This document shows positions 1-64,000 of a stretch of 64,000 bases of DNA, in pieces. The translations under genes were made by a program, and so were the position numbers. The notes beneath the pieces are model-generated. The model had not been told where the DNA came from. It saw nothing but the letters and a program-made list of their open reading frames with translations, and made no database searches. The stretch is from contig NZ_CP094656.1 of NCBI RefSeq assembly GCF_030643805.1, forward strand, positions 248,001 to 312,000, given 5' to 3'. Numbering within the stretch: position 1 is the first letter of the stretch; every line of letters starts with the position of its first letter. This DNA comes from Alkalihalobacillus sp. AL-G (GTDB lineage: Bacteria; Bacillota; Bacilli; Bacillales; Fictibacillaceae).

Positions 1-821
1 CCATATTGCTCGAGATAGTCTTTATGAGTCAACGGTAACCATCCTGCTACCATTCCGTCTGCATCACCACTTGCTACGGCAGCAAACATTGGAGCAGCAT
101 CTAATTGAATAAGTTCCACTTTATAGCCAAGATCCTCTAACACTTTTGCAACGACATTCGTGCTTGCAATTTCAGAATCCCATGCTACATATGCAAGAGA
201 AACCTCTTCGCCATCAACTTTCTCTGCGCCTTTCGTCCATTCTCCTACTTTACCACTGTTTTCTTCAACCCATTTTGCAGCTGCTTTTGCCGGTTTCATA
301 CCTTCTTGAATGTTTACCATTACAGCACCCATATCTTCAGGAGTCCATTTGAATTGGTCAAGCACTTTGTACGCACTAGGTTGATCAGCTTTTAACCCTT
401 TACGGGCAAACGTCTCGATGTTTTCCGCTTCTCCATAAACACCTTTTGGATCTTTAAGGTACTTAAGGTCGAATTTTGAGAACATCCAGTGTGGTGTCCA
501 TCCAGTGACGATAATCGGTTCTTCGTTATCAATAGCTTTTTGTAGCTCTGCTGCCATTGCTGCTGATGAAGATTCGATAAGCTCCCAATCAGCGAGGCTT
601 TCGTATTCTTCTAATGCTTTATTTGTCGCCTTCATAATCCCGGCACCAGGCTCGATTCCTGTAATTTTATACTCTAATTGTTCACCGATGGATGCTGCAC
701 TTTCAGATCCTTCTCCATCACTTGATCCTTCATCTGACTCACCACTACCGCATGCAGTTAGCACAACGGATAGCGCGAGTAGCATTGCTAATCCTAGAAA
801 ACGAAATTTCTTTTTAAACAT
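1..821 (-). CDS. opuAC: Glycine betaine/proline betaine ABC transporter binding lipoprotein OpuAC (3' end cut by window)
   Basis: Extracellular lipid-anchored receptor that hands glycine betaine or proline betaine to OpuAB. The start ATG at 821 opens a signal peptide with lipobox LTAC, followed by a Ser/Glu/Asp-rich linker. As in B. subtilis OpuAC, the lobe with GIEPGAGIMK and TGWTPHWMF comes first (about residues 50-125). The lobe with LAYVAWDSEIAST and GWLPLTHKDY comes second. The gene runs off the left edge after about 273 codons; against a remembered length near 293 for the B. subtilis protein, probably 20-35 residues are missing. It is the last gene of a leftward operon opuAA-opuAB-opuAC. 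The lobe order is the reverse of the orphan paralogue at 12621-13487. Confidence 0.93.
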   Translation of the reverse strand, partial: MFKKKFRFLGLAMLLALSVVLTACGSGESDEGSSDGEGSESAASIGEQLEYKITGIEPGAGIMKATNKALEEYESLADWELIESSSAAMAAELQKAIDNEEPIIVTGWTPHWMFSKFDLKYLKDPKGVYGEAENIETFARKGLKADQPSAYKVLDQFKWTPEDMGAVMVNIQEGMKPAKAAAKWVEENSGKVGEWTKGAEKVDGEEVSLAYVAWDSEIASTNVVAKVLEDLGYKVELIQLDAAPMFAAVASGDADGMVAGWLPLTHKDYLEQY

Positions 822-834
822 GTAAAAATCCCCC

Positions 835-1671
835 TTAGTTGTTTTTGCTTGTTCCTATATTTTGAGAAATCCGATCTAATACAATTGCTAAAATAACAAT
901 AGCAAGACCAGCTTCAAAACCAACTCCAACTTTTAATTGTGTTACTGCCCGATAGACGTCGGCACCTAGGCCCGGTGCACCCACAAGGGATGCAATGACA
1001 ACCATCGAAAGGGCAAGCATAATACTTTGATTAATTCCAGCCATGATCGTTTGGGTTGCTAATGGCAGTTGAACTTTGAATAATTTCTGTTTCGTTGTTG
1101 ATCCAAATGCATTGGATGCTTCAATCAAATCTTCAGGTACTTGACGAATCCCTAAATTGGTCAAGCGGATCGTCGGTGGCATCGCAAAGATAACGGAAGC
1201 GATAATACCCGGTACAACACCAATTCCAAAGAAGATAATTGCTGGAATCAAGTAAACGAAAGCAGGCATCGTCTGCATAAAGTCAAGAATCGGTGTAATG
1301 ACATCCCGTGATCGATCACTTTGTGAAATCCATATGCCGATAGGAATCCCGATGATAATTGAAATGATCACGGAGGATAACACAAGTGCTAACGTATCGA
1401 TTGTTCCATCCCAATAGCCTAAATTATGTATCAAAAATAATCCAACTACGGTAAAAAGGGAAATGGTCCATCGACTCGCCCACCAAGCAAGCCCTGCAAA
1501 TATCGCGATTAAAATCAGGGCAGGTACAGAGGATAACACAAATACCAAGAAATCCACAAACCCTTCGATTCCCTTTGAAACGACGCCAAAGAGTGGACCT
1601 AGGGATTCGGTCAAAAACACTACTGCCTGATCGACCCAACTGGCAAGCGGTAATTTCGGAAATAGTTGCAT
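835..1671 (-). CDS. opuAB: Glycine betaine ABC transporter permease OpuAB
   Basis: Integral membrane subunit of the OpuA importer, 278 residues with several hydrophobic segments. The N-terminal extension (LFPKLPLASWVDQAV) precedes the membrane domain, as in OpuAB/ProW. The cytoplasmic loop around residues 185-215 (VPEDLIEASNAFGSTTKQKLFKVQLP) has the EAA-type form that contacts the ATPase. It lies 2 bp downstream of opuAA and 13 bp before opuAC, so it is almost certainly co-transcribed and translationally coupled. Family: BPD_transp_1. Nothing odd is seen. Confidence 0.93.
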   Translation of the reverse strand: MQLFPKLPLASWVDQAVVFLTESLGPLFGVVSKGIEGFVDFLVFVLSSVPALILIAIFAGLAWWASRWTISLFTVVGLFLIHNLGYWDGTIDTLALVLSSVIISIIIGIPIGIWISQSDRSRDVITPILDFMQTMPAFVYLIPAIIFFGIGVVPGIIASVIFAMPPTIRLTNLGIRQVPEDLIEASNAFGSTTKQKLFKVQLPLATQTIMAGINQSIMLALSMVVIASLVGAPGLGADVYRAVTQLKVGVGFEAGLAIVILAIVLDRISQNIGTSKNN

Positions 1672-1673
1672 TT

Positions 1674-2882
1674 CTACTTCACCCCATTTCCGTTTAAATG
1701 ACTTTCATTACCGGCAAGTGCACCAATGACAGCACCACGAACAACAATACCCTTCAGTCGGTTATCTTGGTCAATGACTGGGAGCGGCACTGTTGAGTCA
1801 GCCATTTTTTCAAACATATCTACAATTAATGTATCTGGTGTAACGGTCGCCAAATCCGGTAGCAGTATATCTTCAAGAGACTGATTGTTTTTCGCTGCAT
1901 CAGAAGCATCCTGAGCATTTACAGCACCGATCAGCTTTTGTTTTTTATCCACAACATAAATACTTGAAATGCCTTCATCTTTCATTAGTTGTAAGGCTAC
2001 ACGCGGACCTCGGTCATTTCGGACCTTTTCCGGCCGCTTCATTATATGTGCAGCGGTTAGTACCTTTGAAAGGTCGACATCTTCCACGAAACGCTCGACA
2101 TAATCATTGGCAGGATTCATAAGGATCTCCTCTGGAGTACCTACCTGGACGATATTTCCGTCCTTCATTAACGCAATTCGATCACCGATGCGTAATGCTT
2201 CATCGAGATCGTGAGTAATAAAGACAATTGTTTTTTCCATTGTTTCCTGTAGCTCTAATAGTTCGTTTTGCATATCTTTTCGAATTAATGGATCGAGTGC
2301 ACTGAACGCTTCATCCATCAGCAAAATATCCGGATCATTTGCAAGGGCGCGAGCTAATCCGACCCTTTGCTGCATTCCACCACTAAGCTCTTTTGGATAA
2401 CTGTGTTCGTAACCTTCTAAACCAACAAGCTTCAATGATTCCAATGCTTTCTCCTTACGCGCTTGTTTATCAGATCCTTGTACTTCCAAACCGTATTCTG
2501 TATTCTCCAGTACTGTCCGATGTGGGAACAAGGCAAAGCGTTGAAAGACCATGCTCATTTTTTTCCGCCTTACTTCACGAAGCTGATTCGGTTTTAGTTT
2601 TACAATATCATTACCGTCAATTAAGACCTGCCCGTCAGTCGGATCGATTAGACGATTCAGCATTCGAACCAGTGTGGATTTCCCACTACCCGAAAGTCCC
2701 ATTATGACGAATATTTCACCAGCATTCACTTCAAAATTCGCTTTATTGACACCAACTGTCATGCCAGTATCCTCTAAGATCTCTTGTTTCGATTTCCCTT
2801 CATTCAAGAGACTAACCCCTTGCTTTGGGGATTTCCCAAAGACTTTTGTGACATTCTGTACGTTTATCTTTGTTTGAGCCAT
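1674..2882 (-). CDS. opuAA: Glycine betaine ABC transporter ATP-binding protein OpuAA
   Basis: ATPase that powers the OpuA osmoprotectant importer, 402 residues. Walker A is GLSGSGKST (about 62-70), the signature is LSGGMQQR (about 166) and Walker B is ILLMDEAFSALDP (about 186). The C-terminal 120 residues form two CBS-like repeats (near AAHIMKRPEKV and LATVTPDTLIVDMFEKM). In characterised OpuA systems this region senses ionic strength or cyclic di-AMP; here that is inference. It is the first gene of the operon, with the divergent GbsR-like regulator upstream. Length and motif order are normal for the family. Confidence 0.94.
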   Translation of the reverse strand: MAQTKINVQNVTKVFGKSPKQGVSLLNEGKSKQEILEDTGMTVGVNKANFEVNAGEIFVIMGLSGSGKSTLVRMLNRLIDPTDGQVLIDGNDIVKLKPNQLREVRRKKMSMVFQRFALFPHRTVLENTEYGLEVQGSDKQARKEKALESLKLVGLEGYEHSYPKELSGGMQQRVGLARALANDPDILLMDEAFSALDPLIRKDMQNELLELQETMEKTIVFITHDLDEALRIGDRIALMKDGNIVQVGTPEEILMNPANDYVERFVEDVDLSKVLTAAHIMKRPEKVRNDRGPRVALQLMKDEGISSIYVVDKKQKLIGAVNAQDASDAAKNNQSLEDILLPDLATVTPDTLIVDMFEKMADSTVPLPVIDQDNRLKGIVVRGAVIGALAGNESHLNGNGVK

Positions 2883-3028
2883 CTCTGCACCTCTATTCTT
2901 TTGTAAACAATTGTCGTTACCTGTGGATAGTAATTTAGTCCCGTTACCTTTGCATACCTACTAAGTATAAAGACAATGCTAATGAGCAACAAACGTGAAA
3001 AATCGGCATATACAATTGATATAGTTCA

Positions 3029-3044
3029 TACAGTAAAAACTGTA
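3029..3044. promoter_or_regulatory. Perfect palindrome in the opuA/regulator intergenic region, candidate operator
   Basis: TACAGT-AAAA-ACTGTA is a perfect 6-bp inverted repeat with a 4-bp spacer. It sits about 150 bp upstream of opuAA and 300 bp upstream of the divergent GbsR-like gene. Size and symmetry fit a dimeric winged-helix regulator site, but assignment to that regulator is inference. I could not place a convincing opuA promoter by eye. Confidence 0.4.
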
Positions 3045-3211
3045 CGTTCTAAACTTACGCATTCTTATAAATGGTTGGATATCCTCTAAAATGCTCACTT
3101 CGGCCTAGCTTTACATCGGTCTTTTCAATCTATAAAATGTAAATCAGCATAGGGTATACGAGATACTCGCTACAAAAGTACCTTTTATTGAAAGGCAAGA
3201 AGTATAAGTAA

Positions 3212-3324
3212 TGTCTAGCTCCAGCACCCAGCCACTCGGATCACTTCAGACTTCCTGTGGCGGCGACAGCCTCCCCGTCAGTCTTCCAGTGACTTTCGTG
3301 GCTAAGCAGGGCGCTTTCGCTTTT
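3212..3324 (+). repeat. Bacillaceae intergenic REP-like element (TGTCTAGCTCCAGC...GGCGCTTTCGC type)
   Basis: The stretch begins TGTCTAGCTCCAGCACCCAG and ends GGGCGCTTTCGCTTTT, a pattern I recognise as a widespread short intergenic repeat in Bacillus-type genomes. It is much more GC-rich than the AT-rich sequence around it and contains internal complementary blocks (GACTTCC/GTCTTCC region, GGCGGCGACAGCC). It lies directly upstream of the GbsR-like gene. No ORF is supported within it. Confidence 0.6.
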
Positions 3325-3351
3325 CTTATGATTAGGACGGGTAGGTGACAT

Positions 3352-3888
3352 ATGGATAACCAAGAAATAATCGCACAAGCGCGTGAACGTGTAATCGAAT
3401 CAGTAGCACAAAATATGCATTTATACGGTGTAACTCCTTCGATCGGACGGATATATGGAACTCTTTATTTTGAAAATGAACCGATGACGCTCGATGCATT
3501 AAAAGAAGAGCTTCATATGAGCAAAACAAGTATGTCTACTGGAGTGCGAACGTTAATCGACTTAGATATGGTCGAAAAGGTTTGGAGGAAGGGAGAACGT
3601 AAGGATTTATATCAAATAAAAGCAGACTGGTATCAAAACTTCATAGATCGGTTTTGTGCTCAATGGAGAAAGGGAACTCAGATGAATATGGGGGCATTGA
3701 CGAAGTCTCTATCTGACTTTAAAAATGTGATAGCACATGCACCAAACGAGGATGTCGCAGAACAAGCAAAAAAAGATATCGATAAGGTCACGTATGCGAT
3801 TAGTTACTACAATTGGCTGAATCAAGTTATCGATCTATTTGAATCAAAAGAGATTTTTAAGCTGACGAATAAGGATAATGAAATATGA
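3352..3888 (+). CDS. GbsR/MarR-type transcriptional regulator of osmoprotectant uptake
   Basis: A 178-residue winged-helix regulator. Residues about 40-85 (ALKEELHMSKTSMSTGVRTL) form the DNA-binding helices, followed by a basic wing (VWRKGERKDLYQIKADW) and a helical dimerisation tail. In B. subtilis, relatives GbsR and OpcR repress choline/glycine betaine genes. Divergent placement next to opuAABC suggests it controls opuA. Its ATG follows GGTAGGTGAC at a good distance. A REP-like element occupies the sequence just upstream, so its promoter is either inside that repeat or further up. Exact orthology to GbsR, OpcR or an opuA-specific regulator cannot be settled. Confidence 0.85.
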   Translation: MDNQEIIAQARERVIESVAQNMHLYGVTPSIGRIYGTLYFENEPMTLDALKEELHMSKTSMSTGVRTLIDLDMVEKVWRKGERKDLYQIKADWYQNFIDRFCAQWRKGTQMNMGALTKSLSDFKNVIAHAPNEDVAEQAKKDIDKVTYAISYYNWLNQVIDLFESKEIFKLTNKDNEI

Positions 3889-3923
3889 AATATCCTTTAG
3901 GTAAAAGGAGAATATTCGATAAT

Positions 3924-3968
3924 AAAATGGGCACAAACCAATATTGAATATAGGCTTGTACCCATTTT
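3924..3968. terminator. Bidirectional hairpin terminator
   Basis: AAAATGGG at 3924-3931 pairs with CCCATTTT at 3961-3968, with further inner pairing (ACAA/TTGT). The A-rich and T-rich flanks can serve the rightward regulator and the leftward lipoprotein gene. Confidence 0.75.
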
Positions 3969-3993
3969 CATGCACCAATTAAAACTCATATAA

Positions 3994-4617
3994 TTATTTT
4001 TTTGATTTTTGTTTTATTTCTTTAATCTTTACTTTCGCATCTTTCAGTTTGTTTTTCTTGGTAAACTCTTCTTGGAAATAGGTTACACCATCTACATCTT
4101 GACCTGAGTATTTTAATGAACCATCGCTATTTACTTTAAATTTACCTTGATAAACTCCTGTAATAATATACGTATCATCAGTTACAGGTCCTTCGTATCT
4201 TGTAAGAAATACCAAATATTTCTTTTTGTCATTAATTACATTCAGGTCTTTTGGTGAGAGCCCAACTTCCATTAATTTTATTGTCTTGTTTTTTAAGTCT
4301 TGGTTTCCAACAATTACATCTTTTACATTTAAGTCATGTATAATAAATGTTGCACCTTTATAATCGATTTGTTTTGCTTCTCCACTAACCTGAACCTCCG
4401 CAACCAATACAGAATCCTTAACGATGGATTCAAGGGTTTTGTAATGGGTTTCAACATAAGCAATTGTTACAGGAGTTGGTTTACTACTATTTGATATTTC
4501 ACTGATTTCTTCTTTTTCCTTTATGATACTAGATGAATTTTTATTTGTATCTAGCATTCCACATCCAATGACACTCATTAATAAAGTTAAAATTAAAATT
4601 ACTTTTAATAACTTCAT
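3994..4617 (-). CDS. Putative lipoprotein of unknown function next to a matrixin-like protease
   Basis: I do not recognise the family. The 207-residue product has an N-terminal hydrophobic segment with lipobox SVIGC (Cys at about residue 19), so it is probably an extracellular lipoprotein. A Ser/Glu/Lys-rich linker is followed by a soluble beta-rich domain (VLVAEVQVSGEAKQIDYKG, KTIKLMEVGL, KKKYLVFLTRYEGP) and a very Lys-rich C-terminus. It lies 12 bp after the matrixin gene on the same strand, so the two are probably co-transcribed. It could act as an immunity, chaperone or surface-retention partner of the protease, but that is speculation. Both genes are more AT-rich than the flanks, hinting at acquisition. 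Confidence 0.8.
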   Translation of the reverse strand: MKLLKVILILTLLMSVIGCGMLDTNKNSSSIIKEKEEISEISNSSKPTPVTIAYVETHYKTLESIVKDSVLVAEVQVSGEAKQIDYKGATFIIHDLNVKDVIVGNQDLKNKTIKLMEVGLSPKDLNVINDKKKYLVFLTRYEGPVTDDTYIITGVYQGKFKVNSDGSLKYSGQDVDGVTYFQEEFTKKNKLKDAKVKIKEIKQKSKK

Positions 4618-4629
4618 GGTTAACCCCCT

Positions 4630-5268
4630 TTAGTTATTTTTATAAAGATTTGTAACACCATAATCATCATATAATACATTAAAGTTACCAGTATCTACAT
4701 TATAAGTATTCATTACTGCATCTTCATCATCTTCATGAGATAGGCCTAAAGCATGACCTATTTCATGTATCGCAACAGCTTCAACTTCTGCTGATGTAAA
4801 AGGGGTACCGTCTTCTAAGTCATGTGCATTCAAATATGTCTTAGCTAAGTCGTAATTACCCTCTAATGAACATGATTTACAGTCTTGTTGGCGATTCCCA
4901 TCTAAATAGAAAGAAGCCCATCCGTTTAGTCCCTGTTCGCCATAATCATCTGCATAGAACCAGAGTTTATTTGTACCCCTATTACTTTCAGTAATATACA
5001 AAGGTCCCACGCTAGAATACCAGTCTGAATAAGCATCTCTGTACTCTGTTGCAAAGTCATATGTAGTATTATTGATCGTAAAGTTGTTGTCTGCAAATAT
5101 ATCTAAATCTCCATCATCAATTCCTCCAAGTAATTCCCACGCGTTATCAGTATTGTTTGGATCATACCAATACTCGTAGGCGAAAGTGCTAATTGGAAAA
5201 ATAGACAAACACAAAACCCCTAGAATAGAACTAATTAGTAGTTTTTTCAAAAAAATCCTCTCCTTCAT
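4630..5268 (-). CDS. Secreted matrixin-like zinc metalloprotease
   Basis: A 212-residue protein with a Sec-type signal peptide (basic start, hydrophobic core, predicted cleavage near TFAYE at about residue 30). The zinc site HEIGHALGLSH lies at about residues 168-178, matching HExxHxxGxxH of metzincins. A Met-turn VMNTY follows. The family (peptidase M10A-like) cleaves extracellular proteins. The mature part is short with no haemopexin or binding modules, so it is a minimal catalytic unit. An alternative start is the TTG of residue 8 (MKKLL...), which has its own AAGGAGAGG site; the ATG has AAGGAGG 13 nt upstream. A striking inverted repeat shared with the HTH-TPR regulator at 48.5-49.7 kb lies upstream. 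Confidence 0.9.
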   Translation of the reverse strand: MKERIFLKKLLISSILGVLCLSIFPISTFAYEYWYDPNNTDNAWELLGGIDDGDLDIFADNNFTINNTTYDFATEYRDAYSDWYSSVGPLYITESNRGTNKLWFYADDYGEQGLNGWASFYLDGNRQQDCKSCSLEGNYDLAKTYLNAHDLEDGTPFTSAEVEAVAIHEIGHALGLSHEDDEDAVMNTYNVDTGNFNVLYDDYGVTNLYKNN

Positions 5269-5355
5269 TAATTCAAAAATCCTCCTTAAATTCTATAATA
5301 ATTTCTTTCTGCGGCCGCTTATCAAAACTCTGCCATAATTTGGCGGTTTGTTATA

Positions 5356-5415
5356 TTGGGAAAATCCAGCTTATTATTTGCTGATAAAAGACAGCTTTTT
5401 TAAAAAGTTTCCCAA
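5356..5415. promoter_or_regulatory. Long-spaced inverted repeat upstream of the matrixin gene, candidate operator
   Basis: TTGGGAAA at 5356-5363 and TTTCCCAA at 5408-5415 form an inverted repeat with 44 bp between arms (centres 52 bp apart, about five helical turns). The same two arms occur 45 bp apart upstream of the HTH-TPR regulator at 49728-49788, and the left arm is identical over 10 bp in both (TTGGGAAAAT). This suggests one regulator binds both. The rest of 5269-5828 holds the matrixin ribosome binding site near 5280 and no supportable gene. Confidence 0.55.
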
Positions 5416-5828
5416 ATATGAAAGGCAGGATTTTCACAACATACTGCAGAGTTCCAAAGTAATGTTAGATTAAAGTTCCAATTTGTTACTTTGCGGAATT
5501 CTGTATAATCCATGGTTAGAGTAGGATAAATGACAAAATAAGAGAAGAAGCTACAATTACTCACTTCAATCAATATTAGAGTATTTATTATAATAATAGG
5601 CTGGATCAAGTTCACCATGGTATTTGAATCATACGGTATTTTTTCCACACAATAACGATGGATGGTATAAAGAAGCGTAATCAGTTGCTCAGGATAACAT
5701 TTTTAACCAATACCAACATTTTTGGATGCTTATTATTTTAATAGTAATGGTTAAAAACATTGCTGTAGACTTACTAGCCTTCTGCTTGTTACGATGGTTG
5801 AGGATTAATTTGCAGAGAGGACTTTACG

Positions 5829-6698
5829 ATGGATCAACAAAAATACGATGATTTAAAACGTGGAGAACGGGGTGCTGTGATAAGTATTTTTGCTTATCTT
5901 TTTTTATCTGCGCTGAAATATTACATAGGGCATACCGCTGATTCGGAAGCATTAAAGGCGGACGGAATCAATAATGCAACGGATATCATTGCCTCTCTAG
6001 CAGTACTGATCGGATTGAGGTTATCTCGCAACCCAGCGGATAAAGATCATCCTTACGGACATTGGAAGGCAGAAACGGTTGCATCATTGATTGCTTCTTT
6101 TATCATGATGATTGTCGGTATTCAAGTATTATATGGAGCGATCCAAGACACATTTAAAGGGAACAGTGAAGCGCCGGATTTGATTGCAGCATGGGCAGGC
6201 GTTTTTTCGGTAATTGTCATGTATGGGGTCTATTGGTACAACAAGCGGTTGGCGAATAAAATCAACAGTCAATCATTGAAGGCAGCATCGAAGGATAACC
6301 TTTCAGATGCATGGGTAAGTATTGGAGCTGTGGTCGGAATCATTGGCTCGCAGTTCGGCTTGCCTTGGCTTGATCCATTAACGGCGGTCATTGTCGGCCT
6401 GCTTATTTGTAAAACGGCATGGGACATATTCCGAGAAGCATCGCACCATTTAACCGATGGGTTTGATGAGGAAGAAATTGAATTGTATAAGGAAACGATT
6501 CGAAATGTTTCTGGCGTAAAGTCAATAAAAGATATTAAAGCAAGAAGCTACGGAAACAACATTGTCGTCGATCTGGTGATTCTCGTAAACCCGAACCTGG
6601 ACATTCGGAACGCACATGATATTTCTACTAACGTAGAGAAGGCATTGATGGAGGAGCATGGTGTTTATGATGTGCACGTCCACATCGAACCGAAGTAA
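5829..6698 (+). CDS. Cation diffusion facilitator family efflux transporter
   Basis: A 289-residue proton-coupled exporter of divalent metal ions, resembling B. subtilis MneS/MneP (manganese). Six membrane segments occupy residues 15-205. The metal-binding DGINNATD (about 44-51) and DNLSDAW (about 157) supply the paired Asp site, and HPYGHWKAE (about 74) is the family signature. The C-terminal cytoplasmic domain (residues 210-289) ends in DVHVHIEPK with His ligands. The ATG follows GAGAGGA. It is a single gene, convergent with the downstream permease pair at a 3-bp gap. Substrate assignment is from family only. Confidence 0.88.
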   Translation: MDQQKYDDLKRGERGAVISIFAYLFLSALKYYIGHTADSEALKADGINNATDIIASLAVLIGLRLSRNPADKDHPYGHWKAETVASLIASFIMMIVGIQVLYGAIQDTFKGNSEAPDLIAAWAGVFSVIVMYGVYWYNKRLANKINSQSLKAASKDNLSDAWVSIGAVVGIIGSQFGLPWLDPLTAVIVGLLICKTAWDIFREASHHLTDGFDEEEIELYKETIRNVSGVKSIKDIKARSYGNNIVVDLVILVNPNLDIRNAHDISTNVEKALMEEHGVYDVHVHIEPK

Positions 6699-6701
6699 AC
6701 G

Positions 6702-7670
6702 TTAAGCACCAACGTTGTCATTTTTCCGTTTTATGCCCCGCATCCTCTTACTTTTAATAATCGAGAGCAGCTGAAATCGAGAGCTTGAAGGCTGTTCGAA
6801 ATGTTGCCGCAAACCTTCTCCTAACAAATTGAAGGTAATGATCGTAAATGTGATCGCAAGTGCCGGGAAGAAAGGAATCCAAAAGGCCGTAAGCAAGTCC
6901 CCCCGGGCAGTTCCGAGTAATGTCGCCCAGTTGTGGCTTGTATTTTGCAATTCACCGTGACTGAAACTGAGCTGCACCAATTTCTGGTTAATGAAGATGC
7001 TGAAGATTCCCAACTGCCCAATCAACAATAGGACACGTCCAAGGTCGATAAAAAAGGTTGAAATGATTTTCGGCATCAAAGCCGGAAGATAATGACGGAA
7101 ATAAATCGAGAGCGGGTGGCTTCCGACGGTTACCGCCGCATCAATGTACAGAGATTTTGAAATCGTATATGTTTGCTGTTGAAAGATATAGGCAACTCTC
7201 CCAACCTCAATAAGAGCAAGGATCAGGATTGACCAATAGACACGATTTTCATTGAACGTCAAAAAAGGGACATTCAGAAGTAAAATCGCAGAAAACAGGA
7301 CAGACAACCCGGAAAAAAGCTGGTTCCAGCCGTTGAGAATCCAATGTGACAAACCTTTTTTTTTCGTAGCGAACAAAGCCAAAGGAACAGAGAGTATGTA
7401 TCGAATGACAGTTACTGCAAAAACGAGCAACAACGTATCCTTTGTACCTATTACTACTAAACTCAATAGATCCCTTCCTCGTTCCGTTGAGCCAAATGGA
7501 TCTTCGAGTGACGGCGGATAGGGAGGTGCAGTAATCACACCTTCCTCAACCCGGACGATTTCCTCTCCAGCTTTTGGGTCAATAAACGATAGATGAGGAC
7601 CGACCAACATCATAAAAAGCACGATTAAAAACATGAAACTTCCAACCAAAAGTGTTTTATTTTTCGTCAT
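6702..7670 (-). CDS. ABC transporter permease, peptide/nickel (OppC/DppC) type
   Basis: A 322-residue membrane protein with an N-terminal helix, a short extracytoplasmic stretch containing PYPPSLEDPFGSTERGRDLLS, then about five more helices. The segment PFGTTxxGRDxxS is typical of OppC/DppC permeases. The cytoplasmic coupling loop is around IDAAVTVGSHPLSIYFRHYLP, so it probably docks an ATPase. It lies 14 bp downstream of the OppB-like gene. No ATP-binding or substrate-binding gene is adjacent, so the pair must borrow partners or be incomplete. The substrate is unknown. Confidence 0.82.
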   Translation of the reverse strand: MTKNKTLLVGSFMFLIVLFMMLVGPHLSFIDPKAGEEIVRVEEGVITAPPYPPSLEDPFGSTERGRDLLSLVVIGTKDTLLLVFAVTVIRYILSVPLALFATKKKGLSHWILNGWNQLFSGLSVLFSAILLLNVPFLTFNENRVYWSILILALIEVGRVAYIFQQQTYTISKSLYIDAAVTVGSHPLSIYFRHYLPALMPKIISTFFIDLGRVLLLIGQLGIFSIFINQKLVQLSFSHGELQNTSHNWATLLGTARGDLLTAFWIPFFPALAITFTIITFNLLGEGLRQHFEQPSSSRFQLLSIIKSKRMRGIKRKNDNVGA

Positions 7671-7684
7671 AATCGAAGAACTCC

Positions 7685-8608
7685 TTATCGTGGATCCACA
7701 TAAATTCTAGCAACCTGACTGATGAGCTGAGTGACAAAAACAATCATCATAAAACTCATGGCTAGACCAATAACCATCTCAGCTTCGTATTCGGATACAT
7801 ATCCGATGCTATATACATTCGTGTAGTGAAAGGCTTTGAACAATCGATAGGCAGCACCCTTATAATCAAGTAAATATTCAACGATAAGGAGATTCGATAG
7901 GATATACAACATGACTGAAGATAAATGACTTAGAACTGCCCCCCAACAATTTTTCAAAATATGATTGTAGAGAATGATTTTTCGAGTGAACCCTTTCGAT
8001 TTTGCGACAAGGACATACTGTTGTATTTCTTCACCTTCAATCGCGCCTGAAGTGATTCTCGCGATATACATAAGCGGATAGATAGAAACGAGAATCGAAG
8101 GGAGGATAAAGCTATACCAATGATCATAGCCGAAAAATTCAATGAATGGAAAATAAAAAATAACCAACCATTGCAAACATAGAATCAGGAAAAAATCAGG
8201 GATTGCAAGGAAAAAAGAGGTCGCATTTTTGCCTAGTATTCGTTTCCGGCTTGCCGTATTAAGATAATCAAAAATCCCCTTCCATACCCCAACTAGAATG
8301 CTGATAATAAAGGAAGTCAAGATTATAAGCAGGCTCCGCGGCAAATACTCGACGATTTCTTCTTCGACAGTACGATGAGGGTACATCGTTCCGCCTAAAC
8401 TATTGTTTTCCCAAATACCCGTGACATATTGTATAAGGTTATCCTTGTAAACGGACCAATTGAATCCATATTGAAACTCGATAACGGCTGGGTGGTTTTT
8501 GCTCGGAACCGTCGTTACCTCTCGGGGTGCTAAAACAACAAGGACAATTACGATCAACGCGGCTAAATATAACAAGCAAGTTTTTACTACGCCTCGAACC
8601 AATTGCAA
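7685..8608 (-). CDS. ABC transporter permease, peptide/nickel (OppB/DppB) type
   Basis: A 307-residue membrane protein with an N-terminal helix, a periplasm-type loop, and a five-helix permease core. The coupling loop EEIQQYVLVAKSKGFTRKIILYNHILKN (about residues 195-222) is the EAA motif of dipeptide-type permeases. I chose the TTG at 8608 with GGGGGTAATG upstream; the overlapping ATG is out of frame. It is the first gene of a two-permease operon with the OppC-type gene. The usual ATPases OppD/F and binding protein OppA are missing nearby. It is quite diverged from standard Opp proteins, so the cargo is uncertain. Confidence 0.82.
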   Translation of the reverse strand: MQLVRGVVKTCLLYLAALIVIVLVVLAPREVTTVPSKNHPAVIEFQYGFNWSVYKDNLIQYVTGIWENNSLGGTMYPHRTVEEEIVEYLPRSLLIILTSFIISILVGVWKGIFDYLNTASRKRILGKNATSFFLAIPDFFLILCLQWLVIFYFPFIEFFGYDHWYSFILPSILVSIYPLMYIARITSGAIEGEEIQQYVLVAKSKGFTRKIILYNHILKNCWGAVLSHLSSVMLYILSNLLIVEYLLDYKGAAYRLFKAFHYTNVYSIGYVSEYEAEMVIGLAMSFMMIVFVTQLISQVARIYVDPR

Positions 8609-8696
8609 ACATTACCCCCCTAACTACTTCCCGACAAGCTGTAATAACTGAATTCTGTATCTTTTTTACAATCCCTTTAAAAATGTGATGGAGAGA

Positions 8697-8725
8697 CAAA
8701 AAAACAGCCGCATGGGCTGTTTTTA
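8697..8725 (-). terminator. Hairpin terminator of the SurA-like lipoprotein gene
   Basis: Read leftward: AAAACAGCC, a short loop, GGCTGTTTTTTTG. The stem overlaps the stop codon of the lipoprotein gene at 8723. Confidence 0.85.
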
Positions 8726-9460
8726 GATCAATACTGCAATCTCTGCATCTTCTTTAAGCTGTTTAATCTTTTCAGTCATTTTCTTTTGTTTCTTTTGGCT
8801 TTCAAGCTGAATCTTGATTTGTCCTTTTACATCCTCATAGGGAGGTGGTTCCTTCCCTTTTGTTTGTTCTTTGAATTTATTGTAGTAGTCCTTCATTTCT
8901 TTTTCAGAAACATCTTCAATTTTAATTTCCTTTTCCATGTAGGTTTTGTACGTGAGGTTTTTGGCGAGCTGAGCTTTTAACTCATCCTCGGTCATATTGT
9001 TCTTTTTCAATGCTTCCTCAAATTTCTTGTCGTCATTGTCAAAGTTCTTTTTAATAGCTGTCAATTCTTTTTCAACGGCTTCACCAGATGCTTTGTACCC
9101 CTTTTTCTCAGCGTCTTGGAGTACGACTGTAAAGTCAATAAGGGTTTTCAGGATCTGGTCTTTTATTTGATTTTCAGCCTTTTCGGTTGTCGGGTCTTGT
9201 CCCATCTGTTGATATTGCAATTGAATTTGAGAAAGTGCACGGTTGTAATCGGCACCTTTAAGTTCAGTACCATTGACCAACGCAATGACTTTATCCTCTT
9301 TTATTTGTTGTTCTTCAAGCTTCTTCTCATCAACTTGAGTGTTCTTTTCCTCTTTTGGAGCTGTTTCTTCTTTATCTTTGTTGCCTTTTTCATCTCCATT
9401 ACACGCTGCAAGTACAACAGTCAGTAACGCCACAAGGGCGAATTTCATTAGTTTTTTCAA
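8723..9460 (-). CDS. SurA/PrsA-type N-terminal-domain lipoprotein chaperone
   Basis: A 245-residue lipoprotein with signal peptide and lipobox LAAC (Cys about residue 20), then a Lys/Glu-rich linker. The helical domain from about residue 55 (DKVIALVNGTELKGADYNRAL) to the end matches the SurA_N/trigger-factor-like chaperone fold. A parvulin-type prolyl isomerase domain, present in full PrsA, is absent, so it is likely a chaperone rather than an isomerase. It probably assists folding of exported proteins at the outer face of the membrane. The protein is unusually charged (many Lys and Glu). Transcribed alone, with its own terminator. Confidence 0.82.
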   Translation of the reverse strand: MKKLMKFALVALLTVVLAACNGDEKGNKDKEETAPKEEKNTQVDEKKLEEQQIKEDKVIALVNGTELKGADYNRALSQIQLQYQQMGQDPTTEKAENQIKDQILKTLIDFTVVLQDAEKKGYKASGEAVEKELTAIKKNFDNDDKKFEEALKKNNMTEDELKAQLAKNLTYKTYMEKEIKIEDVSEKEMKDYYNKFKEQTKGKEPPPYEDVKGQIKIQLESQKKQKKMTEKIKQLKEDAEIAVLI

Positions 9461-9684
9461 GTTGGCTATCTCCCTTCAGAATACAATTCGCATACTGCCC
9501 TAAGAAGTGGGGGTGTTGTAATCCCATTTTCTAACACTAAACGAAAATTTATTTTATTGCAAGAAATAGACCAAGATTGATTGAAAGATAGGTCGTTCTC
9601 AGGGTTGGATTTAACCGAACAGATACTGTCCGATCGTCTTTTTGAACGTTAAAACAGGAAACGTATTTGTATGTAGAAAAAGTG

Positions 9685-9770
9685 TTGACAATTATCAAAG
9701 TGTATTGTAGTGTTTATTGAATAAAAATACATTATAATAAATATTAATACAACAAAAGGAGTGAGGGGTA
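9685..9770 (+). promoter_or_regulatory. argG promoter region with ArgR/AhrC-type ARG box
   Basis: A -35-like TTGACA lies at 9685-9690. ATTGAATAAAAATACAT at 9716-9732 closely resembles the Gram-positive ARG box (CATGAATAAAAATGCAA type), and a weaker AT-rich copy follows at about 9738-9750. The ribosome binding site AAAGGAGTGAGGGG precedes the TTG start at 9771. Arginine-dependent repression by AhrC/ArgR is inferred from this match. Confidence 0.7.
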
Positions 9771-10997
9771 TTGAATAAAAATAAGGTTGTTTTAGCTTAT
9801 TCAGGTGGTTTGGACACATCTGTTGCGGTGAAATGGATACAAGAAAAATACGGGTATGATGTGATTGCACTAGGTTTGGATGTCGGAGAAGGAAAAGACC
9901 TTGAAGCGATCAAAACGAAGGCGCTCGATGTTGGTGCGATTAAAGCGATTATGGTCGATGCGAAGGAGCTGCTTGCAAAGGACTATCTGCTTCCGGCTTT
10001 AAAAGCAAACTGTTTGTATGAAGGGAAATATCCGTTATCATCCGCACTTTCCCGACCATTGATCTCGAAGCTGCTTGTTGAAGTAGCCGAACAGGACGGG
10101 GCCGTTGCTGTTGCTCATGGCTGTACTGGAAAAGGAAATGATCAGGTTCGATTCGAAGTGTCAATCCAGGCGTTGAACCCGAATCTTGAAGTGTTGGCAC
10201 CAGTCCGCGAATGGGGGATGACAAGAGATGAGGAAATCGAGTACGCCGATAAGCACAATATTCCGATTCCAGTTGATTTAGATAATCCATATTCGATTGA
10301 CGCTAACATTTGGGGACGTGCCTGCGAGGCAGGAGTGTTAGAAAATCCATGGAATGAGGCGCCAGAAGGTGCTTTTGATTGGACTGCTCCGATTGAGATG
10401 ACACCAGATATAACTGAGTATATTGAATTAGGATTTGACAAGGGTGTGCCCGTTTCCCTGAATGGTGAAGAGATGGAACTCGTTGCCCTGATTGAATCGC
10501 TAAATGTTATGGGCGGTAAGCATGGAATCGGAAGAATCGATCATATTGAGAATCGTCTCGTCGGAATAAAATCGCGAGAGGTCTATGAAAATCCTGCGGC
10601 AATCCTTTTGATCCAAGCCCATAAAGAATTGGAATTTTTGACCTTACCTCGAGAGGTGACAAAGTTCAAAACCCAGGTCGATCAGCAAATGGCACAGCTC
10701 GTTTATGATGGACTATGGTATTCACCGCTAAAGACTGCGCTTGATGCTTTTATTCAGGATACACAAAAGGTTGTGTCCGGGACGATAAGAATGAAGCTTT
10801 ATAAAGGAAATTTCATGGTGGTCGGACGTAAATCTGCACATAGCTTATACAATGAAGCACTTGCAACCTATTCGAAAGGGGATCTATTTGACCACAACGC
10901 AGCAGTAGGTTTTATCAAACTGTGGGGGCTATCAACAAAAACCTATACAGAAGTGAATCAAAAGGAACCCGCGCAAAAAGGCGTACAGTCTAACTAA
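9771..10997 (+). CDS. argG: Argininosuccinate synthase
   Basis: Joins citrulline and aspartate with ATP to give argininosuccinate, the penultimate step of arginine synthesis in the cytoplasm. The 408 residues begin with the PP-loop [10 protein letters not shown] (about 9-18). [13 protein letters not shown] (about 118-130) is the conserved synthase signature, and the length is standard. The start is TTG at 9771, directly after AAAGGAGTGAGGGG. It is followed after 20 bp by argH, forming an operon. An ARG box sits in the promoter. No irregularity is seen. Confidence 0.97.
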
Positions 10998-11017
10998 ACG
11001 ATTTGGAGGGGAAACGG

Positions 11018-12400
11018 ATGTCGAAGCTTTGGGGCGGAAGGTTTACAAAAGAAACGAACCAGCTTGTCGAACAATTCACTGCATCTATATCATTCGATCA
11101 GCGTTTAGCAAAGGAAGACATAATAGGAAGCCTAGCACACGTTCAAATGCTTGCCGAATGTAACATTATCACGGAGGAAGATGCAGACACAATCAAGTCA
11201 GGTCTTCAATCTCTACAAAAAAAGATTTCAGAAGGAGCACTGGATTTTCACGTTGAACATGAAGATATCCATATGAACATAGAAAAGTACTTGATTGATG
11301 AAATCGGGCCGGTTGGCGGCAAGCTTCATACTGGCCGTAGCCGAAATGACCAGGTAGCCACCGATATGCATTTATATTTACGGGAAAGAACAGTCGAATT
11401 TATTGAATTGATTGAAGCCGTTCAAGCGGCACTCTTAGCACAGGCGAAAGACAACATAGACACTATTTTGCCAGGATATACACATCTACAACGTGCTCAA
11501 CCCATCTCGTTTGCCCACCACTTGTTGGCGTATTTTTGGATGTTTGAACGAGACAAGGAACGACTGTATGACAGTCAAAAGCGAATTAACGTTCTGCCGC
11601 TTGGTGCAGGGGCCTTGGCAGGGACAACGTTTCCGATTGATCGGGACCGGGTGGCAGATCTATTACAGTTTGATTCAGTATATGCGAACAGCATCGATGC
11701 AGTAAGCGATCGGGATTTCATTGTTGAGTTCCTTTCAATTGCATCAATCACGATGACTCATATTTCAAGGTTATCTGAGGAACTTGTAATTTGGTCGAGT
11801 CAGGAGTTCGGGTTCATCGAGCTGGATGATTCATTTTGTACTGGTTCAAGCATTATGCCGCAGAAGAAGAACCCTGATGTTCCAGAGCTATTACGGGCGA
11901 AAACCGGCCGTACATACGGAAACCTTATCGGACTTCTTACGGTATTAAAAGGCTTGCCACTTGCCTACAACAAGGATATGCAGGAGGATAAGGAAGGGAT
12001 GTTCGACACGGTCGAAACACTCGAAGGCTCCTTGAAGCTTTTAGCTCCGATGATCGAGACGATGATGGTCAATCGCCAAACGATGCGAAAAGCGGTGACA
12101 GAGGATTACTCGAATGCGACCGATCTTGCCGATTACCTCGTTACAAAAGGACTTCCATTTCGAGAGGCTCACGAAATCACCGGGAGAATCGTATTGTATG
12201 CGATTAAAAATCAACAGTACTTATTGGAGGTAAGAATTGAGGAATATAAGCGGTTCAGCTCATTGTTTGAAGATGACATCTATGAAATTCTTGCACCTGA
12301 ACATGTGATGAACGCAAGGAACAGCCTTGGTGGTACAGCGACTTCACAGGTCAAAAAGCAAATTGTGAAGGCCGATAGCATACTGAATCAGCATGATTGA
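11018..12400 (+). CDS. argH: Argininosuccinate lyase
   Basis: Splits argininosuccinate into arginine and fumarate. I start at ATG 11018 (MSKLWGGRF), preceded by GGAGGGG; an upstream in-frame TTG overlaps that ribosome binding site and is not needed. The fumarase/aspartase superfamily signature [12 protein letters not shown] lies at about residues 277-288. HTGRSRNDQ (about 105-113) is the substrate-binding loop. Length of 460 residues is standard. Co-transcribed with argG and ended by a strong hairpin at 12412-12438. Confidence 0.97.
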
Positions 12401-12411
12401 TTATTCATATA

Positions 12412-12438
12412 AAGCTCCTTGGAGAAGGGGCTTTTTTC
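12412..12438 (+). terminator. argGH terminator
   Basis: AAGCTCCTT, loop GGAG, AAGGGGCTT followed by TTTT: a 9-bp stem with one G-T pair. Confidence 0.9.
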
Positions 12439-12620
12439 GTTTGACTTCTTTTAATGGGGTTGTTATACATATATACTGTGTGGTCGTTCCGGTTTAGGGG
12501 CTTTGCGGAAGAAAAAGTAGTAAACATAATCAGGGTAGATGCACCGGTTACACGTGTCCGAGTCTATCCACAGCGAAAAACATTGCACCTATCAAAATTT
12601 CAAGAGAAAGGGAGTTACAT

Positions 12621-13487
12621 ATGAAAAAATTCATTTCTACACTTATTATAACCTCACTTGCGGTTCTATCAATGGCAGGCTGTGCTGGCGGTGAGAATGG
12701 AAGCGGCGGAGAAAGCAAAGGGACCATTACCTTCGGATTGAACAACTGGGCGGAAAACATTGCGATATCAAATATGTGGAAGGTCATCCTTGAAGAGAAG
12801 GGTTATACGGTCAAATTGAAATCGATGGAAAAGTCTCCTGTATGGGCTGGCATTGCACAAGGTGATCTGGATGTGTCCCCTGAAGTTTGGCTGCCTACAA
12901 CAGATAAACCATTATACGAAGAATATAAAGACGAAATCGCACTTCATGAATCATGGTATGAAGGGACAGGGTTGGGATTGGTCGTTCCAAAATATATGGA
13001 CATTGATAGTATTGAGCAGTTGAATGCTAAGAAAGATGAGCTTGGACTTACTCAATTAATAGGAATTGACCCAGGTGCAAGCTTGATGAAACTGACACGT
13101 GATGCGATCAAAGAGTATGATTTGAATTACGAACTGGTCGAAAGTTCCGGTCCTGCGATGATGAGTGTATTAGATAAAGCCTATAATAATGAAGAGCCGG
13201 TCATCGTAACACTATGGAATCCACACTGGGCGTTCGCCGAGTATGAACTCAAATACTTAAAAGATCCAAAAAAGGTTTATGGAGAACCAGATGACATTTA
13301 TTTCATGACGAGAAAAGGGTTCAAAGAGGACTTTCCTGAAGTTCTGAAATGGATGAACAATTGGGAAATGGATGACCAATCTCTAGGTGAACTGATGGCA
13401 GTCATCAATGAAAACGATGATGCACTAGAAGGAGCCAAGCAGTGGGTTAAGGATAATCAGGACCTTGTTGATGAGTGGATAAACTAA
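12621..13487 (+). CDS. Orphan glycine betaine-type ABC substrate-binding lipoprotein
   Basis: A 288-residue secreted lipoprotein with lipobox MAGC (Cys about residue 21) and a Gly/Ser linker. The lobe order is FGLNNWAENIAISNMW (about 37-52) first and GIDPGASLMK (about 147-156) second, the reverse of OpuAC at the left edge. Residues VTLWNPHWAF correspond to the Trp-containing betaine pocket (TGWTPHWMF in OpuAC); here a Leu replaces the Gly before Trp. No permease or ATPase gene is adjacent, so it may feed OpuA or another betaine/choline system elsewhere. It has its own promoter region (12441-12620) and terminator (13501-13530). Confidence 0.88.
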   Translation: MKKFISTLIITSLAVLSMAGCAGGENGSGGESKGTITFGLNNWAENIAISNMWKVILEEKGYTVKLKSMEKSPVWAGIAQGDLDVSPEVWLPTTDKPLYEEYKDEIALHESWYEGTGLGLVVPKYMDIDSIEQLNAKKDELGLTQLIGIDPGASLMKLTRDAIKEYDLNYELVESSGPAMMSVLDKAYNNEEPVIVTLWNPHWAFAEYELKYLKDPKKVYGEPDDIYFMTRKGFKEDFPEVLKWMNNWEMDDQSLGELMAVINENDDALEGAKQWVKDNQDLVDEWIN

Positions 13488-13500
13488 AAGGATTCGAAAG

Positions 13501-13530
13501 GAGAGCTGATATTTGAACAGCTCTCTTTTC
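13501..13530 (+). terminator. Terminator after the orphan binding protein
   Basis: GAGAGCTG (13501-13508) pairs perfectly with CAGCTCTC (13518-13525), followed by TTTTCT. Confidence 0.88.
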
Positions 13531-13610
13531 TATGAAATAGTAAAAGGAGAATTTCTTAACGTCACAAATCTAAAGTTCGCTAGGTTTATCACAACAAGGA
13601 GTGATCGCTC

Positions 13611-14234
13611 GTGAGAATGGTTTTACTCAGCAGCTTGACGGAAAGTCTGAATCCAAACCTGGAGGCTAGGCTTAAGCAGATAATTCAGTTGGGGAAGGCA
13701 CGTTTAGGCTATATTCCCTCCCAATATGATCGGGAAAGGTTTTATTTTGAAAAAATGAAGCCGAATTTGGAGCGAATTGGATTCCGAGAATTTTTGTATT
13801 GCGACATCGATCAGGAGCATGATGAGGAAAATAAGGAACGGTTGCATCAATGTGATGCGGTTTTTCTTTCGGGTGGTAACACGTTTTACTTTCTGGGTAA
13901 TCTTCAAAAAAGGGGTCTTGTTTCATTTTTAACTGAGTATGTAAGGGACGGAGGAATGTTGATCGGTGTCAGTGCTGGTGCGATGGTGATGAGCACGACG
14001 ATTGACGTTGCAGGTATTATTGACCCGAACGATGTACAATTGGAAGACACTCGTGGGTTTGACCTTGTTCAGTTGCACTTTTTACCACATTATTCAAAGG
14101 AAGTACATTGGGATGATCTTGAAAATTTTTCAAAGCGACATGAACTTCCTGTTTATGGATGTAAGGATGATTCTGGTATCATCGTTGAGGATGATCGGGT
14201 CGAACGTTTTGGTCAAGTAGTGAAAATCGGATAG
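13611..14234 (+). CDS. Peptidase S51 family protein (dipeptidase E / YgaJ-like)
   Basis: A 207-residue class-I-glutamine-amidotransferase-fold hydrolase. The nucleophile elbow GVSAGAMVM (about residues 121-129) carries the Ser, and SGGNTFYFL (about 86-94) is the conserved family loop. Characterised members cleave Asp-X dipeptides, and cyanophycinase (CphB at 21815) belongs to the same family. The start is GTG at 13611 after AAGGAGTGAT; an ATG two codons later is possible. Its substrate could include beta-Asp-Arg released from cyanophycin, but only the family supports this. It stands as a single gene. Confidence 0.82.
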   Translation: MRMVLLSSLTESLNPNLEARLKQIIQLGKARLGYIPSQYDRERFYFEKMKPNLERIGFREFLYCDIDQEHDEENKERLHQCDAVFLSGGNTFYFLGNLQKRGLVSFLTEYVRDGGMLIGVSAGAMVMSTTIDVAGIIDPNDVQLEDTRGFDLVQLHFLPHYSKEVHWDDLENFSKRHELPVYGCKDDSGIIVEDDRVERFGQVVKIG

Positions 14235-14418
14235 CTAAATTGGAAAAATAGCGAATCTTCATACTGCTATATGTAACATTAGACAAGGAAAGACAAGTTA
14301 AGTATGGATTCCAGCAAGATTCTTTTACGAAAATCTGACCATATTCGGGGGGATACAGACTATAGTCCGCTTACAATTTTCGCAATTATCTTAGATTAAA
14401 AATCGGATCTTACCATGA

Positions 14419-14466
14419 AAAAGCACTTGCCTTTGGAGAATGAACGATCCATCGAGAGTGCTTTTC
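14419..14466 (+). terminator. Hairpin terminator upstream of the cad operon
   Basis: AAAAGCACT (14419-14427) pairs perfectly with AGTGCTTTT (14457-14465), then TCTC. It probably insulates cadCA from upstream transcription. The rest of 14235-14474 holds no supportable gene. Confidence 0.6.
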
Positions 14467-14474
14467 TCAATTCA

Positions 14475-14527
14475 TTGACAATTCATGATTCAAACAAATA
14501 TACTAATATTCAAATGAATGTTTGAAT
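14475..14527 (+). promoter_or_regulatory. cadCA promoter and CadC-type operator
   Basis: TTGACA at 14475-14480, 18 bp, then TATACT at 14499-14504. Overlapping the likely start point is a perfect inverted repeat ATTCAAA-N6-TTTGAAT at 14508-14527, like the known CadC operator on plasmid pI258. The ribosome binding site GAGGTGG at 14540-14546 serves cadC. Confidence 0.8.
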
Positions 14528-14552
14528 GAAAATACGCGTGAGGTGGTTCAAA

Positions 14553-14936
14553 ATGCCAGAGGATGATGTATGTAGAGTGACCTGTGTCCATGAGGATAAG
14601 GTCAATCAAATCAACAGGGATATTGAAAAGCAGGATACAATGTCTGTTGCGAAAATTTTTAAGGCACTTTCGGATGATACTAGGATTAAGATTGCATACG
14701 CCTTATCGATTGAAAATGAGCTTTGTGTTTGTGATGTTTCTAATATTGTCAATTGTACTGTCGCAACAGCTTCTCACCATTTACGGCTGCTGCGCAACAT
14801 GGGACTCGCTAAATACCGTAAAGAAGGAAAACTTGTGTACTATTCCTTGGATGATGATCATGTCCGAAAAATAATCCAAACTGCTTTTTCCCATATTGAG
14901 GAGGGGAAACATCTTGACACAGCAACAAAAAGTTAA
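14553..14936 (+). CDS. cadC: ArsR/SmtB-family metal-sensing repressor CadC
   Basis: Represses cadCA until Cd(II), Pb(II) or Zn(II) binds. I start at ATG 14553 (MPEDDVCRVTCVHEDK) after GAGGTGG, giving 127 residues; an ATG 27 bp upstream overlaps the operator. N-terminal Cys7 and Cys11 plus ELCVCDV (two Cys) reproduce the four-Cys sensor site of CadC. TVATASHHLRLLRNMGL is the recognition helix, and KEGKLVYYSL is the wing. The metal sensor is therefore intact even though cadA carries an in-frame stop. The 3' end overlaps the cadA start by 23 bp. Confidence 0.93.
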   Translation: MPEDDVCRVTCVHEDKVNQINRDIEKQDTMSVAKIFKALSDDTRIKIAYALSIENELCVCDVSNIVNCTVATASHHLRLLRNMGLAKYRKEGKLVYYSLDDDHVRKIIQTAFSHIEEGKHLDTATKS

Positions 14937-17058
14937 AGAAGCCCCGAAGCAAGTTTATCGTGTTTCGGGATTCACCTGAGCAAGCTGCGCGAAAAAGTTC
15001 GAAACGAACGTAAAGCACCTGGATGGTGTTTTTGATGCAAAAGTAAATTTCACTGCCTCTAAGCTTACGGTTATAGGCGAAACCAAGATCACTGACCTTG
15101 AAGAAGCCGGTGCATTTGAAAGCCTGAAGATACGGCCGGAGCATCAGTTGGAAGAAGAACGGAAAGAGCCGTTTTGGAAGCGGCATATGAATGTATTGCT
15201 CGCAGGAGCTTTACTGTTGGTTGGTTGGATCGTTGCCCTTTCAATTGGCGAAGAATCGCTTTTATCCATTCTATTTTATGCGGGATCAATTGCATTTGGC
15301 GGCTATCGTTTATTCAAAACAGGATTGAGAAACCTACTCCGTTTCGAGTTTGACATGCGTACGTTAATGACGATTGCGATCATTGGGGCCGTCATTATCG
15401 GAGAATGGGGAGAAGGGGCCATGGTCGTGATTCTATTTGCGATCAGCGAAATCCTTGAGTCGTATTCAATGGACAAAGCGAGGCAATCGATACGTGGTTT
15501 AATGGACATCGCCCCAAAAGAAGCGATAATCTGGAGAAACGGTTCAGAGGTATCGATGCCAGTTGAAGACATTCAAATAGGAGATGTGATGCTCGTTAAA
15601 CCTGGACAAAAGCTCGCGATGGATGGGGTCGTACGCCTTGGAACGTCATCAATCAACCAAGCTGCAATTACAGGGGAATCTGTTCCGGTGCAAAAAATAA
15701 CAGGGGATGACGTTTTTGCGGGAACATTGAATGAAGAAGGCTTTCTTGAGGTGGAGGTAACAAAGCAGGTAGAGGATACGACACTTGCTAAAATCATTCA
15801 TCTTGTGGAAGAGGCACAGGAGGAACGAGCCCCTTCACAATCGTTTATTGATCAGTTCGCAAAATACTACACGCCGATTATTATTGTCGTAGCGCTTTGT
15901 GTAGCAACAATTCCACCACTTTTGGGAGGCAGCTGGAGTGAGTGGCTCTATCAAGGACTTGCGGTTCTTGTTGTCGGTTGTCCGTGTGCACTCATCATTT
16001 CGACACCTGTTTCCATTGTGACAGCAATCGGTAATGCGGCTCGTAATGGCGTCTTGATTAAAGGAGGCGTTTACCTTGAAGAGGCTGGTAAACTACAGGC
16101 GATTGCCTTCGATAAAACAGGTACATTAACGAGAGGGACCCCAGAGGTTACTGATGTGTTCCTTTTATCCAATTATTCAGAGCATGAAGTCTTACAGGCT
16201 GCCGCACTGCTTGAAAGGAAGTCCCAACACCCACTAGCAACAGCAATCTGTAAGAAGGCAGAAGGGTTAGCGGTATCCTTAGAGAATCAGCCTCTGTTGA
16301 ACGATTTTCGCTCGCTAACCGGTAAAGGTGTATACGGAAAGATTAATGACACTTCTTTTTATGCCGGAAGTATTGGATTGTTCACCAGTGAGCTTGGGCT
16401 ATCCTTAACTGAGCAGCATACTGAAAAAGTCGAGGTCTTGCGTTCGGAAGGGAAAACGGTCATAGCTGTTGGGACAGACCGGGAAGTTATTGCTCTGATT
16501 GCGGTAGCCGATCCCGTTCGCAAAGAGAGTGCATCTGTTGTAAAAGCACTGAAAAAAATCAATATCCCGAATACGATCATGTTGACAGGTGATCATGAGA
16601 TGACAGCAAAGGCGATTGCGAAGGAAGTCGGAATGGATCAAGTTCAAGCAGGTCTTCTTCCTGAAGAAAAGCTGCAATATGTAAAGGACTTTCAAAATCA
16701 ATATGGCCGGGTAGCTATGGTCGGTGACGGGGTAAACGATGCTCCAGCACTTGTTGCCTCGACAGTCGGAATTGCCATGGGTGGTGCTGGGACAGATACC
16801 GCTCTTGAGACCGCAGACATTGCACTAATGGGAGATGATCTGAAAAAGCTTCCATTCACGATACAATTAAGCCGTAAGACGTTGCGGATCATCAAACAAA
16901 ACATCAGCTTTTCCATTGCCATTAAATTGGTCGCATTATTGCTCGTCATCCCGGGGTGGTTGACGCTCTGGATTGCAATATTTGCCGATATGGGTGCGAC
17001 CCTGCTCGTTACACTCAACGGACTCCGATTGCTTAGAGTAAAAGAAAAAAGGAATTAA
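14914..17058 (+). CDS. cadA: Cd/Zn/Pb-exporting P1B-type ATPase CadA with an in-frame TGA in its metal-binding CxxC
   Basis: Exports soft metal ions from the cytoplasm. The TTG at 14914 follows GAGGAGGGG and lies inside the cadC 3' end, matching the usual cadC-cadA overlap. The full frame is 714 codons. It begins with an HMA domain (YRVSGFT at codons 15-21), then TGA at codon 22 (14977-14979), then [11 protein letters not shown]. Homologues have Cys at that position (GFTCANC), so only the first Cys of CxxC is replaced. The frame stays open across all remaining codons. Core motifs are present: CPC at about codon 356, DKTGT at about 400 and GDGVND at about 604. If UGA stops translation, a 636-residue core could start at TTG 15148, which has GGAG six bases upstream. 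See findings for selenocysteine versus nonsense mutation. Confidence 0.9.
14977..14979 (+). other. In-frame TGA codon at the conserved first Cys of the CadA HMA domain
   Basis: The TGA is one base away from TGC or TGT (Cys). Two small hairpins lie downstream in the coding sequence: GTTCG-AAA-CGAAC (14997-15009, loop 22 nt after TGA) and AAAGCACC-TGGAT-GGTGTTTT (15012-15032, 8 pairs with one G-T, loop 40 nt after TGA). Bacterial SECIS elements sit just after UGA with a G early in the loop; neither hairpin is a clear match. Confidence 0.85.
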
Positions 17059-17310
17059 TCCATACGGGTGGACACCATTCCTGATAGTTAATAAAATGTA
17101 TGGACGAATTATCTTCATCCATGTTTAATTGAAGGTCTCCAATAGTCAAATCAAGGGGAAAAGTAATGAATCATGGTGGACCCAGTTCATTAGAAGCTCT
17201 GATTCCAGTTCCAATCTTTTTAAATGGAAGTTACCGAAAGTTGATCTTTAAAAAAGGAATACCGAGCCCTCTGTCAAAATAAGTATGCAAGAGACAGGGA
17301 GGTGGAAAGC

Positions 17311-17487
17311 ATGACCCTTTGGATGTGGGCAGTTGGCTTTGTTGTAGCTCTCATAGCGTTTGGAATTCTTTACGACGTTCTTTCTAAACGGAAGCGGAAG
17401 ATTAGTCATGCAAATGTAAAAGAAGGTAGACGACAGCATGACCATAAAAATCACGGCAATGATACAAACAACTTTACGGGACTATGA
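17311..17487 (+). CDS. Small single-span membrane protein
   Basis: A 58-residue protein that I cannot assign. ATG 17311 follows GGGAGGTGG at good spacing, which supports translation; an upstream GTG overlaps that site. Residues 2-26 (LWMWAVGFVVALIAFGILYDV) form one transmembrane helix. It is followed by a strongly basic, His/Asn-rich cytoplasmic tail (RKRKISH, RRQHDHKNHGND) that could bind metal, an idea prompted only by the cadmium-efflux gene 250 bp upstream. It has its own spacing and probably its own promoter. Confidence 0.65.
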   Translation: MTLWMWAVGFVVALIAFGILYDVLSKRKRKISHANVKEGRRQHDHKNHGNDTNNFTGL

Positions 17488-17675
17488 AAGATTTATGGGC
17501 CTCCGTTATTATTTGGAGGTTATTTTTTTGTAGCCAGGTTTTAACAGCAGAAGATTAGGGGAAATTTCAATATAAGCTATATCATCGCATTCGTTTTCCA
17601 ACTAAATTTTAATCGTTAAGTATTAGATGAGAAATATAAAGTAGAGGCAATCATATTCTAAAGGAGATGGAAAAC

Positions 17676-18059
17676 ATGTTCCACTACACAGTATTGACAG
17701 AACAATCTGTTGACGAAGCGTGCCAAAATCTTGAGGAGAAGCTGAAAGAGGAAAAGTTCGGAGTGCTTTGGGATTTTAATATTAAAGATAAGCTGAATGA
17801 GAAAGGACTCGAATTTGAGCGTTCATTCCGAATCCTTGAAGTTTGTAATCCGGCTGAAGCCCAACGTGTCCTGAATCAGAATGTGATGATCGGCTACTTC
17901 CTTCCTTGTAAAATGGTTGTATACGAGGACGAGGGTGTGACAAAAATCGGGATGCCAAAGCCAACCGCACTTGTCACGATGGTGGAAGATGAAGAAATTA
18001 CAGCTATGGCGCAGGAAATTGAACACCGACTTATGGCGTGCATGGACAAAAGCGTGTAA
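17676..18059 (+). CDS. DUF302 family protein
   Basis: A 127-residue soluble protein. I prefer ATG 17676 (MFHYTVLTEQ) because AAGGAG at 17661-17666 then lies 9 bases upstream; the in-frame ATG at 17667 touches that site. The sequence shows the DUF302 pattern: N-terminal strand (YTVLTEQSVDEACQNLEEKL), F.VLWDF, then a cofactor-like CNP and a conserved VMIGYFLPCKMVVYE stretch with the family Cys. The biochemical function is not established; members occur near redox and metal genes. Monocistronic, next to the cad region. Confidence 0.82.
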   Translation: MFHYTVLTEQSVDEACQNLEEKLKEEKFGVLWDFNIKDKLNEKGLEFERSFRILEVCNPAEAQRVLNQNVMIGYFLPCKMVVYEDEGVTKIGMPKPTALVTMVEDEEITAMAQEIEHRLMACMDKSV

Positions 18060-18151
18060 GTTAAGTACAAAAAACAACAAAAAGAGGAAAATTTTACACT
18101 TCTATTCAATTAAGCAATGACATACAGTAAAAGTGGTGTTATAATTAAAAA

Positions 18152-18320
18152 AGATTTTTAAGAATTCGAAAAAGAAAAACTTTTATTAAACAAAAAAAAC
18201 CCCCAAAGGTGCGTGAACATCTTTGGAGGAATACGACAAAGCTTGTTTCCCGAGAAGGGATTCGGCTGAGAATAGTAGACCGCGACCTAAAGTGTGCAGC
18301 TCAAGGGCGGTCTATTTTCT
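18152..18320 (+). ncRNA. Candidate antisense antitoxin RNA of a type I toxin-antitoxin locus
   Basis: Rightward promoter ATGACA (18117-18122), 17 bp, TATAAT (18140-18145) gives a start near 18152. A hairpin TAGACCGC (18276-18283) / GCGGTCTA (18307-18314) followed by TTTTCT ends it at about 18320. The predicted RNA of about 170 nt is antisense to the 3' part of the convergent toxin mRNA over about 130 nt, the arrangement of BsrG/SR4 and TxpA/RatA in B. subtilis. No ORF with a ribosome binding site is seen in it. Confidence 0.6.
18192..18229 (-). terminator. Terminator of the leftward toxin mRNA
   Basis: Read leftward: CCTCCAAAG, 12-nt loop, CTTTGGGGG, then eight T. A 9-bp stem with one wobble pair. 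Confidence 0.85.
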
Positions 18321-18395
18321 ATAAGGAAATGACAACACGCCGATTATCAACGTCGCAAACGAGATGGCAACCATCAACGTTTGATATACTGTCAT
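18312..18395 (-). CDS. Type I toxin, small hydrophobic holin-like peptide
   Basis: A 27-residue peptide starting MTVYQTLMVAISFATLI, one membrane helix followed by a short basic end (SFPYRK). AAAGGGGTGG lies about 7 nt before the ATG, a very strong ribosome binding site. It resembles the short holin-like toxins of Bacillaceae in both N-terminus and size. The convergent antisense RNA and a long 3' UTR with its own terminator (18192-18229) support a type I toxin-antitoxin module. The 5' leader contains CTCGAGGGCGGTC (18426-18438), which can pair with GACCGCCCTTGAG at the stop codon (18300-18312). Such toxins insert into the membrane when freed from antitoxin control. Confidence 0.65.
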   Translation of the reverse strand: MTVYQTLMVAISFATLIIGVLSFPYRK

Positions 18396-18636
18396 TGTTA
18401 CACCACCCCTTTCGAGTGTAGTGCCGACCGCCCTCGAGAGCCGAAGCTTATCGTATTTATACAATTTTATCATTAATGGAAAAAATTCTCATGATACAAT
18501 GGGACCAGTTATTGCAAGTCCTAATCTCCTACGAATATTACAAAAATGTATGTATCCTTTGGTTATTTATGCCAAAAGGATTACTTTAATACACTAATGA
18601 AACGTAGTAACTTACCGATTAAATGGAGGTAATAAA

Positions 18637-19461
18637 GTGAGTTTACAGAAAGAAATTATTGACGAGCTTCAAGTATCGCCTGAAATTGCCCCAGAGGTGG
18701 AAATCATAAATCGTGTGGATTTGTTGAAAATGTATGCAAAAGCAACCGGGATGAAAGGATTTGTCCTCGGTATCAGCGGTGGGCAGGACTCAAGTCTAGC
18801 CGGAAAACTGGCACAGATGGCAGTGCAACAATTGCGCGAAGAAACTGGCGATGAATATACATTTGTTGCGGTACGTCTTCCGTATGGAGTCCAGCATGAC
18901 GAGGATGATGCACAGCAGGCGTTGCGTTTCATACAGCCTGACCGCTCGGTAACTGTCAATATTAAGGGAGCGGTCGATGCGTCCTTTCGTTCCTTTAAAG
19001 AGGCGACAGGTGAAGAGCTTAGCGACTTTTTAAAAGGGAATACGAAGGCTCGTGAGCGGATGAAGGTTCAGTATGACCTTGCCGCACATTATCGCCTCAT
19101 CGTCATCGGGACCGATCATGCGGCTGAAGCGGCCACAGGCTTTTTTACAAAACATGGGGATGGAGCTTGCGATATCGCACCACTTTTCGGGTTGAACAAA
19201 CGCCAAGGGAAGCAGCTTTTGAGGGAATTAGGATCACCTGAATCCCTATATAAAAAAGTACCGACTGCAGACCTTGAGGAAGAGCGTCCAGGTTTTCCGG
19301 ATGAAGAGGCACTCGGTATCACCTACGATGAAATTGATGATTATCTCGAAGGTAAAGAGATTAAGCGAGAATCGAAGCAAAGGCTCGAAAGCCATTATTT
19401 GAAGACGAGACATAAACGCGAAAAAGAAATAACGCTGTATACAGATTGGTGGAAAAAGTAA
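18637..19461 (+). CDS. nadE: NAD synthetase, ammonia-dependent
   Basis: Converts nicotinate adenine dinucleotide to NAD with ATP and ammonia. The 274-residue length matches the short, glutaminase-free form. The PP-loop [10 protein letters not shown] lies at about residues 45-54, and [19 protein letters not shown] (about 152-170) is the deamido-NAD site. [17 protein letters not shown] is a conserved loop near residue 207. The start is GTG 18637 after ATGGAGGTAATAA. Single gene with its own promoter. Confidence 0.96.
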
Positions 19462-19645
19462 GCCTCGTAAGTGAAAACCGTCATGGAACTAACATATAGC
19501 TAGGATCAAAAATGCAGCATAAAATTATCCTCGTAAAAACTCCCGAGTGGATTGATTTACAAACGAGATCTACCAAATGGAGTTTGTAGGAACGAATCGG
19601 GTTCAATGGTGCCCCTCAAAATGAATCTTTGCCGGATAGACAGCA

Positions 19646-20152
19646 TCATAGAACCATATGTAGGATTGTAGACGCCACAAACACATAAGCAAAATATCGG
19701 TGATAGCGGCGTCTCCTTCCTGATGATTTTTGTTTACGTAAATAACCTGTGAAAAGCACACCGGCTAATCCAATCAATGCGAGTACCCCCGCTAAACCTA
19801 CTGAAGTCTTCACCCAGCCTGAATCCAGCATATAAGAAACATGAAAATAGAGCGAATAAACGCCGAGTAAGGCGGATGCAACATGAAAACGTATGTAGAC
19901 CCTCGCAAACGTTACGAGTCTTTTTCGAACCTCGGACTTCCTCATCGTCGAGATCAGTTTTAAAAATAACAGAAGCAAAAACGAGATGAAAAAATAACCG
20001 ACAGCAGTGTACGCCCAAAGAATAGCCGTCGCAATCCCTGTATCTTTCAAAAACAATGAAACCAGCCACGGGGAGCTTAATAGAGTGATAATCAGTGTGC
20101 TTTTCGATACGTTGAGTCGAAATAACCAGCGAAGTATATAGCTTTTCATCAT
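19646..20152 (-). CDS. Predicted di-heme b-type membrane protein
   Basis: A 168-residue protein with about four transmembrane helices; I do not recognise a named family. Two helices each carry a His pair with the same spacing: HVASALLGVYSLYFH (about residues 90-104) and HRYFAYVFVASTILH (about 151-165), both H-x13-H. Paired H-x12/13-H helices are the bis-heme signature of ferric reductase/NADPH oxidase-type and related cytochromes b, so a membrane electron-transfer role is likely. No flavin/NAD domain is attached or adjacent. Divergent from the cyanophycin-cluster permease; ATG 20152 has the site GGAGGGGATATG. Confidence 0.65.
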   Translation of the reverse strand: MMKSYILRWLFRLNVSKSTLIITLLSSPWLVSLFLKDTGIATAILWAYTAVGYFFISFLLLLFLKLISTMRKSEVRKRLVTFARVYIRFHVASALLGVYSLYFHVSYMLDSGWVKTSVGLAGVLALIGLAGVLFTGYLRKQKSSGRRRRYHRYFAYVFVASTILHMVL

Positions 20153-20262
20153 ATCCCCTCCTACAATTCCAGTATTTATTAATTATAACACTCCGCCTCA
20201 CCGTTGGATTTGATCCTGCATATTCTGGACTACAGACGAATATCACAAATGGGGGAGCATAC

Positions 20263-21654
20263 ATGGGGATTGAACTTACCCTTCTACACGGTGTTTATTT
20301 ATTGTTTATCCTCATTATCATCGGCGTGATGATAATGCGCAGGGATACGTCATTGGTGTGTGTAATCGGTGTGTTCTTACTCGGTCTGATTGCGACTTCA
20401 TCCTTAAGTATTGCGGTCAGCGGGATCTTTAACAGTTTTATTTATGCAATCAAGGAATTACTCGGTACGATTCTGGTCATATCGGTGATTGTCGCAATGA
20501 GTCGGGTTCTCATAAGGCTTGGAATCAATGAGGTTATGATTTCGCCGTTTGCTAAATTCATTCGCACACCTGCGCTTGCGTATTGGACGATCGGGATTCT
20601 CATGATGGTCATTTCATGGTTTTTCTGGCCCTCTCCAGCAGTTGCCCTATTAGGTGCGGTTCTTTTACCAGTGGCATTACGTGTAGGGCTGCCGGCACTA
20701 GGTGCAGCGATGGCGATGAACTTGTTCGGTCATGGAATCGCACTTTCAGGTGATTATATTATTCAAGGGGCACCAAAGCTTACAGCAGACGCTGCAGGGA
20801 TTCCAGTAGGAGATGTGATGGCTGCCAGTGTTCCTCTTGTGATTGTAATGGGTGTCGTGACTACGGTTCTCGCATATTGGATTTTACGTAAGGATATGCA
20901 AAAAGGGACGCTCCAAGTTTCAGAGGAAGAACTTCAATTTACAAATGAAGCAGAAGGAGATCAGTTATTATCAGACCGTTCTAAGAAACTGCTGGCGGTT
21001 TTGATTCCGATTCTATTCTTGATTGATGTGACGGTCATGTTCACGCTGAACCTTCAAGGTGGAGATGCTACCGCGTTAATCGGCGGAACAGTCATATTCA
21101 TCTTAATGCTCATTTCAATGCTCGGATATCAAGATAAGGGGCTAGAAAAAATTACAGCTTTCCTTATCGAAGGCTTTCAATTCGGCTTTAAAGTATTCGG
21201 GCCAGTGATTCCGATTGCCGCATTCTTCTATATGGGGGATGCCGGATTTATCGCCGTTTTCGGTGAAAATCTGCCAGAAGGGTCGCAAGGGATTGTCAAC
21301 GACCTAGGGTATGCCCTCGCAAACAATGTACCGGTTCATGAAGCGGTTGCAACCTTTACCTTGACAGGTGTCGGTGCAATCACAGGATTGGATGGCTCAG
21401 GATTCTCGGGAATCTCCTTAGCAGGATCGATTGCTGGACTTTTTGCTGTAGCGATCGGAAAAGGAATTGCAACGCTGACAGCACTCGGGCAAATTGCAGC
21501 AATTTGGGTTGGCGGAGGCACGCTCGTACCATGGGCGCTCATTCCAGCAGCAGCAATCTGTAACGTTGACCCATTCGAATTAGCAAGGCGGAACATGATC
21601 CCAGTAATCGTCGGTTTACTCGTCACGACGGTCGTCGCAATGTTTTTACTATAG
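20263..21654 (+). CDS. Polytopic permease of the cyanophycin cluster
   Basis: A 463-residue membrane protein with about 11-12 hydrophobic segments and a two-fold layout like ion-transporter superfamily carriers. The motif region WFFWPSPAVALLGAVLLPVA and a similar C-terminal GVGAITGLDGSGFSGISLAG look like re-entrant loops. I cannot name its substrate. It lies 160 bp upstream of cphB-cphA on the same strand, so transport of arginine, aspartate or the Asp-Arg dipeptide is a reasonable guess and no more. ATG 20263 is preceded by GGGGGAGCATAC. Confidence 0.75.
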   Translation: MGIELTLLHGVYLLFILIIIGVMIMRRDTSLVCVIGVFLLGLIATSSLSIAVSGIFNSFIYAIKELLGTILVISVIVAMSRVLIRLGINEVMISPFAKFIRTPALAYWTIGILMMVISWFFWPSPAVALLGAVLLPVALRVGLPALGAAMAMNLFGHGIALSGDYIIQGAPKLTADAAGIPVGDVMAASVPLVIVMGVVTTVLAYWILRKDMQKGTLQVSEEELQFTNEAEGDQLLSDRSKKLLAVLIPILFLIDVTVMFTLNLQGGDATALIGGTVIFILMLISMLGYQDKGLEKITAFLIEGFQFGFKVFGPVIPIAAFFYMGDAGFIAVFGENLPEGSQGIVNDLGYALANNVPVHEAVATFTLTGVGAITGLDGSGFSGISLAGSIAGLFAVAIGKGIATLTALGQIAAIWVGGGTLVPWALIPAAAICNVDPFELARRNMIPVIVGLLVTTVVAMFLL

Positions 21655-21814
21655 TCGGGTATAAATATCAAATTCATGGAATAAACTATTTAAAAATCAC
21701 TCATTTTAAAAAGTGGGTGATTTTTCAGTTTTGTATGTGCTGAAACAGACTATACTTGTAAAAGAAACATCGACTTTTAGTACTTCATTTTATAGAAAAG
21801 GAATGAGATGAAGT

Positions 21815-22642
21815 GTGACGAACAAGGTGAGCGGGGATTTATTCATAATCGGTGGGAATGAAGATAAGGACGGGGATATGGAGATCCTATCAACATTCAT
21901 CAAGGACACGAAAACAAGAGAGGGAACAATCGGAATACTGACTACTCCAACAGGTTATCCAGATGAGGTTGGCGGGGAATATCGGGACATCTTCATGAAA
22001 TTAGGTGCGCAAAAGGTTGAACTATTACATATTGATACGCGACCGAAAGCAGAGGAATCTGTATTTCTTGAAAAAATCCATACACTTTCAGCCTTGTTCA
22101 TGACTGGCGGGGATCAAAACCGGCTTTCAAGCATTATTGGCGGGACTAGTTTTTTCAAAGGAATCCAAAAGGCTTGGAACGAAGGGATGATTATCGCTGG
22201 AACAAGTGCAGGCGCAGCAATTATGAGCCGTCATATGATTGTATCTGGTAAAACGAAAGCAAATCACGAAAAATCAAACCTAGAAATGGGTGTTGGATTC
22301 GGATTCTTAGAGGATGTCGTAATCGATCAACATTTTTCGCAACGAGCTCGTTTCGGAAGGCTATTGCATGCTATCGCACAAAATCCTCAAATTATCGGAG
22401 TAGGGATCGATGAGAATACGGCAGTATGGGTACGTGAAGGTGGAAGGTATTTTGAAGTGATCGGCGAGCATTCCGTCACAGTGATTGATGGTTGTAAACT
22501 GTCTTTTGTTGATATTGCGGAAAAGGCCGAGAGTGAGGAGGTTACGATCACAGGGGTACAGTTACACTCACTCGCAAAAGGATATCGATTTGACCTTGAA
22601 ACGCGCCAACTAATTATGAAAGAAAAGAGGACAACCCGATGA
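21815..22642 (+). CDS. cphB: Cyanophycinase
   Basis: A 275-residue S51-family serine exopeptidase that cleaves cyanophycin into beta-Asp-Arg dipeptides. The nucleophile elbow is GTSAGAAIMS (about residues 129-138). TGGDQNRL (about 95) is the conserved substrate loop, and DQHFSQRARFGRLL (about 172) matches cyanophycinases. Start GTG 21815 with a weak GGAATGAGATG upstream. The stop overlaps the cphA ATG (ATGA), showing translational coupling. No signal peptide, so it acts in the cytoplasm. Confidence 0.93.
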   Translation: MTNKVSGDLFIIGGNEDKDGDMEILSTFIKDTKTREGTIGILTTPTGYPDEVGGEYRDIFMKLGAQKVELLHIDTRPKAEESVFLEKIHTLSALFMTGGDQNRLSSIIGGTSFFKGIQKAWNEGMIIAGTSAGAAIMSRHMIVSGKTKANHEKSNLEMGVGFGFLEDVVIDQHFSQRARFGRLLHAIAQNPQIIGVGIDENTAVWVREGGRYFEVIGEHSVTVIDGCKLSFVDIAEKAESEEVTITGVQLHSLAKGYRFDLETRQLIMKEKRTTR

Positions 22643-25278
22643 AAATCAATCGGATTAAATATCTTTCGGGACCGAATTATTATAGCTACAAACCTATGAT
22701 TTGGATCGAATTAGATATTGAAAAGCTTGAAGAAAAGCCATCAAATAAACTTCCAGGTTTTGTAGATCGCTTAATAGAGGCGATGCCCACACTCCATACC
22801 CATACATGTTCACGTGGCTATGAAGGTGGGTTTGTAGAGCGACTACGAGAGGGAACTTGGATGGGCCATATTCTTGAGCATATTGCGATTGAGCTACAAT
22901 CTCTTGCAGGCATACCTGTTAAAAGAGGGAAGACGATTACGAGTAAGCGAAAAGGGATTTATTATGTTACGTACCGGTATGAAGAAAAGGAATCCGGGAT
23001 TTACGCATTTCATGCAGCGATGGAGATCGTAAGCTTACTGCTATTCAAAGATCCGGTTGTCTTTACGATTGATTCTTATGTGGAAAAAGTAGAAGAACTA
23101 TATTATAAAAATAAGCTGGGACCTAGCACAGAGGCGATTTACCATGCTGCTTATAAACGAAAAATCCCGGTAGAACAAGTCGGGACAGAAAGCGTGCTTC
23201 GTCTTGGAACAGGAAAAAAACAAAAGTTGATGCATGCGACGATTTCAAGTCAAACTTCTTTTGTGGCGGTTGAAAATGCATGTGACAAGGAAGTTACGAA
23301 AACACTTTTACGTGAAGCAGCACTTCCTGTACCAGAAGGGAAGGTCGTTTCCAATCAAGGTGAGCTGATTAAGGCTGCCAACCAACTTGGCTATCCATTG
23401 GTGATCAAGCCAATAAGCGGTAGACAGGGAAAAGATGTCATAACGAACATCGAGTCAAAAGAAGAGTTGCTTACTGGGTATGCGTGTCTTAGTGAAAACG
23501 AGCAGGTTATTGTCGAACGGTACTTTAACGGAGATGATTATCGATTTGTTGTCATTGATGGGCGTATGGAAGCAGCCAGCTTACGGTTGCCACCTTTTGT
23601 TATTGGTAATGGGAAGGATTCGATCCAAGCATTAATTGAGAAAGAAAATAATAACCCGTTGAGAGGGGACGGTCATGAAAAGCCGATGACAAAAATCCCG
23701 ATTAATGACTCGGTTACGTGTTATTTAAAAACAAAAGGTTTTGCATTACAAACAATCGCCGAAAAAGGACAAGTCGTAGAGCTTCTTGGTAATGCAAACC
23801 TATCAACAGGAGGCCTTGCAATTGATGTGACTGATACGGTTCATAGTACGTATCGTACGATTGCAGAGCGGGCTGCACGGGCGATTAGGCTCGATATTGC
23901 TGGCATTGATATGATCATCGAAGACATTTCAGCTGCGTACAAGCTTGGTCGTGCTGCTGTCATTGAAGTGAATGCTGCACCGGGAATCCGGATGCACCAT
24001 TACCCAAGCGCAGGTAAACCGAGAGATGTAGGCGGAGCGATTGCGGATTACTTGTTTAAGAATCGTAAGGAAGCAAGTATTCCAACTATTGCAGTAACAG
24101 GGACGAACGGAAAGACGACGACGTCTCGATTAATCGCACACTTTTTAAAATCCGAACATAAGACGGTCGGGGTGGCGAACTCAGACGGTGTTTTTATTGG
24201 AGACCAATGTATTGATGATGGAGATTGCAGCGGTCCTGTGAGTGCAAGAAAGGTTCTTCACCACCCAGAGGTAGACGCAGCGGTACTGGAGACAGCAAGA
24301 GGGGGGATGCTGCGTGAAGGGACGGCATTCAGGTTTTGCGATGTCGGTATCGTAACCAACGTTTCTGAGGATCACCTTGGACTCGATGGGATCGAAACAA
24401 TCGAAGAATTACGGAAATTAAAACGTCTAATCCCTGAACTCGTTCATCCGGAGGGCTATTGTGTGCTGAATGCCGATGATCAGGCGGTTGCTGAAATGTG
24501 CACTCATACAGATGGACAAGTGATCTTCACCTCTCTTTCAAATGAAAATCCAGTTGTAACCGGGCACAAAGATAAAAATGGAGAGGTATGGTATATAAAG
24601 GACGATTGGATTATCCATGAGAAAAATGGCTCAGCAGACAAGTTTATGAAGCATGCGGACATACCTATTACGTTTAACGGCTATGCCCGACACAACATCA
24701 GCAATTTGTTGCAGGCAGTTGCATCGGCCCACTCAATTGGAGTCTCTATTGAGGAACTTCGCCGAAAAGTATTGACGTTTTTTCCTGACTTTTATCAGAG
24801 TCCAGGACGGTTTAACAAAATTGATCACGACGGACGTACACTTGTTATCGATTATGCCCACAATATGGCAGGGTTGAAGGCTATTTATGAGACAGTTAAA
24901 GCAATTCCTTGTGACCGGATGATAACCGCTGTTTCGGCTCCTGGTGATCGTCTTGATGTGGAAGTCCGCAATATAGCTTCAATTGTCGGTAAAGAAACCG
25001 ATCTTGTTGTCATAAAAGAGGATGCAAATCTCAGGGGACGAAAACCGAATGAAATTGCTACCCTTTTAGATAATGTCTTGAAGGATTATTTATCAGCTGA
25101 AAACAGGATCATCGAATTGAATGAATTACAAGCGTTCCGTGAGGCATGGAAACACTCCAAGCCAGGAGATTTAGTACTTTTTCTATATGATACATTCAGT
25201 TATGTAGAGGAATTTATGAAGGAATTAAAGCGTAAACGAAGATTTGAAACGAAAGTCCGAAAGACATCCTCGCTTTAG
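22639..25278 (+). CDS. cphA: Cyanophycin synthetase
   Basis: ATP-dependent, non-ribosomal polymerisation of aspartate and arginine into multi-L-arginyl-poly-L-aspartate. The 879 residues carry an N-terminal domain (HTHTCSRGYEGGF, GTWMGHILEHIAIELQ), an ATP-grasp domain (about 215-475; GYPLVIKPISGRQGKDV, IEVNAAPGIRMHH) and a Mur-ligase-like domain with P-loop VTGTNGKTTTSR (about 485) and DYAHNMAG (about 735). All three parts of a full CphA1-type enzyme are present. With argG/argH only 10 kb away it links arginine supply to nitrogen storage. The C-terminus is basic (KRKRRFETKVRK). Confidence 0.95.
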   Translation: MKINRIKYLSGPNYYSYKPMIWIELDIEKLEEKPSNKLPGFVDRLIEAMPTLHTHTCSRGYEGGFVERLREGTWMGHILEHIAIELQSLAGIPVKRGKTITSKRKGIYYVTYRYEEKESGIYAFHAAMEIVSLLLFKDPVVFTIDSYVEKVEELYYKNKLGPSTEAIYHAAYKRKIPVEQVGTESVLRLGTGKKQKLMHATISSQTSFVAVENACDKEVTKTLLREAALPVPEGKVVSNQGELIKAANQLGYPLVIKPISGRQGKDVITNIESKEELLTGYACLSENEQVIVERYFNGDDYRFVVIDGRMEAASLRLPPFVIGNGKDSIQALIEKENNNPLRGDGHEKPMTKIPINDSVTCYLKTKGFALQTIAEKGQVVELLGNANLSTGGLAIDVTDTVHSTYRTIAERAARAIRLDIAGIDMIIEDISAAYKLGRAAVIEVNAAPGIRMHHYPSAGKPRDVGGAIADYLFKNRKEASIPTIAVTGTNGKTTTSRLIAHFLKSEHKTVGVANSDGVFIGDQCIDDGDCSGPVSARKVLHHPEVDAAVLETARGGMLREGTAFRFCDVGIVTNVSEDHLGLDGIETIEELRKLKRLIPELVHPEGYCVLNADDQAVAEMCTHTDGQVIFTSLSNENPVVTGHKDKNGEVWYIKDDWIIHEKNGSADKFMKHADIPITFNGYARHNISNLLQAVASAHSIGVSIEELRRKVLTFFPDFYQSPGRFNKIDHDGRTLVIDYAHNMAGLKAIYETVKAIPCDRMITAVSAPGDRLDVEVRNIASIVGKETDLVVIKEDANLRGRKPNEIATLLDNVLKDYLSAENRIIELNELQAFREAWKHSKPGDLVLFLYDTFSYVEEFMKELKRKRRFETKVRKTSSL

Positions 25279-25301
25279 CTAGCTGAATACCTATCAATAA
25301 T

Positions 25302-25341
25302 AGACCTTAGTGATGATTTTTCATTACTTAGGTCTTTTCCA
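25302..25341 (+). terminator. cphBA terminator
   Basis: GACCTTAGTGATGA and TCATTACTTAGGTC form a long, slightly imperfect stem, followed by TTTTCC. Confidence 0.82.
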
Positions 25342-25424
25342 TATTGTCGTAACCCATTCCCAACACAAAATTCTGGCACTGACCATTTTTCATATGTACA
25401 ATTATCAGAAAAGGAGGACAACCA

Positions 25425-26198
25425 ATGAACGTATTACCATCATTTCAACTCAAAGATAAAGTTGCGGTTGTAACTGGAGCAGGAAGAGGGATTGGCCAAG
25501 CGATTGCAGTCGGGTTCGCAGATGCTGGCGCCGATGTCGTTTTAATGGCCAGAACAATGTCAGACCTAGAGGATACAGCAAAGATTATCCAGGAAAAAGG
25601 TCAGAAAGCATACGTCTATCCAACTGATTTGACTGACCATGACCAAATCCATACTTCGGTAGAGTCCATACTTGTTGAGACCGGAAAAGTCGATATTTTA
25701 GTAAACAATGCAGGGATGAATATTCGCTCCTCCGCTTTTGAGGTAACCGATCAAGAGTGGCAAACGATCATGGACACGAATTTAAGATCTGCATTTTGGA
25801 TGTCACAAAAGGTTGGTAAAAGTATGAAGGAAGCGGGCGGAGGAAGAATCATCAACATTGCCTCCGTTGCTGGCACAACGGCGTTAAGAACAGGGGTCGT
25901 TTATGCAAGTACGAAAGCAGCACTAATCCAAATGACAAAAAATCTTGCCTTGGAGTGGGGCGAATATGGAATCAATGTCAACTCGATCGGACCATGGTAT
26001 TTTAAAACACCTCTAACCGAGAAGCTATTAAAGGATGAGGAATATTTAAGTGCCATTTTAGACCGGACACCGCTTAAGCGAGTCGGGGTGCTACCAGAAT
26101 TGGTCGGTCCAGCTGTATTCCTCGCATCTGACGCAGCATCGTATGTAACAGGCCAAACGCTATTTGTAGACGGCGGAATGACGATTTACGGATTCTAG
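25425..26198 (+). CDS. Short-chain dehydrogenase/reductase
   Basis: A 257-residue NAD(P)-dependent oxidoreductase. Cofactor motif TGAGRGIG (about residues 18-25), NNAG (about 94) and catalytic Ser, then YASTK (about 160-164) are all present. The PWYFKTPLTEKLL substrate loop and C-terminal GQTLFVDGGMTIYGF are typical of gluconate 5-dehydrogenase/3-oxoacyl reductase-like SDRs. The actual substrate cannot be read from sequence. The start ATG follows AAAAGGAGGACAACC. Single gene after cphA with its own promoter region. Confidence 0.88.
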   Translation: MNVLPSFQLKDKVAVVTGAGRGIGQAIAVGFADAGADVVLMARTMSDLEDTAKIIQEKGQKAYVYPTDLTDHDQIHTSVESILVETGKVDILVNNAGMNIRSSAFEVTDQEWQTIMDTNLRSAFWMSQKVGKSMKEAGGGRIINIASVAGTTALRTGVVYASTKAALIQMTKNLALEWGEYGINVNSIGPWYFKTPLTEKLLKDEEYLSAILDRTPLKRVGVLPELVGPAVFLASDAASYVTGQTLFVDGGMTIYGF

Positions 26199-26267
26199 GT
26201 TGTCTTTTTATTAAGAGTAGGTAGGGGGCTGACTCAAAACTCGTCAGTCCCTCCTTAACCGTTCAAG

Positions 26268-26387
26268 TTACACGCCAAAAATATGTGTTACACGTGAAAA
26301 AACCGGATTACACGAGAAAAACCCGAGTTACACGAGGAAAATCTGCGTTACACGAGAAGAATCCCAGTTACACGAGAAACCTCCATT
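26268..26387 (+). repeat. Six tandem 20-bp units with TTACACG core
   Basis: TTACACG recurs exactly every 20 bp at 26268, 26288, 26308, 26328, 26348 and 26368. Units mostly read GTTACACGAGAAAAAYCC with variation in the last bases. There are no spacers and no long open frame. Around it, 26199-26671 holds otherwise only the terminator at 26625. Confidence 0.85.
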
Positions 26388-26624
26388 TTGCCTTTAATTA
26401 AAGACCGTAAACACTTTCATAAATAAGAATTTGCACATACAACTTGTATTTTTCATCAATTATTTTGCAATGGTAGAAGACTGAAACAATTTGAAGGGAT
26501 TTCTCTTTTGGGTCAGCCCTATCCTCGTTCACGGTTTTTCGGGACAGAATTAACCATATATTTGGTTTTCTTGTCCACATTCGTAGTTATTGTGGACAAT
26601 ACAATTGGTAAATTTTTAATCCCC

Positions 26625-26663
26625 ACAAAAAAGAAGGTTGACCGATACTATTTTCGGTCAACC
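26625..26663 (-). terminator. Terminator of the DUF3905-like gene
   Basis: GGTTGACCG (26636-26644) pairs perfectly with CGGTCAACC (26655-26663); leftward reading continues into TTCTTTTTT. Confidence 0.88.
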
Positions 26664-26671
26664 CTCTATGC

Positions 26672-27010
26672 TTAATCTCGGGCGTAGCTTACATCCTTTG
26701 TCGGATGCATAAACGGACTGCCCTTTGGTGCTCTGTCCTCTTCCGCCAGCTCCCGATTCTCAGAAGAGTTCCAGCCAATGTCATTATACGGATGCACCCA
26801 TTCATCACCAGACATTACTGAAGGGTCGGTATCGTCGCTCCATTGGTTGAGTGGAGAGTTCTCCGATTCATAATGACTGTCTCCGATAGTAACCCCATAC
26901 TCGTTAACAAAAGGCTTTCGATCTTCTTCTGAAACATTATCAAATACAGGAGCATTTGCCTGATGAGGCAGAGTCCCTTGAATGGATTGATTTTCAAACT
27001 TGGTATCCAT
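26672..27010 (-). CDS. DUF3905-like small acidic protein
   Basis: A 112-residue hydrophilic, acidic protein. I start at ATG 27010 (MDTKFENQ), which has TTGGAGGTGAGACGA just upstream; the longer frame begins inside that site. Conserved-looking features are the WVHPYNDIGWNSSENRELAEEDR stretch and C-terminal SPFMHPTKDVSY. It resembles DUF3905 proteins of spore formers, whose role is unknown. Probably soluble with no membrane segment. Between the RsbR-like gene and the 20-bp array; it ends in a strong terminator. Confidence 0.72.
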   Translation of the reverse strand: MDTKFENQSIQGTLPHQANAPVFDNVSEEDRKPFVNEYGVTIGDSHYESENSPLNQWSDDTDPSVMSGDEWVHPYNDIGWNSSENRELAEEDRAPKGSPFMHPTKDVSYARD

Positions 27011-27063
27011 TCGTCTCACCTCCAATAGAGGGATACGAATAGTTTAAACCAATCCTGATTTGA

Positions 27064-27768
27064 TTATGTTTGCGTAATCGTTAATTTTTTCAGGGCATCT
27101 TTTAAGGAACCGATTACTTCGATTCCATCAAAGGATATACCGAGCTGTACCATCGTTTGTGCAAGCTCAGGCCTCATTCCCGTCAATAAAGTCTTGACTC
27201 CTAATAAACGAAGGGATTGAATGACTTGAAATAGCTTCTGTGCGACCATTGTGTCAATCATATGGACACCTGATAAATCAATGACAAGTCGTTCTAGCTG
27301 TAACTCGAGGCAACGTTCGGTTGTACGGTCCCTAAGGATGGTTGCTCGGTGTGTATCGATGGCACCGATTAATGGTAAAACCCCGACATCATCTGTGACA
27401 CGAACCACAGGAACGGAGAGTTCATCCATTTCTTTCATTGCAACTTCCAACGTGTGTTTATGGTGATTTACATAGGCCAAGCTGAATGAATAGACTGCTT
27501 CATCAAGGATCGGGTGAAAGATTCGACTTGCTTGAAAAACAGTTGTAAGGTCAAAATTTTCTTTTATTGAGACTTCTTCGATTACTCCCCATATTTTTTC
27601 ACGATAAACCGGTAAGGATTGGATGGCCGTTGAAAGGTCTACTTCATATTCAACTGCTGATTCTCCCGTTGTCTGTCCCCATGTATGAATTTTCGAGATG
27701 ATTTCCTGAATGTCAGATTGAAAAAATGCTTCTGCGATCAATTCAAGGAAACTGATTCGGATTTTCAA
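27064..27768 (-). CDS. RsbR-paralogue STAS-domain protein
   Basis: A 234-residue stressosome-type protein. The N-terminal 110 residues are a helical RsbR sensor-like domain, not a standard globin match by eye. The C-terminal STAS domain (about 125-230) has GAIDTHRAT and SGVHMIDTMVAQKLFQ, keeping both Thr positions that RsbT phosphorylates in RsbRA. The start is unclear: TTG 27768 has only a weak AGAAGAAG upstream, while a strong GGGAGAGGGAGAG at about 27830 precedes an ATG in another frame that stops after eight codons. A frameshift near the start or translational coupling is possible. It lies 34 kb from rsbRSTU. Confidence 0.8.
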   Translation of the reverse strand: MKIRISFLELIAEAFFQSDIQEIISKIHTWGQTTGESAVEYEVDLSTAIQSLPVYREKIWGVIEEVSIKENFDLTTVFQASRIFHPILDEAVYSFSLAYVNHHKHTLEVAMKEMDELSVPVVRVTDDVGVLPLIGAIDTHRATILRDRTTERCLELQLERLVIDLSGVHMIDTMVAQKLFQVIQSLRLLGVKTLLTGMRPELAQTMVQLGISFDGIEVIGSLKDALKKLTITQT

Positions 27769-27907
27769 AACTTCTTCTTGATTTACGACTGATTCTTGGT
27801 TGACTTCATAATTCCGGTTACTCTCCCTCTCCCTTATCCGCTCAATTTAGCACTTCCATGCTTTCATTGTATATGAAATTCGATAAAAAGTAGAAGATAC
27901 CTTGTTT

Positions 27908-28975
27908 TTAACGCATGACCCCTGTTTCAAGAACATTCGTATTCACCTCGACTTTGATGTCTAACTCAGGATAGATTTGTTTCCAGGATTTCGCATCCCA
28001 ATCACGAAATTCGGCCTTGGCTTCTTTTCCTATTCCTATAGGGTCTATGCCTTGTTCCTGAAAAGAAGAAAGCATCACTTTAGCTTCTTTTTCAAGGTGT
28101 TTGTCGATTTGTTTTTCAATTTTTTTAAGTTTCTTTTCCAGCCCTTTTTTCCCACCATAAAACTCGTTAATATTACCCTCGAGGTCAATGGATATTTTTA
28201 TTTTTGGTGAAGATAAGGATCCTGTAACCTGTACTTTCCTTTCCGCACGAATATTACCAATTGCAACCTGGATTTCTGATTGGGGAAGTTCTAATGCGAA
28301 ATTGAATAATCTATTATGGAGTAATGAGAACAGATGTAACTTATTTTCAGGAACATGATCGATCATTCTGTCACCTTTGAATAGGGCAAGCCCCTTTAGC
28401 TTCAACTTGCCCTTTTTTAATGTGAAAAGTGGAAGAAAGGGATCTTCTCCTTCTCCAAAGTACTTTTGGAAAAAAAGGTGCAAGTTTGTTTTCGGTATGA
28501 TTTCCTGATCGATTGAATGTTCAATGATTTTTACGACATACCTCCCGAGATCCATGTTCTGGACATCCTGACTATGGATGAATTCTTTGGTCGATCCATC
28601 ATAAACGGCAAGCTTTACATTTGCACTGATACTTGGATCACGTCGATATACATCCATTGTTTTAATGAACCCTTTCCTTGCGAAATCCTCTGAGAACAGG
28701 GCTACTTCAATCTTTCCAGGAAAAAGGGGGTTTGGTGCTTGCAACGTTGCCTTTTTTGTCAGTTCCTTATTAAGGACCCCCTCTGTTGTATAATACTCAT
28801 TTCGTACTCCTCCACCCGTCTGAAATATTGGAACGACTAGCGTAGATTGAATTTTATCTTCCTTTAAGTCATAGCCTGCAAGTGTAATCAAATAAATATC
28901 ATCTAAAATGCGACGCTCAACTGTACAACCAGCTAACAGAACTACACAAATTATAATAAGGCTCAGTCGTTTCAT
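27908..28975 (-). CDS. gerC-type: Spore germination lipoprotein, GerAC/GerKC family
   Basis: A 355-residue lipoprotein (lipobox LLAGC, Cys about residue 17) of the germinant receptor C subunit. It contains the VERRILDDIYLITLAGYDLKEDKI N-terminal domain and the C-terminal domain with EFRDWDAKSWKQIYPELDIKVEVNTNV, a hallmark of Ger(x)C. C subunits sit on the outer face of the spore inner membrane in complex with A and B subunits. The start overlaps the end of the B gene by 4 bp. Last gene of the leftward operon. Confidence 0.92.
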   Translation of the reverse strand: MKRLSLIIICVVLLAGCTVERRILDDIYLITLAGYDLKEDKIQSTLVVPIFQTGGGVRNEYYTTEGVLNKELTKKATLQAPNPLFPGKIEVALFSEDFARKGFIKTMDVYRRDPSISANVKLAVYDGSTKEFIHSQDVQNMDLGRYVVKIIEHSIDQEIIPKTNLHLFFQKYFGEGEDPFLPLFTLKKGKLKLKGLALFKGDRMIDHVPENKLHLFSLLHNRLFNFALELPQSEIQVAIGNIRAERKVQVTGSLSSPKIKISIDLEGNINEFYGGKKGLEKKLKKIEKQIDKHLEKEAKVMLSSFQEQGIDPIGIGKEAKAEFRDWDAKSWKQIYPELDIKVEVNTNVLETGVMR

Positions 28976-30066
28976 TTTCTGTGTCTCCTTCTCGTTTTGA
29001 AGTGGAACAGCAGGAATAACAGCGGGATATAAACATAAAGGGCGTAGAAGCCGGTTTTAGAGGTTGTATTGATGAATACATCGATGCTTTCACGATCCTT
29101 AAAAATTAGGTGTACGACGTATGTTATGACAAGTACGAGGATGAGAACCCATCGTTGTCGACAATTATAGGTTCGTTTGATGGCACGGCTCGAGCACCAG
29201 AGACTGATACATATATTTGGAAAAATAACTAAAACCCACGTTGTGATTGCAAGATATTCAAATCGCTCTACGAAAGGGAATTCGATAATCTTAAACATAC
29301 TCAAGGTAGCCCAAATTGTCCGTTCAAGCTGAGCTTCACTAAAGTACACAAAAGCAGCTATCGCCGTAAGAACATAGATGAATGTTGAGAACAACACACC
29401 AAGCTGAGCCCATTTTTGCGATTGCTTTCCATGTTTAATAAAGGGGTACATAAGTAAAATCGTTTCAAAGCCAATGTACTCAAGTGTCACAACCTTCGCC
29501 GACTTTAAGAGATCCATAAAGGAATGATTCATAACAGGCCGTAAGTAATCCCAATCCCCGTATTGAAATGGGAAAAATATAAATAAAATCAAAAAGGAAG
29601 GGATGATAACACCGAAAAAGGCAATCCCTGCTACAACTCGAAACCCGCTTGATATCGTGTAATAAATCAATATAAGAAAAACGGCAAGGAAAAAAGGCAT
29701 ACTCAGGTTTGGAAACATCCATACTTGAATGGCTTCCATAAAACTCCGTAATACAGTGACCCCAAGAAACAGAAAATACAATGCAGCAACGGTACTGAGA
29801 AAGCCCCCGAACCATTTTCCGAAAACCCTTTGATGGATCGAAATCAAATCGCCCTCTTCTTTATTGAGCATACTGTACATCATCCAAAGTACTATATGGA
29901 TGGAGACACTTGATATCAAGATGGAGATCCATGCATCATAGCCTGCATCCTTCGCAATATACCGTTGAAAACCGAGGATCCCTATACCAATTTGCATAGA
30001 GTGTACGAGGAAAAAAGCCATCCCAGCAGACACGAGAAAACGGTTTGGTATTGGAGTGCTCATCAT
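28972..30066 (-). CDS. gerB-type: Spore germination permease-like protein, GerAB family
   Basis: A 364-residue protein with ten predicted transmembrane helices from the amino acid/polyamine/organocation transporter-like spore-permease family. B subunits carry the germinant-binding site of Ger receptors. The start ATGATGAGCACTCC follows AGGGAGGGAT. It lies 23 bp after the A gene and overlaps the C gene by 4 bp. Germinant specificity cannot be predicted. Length is standard. Confidence 0.93.
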   Translation of the reverse strand: MMSTPIPNRFLVSAGMAFFLVHSMQIGIGILGFQRYIAKDAGYDAWISILISSVSIHIVLWMMYSMLNKEEGDLISIHQRVFGKWFGGFLSTVAALYFLFLGVTVLRSFMEAIQVWMFPNLSMPFFLAVFLILIYYTISSGFRVVAGIAFFGVIIPSFLILFIFFPFQYGDWDYLRPVMNHSFMDLLKSAKVVTLEYIGFETILLMYPFIKHGKQSQKWAQLGVLFSTFIYVLTAIAAFVYFSEAQLERTIWATLSMFKIIEFPFVERFEYLAITTWVLVIFPNICISLWCSSRAIKRTYNCRQRWVLILVLVITYVVHLIFKDRESIDVFINTTSKTGFYALYVYIPLLFLLFHFKTRRRHRK

Positions 30067-30089
30067 ATCCCTCCCTTCAGACTGTGTAC

Positions 30090-31589
30090 CTATTCATCAA
30101 TATCCTTCTTCTTCTTTGCCTTTTTCTTTTTAAACCTTTCTGTACTTTCGGGTTGAAGGTTTATCGGCCGCAAAGACTGTGTAGAAAAAGGCATGCGTAT
30201 AATCGTGTCTTTAAGATCAGGAACCCGGGGTGGGAATAATGGTTCTAAGTAAGGTCTGCCTAACGAATCCAAACGAAGAAGATGAACAAGTAAAAAGCAG
30301 AAACATAACATAATCCCTAAAAGGCCCCATAGTTGGGCGAAGAGCAAAAATGGAAATCGAATCAATCGGATCGTATTACCCATTTTATAGACTGGGGTCG
30401 TAAAGGAAGCAAGGGCGGCAAGGGCAACGATAATCAACAACACATTGCTCGTTAAGCCTGCTTCCACTGAAGCGGTTCCAATGACGATACCGCCAACGAT
30501 ACCGATTGTCTGGCCGACCTTCGTTGGTAGTCTTGCTCCTGCTTCACGCAAAAGCTCAATCGCCAGTTCTAGGATCAATGCCTCTAATATAGGAGGAAAA
30601 GGTATTGCACTTCTGGAAGTTACAAGGGTGCTTAATAGATCCTTTGGAATCAACTCATAATGAAAGGTTAGGATTGCGACATAAAGGGGTGTTGCAAATA
30701 TCGAAAACCAAACTGAACCCATTCGGATCAATCGAAACGTTGTTGCAATATGCCAGTTTAAAAAATAGTCCTCAAACGCAGAGAAGAACTCAACCAGATT
30801 AGTCGGACCGATCAACACCTGCGGACCACCATCAACAATAATGGCGATTTTACCCTCACCAAGTACAGCAGCAACCCGGTCAGGACGTTCTGTATCAATC
30901 AGTTGAGGAAAAGGTGAGTTTTGATTATCAGAAATGAGCTGTGTAATGAATGAACTATCCGTAATTTGATCAAAATCAATATCTTCAATTCGCTGCAGAA
31001 CAGTATTGACGTTTTCAGTATTAGCGATACCTTCTACATAAAGAACAGCCACACGTGTTTGTGAGGTTGTCCCTACCTTCATTTCTTTGACTGTAAACCG
31101 TGTGCTGGGAAGCCTTTTCCTAACTAACTGAATATTTGTATCAATAGATTCAACAAAAGCTTCCTTTGGACCAAGTACACTGAACTCAATTTCTGGAGCG
31201 GCAATCTCTCTACCGGATTTAGCAAGAGCGTTAATAAGTAAGCATAGATTGCTATGTTCATTTAGTCGGACAATCACATGTCCACCCAAAATTTTGTTTT
31301 TTATCTCCGTAATATCGTCCGTAACTGTTACATGTCCAATTGGTATCTGGCCTTTTATATCTTCTAGAGACTGTTTTTTTACATGTTGGATTGCTGGTAA
31401 TATACTTAGCTGCAAAGTTTTTGTATCTACAAGCGTTTTAATATAAGACAACCATACGTCACCATGGTCATTACTAATTTTGTAATGAACAAAGTCTTTT
31501 GAATTTTTTACATCCTCTAGGAGAGCTGAGAGTGACTGTGGTTCCTTTTGTTTATTGGGACGGCTCCGTTTTTGCCACCATTTCTTCAT
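30090..31589 (-). CDS. gerA-type: Spore germination protein, GerAA family
   Basis: Membrane A subunit of a nutrient germinant receptor. I prefer ATG 31589 (MKKWWQKRSRP, 499 residues), preceded by AAAGGA; a TTG 36 bp upstream would add 12 residues. The large hydrophilic N-terminal part contains GHVTVTDDITEIKNKILGGHV and the GEGKIAIIVDGGPQVLIGPTNLVEFF stretch. It is followed by about five membrane helices with PPILEALILELAIELLREAGARLP, the typical GerAA signature. The C-terminus is strikingly Lys-rich (RFKKKKAKKKKDID). First gene of the operon. Confidence 0.93.
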   Translation of the reverse strand: MKKWWQKRSRPNKQKEPQSLSALLEDVKNSKDFVHYKISNDHGDVWLSYIKTLVDTKTLQLSILPAIQHVKKQSLEDIKGQIPIGHVTVTDDITEIKNKILGGHVIVRLNEHSNLCLLINALAKSGREIAAPEIEFSVLGPKEAFVESIDTNIQLVRKRLPSTRFTVKEMKVGTTSQTRVAVLYVEGIANTENVNTVLQRIEDIDFDQITDSSFITQLISDNQNSPFPQLIDTERPDRVAAVLGEGKIAIIVDGGPQVLIGPTNLVEFFSAFEDYFLNWHIATTFRLIRMGSVWFSIFATPLYVAILTFHYELIPKDLLSTLVTSRSAIPFPPILEALILELAIELLREAGARLPTKVGQTIGIVGGIVIGTASVEAGLTSNVLLIIVALAALASFTTPVYKMGNTIRLIRFPFLLFAQLWGLLGIMLCFCFLLVHLLRLDSLGRPYLEPLFPPRVPDLKDTIIRMPFSTQSLRPINLQPESTERFKKKKAKKKKDIDE

Positions 31590-31767
31590 TAAGAGAAAAT
31601 CCTTTCCCAGTAAAGCTTTTTTCAAAATCCTGAACGTTTATTTCTGTTTTGAAAAAGTCTGATGCTAACTTGATTTTCACTTCTTACGTTTACCATTTTT
31701 AGAGTAACTATGCAAAAGATGGAAAGAAATAAGCGGAGGCGTCTTTAAGTCTTAAGAAAAAGAGGGC

Positions 31768-31806
31768 AAAAAAAATAAGAGTGACTGCCATACTGGAAGT
31801 CACCCT
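31768..31806 (-). terminator. Terminator of the MCP gene
   Basis: Leftward reading: AGGGTGACT, loop, AGTCACTCT with flanking pairs, then a run of T. The stem overlaps 31781-31806. Confidence 0.82.
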
Positions 31807-31818
31807 AAATTACTTTTG

Positions 31819-33138
31819 TTATTTCAGCTTGAATGATGCAACGGATTTCAGCAATGCCTGTGCGGTTTTCGTCAAGTCATCCGCTTGACGATTTACTAAT
31901 TCCATCGTGTTTAATTGGTCTGTTGTTGTTGCGGATACTTGTTGTGTTTGTGTTGCAGAACCTCGGGCTATCTTAGCGGTTTCCGATGTAGAAGAATGGA
32001 CTTGCTCGGAGCTTGCCGAGATTTCTTCGACCGATGCAGATACATCCTGGACTTGTCCGGCAACTTCTTCTATAATTCCCGCAATTTTTTCAAATGTTTG
32101 TTCAGCATCGCTAATGACCACTGTTCCGTTATTAACTTCATCCTTACCTTTTTCCATTGTAGAAACGGTCTGCAGTGTATGAGATTGTATCCGTTTTACT
32201 AGTTCGGAAATTTGCGATGCGGATTGTTCAGATTGCTCTGCTAGCTTTTGGACTTCCTTTGCTACGACTGCAAAGCCTTTCCCATGTTCACCCGCTCTTG
32301 CAGCCTCGATTGCAGCATTAAGTGCAAGCAAATTGGTTTGGTTCGCGATCTCGGTAATGACATTGACGATTTGATTGATTTCTTTCGATTGCTTATTGAG
32401 GTGTTGGATTTCTTCTGCAACATTATCGGTAACGCTATCAATCGCATCCATTTGTTTACGTGCTTTTGCCATATATGTTTTACCGACATCAACTTCCTCT
32501 GTTGCTTTATTAGACATTTCTGCAACAATGGAGGCAGATTCTGCGATACGTTGAATTCCAGCAGTCATTTCTTCCATGATATGAGCAGTTTGTTCAGCAC
32601 CTGAGAGCTGGGTGTCAGCACCACTTGCTACTTCTGCCATCATCGTACTGATCTCCTGAGAGGATGACCGGGTAGCATGTATTTGCTTTATGAACTGTTC
32701 AGATGTTTCAGCCACCTGTTCACCATTCACGGTCACATCATGGATCAGTGTTTGTAACGTTTTTGTCATCTGGTTGAACGCTTTAGACAATTGACCAAAT
32801 TCATCATTGGACCGAATGTTTATTTCAGTCGTTAATTGTCCTTTAGCAACATTTTTCATTGCTCTGACCGTTTCTTGAAGGGGTTTTAGGATGATAAATC
32901 GAACTGATAACATAATGAAGAGACTAGTAACAGCTAAATTGATGACTGTATTAAGAAGAATGGAAATGCTGCTTGAAATGTAATCTGAAATAAGATTGTT
33001 CAATAGTGTTGAGATTGGTGTACTGATAAGTAAACTGATTACAAGAACAAGGAATAGCTTGACTCCGACACTCCTTATTGTTCTTTGTAGATTTAGAAAT
33101 GGTACTTTCTTTGCTGAATCGGTACTTTTCACTGACAT
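31819..33138 (-). CDS. Methyl-accepting chemotaxis protein with minimal sensor region
   Basis: A 439-residue transducer from ATG 33138 ([11 protein letters not shown]), which has GGGGGAAATAACAG upstream. Two hydrophobic segments lie between residues 25 and 90 with only a short loop ([14 protein letters not shown]) between them, so there is no classical extracellular ligand domain. A HAMP domain follows (about 85-140), then the coiled-coil signalling domain with hairpin tip [22 protein letters not shown]. It probably senses membrane or cytoplasmic cues and signals to CheA/CheW. The gene is monocistronic. Confidence 0.92.
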
Positions 33139-33255
33139 TCTGTTATTTCCCCCATTCAAATTAGACCGAACTTTGCATTCTATTAATTATATCGACATTC
33201 TTTTACATCATGTTAACTACATAAAAATATTTTTCAGTGATTTTCTAGTCGCGAT

Positions 33256-33281
33256 TGAAACCTTTTTAAGTTAAAAACGAC
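33256..33281 (+). promoter_or_regulatory. ECF-type autoregulatory promoter of sigX
   Basis: TGAAAC (33256-33261), 16 bp, CGAC (33278-33281), a textbook extracytoplasmic-function promoter 27 bp before the sigX start. The GAAC/GAAAC and CGAC elements match SigX/SigW-type promoters. Confidence 0.75.
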
Positions 33282-33307
33282 TAACATAATAAGAAGGGGA
33301 GGAAGAA

Positions 33308-33856
33308 GTGTTGGAACATATATTTAACCGGTTATATGTTGACTATCACCAGTCACTTTTTCAATTTCTGATTTATCTGGTAAGAGATCGAAATACAGCC
33401 GAAGATCTCGTTCAGGATGTATACATCAAAGTCCTTAATTCCTATCAAAGCTTTAAAGGGGACAGCAGTGAAAAAACTTGGCTCTTCTCAATTGCAAGAA
33501 ATGTTGCCATCGACCATATTCGTAAACAAAAAAGACGAAAAAAGACGATATCTGGCATTTTTGATATAAAAGAGAAAGAGAATCAATTAGTCCATCCTGA
33601 CAAAATGCCCGATGAAATCATTGACGAGAGTGAATCGGTGAAACAATTATATGAAGCTCTTTCAAAATGTAAAGAAGAACATCATCAGGTCATCCTATTA
33701 CGATATATCCATTCATTTTCAATCAAAGAAACCGCAGCGATCATGGGATGGACGGAAGGAAAAGTGAAGACGGTGCAGCATCGTACATTAAAAACATTGA
33801 AAAATATCCTCGAGGACAGCTTGAAGGAGGAAGAACTGTCAAATGGGACAATCTAA
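33308..33856 (+). CDS. sigX: ECF RNA polymerase sigma factor SigX
   Basis: A 182-residue alternative sigma factor, in B. subtilis controlling cell-surface charge and envelope stress genes. Region 2 contains TAEDLVQDVYIKVLNSYQSFKG and KTWLFSIARNVAIDHIRK (about 28-75). Region 4 contains FSIKETAAIMGWTEGKVKTVQHR (about 138-160). ATG/TTG choice: start at 33308 (GTG/TTG-type) after GGGGAGGAAGAA. The 3' end overlaps its anti-sigma gene by 14 bp. Similarity to B. subtilis SigX is high in the N-terminal 70 residues. Confidence 0.9.
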   Translation: MLEHIFNRLYVDYHQSLFQFLIYLVRDRNTAEDLVQDVYIKVLNSYQSFKGDSSEKTWLFSIARNVAIDHIRKQKRRKKTISGIFDIKEKENQLVHPDKMPDEIIDESESVKQLYEALSKCKEEHHQVILLRYIHSFSIKETAAIMGWTEGKVKTVQHRTLKTLKNILEDSLKEEELSNGTI

Positions 33857-35066
33857 ATGGAACGAAGACAAGATCATTCAGACGCTGAAGGATTTTCCAA
33901 AAATGAAGGATCGGCAGTCGAAGGAAGAGCTTTATGAAAAAATGGAGCAAAAAAGGTCCAGATCGAAACCGAAACAAAGGCGATTACGATTCATGCCCGT
34001 ACTGGCTGCTGCCTGTGTTTTATTCATCGCAGCGATTATTTCACCGGCTATTTTAAAAGATACCGTACTTTCGCCGCCACCGGGTGAAGAAGCAGGTGTT
34101 GAAAACCATGGTTCAACAGATCATGAGCAATCCAGCCTGAAAAAGGCAGATGAACCGCAGCAAGCAGAAACATTGCTGGCTCCGGAATCCGATCCACTAT
34201 CAACTGAAAATACAATCGAAACGAGATCGTATGAGGGAGATATGGTGTTTTATCCTGGAGTTCAGGATGTTCCGGCAGGCAAGCAGGTCGTCACTCTTTA
34301 TTATCCTGACTCAGAGGCAATGGGAACGGTTCCGTTAAGTACATTCGTGGATAAATCTTTAACACGTGTGGAATCAATAAATACAGCGCTGAATAAAATC
34401 CAGCCTGAAAAATATGGTGTCAGTGAAAATATCATACTAGCTTTAAAAGATATAAAGCTTACTGAAGTTCAAGAGGAAAATGCACTCGTCGTAGACCTTG
34501 CTCCGAATTCAGTACAAGGATCGACAGGGGTACAGATGTTTTTAGAAACCATTCAGTATACCGCGTACGAATCAGGCTATGACATCATCAAACTCCAAAC
34601 GAATGGTGTTGCAGGCTATGACCTGCCGCACATGGGAAGTTATAAACAGCTTGATGTAGAAGCTCCTGAGAAAGGCGTCAGTGCATTACTAAGTGAAAAC
34701 GGTACGTATCTACTTACGAACGGAATTAAATTGAACGGTGAAAATAAACCAGAATCGTTGGAAGAAGCATTACAATTAATGAAGCAAAATAATGATGGAT
34801 TCGGATATCATGAAACGATTCAGCGAAACGTGTTCATCAAAAAGGTAAGTGAGAATGGAACAACAGCGGTAATTGAGTTTAGCAAGGGATCAGAGTTTAA
34901 GGAAAACCTCTTATATCAAGCAATGATCGAATCAATGTTATTGACTGCAGAACAGTTCGGTTACGAAAACGTACAGTTCGTGAATACGAATTTCGAACGT
35001 ATCGGACCTTATAATTTAACAGAGCCGATCACGGTGTTAAAAGCCCCGAACGTCGTAACACCATAA
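33843..35066 (+). CDS. rsiX: Anti-sigma-X factor RsiX-like membrane protein
   Basis: A 407-residue protein. The cytoplasmic N-terminus (KWNEDKIIQTLKDFPKMKDRQSKEELYEKM) resembles RsiX and should bind SigX. A single membrane helix lies at about 52-70, followed by a long extracytoplasmic part with a disordered linker and a GerM-like domain repeated twice (VEEN ALVVDLAPNSVQGSTGVQMFLE and TAVIEFSKGSEFKENLLYQAMIE). The family sequesters its sigma factor until released. Overlap with sigX shows coupled translation. Confidence 0.88.
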   Translation: MGQSKWNEDKIIQTLKDFPKMKDRQSKEELYEKMEQKRSRSKPKQRRLRFMPVLAAACVLFIAAIISPAILKDTVLSPPPGEEAGVENHGSTDHEQSSLKKADEPQQAETLLAPESDPLSTENTIETRSYEGDMVFYPGVQDVPAGKQVVTLYYPDSEAMGTVPLSTFVDKSLTRVESINTALNKIQPEKYGVSENIILALKDIKLTEVQEENALVVDLAPNSVQGSTGVQMFLETIQYTAYESGYDIIKLQTNGVAGYDLPHMGSYKQLDVEAPEKGVSALLSENGTYLLTNGIKLNGENKPESLEEALQLMKQNNDGFGYHETIQRNVFIKKVSENGTTAVIEFSKGSEFKENLLYQAMIESMLLTAEQFGYENVQFVNTNFERIGPYNLTEPITVLKAPNVVTP

Positions 35067-35101
35067 ACGTAATACGCTTTCAACGAATGATATAGAAATA
35101 G

Positions 35102-35151
35102 AGGCTGATTCAAAATCAACGAAAGCTAGTCGATCTAGAATCAGCCTTTTC
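35102..35151 (+). terminator. sigX-rsiX terminator
   Basis: AGGCTGATTC (35102-35111) pairs perfectly with GAATCAGCCT (35138-35147), then TTTCG. Confidence 0.85.
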
Positions 35152-35200
35152 GTTCTAATTGCCGTTGAAGTGTCATAACACTATTCAATTTGTAGTAAAC

Positions 35201-35243
35201 CAAAAGATGCTGACTCTACGAAAGAGAATCAGCATCTTTTTTG
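35201..35243. terminator. Bidirectional terminator between rsiX and motB
   Basis: AAAAGATGCTGA and TCAGCATCTTTTTT are complementary with A- and T-rich flanks, able to end both rightward and leftward transcripts. Confidence 0.8.
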
Positions 35244-35365
35244 CACGTTTAGAAAGTAAAATAATACTTTCTATAGTATAAGCGCAAGGGCCTTTAGGTC
35301 ATCCTTTAGGGCTACGACTCTGCTCTCGCCTAAAGGCTCAGCAATCGCCCAGTTTTCTTTAAGTG
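35244..35365. repeat. REP-like repeat copy A (TACGACTCTGCTCTCGCCT family)
   Basis: Begins CACGTTTAGAAAGTA with a complementary TACTTTCTA, contains GTATAAGCGCAAG, GCTACGACTCTGCTCTCGCC and AGGCTCAGCAATCGCC, and ends AGTTTTCTTTAA. Two further copies lie at 37096-37320. Compared with them this copy has an insertion GGCCTTTAGGTCATCC. Confidence 0.8.
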
Positions 35366-35368
35366 GGA

Positions 35369-36139
35369 TCATTGGTTGAATGGTAGTATTTTCACTTCTA
35401 CCCGGCGGTTCTTTGCCCTGCCTTCTGATGTATCGTTCGGAGCGACGGGGTGATGCTCTCCGTAGCCGGCTTGACTGAATTTCTTAGGGTCCAGCTTTTC
35501 ATTTTGCAAAAGTAAATTCATAAAGTTGATCGATCGATGAGCACTCAGCTCCCAGTTAGATTGGAATTCGCTGTTTTGGATCGGGATATTATCAGTATGG
35601 CCAGCAATTATGATATTACGAGGGGGGTCTGTGACGAGAAGCTGAGAAATCTCCCCAGCAAGACCAACGGCCTCTTCCTTAACATGAGCACTTCCTGAAT
35701 CGAAAAGAGCATTATCTAGAATCGTAATGATCAAGCCACTTTCCGTTAATGTTGTCCGAAGACTTTTACTTAAATTCTTATCTTCAATGTATGCGTCGAT
35801 TTTTTTCTTGATTGCTGCCAGCTGTAACTGATCGAGGCTAGCTTTCTGGGTAGCTTGCTCTGGTCGATCATCCTCAGGGGTGATGGAACGTTCCGCTGTT
35901 GGAATCGAACTTTTTTCAACGACACTGACCGGACTCGTGTAATCCATCGCTCCTGTTCCACCATTTAAAGCGGATTTAAAGGAATTCGCCATATCTTCAA
36001 ACTTTTGCGCATCAACTGTACTGACTGCAAACAACACAATAAAAAGGGCGAGCAACAACGTCAGCATATCCGCATAAGGGATCAACCACGATTCATCGAT
36101 GTGTTCTTCCTTTTTGTTTTTATTGCGTGTTTTAAGCAT
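35369..36139 (-). CDS. motB: Flagellar motor stator protein MotB
   Basis: A 256-residue stator subunit from ATG 36139 (MLKTRNKNKKEEH), which overlaps the motA stop. The single helix PYADMLTLLLALFIVLFA (about 25-42) carries the conserved proton-accepting Asp. The C-terminal OmpA-like peptidoglycan-binding domain contains IAGHTDNIPIQNSEFQSNWELS and GYGEHHPVAPNDTSEGRAKNRRVEV. The N-terminal half matches B. subtilis MotB more than MotS. Together with MotA it forms the torque-generating ion channel. Confidence 0.94.
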   Translation of the reverse strand: MLKTRNKNKKEEHIDESWLIPYADMLTLLLALFIVLFAVSTVDAQKFEDMANSFKSALNGGTGAMDYTSPVSVVEKSSIPTAERSITPEDDRPEQATQKASLDQLQLAAIKKKIDAYIEDKNLSKSLRTTLTESGLIITILDNALFDSGSAHVKEEAVGLAGEISQLLVTDPPRNIIIAGHTDNIPIQNSEFQSNWELSAHRSINFMNLLLQNEKLDPKKFSQAGYGEHHPVAPNDTSEGRAKNRRVEVKILPFNQ

Positions 36140-36935
36140 TTTGCTCCGCTCCTTCCCGTAAGCCAGGAGCATCTTCTTCGTTTCGTTGACTAGCAGGTAT
36201 ATAGATTTTCAGTTTTTCTTCAATTACGCGTGGTGAAGCACCGTCCTGTATGGAGAGAATACCTTCAACCATCACTTGTTTAACCATCACTTCTTGTTTC
36301 GATTTTCGCTTAAGCTTGTTTGCAAAAGGGTGCCATAAGACATATCCGGTAAAAATCCCGAATAAGGTGGCAATGAATGCGGCAGCAATTGCATGTCCAA
36401 GTGCTTCAATGTCATTGAGGTTACCCAGGGCAGCAATCAAACCGACGACCGCTCCAAGGACACCGAGTGTAGGTGCGTACGTCCCGGCCTGTGTAAAGAT
36501 AGCGGCACAGCTTTCGTGTCGTTCTTCCATTGCGGAAAGATCCTCGACCATCACATCTCTGATGAATTCTGGTGTTTGACCATCAATAACCATCTTCATT
36601 CCATTTTTAAGGAAAGGATCATTAATATCATCCGCATGGGCTTCAAGTGAAAGTAATCCTTCTTTTCGTGCGACTGTTGCCCATTCACTGAAAATTGGAA
36701 TAAGCTCATTAACGGTTGTCATCTTTTTATCGGTAAAAAGAATTTTAAATAGTTTTGGTATATGTTTGATCTCACTCATCGGAAACGCGATTAAAATCGA
36801 TGCGGCGGTTCCGGCGAAGATTATTAACATTGCGGCAGGATTAAATAAGGCTGTAGGGTCTACGCCTTTCATGATCATCCCTACCCCGATTGCGATGATG
36901 CCTAATATGATTCCGATCACTGAAGTCTTATCCAT
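36132..36935 (-). CDS. motA: Flagellar motor stator protein MotA
   Basis: A 267-residue membrane subunit from ATG 36935 (MDKTSVIGIILGI), with GAGGATGA upstream; the long open frame upstream of it is not needed. Four membrane helices, MEERHESCAAIFTQAGTYAPTLGVLGAVVGLIAAL around 150-185, and the charged cytoplasmic loop are as in B. subtilis MotA. With MotB it conducts ions to drive rotation. The pair is an isolated two-gene operon, as in B. subtilis. Confidence 0.95.
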   Translation of the reverse strand: MDKTSVIGIILGIIAIGVGMIMKGVDPTALFNPAAMLIIFAGTAASILIAFPMSEIKHIPKLFKILFTDKKMTTVNELIPIFSEWATVARKEGLLSLEAHADDINDPFLKNGMKMVIDGQTPEFIRDVMVEDLSAMEERHESCAAIFTQAGTYAPTLGVLGAVVGLIAALGNLNDIEALGHAIAAAFIATLFGIFTGYVLWHPFANKLKRKSKQEVMVKQVMVEGILSIQDGASPRVIEEKLKIYIPASQRNEEDAPGLREGAEQNA

Positions 36936-37095
36936 TTGCAAGTCATCCTCACTTAATCTATTCTCTCGACAGTGTTCCACATAAAGAAGATACCTGTGTA
37001 AACTAGCTAAGTCTATGTCAAGGTTTAATTGAATCATGCGCTTTATCGTTTCTAATAATATCGACAAAACTAGTGGGATTGTTTAATGATTTTTA

Positions 37096-37320
37096 ACACG
37101 TTTAGAAAGTATAAAAATACTTTCTAAACGTGTAAGCGCAACACGACTCTGCTCTCGCCTGAAGGCTCGGCAGTCGCCGAGTTTTCTTTACACGTTAGGA
37201 AATTATAACTTTTCAGCAAGAAGAATTACCGACGTTGGAGAAAAGTTTACGTCCCTAGTATAAGCGCAACTACGACTCTGCTCTCGCCTGAAGGCTCGGC
37301 AATCGCCGAGTTTTCTTTAA
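37096..37320. repeat. REP-like repeats, copies B and C in tandem
   Basis: Copy B (37096-37190) opens with a perfect 17-bp hairpin: ACACGTTTAGAAAGTAT, AAAA, ATACTTTCTAAACGTGT (37096-37133), then TAAGCGCAA, TACGACTCTGCTCTCGCCTG-type sequence and GAGTTTTCTTTA. Copy C (37191-37320) starts CACGTTAGGAAATTATA and repeats the same 3' half. The rest of 37085-37461 holds only the terminator at 37411. Confidence 0.82.
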
Positions 37321-37410
37321 ATAGAAACTACTTTATGGCAGCGAGGGATGAGCATACCCGATCAAACGAAAAAGGGTGGAGTTCATCGTACCCCAACCCA
37401 ATCAATAACG

Positions 37411-37455
37411 AAAAAACTGACCCAACATCTACTAATTATCGATGATTTGGGTCAG
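37411..37455 (-). terminator. Terminator of the LTA-synthase-family gene
   Basis: CTGACCCAA (37418-37426) pairs with TTGGGTCAG (37447-37455); leftward reading then runs into TTTTTTCG. Confidence 0.85.
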
Positions 37456-37461
37456 CTTCGG

Positions 37462-39312
37462 TTATTTTTTACTTGTCGCGAAATCTGTAAAACGGAGTAG
37501 GTCGCCATAAATCAACCCATCGGATAACTCGAGCTCGTGAAGTCCTTGTTCCTTGATATCCGTACAGGTTTCAACAGGAATTTCTTTTCCAGTCTTACGC
37601 TCATAACACGTTTCATCTGTATAAATATAATCTTTCCCAACAACACTTCGATTTCTAAATACGGCTAGTTGTTTATGATCCTTTGAAAAGAGATCAGTAC
37701 CGAAATGTATCCCATCTGCTTGGATTCCTAAAAGATGCAGTATGGTAGGTTTCAGGTCAATTTGGCTGGACACTTGGGAGATGGTCTTACCTTCTTGACC
37801 GGGGATATGAATAATTAACGGTACACGCTGCAGCTGTACATTATCATAGGGTGTAATTTCTTTTCCTAACACTTGCCCCATTGCCTCGTCGTGGCGCTCA
37901 GATATTCCATAATGATCCCCATAGATGATGATGATCGAATCATTGTAAATTCCTTCATCCTTTAAGTCCTGGATAAACTGTTCTATCGCATGATCCGTGT
38001 ATCGTATTGTAACAGGATAGCGGTTAACAATTGGATCCTCTGTATTGTAGGTGGAAATCATTTGATCCTCTTCATCATACTTGTAAGGGTGGTGATTGGT
38101 TAACGTGATGAATCTAGTATAATACGGTTGAGGCAGCTCCTTTAAATACTTGATTGATTGCTTGAAAAAAGGAACATCCTTCAGACCGTAGTTGATTTTG
38201 TTCTCATCGTTTATCGTGTAGTACTGTTCAGCAAAAAATTTATCATAACCAACTGTTTTATACATGATATCCCGGTTCCAGAAGCTTTTATTATTGCCAT
38301 GGAATACAGCACTGTAGTACCCATATTCATTAATGATTTCTGGAGTACCATGATACTCGTTCAGTGGATGTGTTTGGAAAACAGCTCCCCTCGGCAACGG
38401 ATAAAGAGACTGATCGAGCAAGAATTCAGAGTCAGAGGTTTTTCCCTGACCAGTCTGGTGGTAGAAGTTATCAAAATAATAGCTTTCCTTTATAAAATCG
38501 TTAAGAAATGGTGTGATTTCTTCTCCATTTACCTTTCTTCCGATGACGAACTGCTGGGTTGATTCCATTGAGATGACAATGAGGTTTTTCTCTCTTGCCA
38601 ATCCGAAGAAATCAGGATTTGCTGGAGCGGACTTTTTATCGGTATACTCCTTCACCTCGACAACATCAACATTGTCAGCCATTGCCTTTTGCGCAGTTGT
38701 TTTGGATTGCAGTAATAGATCATAGACATGGTAGTTATATGTTCCCAAGTTTTTGACAAGCAGCTCTCTGTCAAACGTACGGGTTAACAGCTGTGGTCTT
38801 TCCGATTCTGCAAGTCCAATATTCACAATTAGTAAAAGCAGCGCAGTTACGAGGATTCTTGAAAAATCCTTTCGTGTTACCGGTACAGGCTGGAAAGATT
38901 GCCGCTTGAATAAATAAAAAAGAACAATCAGGTCTAGAAAGAAAAAGATATCGTACCAATACGTTTGTGCAAGTAAGCTGTTGCCGATATCCCCGACATT
39001 ATTCGTTTGAAATAGGACGGGTACGGTAATAAAATCATTAAAGAAACGATAATAGAGTGTATTTGCGTATAAAATAAATGAGAGCAACAATGCAATGATC
39101 AGCGTAAATCGGTTCCGAACCCGCTCTGAAAAGAGAAATACGAGTGAAAGTAAAAACAGTACAGAGCTGAGTGGATTAATAAAAAGAATGATTTCTTGTT
39201 TCCAATCAGATGTTAGCAAGCTAAAACAAAGCTTATAAACAACATAGGTTTTAATCCATAAAATGAGAGCTGTAATAATGATCGTATTATATTTTCGTGT
39301 ATGATTAAACAT
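37462..39312 (-). CDS. LTA synthase family sulfatase-fold protein
   Basis: A 616-residue protein from ATG 39312 (MFNHTRKYN), with GGGAGGTAG upstream. Five N-terminal membrane helices (about 10-200) precede an extracellular sulfatase-type domain. VISMESTQQ holds the metal-ligand Glu, and GQGKTSDSEF has the nucleophile Thr (about residue 300 region). GDHYGISERHDEAM supplies further metal ligands. The family polymerises glycerol phosphate into lipoteichoic acid or primes it. Bacilli carry several paralogues, so the exact role (LtaS, YfnI, YqgS or YvgJ type) is not assigned. Confidence 0.9.
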   Translation of the reverse strand: MFNHTRKYNTIIITALILWIKTYVVYKLCFSLLTSDWKQEIILFINPLSSVLFLLSLVFLFSERVRNRFTLIIALLLSFILYANTLYYRFFNDFITVPVLFQTNNVGDIGNSLLAQTYWYDIFFFLDLIVLFYLFKRQSFQPVPVTRKDFSRILVTALLLLIVNIGLAESERPQLLTRTFDRELLVKNLGTYNYHVYDLLLQSKTTAQKAMADNVDVVEVKEYTDKKSAPANPDFFGLAREKNLIVISMESTQQFVIGRKVNGEEITPFLNDFIKESYYFDNFYHQTGQGKTSDSEFLLDQSLYPLPRGAVFQTHPLNEYHGTPEIINEYGYYSAVFHGNNKSFWNRDIMYKTVGYDKFFAEQYYTINDENKINYGLKDVPFFKQSIKYLKELPQPYYTRFITLTNHHPYKYDEEDQMISTYNTEDPIVNRYPVTIRYTDHAIEQFIQDLKDEGIYNDSIIIIYGDHYGISERHDEAMGQVLGKEITPYDNVQLQRVPLIIHIPGQEGKTISQVSSQIDLKPTILHLLGIQADGIHFGTDLFSKDHKQLAVFRNRSVVGKDYIYTDETCYERKTGKEIPVETCTDIKEQGLHELELSDGLIYGDLLRFTDFATSKK

Positions 39313-39554
39313 AGGGCTACCTCCCAGTAAAGCAAAAGCATAAATGTCCATTACGGTTCATACATAAAGACGAATTTAAATGAAAAAAGTTCCATAATTC
39401 TCTGAATCTATAACCGATTATCAATAAAACGAAACAAACAAACCATAAAATGGTATTATCGTAACACTCATCATAACAATTTTATCAGACAAGTCCTAGG
39501 ATTATGAATAAAAAAGGGTATCATTTTTGAAAAAAGAAGATTATAATAGTGAAA

Positions 39555-39810
39555 ATTACAGATTCGGTTGATGATGAGGAGAGTAAGTGCTTGTGTACCT
39601 TCTAGCGAACTGGAGTTGGTGGAAGTCCAGTAGGTCCAAGCACTGAACCGCACCTCGGAGAAGCTTTTTTGAAGAAATGAAGTAGGAAAAGCCGTTACCC
39701 CGCGTTAAGGGGGTAAAGAAGGGAACTATTTTACTGTTGGTGATAGTTCCAAGCAGAGTGGTACCGCGGGAATACTCGTCTCTCATTTTTTGAGAGGCGT
39801 TTTTTTATTG
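39555..39810 (+). promoter_or_regulatory. T-box riboswitch (arginine) controlling argS
   Basis: Stem I with AGTA bulge (GAGAGTAAG near 39581), a specifier region TGAAC-CGC-A with the Arg codon CGC at 39649-39651, the T-box sequence AGAGTGGTACCGCGGG at about 39755-39770, and a terminator GTCTCTC/GAGAGGC followed by T7 at 39779-39807. Uncharged tRNA-Arg should stabilise the antiterminator and allow argS transcription. A -10-like TATAAT is at 39542-39547. Confidence 0.93.
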
Positions 39811-40121
39811 CAATATGATGCTGGGTCGCGGAAACCACCTTGAAAGAGACATCAAAATCCACAATTTATGATTCTCGGATATGCTTTTTGTATCAATTTG
39901 TCCTTTTTGATGCATTTAACAATCGGATTTCTGTAAAATCAATAAATTTCACCTGAAAAGACGTTTTTCTAAAGCGTAGAAAGAACAGGAACCAAGCGGG
40001 CGAGGCGACCTTTTGGAATGAAAAGAAGTAAGGAAGAAACGAGTTGATCTCGTTTCCGTCACTTTGGTGAGAAAGTCTTGTGGTGATGCGTTTTGAGATC
40101 AAATAGAAGGAGTGATTTTAT
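39811..40121 (+). other. Long unexplained leader between the T-box terminator and argS
   Basis: About 310 nt without a supportable ORF separate the T-box terminator from argS. It contains a perfect hairpin GAAACGAG-TTGAT-CTCGTTTC (40036-40056) with no T run and an AAGCGTAGAAAG/TTTTTCTA complementarity near 39962-39985. No second T-box sequence is present. It could be an extra RNA control element or simply a long spacer with a second promoter. Confidence 0.45.
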
Positions 40122-41825
40122 ATGATGACAATTCAACAACTAACGGCAAAGGAAATTGCGAAGATCATTACGGATGTAACTAAGGATGAGCTCATTGAAA
40201 AGCTCGAAATCCCGCCTGATAACACCCTAGGAGACTTGGCTTTTCCATGTTTTATCCTTGCTCGAAAATTGAGGCAGTCTCCAGCGGTCATCGCCCAATG
40301 GCTTGAACAACAACTTGCCGAATCAAACGTGTTTGAGCAAGTGAAAGCGGTTGGACCGTACTTGAATGTTTTTCTTAAAAAGGATCCGATCGCTGCGAAT
40401 GTCATTAGAGAGGTTTTAACGAAAGGAAACCAATATGGATCTGCTGAAGGGTCGAGCAGTGGAACGATTACGATCGATCTTTCCTCTCCGAACATAGCCA
40501 AACCGTTTTCCATGGGTCATTTACGTTCGACGGTGATTGGAAACTCGATTGCCAATATCGCTGAAAAGCTCGGATATGAGCCTGTACGAATCAATCATCT
40601 CGGCGATTGGGGTACCCAGTTCGGAAAGCTCATGACAGCCTATCATAAATGGGGTGATGAAAGTCTCGTCAAAGAAAACCCGATCAAGGAATTAAATAAA
40701 TTATATGTCCGTTTTCATGAAGAGGCGAAGACGGATGAAACGTTGAACGATGAGGGGCGAAGCTGGTTTAAGAAATTGGAAGAGGGAGACCCAGAGGCAG
40801 AAGCGTTATGGAAATGGTTCCGTGATGAATCGCTGAAAGACTTTCAAAAAATCTACGACCTGCTTGATATAACCTTTGATTCCTTGCACGGTGAAGCGTT
40901 TTACAACGATAAAATGCTCCCTGTTGTCGAAGAGCTCACAGAAAAAGGATTGCTCGTCGAATCAGAAGGTGCAATGGTCGTCGATCTATCGGATTCCGAT
41001 TTATCACCCGCATTGATCAAAAAGAAAGACGGGGCAAGTCTTTATGTAACACGGGACCTTGCTGCCGCTCAATATAGAAAAAACACCTATGATTTCAAGG
41101 AATCGCTTTATGTGGTCGGTCAAGAACAATCCCTTCACTTCGAACAGCTTAAAAAGGTTCTTCATATGATGGGGTATGAGTGGGCAAACGACATGCACCA
41201 TATTCCATTTGGACTCATTCTTCAAGACGGCAAGAAAATGTCAACTCGAAAAGGTAAGACGATCCTGCTCGAGGAAGTTCTTAAACAAACGATTAACCAG
41301 GCTGAAAACAACATTACCGAAAAGAACCCGACGTTGGAGGACAAAGAAAAGGTTGCAGAGATGGTTGGGGTAGGTGCGGTCATTTTCAATGATTTGAGGC
41401 AGTCAAGATTGAACAGTGTAGAATTTAATATAGAAACTATGCTTCGATTTGAAGGCGAGACGGGCCCATATGTTCAATATACTCATGCTCGGGCATGTAC
41501 GCTTTTAAAGAAAGGGAATTACGAGAAGGAATCCGAGCTGAACTTGCTTGAAGTTGTTAAGGAACCGTGTGCCTGGGAGATTATTTTAACGTTGGAAAAA
41601 TTCCCTGCTGTCGTTGAACGTGCTTACAAAGAGTATGAGCCTTCGGTTATCTCGAGATACGTGATTGAATTAGCCCGATACTTCAATCAATATTATGGAA
41701 AAGTGCGTATTTTATCCGGTACCAACGAAGAACAACATGCTCGCCTGATTCTCGTAGAAGCAGTCACAATCGTTTTGAATGAAGGATTACGTTTATTAGG
41801 CATTAAATCTCCTCAACAAATGTAA
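40122..41825 (+). CDS. argS: Arginyl-tRNA synthetase
   Basis: Charges tRNA-Arg with arginine. The 567 residues contain the class I HIGH-equivalent FSMGHLRST (about 126-134), KMSTRKGK (about 370) and the C-terminal anticodon-binding DALR-type domain (PYVQYTHARACTLL). The start ATG at 40122 follows AAGGAGTGATT. Control by the arginine T-box upstream. Followed closely by a VOC-family gene. No anomaly. Confidence 0.95.
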   Translation: MMTIQQLTAKEIAKIITDVTKDELIEKLEIPPDNTLGDLAFPCFILARKLRQSPAVIAQWLEQQLAESNVFEQVKAVGPYLNVFLKKDPIAANVIREVLTKGNQYGSAEGSSSGTITIDLSSPNIAKPFSMGHLRSTVIGNSIANIAEKLGYEPVRINHLGDWGTQFGKLMTAYHKWGDESLVKENPIKELNKLYVRFHEEAKTDETLNDEGRSWFKKLEEGDPEAEALWKWFRDESLKDFQKIYDLLDITFDSLHGEAFYNDKMLPVVEELTEKGLLVESEGAMVVDLSDSDLSPALIKKKDGASLYVTRDLAAAQYRKNTYDFKESLYVVGQEQSLHFEQLKKVLHMMGYEWANDMHHIPFGLILQDGKKMSTRKGKTILLEEVLKQTINQAENNITEKNPTLEDKEKVAEMVGVGAVIFNDLRQSRLNSVEFNIETMLRFEGETGPYVQYTHARACTLLKKGNYEKESELNLLEVVKEPCAWEIILTLEKFPAVVERAYKEYEPSVISRYVIELARYFNQYYGKVRILSGTNEEQHARLILVEAVTIVLNEGLRLLGIKSPQQM

Positions 41826-41840
41826 GAAAGGAGAAAAGGT

Positions 41841-42248
41841 ATGCAAAAGAAGAAACAAGCAGGGCTGATTCACCATATCGAGTTATACGTATCGGATTTA
41901 CAGAAGTCGATCGATTTTTGGGGATGGCTTCTTGGCGAGCTTGGTTATACGGAATTTCAAAAATGGGAAAAAGGTCGAAGCTACAAGCTGAAGGATTCAT
42001 ATATCGTTTTTGTTCAAGCAGAAGAGAAACATCTAGACGTTCCGTATCACCGTTGCAGAGTTGGATTGAATCACCTTGCGTTTTATGGAGAATCGATAGA
42101 TCAAGTCAATCGGCTCACTACGGAGTTGAAGAAGAAAGGGGTGAGGATTCTGTATGAAAATCGGCACCCATATGCAGGCGGGATGAACCATTATGCTGTT
42201 TATTTGGAAGACCCTGACCGAATTAAGGTTGAAATCGTAGCGCCTTGA
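41841..42248 (+). CDS. Glyoxalase/VOC superfamily protein
   Basis: A 135-residue metal-dependent fold with two beta-alpha-beta-beta-beta modules. HHIELYVSDLQKSIDFWGWLLGELGY at the N-terminus and GGMNHYAVYLEDPDRIKVEIVAP at the C-terminus are typical, and the His/Glu pattern suggests a metal site. The start follows GAAAGGAGAAAAGGT, 15 bp after argS, so it may be co-transcribed. Substrate unknown; family members act on methylglyoxal, fosfomycin or catechols. Confidence 0.82.
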   Translation: MQKKKQAGLIHHIELYVSDLQKSIDFWGWLLGELGYTEFQKWEKGRSYKLKDSYIVFVQAEEKHLDVPYHRCRVGLNHLAFYGESIDQVNRLTTELKKKGVRILYENRHPYAGGMNHYAVYLEDPDRIKVEIVAP

Positions 42249-42317
42249 AGCCTAAATAGGGGTGAAAAATCGAAGAAACTGCGAAACGTACCATCGGATT
42301 CAAAAATGAATAAATAA

Positions 42318-42358
42318 AGGACTGACCCAATATCAATGATCCGGGCCAGTCTTTTTGA
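42318..42358. terminator. Terminator between VOC gene and anti-sigma gene
   Basis: GACTGACCC and GGGCCAGTC (one mismatch) flank a 17-nt loop, followed by TTTTTG; usable in both directions. Confidence 0.8.
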
Positions 42359-42359
42359 T

Positions 42360-43226
42360 TTATTGCATTGGAGTCCAAGAAACCGTCCAGACGTTTAGTT
42401 CCTCGTTAAAAATCAAACGGAAGAAACGCATCGATTCCCCAGTTCCGCCCCACGTAATATAAGCCTCTTTTTGATTCAACGGGTTCAGTTCGATCCCAAG
42501 ATCAAATGATTTTACAGAGTTTAACTCATTGAGCATTTTTTCAGTGCTCGACCTAGATGTAGGATGCTTCTTGATAGAGTCCAAGAATTGTTGTTTCGAT
42601 TCTGGTGTACCCCCAGATTTCTGAGAATACAGGTCATATTGAGTGCTGTGATTTTCTTGTTGTACACCATAGTAATAAAGCTGCATCACCTCGAATGGTT
42701 CCAAACCTTCAAGCTCTCGTTGATCATGGCTATTGCTGAATTTCTCATACACGTTTAAAAGCTTCTCATTCAACGGCAGGACAGGTCCCTCGATGGTTTT
42801 CTGGTCAATCATCTTAGTATTCTGATCTAAGGCATTGAATTCTCTTTGGGCTTCTGCAGTCGATTCAGCATGCCCTTTTGATTCCTCTCGATGTTGCGAA
42901 TACTTTTCTAGAGTAGCGGCGTTTTCAGCTGAATCAGCCGCAGCACTTTGGTCAGCAGAAGCGTCACTACCACCGCTTGCTTTATCCATTGATGATTCAT
43001 ATCCATTGGACTGGTTAAGAATAAACTGGACGGAAGCAACAATAAGGAGTAGAGACGCAGCCACACTAATGAATGCCTTCCAGTTTCGATAATATTTACT
43101 ACCCGATTGATTTCGTTTTTTCGAGATCACTTTACGGATCTTTGAGCGATTTTGCTCTGTGAATTTTGGTTCTTCAGAGATCATTCGATTCAGAGTTTGA
43201 TTGAGATCTTTAAGATGTTCTTCCAT
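42360..43226 (-). CDS. Anti-sigma factor candidate for the adjacent ECF sigma factor
   Basis: A 288-residue protein with a charged cytoplasmic N-terminus (about 1-46), one membrane helix (AFISVAASLLLIVASVQFIL, about 47-66) and an extracytoplasmic domain. The linker is rich in Ser/Asp/Ala (about 70-110), and the C-terminal 100 residues end in FNEELNVWTVSWTPMQ, resembling a small beta-rich sensor. Overlap of 17 bp with the sigma gene and topology argue for an anti-sigma role. No ZAS zinc motif is seen. The stimulus is unknown. Confidence 0.75.
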   Translation of the reverse strand: MEEHLKDLNQTLNRMISEEPKFTEQNRSKIRKVISKKRNQSGSKYYRNWKAFISVAASLLLIVASVQFILNQSNGYESSMDKASGGSDASADQSAAADSAENAATLEKYSQHREESKGHAESTAEAQREFNALDQNTKMIDQKTIEGPVLPLNEKLLNVYEKFSNSHDQRELEGLEPFEVMQLYYYGVQQENHSTQYDLYSQKSGGTPESKQQFLDSIKKHPTSRSSTEKMLNELNSVKSFDLGIELNPLNQKEAYITWGGTGESMRFFRLIFNEELNVWTVSWTPMQ

Positions 43227-43800
43227 CGTCTGAGCTCCTTTCTGAAGTGATGATTTCTTTTAACAGCTGCCTTCCGCGGTGCAGCCTCGTTTTTACGGTT
43301 GAATCATTTAACAACAGCATCAGGCTAATGTCTTGAACGGTCAGTTCCTCAAAATAGTAGAGGAGCATCACTTCACGATATTTGATCGGTAAAGTAAGTA
43401 TCTGGCTAGCCAATTTTTCTTTTTCATCTCGTGCAATCAGCTCTTGTTCAAGGGTTGACTTTTCCCCTTTTATCCACTTCGATATTTTGTCTGTAAAATG
43501 AAGGTTTCGGAATGACCAGCTTCTTAAATGGTCATGGCATCGGTTGATTGTAATTCGATACACCCAAGTTTTCACAGACGATTCACCACGAAATGTATCA
43601 AGCTTCGTGTAACACGTTACAAACACTTCCTGTACAATGTCCTCGGCCTTTCCCCAATCCTTTACATACGTATAGGCAAGGCGGATTAGTTTTTCACCGT
43701 ATTGATCCATCAAATGCTCGATCACTTCATCCTTTGGATAACGGCCGATTATGTTATCGATTTGTACCGATGATTGCTTCTTCGGTTTGTATTCTTCCAA
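43210..43800 (-). CDS. ECF-type RNA polymerase sigma factor
   Basis: A 196-residue sigma-70 family member. Region 2 includes WGKAEDIVQEVFVTCYTKLDTFRG and SSVKTWVYRITINRCHDHLR (about 49-93). Region 4 includes LTVQDISLMLLLNDSTVKTRLHRGRQLL (about 152-180). An extended N-terminus of about 25 residues precedes region 2. TTG start at 43800 with AAGGGGGT upstream. A matching ECF promoter at 43839-43865 implies autoregulation. It is a different lineage from SigX at 33.3 kb. Confidence 0.88.
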   Translation of the reverse strand: MEEYKPKKQSSVQIDNIIGRYPKDEVIEHLMDQYGEKLIRLAYTYVKDWGKAEDIVQEVFVTCYTKLDTFRGESSVKTWVYRITINRCHDHLRSWSFRNLHFTDKISKWIKGEKSTLEQELIARDEKEKLASQILTLPIKYREVMLLYYFEELTVQDISLMLLLNDSTVKTRLHRGRQLLKEIITSERSSDDGRTS

Positions 43801-43838
43801 TCGGTTGACCCCCTTATCGAACCGGTTCTAATTCTTTT

Positions 43839-43865
43839 GACGTAGCAAAGTATGAATCCGTTTCA
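43839..43865 (-). promoter_or_regulatory. ECF-type promoter of the second sigma/anti-sigma pair
   Basis: Leftward: TGAAAC, 17 bp, CGTC. The element lies about 40 bp before the sigma start and matches the -35 GAAAC and -10 CGTC of ECF promoters. Confidence 0.68.
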
Positions 43866-44038
43866 TTCTAATACAAACATTGTACCAGTTTTGCTGAATC
43901 GATCATCAATAAGGGTGCATAAAGCACGCGAATGGTAAAAAAGGGAGATTGTTGTCCTCATAGAGCGCTCATGCTTTTTTAAACTAAAAATCTGCTGTGA
44001 TAGAATGTAGGAATAAGATGGGCGGGGAGTGTGTAATT

Positions 44039-44569
44039 ATGACAAATGTAATAACCAGACAACGATGTAAATGGTGCGAAGAAGATTCTCAGTTAATACA
44101 GTATCATGATGAAGAGTGGGGGAGACAAGTTACAGATAACGATGCATTGTTCGAAGCGTTGACGCTGGAAATTTTCCAAGCAGGATTAAGCTGGAAAACG
44201 ATATTACATAAACGCGAAAACTTTCGTGCTGCATTCGAAGGGTTCAAGATTGATCGAGTAGCAGACTTTGATTCTGAAAAAGTAGAAAAACTGCTTCAGG
44301 ATAAAGGAATCGTACGACATCGCCGAAAAATTGAATCGACCATTGAAAACGCCAAAATCGCTCAGGAAATCATCAAGCGTGAAGGCAGCCTCATAAGCTT
44401 CTTCACTTCATTATCGGATGAAAAAGCAGACAAACAAAAGGCGATCAAGACAACGTTCTGCCATGTCGGATTAACGACAGCAGAAAGCTTTTTGCAGGCG
44501 GCTGGCTTTAGTGAACCTGATCACGCACCAACATGTTTTTTGTTCAAAAAGAAAGAAGCTGCCGAATGA
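44039..44569 (+). CDS. tag: DNA-3-methyladenine glycosylase I
   Basis: A 176-residue base-excision repair enzyme that removes 3-methyladenine from alkylated DNA. ATG 44039 (MTNVITRQRCKWC) follows GGCGGGGAGTG; an upstream in-frame ATG overlaps that site. Zinc ligands appear as CKWC near residue 10 and a His/Cys pair at the C-terminus (HAPTCF). HDEEWG (about 25) and LEIFQAGLSWKTIL (about 45-58) are Tag signatures. Length is slightly below E. coli Tag (187). Single gene. Confidence 0.9.
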   Translation: MTNVITRQRCKWCEEDSQLIQYHDEEWGRQVTDNDALFEALTLEIFQAGLSWKTILHKRENFRAAFEGFKIDRVADFDSEKVEKLLQDKGIVRHRRKIESTIENAKIAQEIIKREGSLISFFTSLSDEKADKQKAIKTTFCHVGLTTAESFLQAAGFSEPDHAPTCFLFKKKEAAE

Positions 44570-44584
44570 TCGACAGCTTCTTGT
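44553..44584. terminator. Bidirectional terminator of tag and the siderophore-binding gene
   Basis: AAGAAGCTG and CAGCTTCTT are perfectly complementary. The leftward version runs into TTCTTTTTG, the rightward one into TTGTTATTCC. Confidence 0.72.
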
Positions 44585-44592
44585 TATTCCGT

Positions 44593-45567
44593 TTATTTTT
44601 CTAGAAAGAACTTTTCGATATCGTCTAGCATTTTATTCGCAGCAATTACACCACCGGCTGTGTTCCAAATGGTATCGCTGACTTCATATGCCTTTCCTGC
44701 TTTAACGGCTTCAAGGTTTTTCCAAAGTGGATCCTTAGTCCATTCATCTTGAACCTTATTTCCTTCTCCATCTCCAGTTTCATAAGTGAAGTAGAAGATG
44801 ACGTCTCCATTCATTTCAGGAATACGTTCTTTCGTAACGCCTTTTTCTGCAAAATCATCTACATCTTGACCTTCAGGGCGATTGAATCCAAGTTGCTCTA
44901 GAATGATTCCGGAGAATGAATCCTTGTGATAAATCCGAACATCTTGAGCCATGAACCGGACCATCGAAATTTCTAATTCCTTTTTATCGCCAAGCTTTTC
45001 ACTAATTTCTTTAACACGGTTCTCATAGTTTCCAAGAACTTCCTGACCTTTTTCTTCTATATTAAGTGCTTTTGCGTACAGCTTGAAGTTGATTTGCCAG
45101 TCACCTCGAAGTGTTTCAGAAAACACGGTCGGGGCAATTTTACTTAAAGCCTCATAATGCTTTTCCTGTCTCATCTTGTTTCCGATGATTAAGTCTGGTT
45201 GTAATGCAGCGATGGCTTCAAGGTTGATGTCGCTTTCAGTACCAACAACCTCAACACCTTCCATTTGATCAGTAATATGGTCATACCAAGGTTCGCCAGT
45301 CCATGATTTAACGGCTCCAACAGGCTTCACACCCATTGATAAAATTGCTTCTGTACCTTCATTCGTTAAAATAACAACTTTCTCAGGACTACCTTTAACT
45401 GTGGTTTCACCCATTGCGTGCTCGACAGTGTAGGAATTCTCTTTTTTCGATCCGTTATCTTTTTCTTCTGCAGAACCTTCTCCGTTATCTGATCCGCAAC
45501 CTGCAAGGATGAACAGTAAAGCAAACATCGATACCAACATTACGGCTGAAAATTTTCTTAGTGCCAT
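44593..45567 (-). CDS. Iron(III)-siderophore ABC transporter substrate-binding lipoprotein
   Basis: A 324-residue lipoprotein with lipobox LAGC (Cys about residue 24) of the helical-backbone (class III) metal-siderophore receptors. The first lobe has EKVVILTNEGTEAILSMGVKPVGAVK and the second IYHKDSFSGIILEQLGFNRP. Divergent from two FecCD-type permeases, the same layout as yfiY-yfiZ-yfhA in B. subtilis (hydroxamate siderophores). Two Fur boxes lie in the shared upstream region. Ligand specificity is by analogy only. Confidence 0.9.
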   Translation of the reverse strand: MALRKFSAVMLVSMFALLFILAGCGSDNGEGSAEEKDNGSKKENSYTVEHAMGETTVKGSPEKVVILTNEGTEAILSMGVKPVGAVKSWTGEPWYDHITDQMEGVEVVGTESDINLEAIAALQPDLIIGNKMRQEKHYEALSKIAPTVFSETLRGDWQINFKLYAKALNIEEKGQEVLGNYENRVKEISEKLGDKKELEISMVRFMAQDVRIYHKDSFSGIILEQLGFNRPEGQDVDDFAEKGVTKERIPEMNGDVIFYFTYETGDGEGNKVQDEWTKDPLWKNLEAVKAGKAYEVSDTIWNTAGGVIAANKMLDDIEKFFLEK

Positions 45568-45591
45568 TTGACCTTCCCCCTATGTATATAA

Positions 45592-45676
45592 TTGATAATG
45601 AATCTCATTCACAATTAAAATAATATAATGATAAAATGGAAAAGTCAACAGTTAAATTGAAAATGATTCTCAATAT
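45592..45676. promoter_or_regulatory. Two Fur boxes in the divergent iron-uptake promoter region
   Basis: TTGATAATGAATCTCATTCAC (45592-45612, here given in two parts: TTGATAATGA and ATCTCATTCAC) and TTGAAAATGATTCTCAAT (45657-45674) match the GATAATGAT-A-ATCATTATC operator. They should confer iron repression in both directions. The stretch 45677-45892 otherwise shows no supportable gene. Confidence 0.85.
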
Positions 45677-45892
45677 CGTTGACAGTATATTTTAGATAAA
45701 TTAGACTTTAATTTGGAATATCTAATTTTTAATGTACGTGAGGACCGGGGAGGCCGATTAATGAAAAATTCGGCAGTTATTGAATGAAGTTCGACCAACT
45801 GCTTCATACTTTTGAAAACGTCGAACGGACTTACATCGTGTGAGCCTCCGGACTTTTTGAACAACCTATTATAGAAGGGTCGTACAACAGAC

Positions 45893-46891
45893 ATGTTATT
45901 AAACAATGGGATTAGGTTTTTAGGGGTAGGAGTAGGATTGCTTCTCGTCTTATTATTTATGTTGGCAAGTGTCATCTACGGTTATACAGATATCAATCTT
46001 GCTATGGTTATAGATTCATATAGAAATTTTGATGGTTCCAATTCACACATTATCATTCAAGAAACAAGGGTTCCAAGGGCTTTTATTGCTGCAGCAGTTG
46101 GAGCAAGCCTTGCGATTTCAGGAGCAATCATGCAAGGGCTGACACGAAATCCGTTGGCGTCCCCTGGTATATTCGGTGTCAATGCAGGGGCAAGCTTTTT
46201 TGTCGTGATTGCTGTGAGTTTCATAGGGGTTTCATCATTGGATATGTTCAAATGGTATGCGTTTACCGGGGCAACAGTTGCGGCCTTGATCGTCTATATT
46301 ATAGGATCGATGGGGCGTGACGGACTGACTCCAGTAAAACTGACACTTGCTGGTGCGGCAATTACTGCTTTATTTGCTTCGATGACACAGGGAATCCTTA
46401 CGTTGAACGAACAGGCATTAGAGGAAGTCTTGTTCTGGTTAGCTGGTTCAGTCCAAGGTAGGGACCTTTCGATTCTAATGTCGGTTCTTCCTTATTTAGT
46501 AGTTGGCTGGGTGTGTTCCCTTTTTATAGGTGGAAAAATGAACATCCTTAACATGGGGGAAGATGTCGCGATCGGTTTAGGACAGAAGACTATTGCCGTC
46601 AAACTAGTCGGTGCATTTATTATCGTCGTATTAGCAGGTGGGGCAGTTGCTGTTGCAGGGCCGATCGGATTTATCGGCATCGTGATCCCGCATGTGTCTA
46701 GATGGCTGGTCGGAATCGATTATCGATGGGTTATTCCTTATAGTGGATTACTAGGGGCTATGCTGCTTTTGTTAGCGGATATTGGGGCACGTTATATCAT
46801 TATGCCAAGTGAAGTTCCCGTGGGTGTAATGACTGCCATCATCGGAACACCCTTTTTCATATACATTGCTCGAAAGGGGTTCAATGAATAA
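45893..46891 (+). CDS. Siderophore ABC transporter permease (FecCD family), first subunit
   Basis: A 332-residue membrane protein with about nine or ten helices. ETRVPRAFIAAAVGASLAISGAIMQGLTRNPLASPGIFG (about 55-95) is the FecCD hallmark. The C-terminal coupling region is AGPIGFIGIVIPHVSRWLVG. The start ATG 45893 has only GAAGGGT some 15 bases upstream, so the exact start is less certain. Its stop and the next start overlap by 1 bp (TAATG). It resembles B. subtilis YfiZ; no ATPase gene follows, so a shared siderophore ATPase elsewhere is expected. Confidence 0.9.
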   Translation: MLLNNGIRFLGVGVGLLLVLLFMLASVIYGYTDINLAMVIDSYRNFDGSNSHIIIQETRVPRAFIAAAVGASLAISGAIMQGLTRNPLASPGIFGVNAGASFFVVIAVSFIGVSSLDMFKWYAFTGATVAALIVYIIGSMGRDGLTPVKLTLAGAAITALFASMTQGILTLNEQALEEVLFWLAGSVQGRDLSILMSVLPYLVVGWVCSLFIGGKMNILNMGEDVAIGLGQKTIAVKLVGAFIIVVLAGGAVAVAGPIGFIGIVIPHVSRWLVGIDYRWVIPYSGLLGAMLLLLADIGARYIIMPSEVPVGVMTAIIGTPFFIYIARKGFNE

Positions 46892-47940
46892 TGGCGAGAT
46901 ACAGATCAATAAGGAACAAAGCATTTTCATTGCTATTTGATACAAAAACGACATGGATCGTTCTTAGTTTAGCAGTAGGATTTATCGCGTTGATGATACT
47001 AAGCATCGGGGTTGGTCAGCTCTGGATTTCACCTATAGATGTTGTAAAATCCATGTTCGGCTACGGAGAAGATATGCAAAACCTGGTCGTCCGATCGTTT
47101 AGAATGCCTCGTATAATATTAGCTTTATTGGCTGGAGCAGGACTTGCATTATCAGGCGCGATCCTACAAGGGATTATCAGGAACCCATTAGCATCACCAG
47201 ACATTATCGGGATAACTGGAGGAGCTGCTGTTGCGACAGTTGGTTTCCTTGCTGCTTTTAGTGATCGAAGTAATTCATTGACTGTCAGTATTCATTGGAT
47301 GCCGCTCGCCTCCTTTCTTGGCGCGGTCATTATGGGTTTTCTTGTTTACTTATTGGCGTGGCGTCAGGGGGTTTCACCGATCCGACTTGTGTTGATCGGG
47401 ATTGGATTATCTGCAGCAGCACAAGCGTTCACGACAATGATGATGATCCTCGGTCCGATTTTTACAGCATCTAAAGCAAACATTTGGATTACCGGAAGTG
47501 TTAACGGTACAAACTGGAGCGAAATCACTACATTACTGCCGTGGATGGGTATACTTTTTATTGCCGTTTTCATCATGGCAAGGAGACTGAATATCCAAGA
47601 GCTTGGGGCAGATGTTGCGACGGGAGCCGGGAGTAAGGTACAGAAGGATCGAATGCTGCTTTTATTTTTAAGTACTGCACTAGCCGGTGGATCGGTTGCA
47701 TTCGCAGGAGGTATCGGATTTGTCGGATTAATGGCACCTCATATTGCCAGGAAGCTAGTAGGCTCTTCTTTTGGGGGATTGCTCATGGTGTCGGCTCTGA
47801 TTGGTGGAATAGTTGTAATGGGAGCGGACTTAATCGCGAGAACAGCATTTGCACCACTTGAAGTGCCAGCAGGGGTATTTACATCAGCAATCGGAGCACC
47901 ATACTTCATCTACCTACTTTATAGGAATAGGAATAAGTAA
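46891..47940 (+). CDS. Siderophore ABC transporter permease (FecCD family), second subunit
   Basis: A 349-residue partner permease. SFRMPRIILALLAGAGLALSGAILQGIIRNPLASPDIIG and AFAGGIGFVGLMAPHIARKLVG are the family signatures. It overlaps the preceding gene by 1 bp and ends at a strong terminator (47964-47996). B. subtilis YfhA is the positional counterpart. Forms the heterodimeric channel with the first subunit. Confidence 0.9.
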   Translation: MARYRSIRNKAFSLLFDTKTTWIVLSLAVGFIALMILSIGVGQLWISPIDVVKSMFGYGEDMQNLVVRSFRMPRIILALLAGAGLALSGAILQGIIRNPLASPDIIGITGGAAVATVGFLAAFSDRSNSLTVSIHWMPLASFLGAVIMGFLVYLLAWRQGVSPIRLVLIGIGLSAAAQAFTTMMMILGPIFTASKANIWITGSVNGTNWSEITTLLPWMGILFIAVFIMARRLNIQELGADVATGAGSKVQKDRMLLLFLSTALAGGSVAFAGGIGFVGLMAPHIARKLVGSSFGGLLMVSALIGGIVVMGADLIARTAFAPLEVPAGVFTSAIGAPYFIYLLYRNRNK

Positions 47941-47963
47941 GTGGAAATTGAAAATTAGGTATT

Positions 47964-47996
47964 AAAAAAAGGAAGGCGATTAGCCTTCCTTTTTTA
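47964..47996 (+). terminator. Terminator of the siderophore permease operon
   Basis: GGAAGGC, loop GATTA, GCCTTCC followed by TTTTTTA; the stem is extended by A/T pairs. Confidence 0.92.
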
Positions 47997-48061
47997 TTTT
48001 AGACATTAGTGGTGGAACTTCATCTAGTAAAAAACAACGTTCATTCATCTGTATCATAGAC

Positions 48062-48427
48062 TCACCCTATATACCTTTCAAATTGAAGATCAGGTGTGTC
48101 GTCGTGTACTAAAAGGGAAGAGCTCCCAAACGAAAGATCAGGTGTATCATCGTGTGCTAAAAGGGAAGAGCTCCCAAACGAAAGATCAGGTGTATCATCG
48201 TGTGCTAAAAGGGAAGAGCTCCCAAACGAAAGATCAGGCGTATCATCGTGGGCTAATAGGTAAGAACCCCCGAACGAAAGGTCAGGTGTATCGTCATGGG
48301 CTAGAAAGGAAGAGCTTTCAAACGAAAGATCAGGTGTATCATCATGTGCTGAGTAATAATTGTTAGGTAAAGCAGTAAACACCATTAAGCAAAATAAACC
48401 GATTAGTATAATTAAAACTTTTTTCAT
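48062..48427 (-). CDS. Exported multi-copy peptide precursor, candidate quorum-sensing pheromone
   Basis: A 121-residue precursor from ATG 48427, which has GAGGAG eight bases upstream. Residues 1-25 form a signal peptide (MKKVLIILIGLFCLMVFTAL). From residue 27 to the end are six 16-residue units starting at about 27, 43, 59, 75, 91 and 107, with core HDDTPDL and consensus AHDDTPDLSFGSSSLL. The last unit differs (VHDDTPDLQFERYIG). Three units are almost identical at DNA level (48 bp). Coming 24 bp after an HTH-TPR regulator on the same strand, it fits the receptor-precursor layout of NprR-NprX and AimR-AimP. Release of short peptides from each unit is inference. Confidence 0.78.
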   Translation of the reverse strand: MKKVLIILIGLFCLMVFTALPNNYYSAHDDTPDLSFESSSFLAHDDTPDLSFGGSYLLAHDDTPDLSFGSSSLLAHDDTPDLSFGSSSLLAHDDTPDLSFGSSSLLVHDDTPDLQFERYIG

Positions 48428-48451
48428 AACGTTCACTCCTCAAATAACTTA

Positions 48452-49708
48452 TTAAAAGAATTTTTGACTAGCTTTAAGTGCTAATTTATAATTCTCACTA
48501 GCATTTTTGTACTGTGAGTTTTTATAGTAGTAATCAGCTAAAAGGGTTGAATATTCACAAACATATTCCATAATATTTTTATCTTCGAAAAATGGAATTG
48601 CTTGTTTTTTTAGCAGATTTTCATATTCTTTACCAGATTGTTGATTAAGTCTCAACTTTAGAATCTTATAATGAATAGTGTACTCATCGTTCGGTTCTTT
48701 TTCTAATTGAATATTTATTTTTTGCATCCATTTATTGGACTCTTCGTAATTTTCTAGATTGTAGTATTCTTTGGCAATGAGAAAATATGTAACTTGTAAG
48801 TTAGAATCCTTAACCTTATTTTTGATCTCCAGACTTTTCAAATAATATTTTATTGCTTCTTCGGGGTCACCTTTATTAGAATAAACAAATCCTAAATTGT
48901 GATAAATTATTCCTAAACTTTTTGAGTTATTAAATGAAATTGCAAACTTTAACGCCTGGTTAAAATGATACTCTGACTGTAAATAGTTCTTTATTCGTCT
49001 GTTCACTATTCCAAGTAATATTTGACAATCCGCACTTCTAGTAAAATTGTATTCTTTATCAAAGATATCTAGCGCTTTGTATGCATAATTTATTACTGCG
49101 GTATTGTGAAAGAGATGAGTCTGAGTTAATGCTACGCTGTAATAGTATGTTGCTAACTCAACTTGATTTAATGGAGTGTGCTGAATATAAGCCTCAGCAT
49201 TCTCAAAGTGTTTTATTGCTTGTGAGTAATTGGATTCAACATGATTAAATAATCCATTTATAAAGTGATAATAGAAATTAAGAGCAACATCAGAACGTGT
49301 CTCATAATACTTATTTAATTCCAAAATTTGTTTTGAGGCTTTTGTTTTATTATTTGTTGTAATAAAATACCTAGTTAAAAATAATTGATATCTTATTAAA
49401 GTATTGGGATCTTCAATAAGTGGTATATACTCTTTAATTTTATTATGTGTGGTTTCGGCTTCCTCATATTTACGGAGAACCATCAGATAATTCCACTCAT
49501 TAAGCATTCCTACTAAATTAACATCGAGCTGTTTTTCTTCGGGGGATATCCCAAGGCGTTCACACAACAATTCAATGACATCTTCACTAGATTTGGCGTC
49601 GCCGTTTTCAATTTTACTAAGGTAGGAGACGGAGCATATGCCCTTCGCAAGTTCCTCTTGGGTGAGGTTTTTTGTCTTTCTGTAATATCTTATTCGCTGT
49701 CCAATCAT
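48452..49708 (-). CDS. HTH-TPR transcriptional regulator, RRNPP (NprR/PlcR/AimR-like) type
   Basis: A 418-residue protein. An N-terminal XRE-type helix-turn-helix (about 1-58) contains QRIRYYRKTKNLTQEELAKG and YLSKIENGDAKSSEDVIELL. The remaining 350 residues are helical tetratricopeptide-like repeats (for example NFYYHFINGLFNHVESNYSQAIKHFENA and IIYHNLGFVYSNKGDPEEAIKYYLKSLE). Size and order match NprR (about 420) more than PlcR. The gene is markedly AT-rich. The downstream repeated-peptide gene suggests the TPR domain senses the re-imported peptide. An inverted repeat at 49728-49788, 20 bp before the start, suggests autoregulation. Confidence 0.88.
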   Translation of the reverse strand: MIGQRIRYYRKTKNLTQEELAKGICSVSYLSKIENGDAKSSEDVIELLCERLGISPEEKQLDVNLVGMLNEWNYLMVLRKYEEAETTHNKIKEYIPLIEDPNTLIRYQLFLTRYFITTNNKTKASKQILELNKYYETRSDVALNFYYHFINGLFNHVESNYSQAIKHFENAEAYIQHTPLNQVELATYYYSVALTQTHLFHNTAVINYAYKALDIFDKEYNFTRSADCQILLGIVNRRIKNYLQSEYHFNQALKFAISFNNSKSLGIIYHNLGFVYSNKGDPEEAIKYYLKSLEIKNKVKDSNLQVTYFLIAKEYYNLENYEESNKWMQKINIQLEKEPNDEYTIHYKILKLRLNQQSGKEYENLLKKQAIPFFEDKNIMEYVCEYSTLLADYYYKNSQYKNASENYKLALKASQKFF

Positions 49709-49727
49709 AATATCCCCCCTTTGTAAC

Positions 49728-49788
49728 TTGGGAAAATTGACCCGTAAACCCCTTGAATAATGTCTACCAAAACTACTAGTTTTCCCAA
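49728..49788. promoter_or_regulatory. Long-spaced inverted repeat upstream of the HTH-TPR regulator, candidate operator
   Basis: TTGGGAAA (49728-49735) and TTTCCCAA (49781-49788), 45 bp apart (centres 53 bp). The same arms with 44-bp separation lie upstream of the matrixin gene at 5356-5415. The region between this regulator and the divergent gene at 49948 is 239 bp and AT-rich. Confidence 0.6.
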
Positions 49789-49947
49789 TACAAGGTTGTA
49801 CGTTCCTTTGCTAAAATAAATATAACATAAATTGAACAGCTAGTTAGGGTTATTTGCTTGTTTTTTCAGTTATTTTGGAAAATTTTCATAATAACTATAG
49901 TAAGAATGTGCCTATTTTAATTATGACATGAAAGGGAGGACAGCATA

Positions 49948-50754
49948 ATGGGAAAAATGAACAATTTATTTTATAATAGAGATAATCCCAAAGGCCCAGT
50001 TTATACTTCCGATGAACTAGCACAGTCCAACCGGATGAAATATAATAATATGAATGAGGGTGAAAAGTCCTATAAATCTAGTAAGGATCTTCATATCGAT
50101 GATCAACAGAATAAATGGTATTATTATCGGATTGACGAAAAAGGGAAGTTCGATCTCGTAGGATTTAATCCCCATTCAGGATCTGTAATGAAAAAAGTAG
50201 TTTACGGTACTCCGAATATTTATGAGTTTCCTGAACACATTATCGTAGCTTGTGAGGGGAACGGGGAAACAGGTGCCGTCTATCAGTTTTCAAAGGATAC
50301 GTTGATGCTTGTTCAAGAGTGGGAAATTGATGGTTTTATCTGGGATGTGAAGATGGTCGATCACGATGTTTGTGTTTCTGCTTATGTCGTTGACTTGGAT
50401 ACAGCGCGTCTCTATATTTTAAAAGGTCGTTCAATCGATTTTGTTGAACTTGGAACCCATTTCGCACCTGCAGATTTATTGGTGTTCCAAGGCAATCTCT
50501 TTATTTCGGCGTATCCTATAGTTGAGACAAGCCCTAGAAAGATTTTGCGGTTAGATGATGAATTTGCGATTGTTGATGAATACAAGGTATCGGTTTGCCC
50601 AAGATTTCTTTTTGAAAATGGCGATGAAATCTTAATTCAGGAACTGGACGTAAAGACAGGGCGATCTGATCGCTATTCTTCTCTCAACATCAAAACAGGA
50701 GAAGAGATCATTTCAAGAAGGAAACGACCAAAAAGAACTAAAAGTCTAATATAA
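49948..50754 (+). CDS. Hypothetical protein, possibly beta-propeller-like
   Basis: A 268-residue soluble protein I do not recognise. The N-terminal 50 residues are polar and Asn-rich (NNLFYNRDNPKGPVY), then repeating strand-turn patterns occur (WYYYRIDEKGKFDLVGFNPHSG, FPEHIIVACEGNGETGAVYQF, FQGNLFISAYPI, RKILRLDDEFAIVDEYKV) resembling six-bladed or seven-bladed propeller blades. No signal peptide. ATG 49948 follows GAAAGGGAGGACAGC. It diverges from the HTH-TPR regulator and shares its intergenic region, so it may be a target of that regulator. The C-terminus is strongly basic. Confidence 0.6.
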   Translation: MGKMNNLFYNRDNPKGPVYTSDELAQSNRMKYNNMNEGEKSYKSSKDLHIDDQQNKWYYYRIDEKGKFDLVGFNPHSGSVMKKVVYGTPNIYEFPEHIIVACEGNGETGAVYQFSKDTLMLVQEWEIDGFIWDVKMVDHDVCVSAYVVDLDTARLYILKGRSIDFVELGTHFAPADLLVFQGNLFISAYPIVETSPRKILRLDDEFAIVDEYKVSVCPRFLFENGDEILIQELDVKTGRSDRYSSLNIKTGEEIISRRKRPKRTKSLI

Positions 50755-50767
50755 TTAAATGTAAAAC

Positions 50768-50801
50768 GAGGTTGGCTCAAATTATGGGTCAACCCTTTTT
50801 T
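50768..50801 (+). terminator. Terminator after the hypothetical gene
   Basis: GGTTGGCTC and GGGTCAACCC form an imperfect stem followed by TTTTTT. Confidence 0.75.
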
Positions 50802-50888
50802 AAGTGGATCGAGCTTCACATATTCTACATATAGAGTAAGAGGTTGGTGTGTTAGGTCGAAGTAGTAGAAGGAAAGAGAGAAAATTAG

Positions 50889-51190
50889 CCAAATTGTCGC
50901 CATGAAGGGCTCATGCACGACAGTTCAGAGGGGAAATCGAGTTGAACTGTCGCCATGAAGGGCTTATGCGGACAGTTTGGAGGGGAAATCGAGTTGAACT
51001 GTCGCCATGAAAGGTTTATGCGGACAGTTTGGAGGGGAAATCGAGTTGAACTGTCGCCATGAAGGGTTTATGCGGACAGTTTGGAGGGGAAATCGAGTTG
51101 AACTGTCGCTATGAAGGGTTTATGCGGACAGTTTGGAGGGGAAATCGAGTTGAACTGTCGATATGAAGAGTTCGTGCTCGCCGATTGGAG
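50889..51190 (+). repeat. Six tandem copies of a 52-bp hairpin repeat ending at the NUDIX gene start
   Basis: TGTCG recurs at 50895, 50948, 51000, 51052, 51104 and 51156: spacing 53 then 52 four times. Each unit reads AACTGTCGCCATGAAGGG, then TTTATGCGGACAGTT, then TTGGAGGGGAAATCGAG. AACTGTC and GACAGTT are complementary, so each unit can form a hairpin. The last unit's GGAGGG acts as the ribosome binding site of the NUDIX gene. The units are contiguous, without spacers. Confidence 0.9.
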
Positions 51191-51197
51191 GGATTTG

Positions 51198-51599
51198 ATG
51201 AAATGGATTGGCTCAGCAGCTGTATGTATTCAAGGAAACCGCTTGTTGATGGTACAACAAGGAAAAAAGGATGAACCGAAACTTTGGACTGTGCCCTCTG
51301 GTGGAAAAGAGATTGATGAGTCCTTTGAATCTTGCTGCTTAAGGGAGCTTGAAGAAGAGACAGGCTATAAGGGCGAAATTATTAGACCACTGCATGTGAA
51401 AAATGGGCATAGTTATGGCTATGAGGTGACGGTCCACTATTTCCTTGTGCGGATCGTAGGTGGGCAAGCTAAAATCCAAGATCCGGATAATTTGATACAT
51501 GAAATCAGATGGGTAAAGTCAGATGAAATTAATTCATTAGAGCTTGCTTTTCCACAGGATCTTTCACATCTTCAGGAGTTGATGTTTATAGAATCCTAA
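51198..51599 (+). CDS. NUDIX hydrolase
   Basis: A 133-residue pyrophosphohydrolase. The Nudix box GGKEIDESFESCCLRELEEE-TGY (G-x5-E-x7-REL-x-EE-x-G) lies at about residues 34-56. ATG 51198 (MKWIGSAAV) follows TTGGAGGGATTTG, the end of the 52-bp repeat array; the longer upstream frame reads through repeat units and is not accepted. Substrate (8-oxo-dGTP-like, ADP-ribose or other) unknown. Nudix enzymes commonly sanitise nucleotides. Confidence 0.87.
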   Translation: MKWIGSAAVCIQGNRLLMVQQGKKDEPKLWTVPSGGKEIDESFESCCLRELEEETGYKGEIIRPLHVKNGHSYGYEVTVHYFLVRIVGGQAKIQDPDNLIHEIRWVKSDEINSLELAFPQDLSHLQELMFIES

Positions 51600-51741
51600 T
51601 ATAGTAGAACAACTGGTAAATCCTGTTTTGCGAAAGTACCCCAAATCGAGCAAAATGGTAATTAATACATACACTGACAATTTACGAACTCATTTCGAAT
51701 ACTATAAAACTACATACTATTTTTGCTAGGGGTACAAGGAA

Positions 51742-52983
51742 ATGAAACGAATCATACAACTACTATGTGTGTCAGCTCTCATTTATACCGTTTGGTCGAT
51801 TCCGATCGGCGTACACGCAAACACGGATCAACCTACTAATTTATATAGTGAAACCTCAATTTTAATTGACGCTTCTACAGGAGAAATTTTATACGAGGAC
51901 CAATCGGAAAAGCGTATGTTTCCTGCGAGCATTACAAAAATTTTAACCGGAATCCTGGCGATCGAATCTAGAAAGCTTGATGAAACGGCCACGATCAGTA
52001 AAAAAGCAGTTGAGGCTGAGGGAACCAGTGTCTATCTTTTAGAAGGGGAAAAAATGAAGCTGCACCAGCTTGTAAAAGGGATGCTGATCAACTCTGGAAA
52101 TGATGCGGGGGTTGCTGTTGCTGAAAACTTGTCAGGGAGTGTAGACCGTTTCGCCAAAAGGATGAACACTTTTGTACAAGAAGGGCTCGGGTTAACCGAC
52201 TCTCACTTTACAAATCCGCATGGCCTTTTTGATGAAAACCATTATACAACAGCCTATGATATGGCTTATATAACGAAGTACGCCCTTGAAAATCCGAAGT
52301 TCAGGAAAATTGTAAGCACGAAGGAAATGGAATGGGTTGGAAAAGGCTGGGAAACGACACTTTACAATCACAATCGGCTTCTATGGCGCTATGATGGAGT
52401 GATCGGAGTTAAGAACGGATATGTCGATCAATCCCAGCATACGCTTGTGACTGCGGCAAAACGAAATGGTACGACTTTGATTGCTGTAACAATGAAAGCT
52501 GATACTTCCGAGCAAGCATACGAGGATACGATTGCACTTCTTGATTACGGATTTGGAAATTTTGAAACAGGAACGATTGAGAAGGGTACTGTTTTACACA
52601 ATTCGGATGGGAAGGAAATTCGTATCGAGGAGGAGAAGCTTTTTACTCATAAAATGGGGGAAGGCGTTAAGACGAAGATTGATGAACGGGGATATTTGGT
52701 CGTTGAAAACAGTCAGCATGAAGAGATTGCATCGTTTCCGTTATTACCAAAAATGGATCAAAAAGTGGTGGCTAGTGAGTCACAGGCCGAACAGGCAAAG
52801 GAATCGGTCGGTTTACTTTCATGGATTGTTTCGATTGTGCCGATGATCGTAATTGGTGTGTTCCTGCTTCTCGTTTTAATGATCATACTTAGAATCCGAC
52901 GAAAGGTACGGAATCGAAGGTTGGAGAGACTACGTAGAAGGCGAATGGCAAACGAAATCCACCAGAACGTTTTTAGAAGATAA
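51742..52983 (+). CDS. D-alanyl-D-alanine carboxypeptidase (DacF/DacB-like, S11 family)
   Basis: A 413-residue penicillin-binding protein with signal peptide (cleavage near VHA-NTD). The active-site SITK (about residue 63) and SGN (about 118) motifs are present. The third motif reads KNG (VKNGYVDQ, about 221) rather than the usual KTG or KSG. A C-terminal membrane helix (LLSWIVSIVPMIVIGVFLLLVLMI) and an Arg-rich tail (RRKVRNRRLERLRRRR) anchor it. It trims the terminal D-Ala of peptidoglycan stem peptides. Start follows AGGGGTACAAGGAA. Monocistronic. Confidence 0.88.
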   Translation: MKRIIQLLCVSALIYTVWSIPIGVHANTDQPTNLYSETSILIDASTGEILYEDQSEKRMFPASITKILTGILAIESRKLDETATISKKAVEAEGTSVYLLEGEKMKLHQLVKGMLINSGNDAGVAVAENLSGSVDRFAKRMNTFVQEGLGLTDSHFTNPHGLFDENHYTTAYDMAYITKYALENPKFRKIVSTKEMEWVGKGWETTLYNHNRLLWRYDGVIGVKNGYVDQSQHTLVTAAKRNGTTLIAVTMKADTSEQAYEDTIALLDYGFGNFETGTIEKGTVLHNSDGKEIRIEEEKLFTHKMGEGVKTKIDERGYLVVENSQHEEIASFPLLPKMDQKVVASESQAEQAKESVGLLSWIVSIVPMIVIGVFLLLVLMIILRIRRKVRNRRLERLRRRRMANEIHQNVFRR

Positions 52984-53000
52984 CTATTTAAAAATCGGAA

Positions 53001-53040
53001 AGGTGCCAGGCGATGGAAAACATGCCTAGGCACTTTTTTT
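53001..53040 (+). terminator. Terminator of the DacF-like gene
   Basis: AGGTGCCAGGC and GCCTAGGCAC form a stem followed by seven T. Confidence 0.82.
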
Positions 53041-53155
53041 ATGAAAGGATAAACTTTCAGCTAAACCTAATTTGACGGTGAGGAATCCCGGGTTCAGTTT
53101 TTTTCCTTTAATGTACTAGTGAGTATGTTTTTTACGATACGCACAAAGTTTTTTC

Positions 53156-53500
53156 GGGTCTTTTTTACTACTCGTGGTCGATATATTGAGTTCAGTGGTT
53201 GATATAATCCAGTTCGTGGTCGATATATTGGATTCTGTGGTTGATATAATTCAATTCGTGGTCGATATATCGAATTCCGTGATTCAATTAACGTCCGTAA
53301 TGGGGATTCAAGCCGTTAAATCTCGTACAATAGCATCTCAACTCACGCATAATTCGGTTTTTCCACTGAAATTGGCATTCGGCGGATGGATTTTGCACAG
53401 AAAACAGTGCGATCCCTCAATTTATTCCTCACAAATGTCCTGAACATTAACCCAGATGCATTTTACTAAAACTGGAGCGTAGGAAAATCTCCGCGTACTT
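53156..53500 (+). repeat. Dispersed intergenic element with 21-bp subrepeats, copy 1
   Basis: It opens GGGTCTTTTTTACTA, then about six 21-bp units GTGGTYGATATAWT(N)7 (53174-53290), then a conserved 3' part (TTTTTCCA, AAATTG, CACAGAAAAC and GGAAAATCTCC blocks). A second copy at 61406-61760 shares all these blocks in the same order and orientation. A 7-residue periodic reading frame is a by-product of the 21-bp period. Nothing else is seen in 53041-53597. Confidence 0.85.
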
Positions 53501-53597
53501 TATTATAAACACTGGTTGATATAGGAAAAAGAGCAAAAATAAGTTATAATGATTGTGATAAGCAATATTCGACAAAATTCTCAGGGGAGCTCTCGAG

Positions 53598-54665
53598 ATG
53601 AAATCTTTTACGATAAATGCTCAACTCATCATTTTGTTCAGTGCCATGCTTCTTACCAGCATTCACTTCTTTATTAAAGAGGTAGACAATTACATACCGT
53701 TTATTTCATTGTTCTTGCTTGGATTTATTCCGACATACATAATAGAGCTTAAAAAGCCTAAGTTTTATGAGCTTACCTATATGCTGAACTCAATTTACAT
53801 AGCTTCACTTGCATACTACTTCATAGACATCCCACTCATAGAGGCCGTTTACTTTTTCATACCAATCAATGCATTATTGTTATCGGACAAAAGACTTTAT
53901 GTATCTTCAATCGGACTTTCGCTCTTTTCCTTTCTCGTTTTAACAAAGAGTTCATTGCTTACTCAATCGGTCTTCCTTTCAATGTTTCTCGTATTTGCCA
54001 TTCTATTAACCTTGGTTCGTACGCGATTAACAAATACAGTGGAGGAAAAAGAGTCGATGCTTCATGGAATCAAAGCCTTTTCATTAGCGGTTGAGGCAAA
54101 AGATATCAATACAGAAGGGCACTCAAAAAGGGTAGCCCACTATGCGGTTATGCTCGCAGAATCCCTCGATAATGATGAAATCGATTTAGATGAACTTGAA
54201 ATGACCAGCATGATGCACGATATCGGAAAAATAAAGACGCCAGATGCGATCCTATTAAAGGAAGGAACGTTAACGGAACATGAGTATGAAATTATAAAAA
54301 AGCACCCGAACGATGGCATGAGGCTCGCAAAGTCGTTTGGATTTTCCGATGCTGTATTAAACGGAATTTTACATCACCATGAACAGTACGATGGAAAAGG
54401 GTATCCAGCAGGATTAAGAGGAGATGAGATACCTCTCTACAGTAGAATTCTTGCGATTGTCGATTCGTTTGACGCAATGACGAGTGATCGATCGTACCGG
54501 CCAGGACTATCCCCTCATATTAGTAAGGAGAAAATCGTTCGAAATAGTGGAAGGATGTATGATCCGGGCCTAGTTAGTGTATTTGAAAGGATTTATCCTG
54601 AGCTTGAAAAAAATTGCCTTGAACGTCAAATGAACTATGAAATACCAAAAAGTAAACTTTCATAG
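53598..54665 (+). CDS. HD-GYP domain cyclic-di-GMP phosphodiesterase candidate
   Basis: A 355-residue protein with five or six N-terminal membrane helices (about 8-140) and a cytoplasmic HD-GYP domain. HSKRVAHYAVMLAESL, MMHDIGKIKTPDAIL (HD pair at about residue 205) and HHHEQYDGKGYP (GYP at about 274-276) are complete. It should hydrolyse cyclic di-GMP or a related dinucleotide. RILAIVDSFDAMTSDRSYRP follows. ATG 53598 after CAGGGGAGCTCTCGAG. Adjacent to the ydbS-ydbT pair but with its own spacing. A membrane sensor is likely but no ligand motif is recognised. Confidence 0.88.
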   Translation: MKSFTINAQLIILFSAMLLTSIHFFIKEVDNYIPFISLFLLGFIPTYIIELKKPKFYELTYMLNSIYIASLAYYFIDIPLIEAVYFFIPINALLLSDKRLYVSSIGLSLFSFLVLTKSSLLTQSVFLSMFLVFAILLTLVRTRLTNTVEEKESMLHGIKAFSLAVEAKDINTEGHSKRVAHYAVMLAESLDNDEIDLDELEMTSMMHDIGKIKTPDAILLKEGTLTEHEYEIIKKHPNDGMRLAKSFGFSDAVLNGILHHHEQYDGKGYPAGLRGDEIPLYSRILAIVDSFDAMTSDRSYRPGLSPHISKEKIVRNSGRMYDPGLVSVFERIYPELEKNCLERQMNYEIPKSKLS

Positions 54666-54678
54666 GAGGAAACATAAA

Positions 54679-55158
54679 ATGCGTCAGGAGCCCTCTCGAC
54701 AGATTGACTCAAAAGCATTGAAGGTATGGAAACTTTCCGGCTTGATCACCAGCTCAATTTTTATTTTGCTCGCAATAGGGAGTATTGTCCTTGCCATCCT
54801 TACCCCAGTGCCGTTTTGGATATCAATTCTTACAGTTATAGCTGCATTATTACTTACATATTTGTTTGTTGTTGTTATCCCGGAAATTCAATACCGTGTT
54901 TGGCGCTATGAAATTGATGAATATGAAATTGAGCTGAAATTCGGACTCTTTATTATCCGGAGAATCCTTGTGCCTATGGTACGTGTGCAGCATGTTGATA
55001 CGAAACAAGGGCCTCTGTTACGCCGTTACCAGCTTTCTAGTGTAACGATTACGACTGCAGCGACTACTCATGAGATCCCAGCACTTGATAACGAAACAGC
55101 TAACCAAGTTCGAGACTTTATTTCACAGAGGGCAAGGGTAACAGAAGACGATGTATAA
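54679..55158 (+). CDS. ydbS: PH-domain membrane protein YdbS
   Basis: A 159-residue protein from ATG 54679 (MRQEPSRQID) after TAGGAGGAAACAT; the longer frame overlaps the HD-GYP gene end. Two hydrophobic helices (about 25-68) are followed by a bacterial pleckstrin-homology (bPH2) domain with YRVWRYEIDEYEIELKFGLFIIRRILVPMVRVQHVDTKQGPLLRRY. It matches B. subtilis YdbS in size and position. It overlaps ydbT by 8 bp. YdbST has been linked to envelope stress/antibiotic resistance; the mechanism is unknown. Confidence 0.9.
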   Translation: MRQEPSRQIDSKALKVWKLSGLITSSIFILLAIGSIVLAILTPVPFWISILTVIAALLLTYLFVVVIPEIQYRVWRYEIDEYEIELKFGLFIIRRILVPMVRVQHVDTKQGPLLRRYQLSSVTITTAATTHEIPALDNETANQVRDFISQRARVTEDDV

Positions 55159-56572
55159 ACCGAAACGATTACATCCGATCGCTGCAGGATTTTCGTTCAT
55201 TAAATCCTTGAAAGAATGGGTATTTCCAATTATTCTTTATTTTTTCTTTGGCCCTGGTGAAGGGGAAACGATGGAATGGCTTTATTTTCTTCCATTTATT
55301 TTTATCGGGCTATTAGCTGTTTATGGAGTCCTTCACTGGTACCGTTTTACCTACTCTATTGAAAACGAAGATCTGAAAATTGAACAAGGTGTTTTCATTC
55401 GAAGCAAACGCTTCATTCCCAAAAAACGCATTCAATCAATAGACCACTCAGAAGGGATTCTCCATCGACCTTTTAATGTTGTAAAACTAAGGATTGAAAC
55501 AGCGGGAGGTTCTGGCGGTGCCGAAGCCTCATTATCTGCGGTAAATAAAAAAGATGCTCAAGTCCTTGTTGAACTACTTCAGAAAAATACGGTCGATACG
55601 GAAAATGAAGAGGAGAGGGTAGTAAAGGAACGTCCTTCCTACCAATTTAAACTTTCCTCGAAGGACTTATGGATTGCCGCATCTACTTCCGGTGGGCTCG
55701 GTTTAGTCTTGTCCATTGTAGGTACGTTCGGTTCACAAATCGATAATCTATTACCAGAGGATTTTGTTTTTGGTGCTATGCAGTGGTTGAGTGGGTTTAG
55801 CTGGTTGTTTTTAGTGATAATAGGAGTACTTATCTTGATCTTTGCGTGGCTCTTATCCTTTTCCGGTGTGATTTTAAAATATGCGGGGTTTTCTATGGAT
55901 CGGTACGGAGATCGAATTGTAATTAAAAGAGGGCTTTTTGAAAAGCGTGAGCTTACATTACCTGTGAAAAGAATTCAAGGTATACGGATTGTCGAAAGCA
56001 TCATCAGGCAGCCATTTGGTTTTGCTACAGTTCATGTTGAAAGCGCTGGGGGAACAGCTTCGGATGAAGGGGTTTCCGCAATGCTTTTTCCAATCATTAA
56101 ACGGTCGAAAATCAATCATGAGCTCGCCCAACTGCTACCTGAATACAGCATACCGTCTGATCTTAACGCATTACCGGAACGTTCGTTGAAGCGCTATATT
56201 CTTAAAGCGATCTTTCCATCGTTATTTCTTATATCGTTAATTTGGTTACTCCCATCACAGTGGTGGGCTTTGTTGATTTTACCCGTTATCATCTTTGCCT
56301 TATGGGGTATTCTTCAACATAAGGATGGGAAATGGAAGGTGGACCAATCCAATTTTTATTTACAAAATAGATTGATTTCAAGGTCATTATTGATCACTGA
56401 ACGGAGACGTATGCAGCATTTTGAAGTGAAGCAGTCGATTTTTCAACGTCGAGCGCAGTTAGCAACCCTTTGTACGACGGTGTTATCTGGAGGGGTTGGC
56501 AGAAAGTTCGATTTAATGCACACAAGTGCTGAAGACGCCAAAACATTATTCACTTGGTATAGCAGAGAATGA
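55151..56572 (+). CDS. ydbT: PH-domain repeat membrane protein YdbT
   Basis: A 473-residue membrane protein with three bPH2 domains alternating with helix pairs. Repeating signature: FIRSKRFIPKKRIQSIDHSEGILHRPF (about 83), KRGLFEKRELTLPVKRIQGIRIVESIIRQPFGF (about 258) and LLITERRRMQHFEVKQSIFQRR (about 415). Partner of YdbS, with overlapping genes and conserved order as in B. subtilis. It sits before the rhomboid gene ydcA, which runs the other way. Domain count normal. Confidence 0.9.
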   Translation: MYKPKRLHPIAAGFSFIKSLKEWVFPIILYFFFGPGEGETMEWLYFLPFIFIGLLAVYGVLHWYRFTYSIENEDLKIEQGVFIRSKRFIPKKRIQSIDHSEGILHRPFNVVKLRIETAGGSGGAEASLSAVNKKDAQVLVELLQKNTVDTENEEERVVKERPSYQFKLSSKDLWIAASTSGGLGLVLSIVGTFGSQIDNLLPEDFVFGAMQWLSGFSWLFLVIIGVLILIFAWLLSFSGVILKYAGFSMDRYGDRIVIKRGLFEKRELTLPVKRIQGIRIVESIIRQPFGFATVHVESAGGTASDEGVSAMLFPIIKRSKINHELAQLLPEYSIPSDLNALPERSLKRYILKAIFPSLFLISLIWLLPSQWWALLILPVIIFALWGILQHKDGKWKVDQSNFYLQNRLISRSLLITERRRMQHFEVKQSIFQRRAQLATLCTTVLSGGVGRKFDLMHTSAEDAKTLFTWYSRE

Positions 56573-56630
56573 ACTGGCCAATATTCATTTTAATTCTGAA
56601 AAAATAGACACATGTAACCGATGGAACACC

Positions 56631-56696
56631 AAAAAGCAGAGGAACTGACTTGGCGCCAGGTCATAGATACTGGCTCAAAGAGATCCACTGCTTTTA
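56631..56696. terminator. Bidirectional terminator between ydbT and ydcA
   Basis: AAAAAGCAGAGGA-like and TCCACTGCTTTTA are complementary across a long loop with A/T flanks. Confidence 0.65.
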
Positions 56697-56711
56697 TTCA
56701 TCCTGAGGAAA

Positions 56712-57299
56712 TTAAACTCTTCGGGTTTTCCCGGCCAGTAAAATCGGGGCTAGCGCAGCTCCGCCAACTAAACCGAACAAATGCCCGAGTATATTAATAT
56801 TCGGCATCACGAACGTCATCACAACACTGAGTACGAGAATGCTGAGAATGAGCTGCGAGTTACGGTGATCGATCAATTCCTTTCGTGCATAAATGATGTA
56901 CACGAAGAATCCAAACAGACCGAATATCGCACCGGAAGCACCGATATGGCTATATCCCGGGCCTTCCAATAAGAAGGTTGCTATATTTGCTATCACACCT
57001 GCTCCAATATACCCGATGATAAACTTGAATTTCCCAATTATACGTTCCAAGGCAGGTCCGAACAGGTATAATGAAAACGTGTTAAAGAGAACATGAGGGA
57101 AAGACTGGTGGATGAATATCGGAGTAACGAGCCGCCAATATTCTCCTACAGCAATCGAATAATTATGCCCCATCGTATAAATTAGAACCAAGGAACTTAC
57201 GTTTACAGCAATGAAAAGCAAAATGTGTACCACGATGATGGTAGACACAATCGGATATAGCCGAATAAAGGTTCGGAAATTCTCTGTACGAACAAACAA
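56712..57299 (-). CDS. ydcA: Rhomboid family intramembrane serine protease YdcA
   Basis: A 195-residue, six-helix membrane protein. The catalytic Ser is in GASGAIFG (about residue 123) and the His in ILGHLFGLVGG (about 175). HQSFPHVLFNTFSLYLFGPALE supplies the conserved HxxxN of rhomboids. TTG start at 57299 with AGGGGGGTC upstream. Position between ydbT and acpS matches B. subtilis ydcA. Substrate unknown. Slightly shorter than typical B. subtilis YdcA (about 199). Confidence 0.92.
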   Translation of the reverse strand: MFVRTENFRTFIRLYPIVSTIIVVHILLFIAVNVSSLVLIYTMGHNYSIAVGEYWRLVTPIFIHQSFPHVLFNTFSLYLFGPALERIIGKFKFIIGYIGAGVIANIATFLLEGPGYSHIGASGAIFGLFGFFVYIIYARKELIDHRNSQLILSILVLSVVMTFVMPNINILGHLFGLVGGAALAPILLAGKTRRV

Positions 57300-57398
57300 A
57301 AATAGACCCCCCTACATGTTTTTATTCAGTTTACCATATTTATGTAGGTTGGTTCTTATGCAACGATTACATGCCATTGATTTGGAGGCTTAATGTAG

Positions 57399-57755
57399 AT
57401 GATTATCGGAACTGGAATAGATATTGTAGAGATTGAACGGATTAAAAAGACTCTCGAACGGCAACCACGTATTGCAGAACGGATATTAACGGACCTTGAG
57501 TACAAGTTGTTTCGCTCAATTCCAGGTAGGCAGATCGAGTTTCTTGCAGGGAGATTTGCAGCTAAGGAAGCCTATGCGAAAGCGATAGGAACTGGGATCG
57601 GAGGACAACTCAGCTGGAAGGATATTGAGGTATTACCAGATGAAACGGGTAAACCAATTATCTATAGTGATCGCTCATGGACCACCTTTGTATCCATTTC
57701 GCACAGTAAAGAATATGCAATCGCTCAAGTAATTCTCGAAAGCTCGTCACGCTAG
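57399..57755 (+). CDS. acpS: Holo-[acyl-carrier-protein] synthase
   Basis: Transfers 4'-phosphopantetheine from CoA to acyl carrier protein. The 118 residues contain [16 protein letters not shown] (Mg-binding Asp at about residue 8) and [18 protein letters not shown] (Glu at about 57), and [18 protein letters not shown] at the end. Length and order are typical of the trimeric AcpS class. ATG after TTGGAGGCTTAATG. Neighbours ydcA, ydcC and alr match the standard Bacillus block. Confidence 0.95.
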
Positions 57756-57813
57756 TCTGCATATTGCTAGAAGTTGTCTCATATATTTGTAGTGCGGTTA
57801 GGAGGGAACATTG

Positions 57814-57876
57814 ATGCATATGTGCAGATGGTCATGTAAATGCAACAGCCGCAGTAGCTTTTACAAGGGGGTGTAA
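57814..57876 (+). CDS. Possible 20-residue Cys-rich small ORF
   Basis: MHMCRWSCKCNSRSSFYKGV, an in-frame tiny ORF with TTAGGAGGGAACATTG upstream, a strong ribosome binding site in an otherwise empty 319-bp gap after acpS. Three Cys in six residues (CRWSCKC) are unusual. The terminator-like hairpin at 57886-57945 follows closely. It could be a real micropeptide or the leader of another transcript. Evidence is only the site and spacing. Confidence 0.4.
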   Translation: MHMCRWSCKCNSRSSFYKGV

Positions 57877-57880
57877 TTCA

Positions 57881-57948
57881 AACGGAATGTCCAGATTAAC
57901 CGGGCTAACTATAAGCTAGCCAATTCCACATTCGTTTTTCTATTCTTT
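57881..57948 (+). terminator. Terminator-like hairpin after the small ORF
   Basis: AAACGGAATGT and ACATTCGTTT pair with one bulge, with an inner GGCTA/TAGCC stem, then TTTTTCTATTC. Confidence 0.65.
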
Positions 57949-58074
57949 TTTTCGATAAGTTTTCATGTGTAGTTGGTGTCCTGCCCCCTATTAGCCCCTG
58001 TGTAAAAACCATCTGCTAATCATATGTCAGGTCCCTCTTTTGTCATCGATATGAGGCAAAGGAGATGAAAAAAT

Positions 58075-59076
58075 TTGAAAAAAACATTGTCATTACTTGT
58101 TATGGCGCTCCTGATTCTAGCTCTTACAGCGTGTGGTTCCAAAAGTCAAAAAGATGTCGTATCAGATTTGAAAGGCATGCTAGAAGAAATGTCCGGTTAT
58201 AAGGCACAGGCAACGATGACTCTTCAAACAGGAGAGAAACCTTTAACGTATAACATTGATGTTTGGCACAAAAAGCCAAGCTTTTACAGAGTAAGCTTGA
58301 AGAATTCAGAGAAAGACCAGAGTCAGATGATTCTCCGAAACAGTGAAGGCGTATTTGTCCTCACCCCTGCCCTGAACAAAAGCTTTCGTTTTCAAAGTGA
58401 GTGGCCTGAAAACAGCAGTCAGGTATATTTAATGGAATCCTTAATCAGCGATATCATCATGGACGATGATCGTACCTTTAAAGCAGGGGAAAATGGATAC
58501 GTGTTCAACACCAAAACAAACTATCAAAATAAAAACCTTTATCAACAGGAAATCACATTGGATAAGAAAAATTTACTTCCGACCAGTGTGAAGGTCATGG
58601 ATAAAGATTTAAAGGTTCTTGTAGAAGTGAAGTTTACGAAAAAGAAGCTTAATGCCAAGTTTGATGATGGTGCCTTTGATATGGAGCGAAATATGCAAGG
58701 TGCACTGAATGAAGTTCCTGCAATGGCCACAGAGAAGAAAGAATTTACAGCCGTATTTCCGGAGTTTGTTCCAGCAGGCACAACCCTCTTCAACCAGGTG
58801 AAAAGCAAAAATGGGGATGAGGTCATCCTGACTTATACCGGCGACGACCAATCGTTCACGATCATTCAACGACGAGCTGAAGTCGCACCTGCTACAAAGA
58901 TGTTGACGATGAATAAAGGAGATGTCGTCAATCTCGGTTTTGCATTTGGAGTTTTGAAAGACAAAACCCTGACATGGTCATTTGATGGAGTGGATTATTA
59001 CCTTGCGTCGAATGATCTTTCGGAAGAGCAAATGATTAATGTAGCGTCTTCGATGACTTTGGCACAAGGAAAATAA
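58075..59076 (+). CDS. ydcC: Outer-leaflet lipoprotein YdcC, LolA-like fold
   Basis: A 333-residue lipoprotein (lipobox LTAC, Cys about residue 20) in the position of B. subtilis ydcC. DVWHKKPSFYRVSLKN and MEKN-like QQEITLDKKNLLPTSVKVMD suggest the LolA/LppX-like half-barrel. The C-terminal 110 residues (FPEFVPAGTTLFNQVK, FTIIQRRAEVAP) form a second domain of DUF4367-like character. TTG start after AAAGGAGATG. In B. subtilis the gene is expressed in sporulation; that is knowledge of the family, not seen here. Confidence 0.85.
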   Translation: MKKTLSLLVMALLILALTACGSKSQKDVVSDLKGMLEEMSGYKAQATMTLQTGEKPLTYNIDVWHKKPSFYRVSLKNSEKDQSQMILRNSEGVFVLTPALNKSFRFQSEWPENSSQVYLMESLISDIIMDDDRTFKAGENGYVFNTKTNYQNKNLYQQEITLDKKNLLPTSVKVMDKDLKVLVEVKFTKKKLNAKFDDGAFDMERNMQGALNEVPAMATEKKEFTAVFPEFVPAGTTLFNQVKSKNGDEVILTYTGDDQSFTIIQRRAEVAPATKMLTMNKGDVVNLGFAFGVLKDKTLTWSFDGVDYYLASNDLSEEQMINVASSMTLAQGK

Positions 59077-59082
59077 AACTTT

Positions 59083-59128
59083 GACAGGCTGAGAGAATTC
59101 GCTGCATTCTGATCAGCCTGTTTTTATA
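59083..59128 (+). terminator. ydcC terminator
   Basis: GACAGGCTGA and TCAGCCTGT form a stem with a further AGAAT/ATTCT pair, then TTTTTA. Confidence 0.85.
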
Positions 59129-59275
59129 CGTTGTTAGCAAGTTGTCTATTCGAGACTTTTTCTGCACCCATATTAATCTTGTCTATTCTGAAACAATTAT
59201 CCGAAAACAGGAATTTACCTCATAACACCCCTTCATGTACAATAGAAGAAACAGTTTTAACTAGGAGTCGTGGTT

Positions 59276-60436
59276 ATGCACTTTTATAGAGATACATGGG
59301 CAGAAATCAACTTGGACCACATTCGGCAAAACTATCTCCAAATACAAGGTCACCTTTCTGAAGGTACGAAATTAATGGGTGTGGTCAAAGCAAACGGATA
59401 TGGACATGGAGCGGTGCAGGTCGCAAAGGTTTTAATTGAAAGCGGCATTGATTACCTTGCTGTCGCAGTGCTTGACGAGGCGCTCGAACTTCGTAACTCA
59501 GGCATAAAAACACCAATTCTCGTAATGGGTTTTGTAGCTCCTCAATATGCAAAGCTAGCAGCTAAGCATCGGATCTCATTAACGGTTTTTCAGGAGGAAT
59601 GGATTGATGCAGTCGACCAGTCCTTGGATCAAACATTGTATGTGCACCTGAAAATCGATACTGGAATGGGACGACTTGGTATAAATGGAGAAAAAGAGGC
59701 AAAGATACTAATAAATAAAATTCAAAAAAATACGCGGCTAAAGTTAGAGGGCGCATTTACTCATTTTGCGACTGCTGATGAACTAGATTCAAAGCTCGTA
59801 AACCTACAGCGCGATCGGTTTTCAAAGTTCCTTTCAATATTAAAAGCAGAGGGTGTTTCACCGGAAGTGATTCACATGGGCAATAGTGCTGGGGCTATTC
59901 AGTTTCCTGACCTTGAGCAGAACTATGTTCGAGTGGGTATTTCCTTGTACGGTTTATCACCTTCAGAAGAAATTCGTTCAATTTTACCTTTTACTCTTTT
60001 GCCGGCTCTATCTTTACACAGCAACCTAAGTCATGTTAAAAAAATAAAGCCCGGGGATACAATCAGTTACGGGGCAACTTATCGAGCTGAAAAGGAAGAG
60101 TGGATCGGGACAATTCCGATAGGATATGCAGATGGCTGGCTAAGAAAGTATGCCGAAAAGGGTGAAGTACTCATCGAAGGTCAACGTGCGAAGATTGTCG
60201 GGCGCATTTGCATGGATCAGTTCATGGTGAGGATGCCTCATTATGTTAAGCCTGGTACAAAGATAACTCTGATTGGAAGCCAAAATGATGGGGTTATTAC
60301 GGTCGATGAGATTGCGCGCCAAAATGGAACGATCAACTATGAAATACCCTGCTTAATCTCCTCACGAGTGCCAAGATGTTTCATGAAAAATGCTAAAATA
60401 GTTGAGACTATGAATGAAATATTAAATTTTTCGTAA
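59276..60436 (+). CDS. alr: Alanine racemase
   Basis: PLP enzyme that makes D-alanine for peptidoglycan. 386 residues from ATG 59276 (MHFYRDTWAE) after CTAGGAG; a GTG 6 bp upstream is too close. The Schiff-base Lys is in VVKANGYGHG (about residue 38), and the catalytic Tyr in ISYGATYRA (about 262). GRICMDQFMV is conserved near residue 308. Usual length. First of the conserved block leading to mazEF and the sigB-regulator genes. Confidence 0.96.
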   Translation: MHFYRDTWAEINLDHIRQNYLQIQGHLSEGTKLMGVVKANGYGHGAVQVAKVLIESGIDYLAVAVLDEALELRNSGIKTPILVMGFVAPQYAKLAAKHRISLTVFQEEWIDAVDQSLDQTLYVHLKIDTGMGRLGINGEKEAKILINKIQKNTRLKLEGAFTHFATADELDSKLVNLQRDRFSKFLSILKAEGVSPEVIHMGNSAGAIQFPDLEQNYVRVGISLYGLSPSEEIRSILPFTLLPALSLHSNLSHVKKIKPGDTISYGATYRAEKEEWIGTIPIGYADGWLRKYAEKGEVLIEGQRAKIVGRICMDQFMVRMPHYVKPGTKITLIGSQNDGVITVDEIARQNGTINYEIPCLISSRVPRCFMKNAKIVETMNEILNFS

Positions 60437-60566
60437 ATTAATAAAGGATTTATGCAAATATTGGCGAATACTTAGTGTGAGATTGCTTTGCATAAAAGCG
60501 ATGAGAATGGTACTATAAATAGGGGATTTTACAGAGATCGTAGCAGTTAGCTGGAGGTGGATGTTT

Positions 60567-60845
60567 GTGTCCGATAAGAACACAAAACGAATCGTGATTA
60601 GCTTGCCGGAGCAACTGATTAATGAGGTGGACGGAGCGATTATGAACGAGAACTTGAACCGAAGTGAGTTTATTCATCAAGCTACAAAATTGTATTTGCG
60701 TGAACGAAAAAGCTGCCATATTCGTGAGACCATGCGTCAAGGGTATGCGGAAATGGCCAAAATTAATTTGAACATCGCATCAGAAGCCTTTCTTGCTGAG
60801 GAGGAAGCTGATCTAACTTTGGACCGCTTAGTTAGCGGGGTGTAA
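60567..60845 (+). CDS. ndoAI: Antitoxin MazE/EndoAI (ribbon-helix-helix)
   Basis: A 92-residue antitoxin and autorepressor. I start at GTG 60567 ([13 protein letters not shown]) six bases after CTGGAGGTGG; the ATG at 60561 abuts that site. The RHH domain is [29 protein letters not shown]. The C-terminal tail ([29 protein letters not shown]) binds MazF. Directly upstream of mazF with 4-bp gap. Confidence 0.92.
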
Positions 60846-60849
60846 TGAT

Positions 60850-61200
60850 TTGATAGTGAAGCGTGGCGACGTTTACTTTGCAGATCTTTCTCCAGTAGTA
60901 GGGTCGGAGCAAGGAGGTATCCGGCCGGTATTGATTATACAAAATGATATCGGTAACCGGTTTAGTCCAACAGTAATCGTCGCGGCCATTACAGCCCAGA
61001 TTCAAAAGGCTAAACTACCTACTCATGTGGAAATCAGTGCGAAAAAGTATAAGTTTGAACGGGACTCAGTCATTTTGCTGGAGCAGATTCGTACAATCGA
61101 TAAACAAAGACTTACAGACAAGATTACACAACTGGACGAAGAAATGATGAAGAAAGTCGATGAAGCGCTGCAAATCAGTCTTGGACTTATTGATTTTTAA
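60850..61200 (+). CDS. ndoA: Endoribonuclease toxin MazF/EndoA
   Basis: A 116-residue sequence-specific mRNA interferase (UACAU cutter in B. subtilis). [31 protein letters not shown] (catalytic Arg in GGIRPV, about residue 25) and AAITAQ (Thr about 48) are intact. The C-terminus [14 protein letters not shown] is like EndoA. TTG start after GGGGTGTAATGA. Paired with mazE and followed by rsb genes as in B. subtilis. Confidence 0.95.
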
Positions 61201-61249
61201 CAAATCGATATGACTTTGATGAGCACTGAATTTATCAACAACATCATAG

Positions 61250-61288
61250 GTATAGGGGGCTGCTGTTAGGAATCAGCGGCTTTTTTAT
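61250..61288 (+). terminator. mazEF terminator
   Basis: GGCTGCTG and CAGCGGCT pair across a short loop, then TTTTTA. Confidence 0.72.
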
Positions 61289-61405
61289 TTGCTTTAAAAA
61301 GACAACCTTGAATTCTTTAATATACCGATAACCACAGTACAACGTATTGTGGTTTTTGTTTTGCGTTCGGAAGGGTTTGAAGTTTTCAGTATGAGTGTGA
61401 ATCTA

Positions 61406-61760
61406 GGGTCTTTTTTACTATGCGTGGTCGATATATTGCGTTTTGTGGTTGATATATTTCAATTCGTGGTCGATAAAACAGGTTCTGTGGTTGATATAAT
61501 TCGATTAGTGGCCGATATATCGGATTCCATGATTGAATTATCGCTTATAGCGGAGGTGAATGCTAGTAACCTTCCCAAAAAGGCACCTCAAATTACGAAT
61601 AATTAGCCTTTTTCCACCAAATTGCATTCAATGGATACATTTTTTACACAGAAAACACACTTAACCTTTGATTAATTCCTCACCATAGCCCACTTCATCA
61701 TCCATATCCCTTCGATTAGCTTTAAACAAAACGTGAGCGAAGGAAAATCTCCACTTTGAT
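61406..61760 (+). repeat. Dispersed intergenic element with 21-bp subrepeats, copy 2
   Basis: It opens GGGTCTTTTTTACTA exactly as copy 1, then the GTGGTCGATATATTG/GTGGTTGATATA units (21-bp period) and the same downstream blocks (TTTTTCCACC, AAATTG, ACACAGAAAAC, GGAAAATCTCC). The two copies are direct repeats 8.25 kb apart and flank ydbS to mazF. The rest of 61201-61883 holds the mazEF terminator and the rsbRA ribosome binding site. Confidence 0.85.
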
Positions 61761-61883
61761 CCTATTTTTGATTCATTTTCATCACCCCACCTAAATAATG
61801 GAACTTAATCCTTAAATCATTGAAACATTCCGACAATAATGAAATAATGCTTTTATCGACACTTATTGGACGGAGGAGAAAGT

Positions 61884-62708
61884 ATGGACAAAACAGTATA
61901 TCAGGTTATGAAACAGGAACGGCTTTCGATCATTGAAAAATGGAAAAAAGAAATGAACAATTATCAGGAATTCGAACGTGAATTAACCAATGTTACGGAT
62001 GATGTATTCCAAAATACAAACCTCGAATATATTGAAAAACTATTGAATCACGCTTCGCTCGAAAACGAAACCATTTCACCTGATTTACGTGATTTTTTTG
62101 AACGGATCATACAAGTTGGTTGGCCATTGAACTATCTGACGAAGGGGCTCCAAGCGTTTCGTCGAGTGGCAATTAAAACGGTGCTGGATAAAAACTATGA
62201 CATGGAAAAGGCCATTAACGTATACGATTTAATCGATCGTTCGGTAGATGGACTATTGAATGAGATTGTTAAATTCTCAAATCAGACATGGAGAAACACC
62301 ATTTCCGTTCAGAAAACGGCGCTGTTAGAGCTTTCCGCACCTTTAATTCCAGTGTTCGAACAGATAACTGTAATGCCATTGATTGGAACGATTGATACAG
62401 AACGGGCAAAATTGATTATGGAAAATTTGCTTGAAGGTGTAATCAATCATCGTTCCCAAGTGGTATTGATAGATATAACAGGTGTTCCTGTCGTGGACAC
62501 GATGGTGGCACACCATATTATTCAGGCTGCTGAGGCCGTCCGTCTTATCGGATCGAAGTGTATTCTCGTAGGTATAAGACCTGAAATTGCTCAGACAATC
62601 GTAAATCTAGGTATTGATCTTAGTGATTTTCCGACGAGGAGTACTCTTCTTAAAGGAATTGAGTCTGCACTCGAGTTGACGAATAAAAAAATTGAATCGT
62701 TATCTTAG
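61884..62708 (+). CDS. rsbRA: Stressosome protein RsbRA
   Basis: A 274-residue co-antagonist of RsbT in the sigB stress cascade. ATG 61884 ([15 protein letters not shown]) follows ACGGAGGAGAAAGT. The N-terminal non-haem globin-like domain spans about 1-140. The STAS domain contains [14 protein letters not shown] and [14 protein letters not shown], the two RsbT target Thr. It assembles with RsbS into the 1.8 MDa stressosome. Gene order rsbRA-rsbS-rsbT-rsbU is standard. Confidence 0.96.
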
Positions 62709-62719
62709 GAGGGGTTTGG

Positions 62720-63076
62720 GTGAGAATACCAATATTAAAGTTTCATGATTATTTACTCATTTCGATTCAAATGGAACTAGATGACAAAACTGCTCTTCAG
62801 TTTCAGGAAGATCTTTTAAATAAAATCCATGATACAGATGCAAAGGGTGTTGTCATAGACCTGACTTCTGTAGAAATGGTGGATTCGTTCATTGCAAAAG
62901 TGCTGGGTGACGTAGTGAAGATGTCAAATCTTATGGGGGCGAAAGTCGTACTAACCGGAATACAACCGCCAGTTGCCATCACCTTGATTGACCTGGGTAT
63001 CAATATGAGAAATGTTCCTACATCATTAGATTTAGAACAAGGACTAGATAAACTCCGACTGGAATTGGAGGGATGA
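62720..63076 (+). CDS. rsbS: Stressosome scaffold RsbS
   Basis: A 118-residue STAS protein that sequesters RsbT. The phosphorylation Ser is in [15 protein letters not shown] (about residue 59). [17 protein letters not shown] is the conserved C-terminal half. GTG start after TTAGGAGGGGTTTGG. Overlaps/abuts rsbT (stop TGA merges with ATGAGT). Confidence 0.95.
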
Positions 63077-63078
63077 GT

Positions 63079-63480
63079 ATGACCGTCCAATCCTGTATTG
63101 ATGTGAGAAATGAATGGGACATAGTCAGTGCCCGTCAACTGGGCAGGGACTTAGCAAAAGAACTGGGGTTTTCCAGCGTCGATCAAGCAAGAATTACGAC
63201 AGCAATCTCAGAGCTTGCACGAAACATTTACTTATATGCTGGAAACGGTAAAGTCTGTATCAAGCCAGTGGAGGAAGGAACGCGAAAGGGACTGCACATT
63301 GTAGCGAGTGATACAGGTCCTGGCATACAGGATATCCGAAAAGTAATGCAAGACGGATATACGACATCCGGCGGACTTGGAGCAGGTTTACCAGGGGTTA
63401 AGCGTTTGATGGACGAGTTCACGATCAACTCTACAGTTGAAACCGGAACTGAGATCCTCATTACGAAATGGCTCCGCTAG
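63079..63480 (+). CDS. rsbT: Switch kinase RsbT
   Basis: A 133-residue GHKL-type serine/threonine kinase that phosphorylates RsbRA and RsbS and activates RsbU. I start at ATG 63079 (MTVQSCIDVRNEWD), seven bases after GGAGGG; ATG 63073 abuts that site. ISELARNIYLYA (N box), DTGPGIQDI (G1) and GGLGAGLPGVKR (G2) are complete. Confidence 0.95.
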   Translation: MTVQSCIDVRNEWDIVSARQLGRDLAKELGFSSVDQARITTAISELARNIYLYAGNGKVCIKPVEEGTRKGLHIVASDTGPGIQDIRKVMQDGYTTSGGLGAGLPGVKRLMDEFTINSTVETGTEILITKWLR

Positions 63481-63491
63481 GAGGAGGAAAC

Positions 63492-64000
63492 ATGGTGGGG
63501 GATAGAGATATTCTGATAGAACGCTACCAACAGTTCTTATCTTCATATTTAAGCGGGAAGACAGAACAAGCGTTATATAAAGCACAACAATTCAGTCGGA
63601 AGATGCTTGAACAAAGCATTTCACCTGAAGAAGTGATTAACATGCATTCTACCGTTTTAGAAACGATTAATGGGGACATCCCTGAGGAAATACGCGATTC
63701 GTTCGATTTTTTGATTGAAGTGATGATGGGTTATGGAATGGCGTATCGTGAACACCAGATTTTAAGAGACAAACAAATGGCGCTTGAATCTGAGATCGAA
63801 GTGGCTGCGAGTATGCAACAAACATTGCTACAAGGCGACATTCCAGAAACCGATAAATTGGATATAGGGGTTATCAGTAAAGCAGCAAAGCAAATGAGCG
63901 GGGATTACTACCATTTTGTCCAGAACAGCCCACAGTCAATCGGTGTGGCTGTCGCTGACATTATCGGGAAAGGGGTTCCCGCTGCTCTTTGTATGTCCAT
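63492..64000 (+). CDS. rsbU: Phosphoserine phosphatase RsbU (3' end cut by window)
   Basis: The first 169 codons of a PP2C-type phosphatase that dephosphorylates RsbV. ATG 63492 follows GAGGAGGAAAC. The N-terminal RsbT-binding domain (about 1-85; QQFLSSYLSGKTEQALYKAQQFSRKML) is complete, followed by SEIEVAASMQQTLLQGDIP and MSGDYYHFV, and GVAVADIIGKGVPAALCMS with catalytic Asp residues, where the window ends. Fits B. subtilis RsbU in order and motif. Confidence 0.95.
   Translation, partial: MVGDRDILIERYQQFLSSYLSGKTEQALYKAQQFSRKMLEQSISPEEVINMHSTVLETINGDIPEEIRDSFDFLIEVMMGYGMAYREHQILRDKQMALESEIEVAASMQQTLLQGDIPETDKLDIGVISKAAKQMSGDYYHFVQNSPQSIGVAVADIIGKGVPAALCMS

Follow-up and report, generated by a model that had tools for sequence, protein, structure and literature searches.

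The locus at positions 48062 to 49788 of the window, by which we mean the whole 64,000-nucleotide stretch of Alkalihalobacillus sp. AL-G that was analysed, is very probably a chromosomal quorum-sensing pair of the NprR type with a six-copy pheromone, for which we propose a mechanism of peptide processing, peptide anchoring and operator binding by a receptor tetramer. A quorum-sensing pair with a six-copy precursor had been proposed in the initial annotation, and it is well supported by homology and fold, by selection on the core of the peptide and by the conserved linkage of the precursor. We read the pair as an NprR-type circuit for extracellular scavenging. A single odd repeat has become a testable family-wide circuit: its peptides follow a pattern, one residue is a candidate for specificity, and the operator points from sequence alone to candidate targets.

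The helix-turn-helix (HTH) and TPR protein of 418 residues and the precursor 24 bp further on, both described at the outset, were confirmed as open reading frames, the former with its Pfam domains (HTH_3, E 5e-14; TPR_12, E 7e-19). The precursor frame (48062-48436, minus strand) encodes 124 amino acids from a GTG and 121 from the ATG at 48427; the ATG gives an MKK signal peptide and the 24-bp gap downstream of the receptor gene. Export is predicted, as judged by hydropathy and the KK only, and the constant 16-residue period of the six units bears out the earlier description of a secreted precursor of 121 residues with the core HDDTPDL. The right end first chosen for the locus, 49788, is the end of an inverted repeat that forms a conserved operator-like site. 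A search of the genome for a second copy gave one other match, with 2 mismatches, which is the control level (3 control hits), and the next match in a search for a second copy of the protein reached only E 0.5. The divergent gene across the operator has relatives across three other receptor operators of the source genus (L198, L199 and L204) and is possibly co-regulated with the receptor.

Table 1. Features of the receptor-precursor locus (positions in the window)
Feature	Position	Strand	Basis
NprR/Rap-type receptor, 418 aa: XRE HTH (residues ~6-58), TPR peptide-binding domain (~62-418)	48452..49708	-	Pfam, homology and fold comparison
Exported pheromone precursor, 121 aa, six copies	48062..48427	-	Sequence, repeat analysis
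Signal peptide and pro-region before first core (MKK...YYSA)	48347..48427	-	Predicted from sequence
Core copy 1, HDDTPDL	48326..48346	-	Repeat analysis
Core copy 2, HDDTPDL	48278..48298	-	Repeat analysis
Core copy 3, HDDTPDL	48230..48250	-	Repeat analysis
Core copy 4, HDDTPDL	48182..48202	-	Repeat analysis
Core copy 5, HDDTPDL	48134..48154	-	Repeat analysis
Core copy 6, HDDTPDL	48086..48106	-	Repeat analysis
Bipartite operator-like site TTGGGAAAA-N43-TTTTCCCAA, 61 bp, 19 bp upstream of receptor start	49728..49788	.	Conservation and pattern scans
Divergent gene, 268 aa, without Pfam match, across operator from receptor	49948..50754	+	Pfam, neighbour clustering

Each unit of the precursor consists of HDDTPDL and a linker of nine residues, the last copy being HDDTPDLQFERYIG. 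The six cores are the same in the protein and come in five DNA versions, with five of the seven codons varying, always synonymously; selection must therefore keep the core peptide, and the repeat pattern reflects selection on the peptide, beyond chance or merely fresh duplication. The linkers are also alike within this precursor, as they might be if, in place of HDDTPDL, the linker (SFGSSSLLA) or the entire 16-mer were the active signal, but their amino acids differ between copies at five of the nine positions, and between species they diverge in length and sequence while x-[D/E]-x-x-P persists. In addition, Metabacillus has contiguous SEPDHPKIV units without a linker, and in one genome (G003) the precursor ends at its last core, IDDRPEL. 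We regard a linker or 16-mer signal as very improbable. Because the G003 protein ends at IDDRPEL, its sequence suggests that the signal is of seven residues. HDDTPDL had not been recognised as a described signal, and in a literature text search neither this string nor two shorter ones were found.

Across species the core is kept as x-[D/E]-x-x-P-x-x and most other positions of the unit, including the linkers, diverge. Cores of the source genus are IDQTPEP, IDDRPEL, YDENPPM, FDENPPM, IDELPPM, YDDNPPM and YDENPPA, while those of Fictibacillus include HDDSPKI, HDDNPRA, FDELPKT, VDNGPNP, TENNPGI and SDNNPGI, among others. A table of 124 units from 24 species was anchored on [D/E]xxP, so these two columns are conserved by construction; the Ala directly before the core, in a column outside the anchor, has a weighted count of 17.7 of 24. 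An unanchored test used one exact unit from each of 23 species and left out a single-copy precursor (L073) and two that do not fit the pattern (L079 and L083). D-x-x-P was present in 21 of the 23, Ala and Pro stood five apart in 21 and Ala and Asp two apart in 20, against 13 for the best pair in 1000 shuffles.

The receptor is present at E<=1e-60 in 33 of 34 Fictibacillaceae genomes and in all eight of the source genus, where its seven relatives share 53-66% identity with it; in the 34th genome (G017) a receptor follows its operator but runs off the contig after 157 codons. It had been suggested at the start that genomes be searched for HTH-TPR genes with a repeat-bearing exported neighbour, that repeat number be compared among strains, and that the lack of a linked precursor in every relative would speak against a pair. 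We read 30 of the 33 family loci for precursors: by script count 27 carry 3-9 copies and three a single copy, giving a range from 1 to 9, and each of the 30 has a candidate precursor next to the receptor. Two of the three single-copy precursors (L061/L079 and L053/L083) do not fit the core pattern. This natural series of 1 to 9 copies makes the purpose of multi-copy bacterial pheromone precursors directly testable. Outside the receptor clade, 43 of 58 named receptors are without a repeat, 12 score 2-6 and three are without a candidate precursor; one of the 12 (L111) was a chance match on inspection, which leaves 11. In this sample, for which the best 80 of 364 relatives supplied the named loci, the multi-copy precursor is the rule in the Fictibacillaceae and sporadic elsewhere. 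The locus titled Pseudalkalibacillus caeni (L084) lies outside the clade, and neither an operator site nor a precursor was found there. The record titles of L064, L100, L090 and L092 look inconsistent with the receptor tree: 'Rossellomorea aquimaris EaN35-1' falls in the Pseudalkalibacillus clade, with another R. aquimaris record elsewhere in the tree, and a receptor recorded under 'Peribacillus frigoritolerans' hardly differs from one of Metabacillus idriensis.

Secreted repeat proteins are common, and this one has no family above cut-off in Pfam and none in NCBIfam, so that it might be thought a secreted structural or antimicrobial protein that merely lies beside an HTH-TPR regulator. The constant presence of a candidate precursor in the family loci argues against this, as do the short single-unit precursors of the same kind that adjoin the receptor in other genera and the fold of the receptor, which in a structure comparison of the predicted model is closest to peptide-bound Rap proteins and to NprR; we give a structural or antimicrobial role hardly any credence and retain the pheromone precursor. 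An origin in a phage or plasmid was considered and rejected: relatives in plasmid and phage records are all below 60% identity (at most 33% and 30% among the rows listed), and five viral-contig matches cover just 40-54 residues of the HTH end. The pair looks chromosomal.

Several features place the receptor among the RRNPP(A) regulators and, within them, with NprR. Its TPR domain is homologous to those of Rap and NprR, its 418 residues fall within the range of 250-500, and the directly adjacent propeptide gene is predicted to encode an exported product. The groove Asn of RapJ (N225) corresponds by alignment to N271, Asn in 80 of 81 receptors, at a position where Asn is also common in TPR repeats. 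An N-terminal XRE HTH joined to a Rap-like TPR domain is the arrangement of the NprR subfamily, and the HTH_3 domain sets the protein apart from Rap phosphatases, which have no DNA-binding HTH; in the predicted model the HTH part is mostly below pLDDT 50. The precursor, at 121 residues, exceeds the 10-100 of RRNPP_detector (PMC10075063) and is too long for the strict search of that program because of its repeats; another paper gives propeptides of 50-120 residues (PMC11343458). The tetramer-interface residues Y223 and F225 of NprR are matched by Y220 (Tyr in 26 of 26 receptors) and F/Y222 (aromatic in 26 of 26), and the dimer residue Y410 aligns with Y407, kept in 25 of 26 (for the roles of these residues, PMC4970707). 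Residue 222 is aromatic in just 25 of the 58 receptors outside the clade and non-aromatic in 33.

The residues with which NprR contacts its own peptide, NprX, are not kept in an alignment of 26 receptors: R126 and D309 are lost, W167 is Tyr in 21, H201 is kept in three and N306 in 13, and R343 and Y165 are likewise not kept. Such loss is expected for another peptide but lends no support to the pairing. Among the Spo0F-binding residues of NprR (D107, Y118, E188 and Y223), those corresponding to D100 and Y220 are kept, Y118 is replaced by L111 and E188 by Q182. In the tree, the NprR of the B. cereus group (4gpk) falls outside the clade of 23 receptors, on a long branch with weak support.

A contact of another kind is suggested by position 238. 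In the RapJ-PhrC complex, receptor residue D192 forms a salt bridge with Arg2 of the peptide and N225 holds its backbone (PMC3601965). By sequence alignment, residue 238 of our receptor matches Asp in Rap105, RapI and the pLS20 Rap and Glu in NprR, and the match is completed by equal spacing to the conserved Asn, 33 residues from R238 to N271 as from D192 to N225 in RapJ. All 23 clade receptors have Arg here; the 58 others have Arg (45), Lys (11) or Glu (2), so that 79 of 81 are basic at this position. Because this position is acidic in Rap and NprR and Arg or Lys in these receptors, while the pheromone cores are acidic before the Pro, the comparison suggests that Arg238 is a charge-inverted peptide anchor. 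Among 28 receptors and paralogues of the source genus, 21 have a recognised precursor, and these sort into three classes in which residue and peptide correspond: Arg238 with acidic-Pro peptides (eight orthologues), Asp238 with Arg/Lys-containing precursors (seven Rap paralogues, L037 among them) and Leu238 with HDGIIK-type precursors (six Rap paralogues). The classes follow clades and so represent few independent changes. A recognised precursor was absent for the other seven of the 28 (Arg in three, Lys in one and Tyr in three at 238). Nine of the 13 Rap-like paralogues with Asp238 or Leu238 (L022-L025, L027, L028, L033, L036 and L037) have multi-copy precursors too, with up to nine HDGIIK units, so copy expansion has affected three receptor classes.

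Across about 310 bp that span and precede the receptor start, mean column identity in the source genus is 88%, and this stretch contains TTGGGAAAA and TTTTCCCAA. The genome of the window has four such spaced pairs, all of exactly 61 bp though 31 spans were allowed, and the reversed control gave none. All 34 family genomes have 2-7 pairs, 147 in total, with no reversed pair in any of the 34. Of 62 distinct sites read with their surroundings, 61 span 61 bp and one 62; one 60-bp site is listed in G029. The 500 bp upstream of the 80 named receptors hold 25 exact pairs of span 61 and two of span 60, and none was found at the other 49 spans from 40 to 90. A scan of the genome for the single half-site TTGGGAAAANTNK returned 19 sites against 14 reversed, so only the spaced pair is specific, and a promoter-like scan returned 12 matches with 9.2 expected. 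As a structured RNA the conserved region was rejected: RNAalifold gave a covariation term of +0.38 with two-sided change in three of 57 pairs, and Rfam gave one sub-threshold match in 47900-50000 (24 bits, cut-off 48). We prefer a DNA site.

From its position and co-distribution only, we infer that the receptor reads this operator. In each of the 22 named clade loci, one of them carrying a single mismatch in the site, 18-20 bp separate the end of the site from the start of the receptor, and the same holds for two loci of the Sporolactobacillaceae. Among 299 genomes of the order, a receptor (E<=1e-40) is present in 32 of the 36 with the operator and in 89 of the 263 without an exact pair (Fisher p 2e-10). 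These 89, out of 121 receptor genomes in all, and the four operator genomes without a receptor would sit well with a different regulator that reads the operator and also controls the receptor gene, the quorum-sensing pair being real. Against a different regulator stand the fixed position of the site and its association with the receptor, which holds beyond the family as well (21 of 25 operator genomes against 89 of 263, p 1e-6); moreover, in G062, one of the four exceptions, the spans are 58 and 71 bp and not 60-61. A receptor was found in five of the ten genomes of the order with the reversed pattern. Not every homologue shares the site: ahead of the Geobacillus and Sutcliffiella receptors even the closest pairs carry 4-6 mismatches. 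We consider control by another regulator unlikely, if much less so than the two alternatives above, and continue with the receptor as the putative reader.

The genes that point outward from the 62 sites, with one count for each site and with names from the Pfam match of one representative per cluster, are candidate targets of the circuit. The clusters comprise receptors (18, three of them the pair's own and 15 of Rap size), DJ-1/PfpI (12), secreted S8 subtilisin (9), PhoX phosphatase (8), a gene of 51 residues (6), SDR (5), FdhD (5) and smaller groups. Three of the four sites in the genome of the window precede the receptor, a subtilisin gene (223 bp) and a Rap-like gene whose precursor has four copies (57 bp); the fourth is further from its gene, an SDR (477 bp). 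A thermolysin-like protease gene starts about 1.7 kb from the subtilisin's site. Activation would fit the distance from site to gene, which is 56-91 bp for 14 of the 15 genes of Rap size, 134-223 bp for subtilisin and 232-244 bp for PhoX. A conserved gene of 50-51 residues lies 58-60 bp from the site in six loci (L212, L217, L220, L238, L243 and L247), opposite PhoX in five. In L242 (G017:C4:28400-33500) the site, at 2576, lies 215 bp ahead of a gene for an AimR-family arbitrium receptor (PF22871, E 1e-38), which hints at a mobile element that may eavesdrop on its host's circuit.

Secretion, extracellular cutting, re-import and binding form the described RRNPP route (PMC11343458). Here the precursor would be exported by Sec, and its peptides would be cut near HDDTPDL, on the N-terminal side after Ala, with the linkers trimmed by extracellular proteases; we speculate that the operator-linked subtilisin cuts the precursor. 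The peptide would be re-imported by an oligopeptide permease, for which the genome offers 16 SBP_bac_5 matches as possible importers, two of them in one frame, and would then be bound in the TPR groove, with its acidic residues predicted to lie against Arg238. Once bound, the peptide would probably stabilise a receptor tetramer that clasps the two half-sites, whose centres are 52 bp, or about five turns of DNA, apart. The result is probably activation at targets such as the secreted subtilisin and Rap-Phr genes; at the receptor's own promoter feedback repression is as likely, and a site 19 bp before the start codon suits it. A wider joint reading is possible, and we put it forward tentatively. 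The Fictibacillaceae would possess a charge-inverted branch of NprR in which an acidic x-D-x-x-P-x-x pheromone is held by Arg238, orthogonal to the Asp-anchored Rap-Phr systems of the same cells; the peptide-bound tetramer would act on the rigid 61-bp operator to switch on the peptide-freeing subtilisin, so that maturation feeds itself, with a relay to Rap-Phr and also, in a single genome, to an arbitrium receptor of the AimR type.

Among the nearest described systems is NprR-NprX of the Bacillus cereus group, in which the peptide SSKPDIVG is gripped through its Lys; our system differs in its acidic peptide and the receptor Arg at the aligned anchor, in its six copies, in the loss of the Spo0F contact Y118 and in a tree that, on weak support, does not join the two. 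With NprX bound, NprR forms a tetramer, for which simultaneous contact with two DNA sites has been proposed; this suits the long-spaced 61-bp site. A literature search found no published NprR box for comparison in the accessible texts. Duplicated Phr peptides (Phr3T and Phr105), two phage cases worked out in detail, likewise place tandem pheromones in one propeptide, the copies being freed by extracellular proteases, and the Phr105 spacer LKLA resembles the LLA that ends our linker (PMC11343458); those receptors are Rap proteins without an HTH, with an Asp anchor and Arg in Phr, and have two copies where ours has six. Duplications are known in some nprX genes (PMC5199041), and multi-copy RRNPPA propeptides have been reported with up to six copies, against nine in this family, with repeats in 17 of 17 large NprR propeptides (mBio 2022, PMC9765709); no peptide pattern, charge inversion or operator like ours was found in the accessible text of that paper. 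AimR of the SPbeta phages is a TPR receptor on a long-spaced inverted repeat, with two 6-bp arms and a 25-bp spacer (PMC9232636) compared with 9-bp arms and a 43-bp spacer here, and AimP inhibits DNA binding by AimR whereas NprX enables NprR. Multi-copy precursors are thus already published, and what is new here is Arg/Lys238 with an acidic peptide and the 61-bp bipartite site. The peptide pattern, charge inversion and operator were not met in the main texts of the literature searched, and among the matches listed for the half-site string none was about such an operator.

Two further elements were seen elsewhere in the window. A BsrG-type RNA above the Rfam cut-off (86 bits against 55) lies at 18203-18455 on the minus strand, with a short hydrophobic open reading frame at 18312-18473, and looks like a type I toxin-antitoxin locus; a T-box leader (131 bits, Rfam) lies at 39562-39786 on the plus strand.
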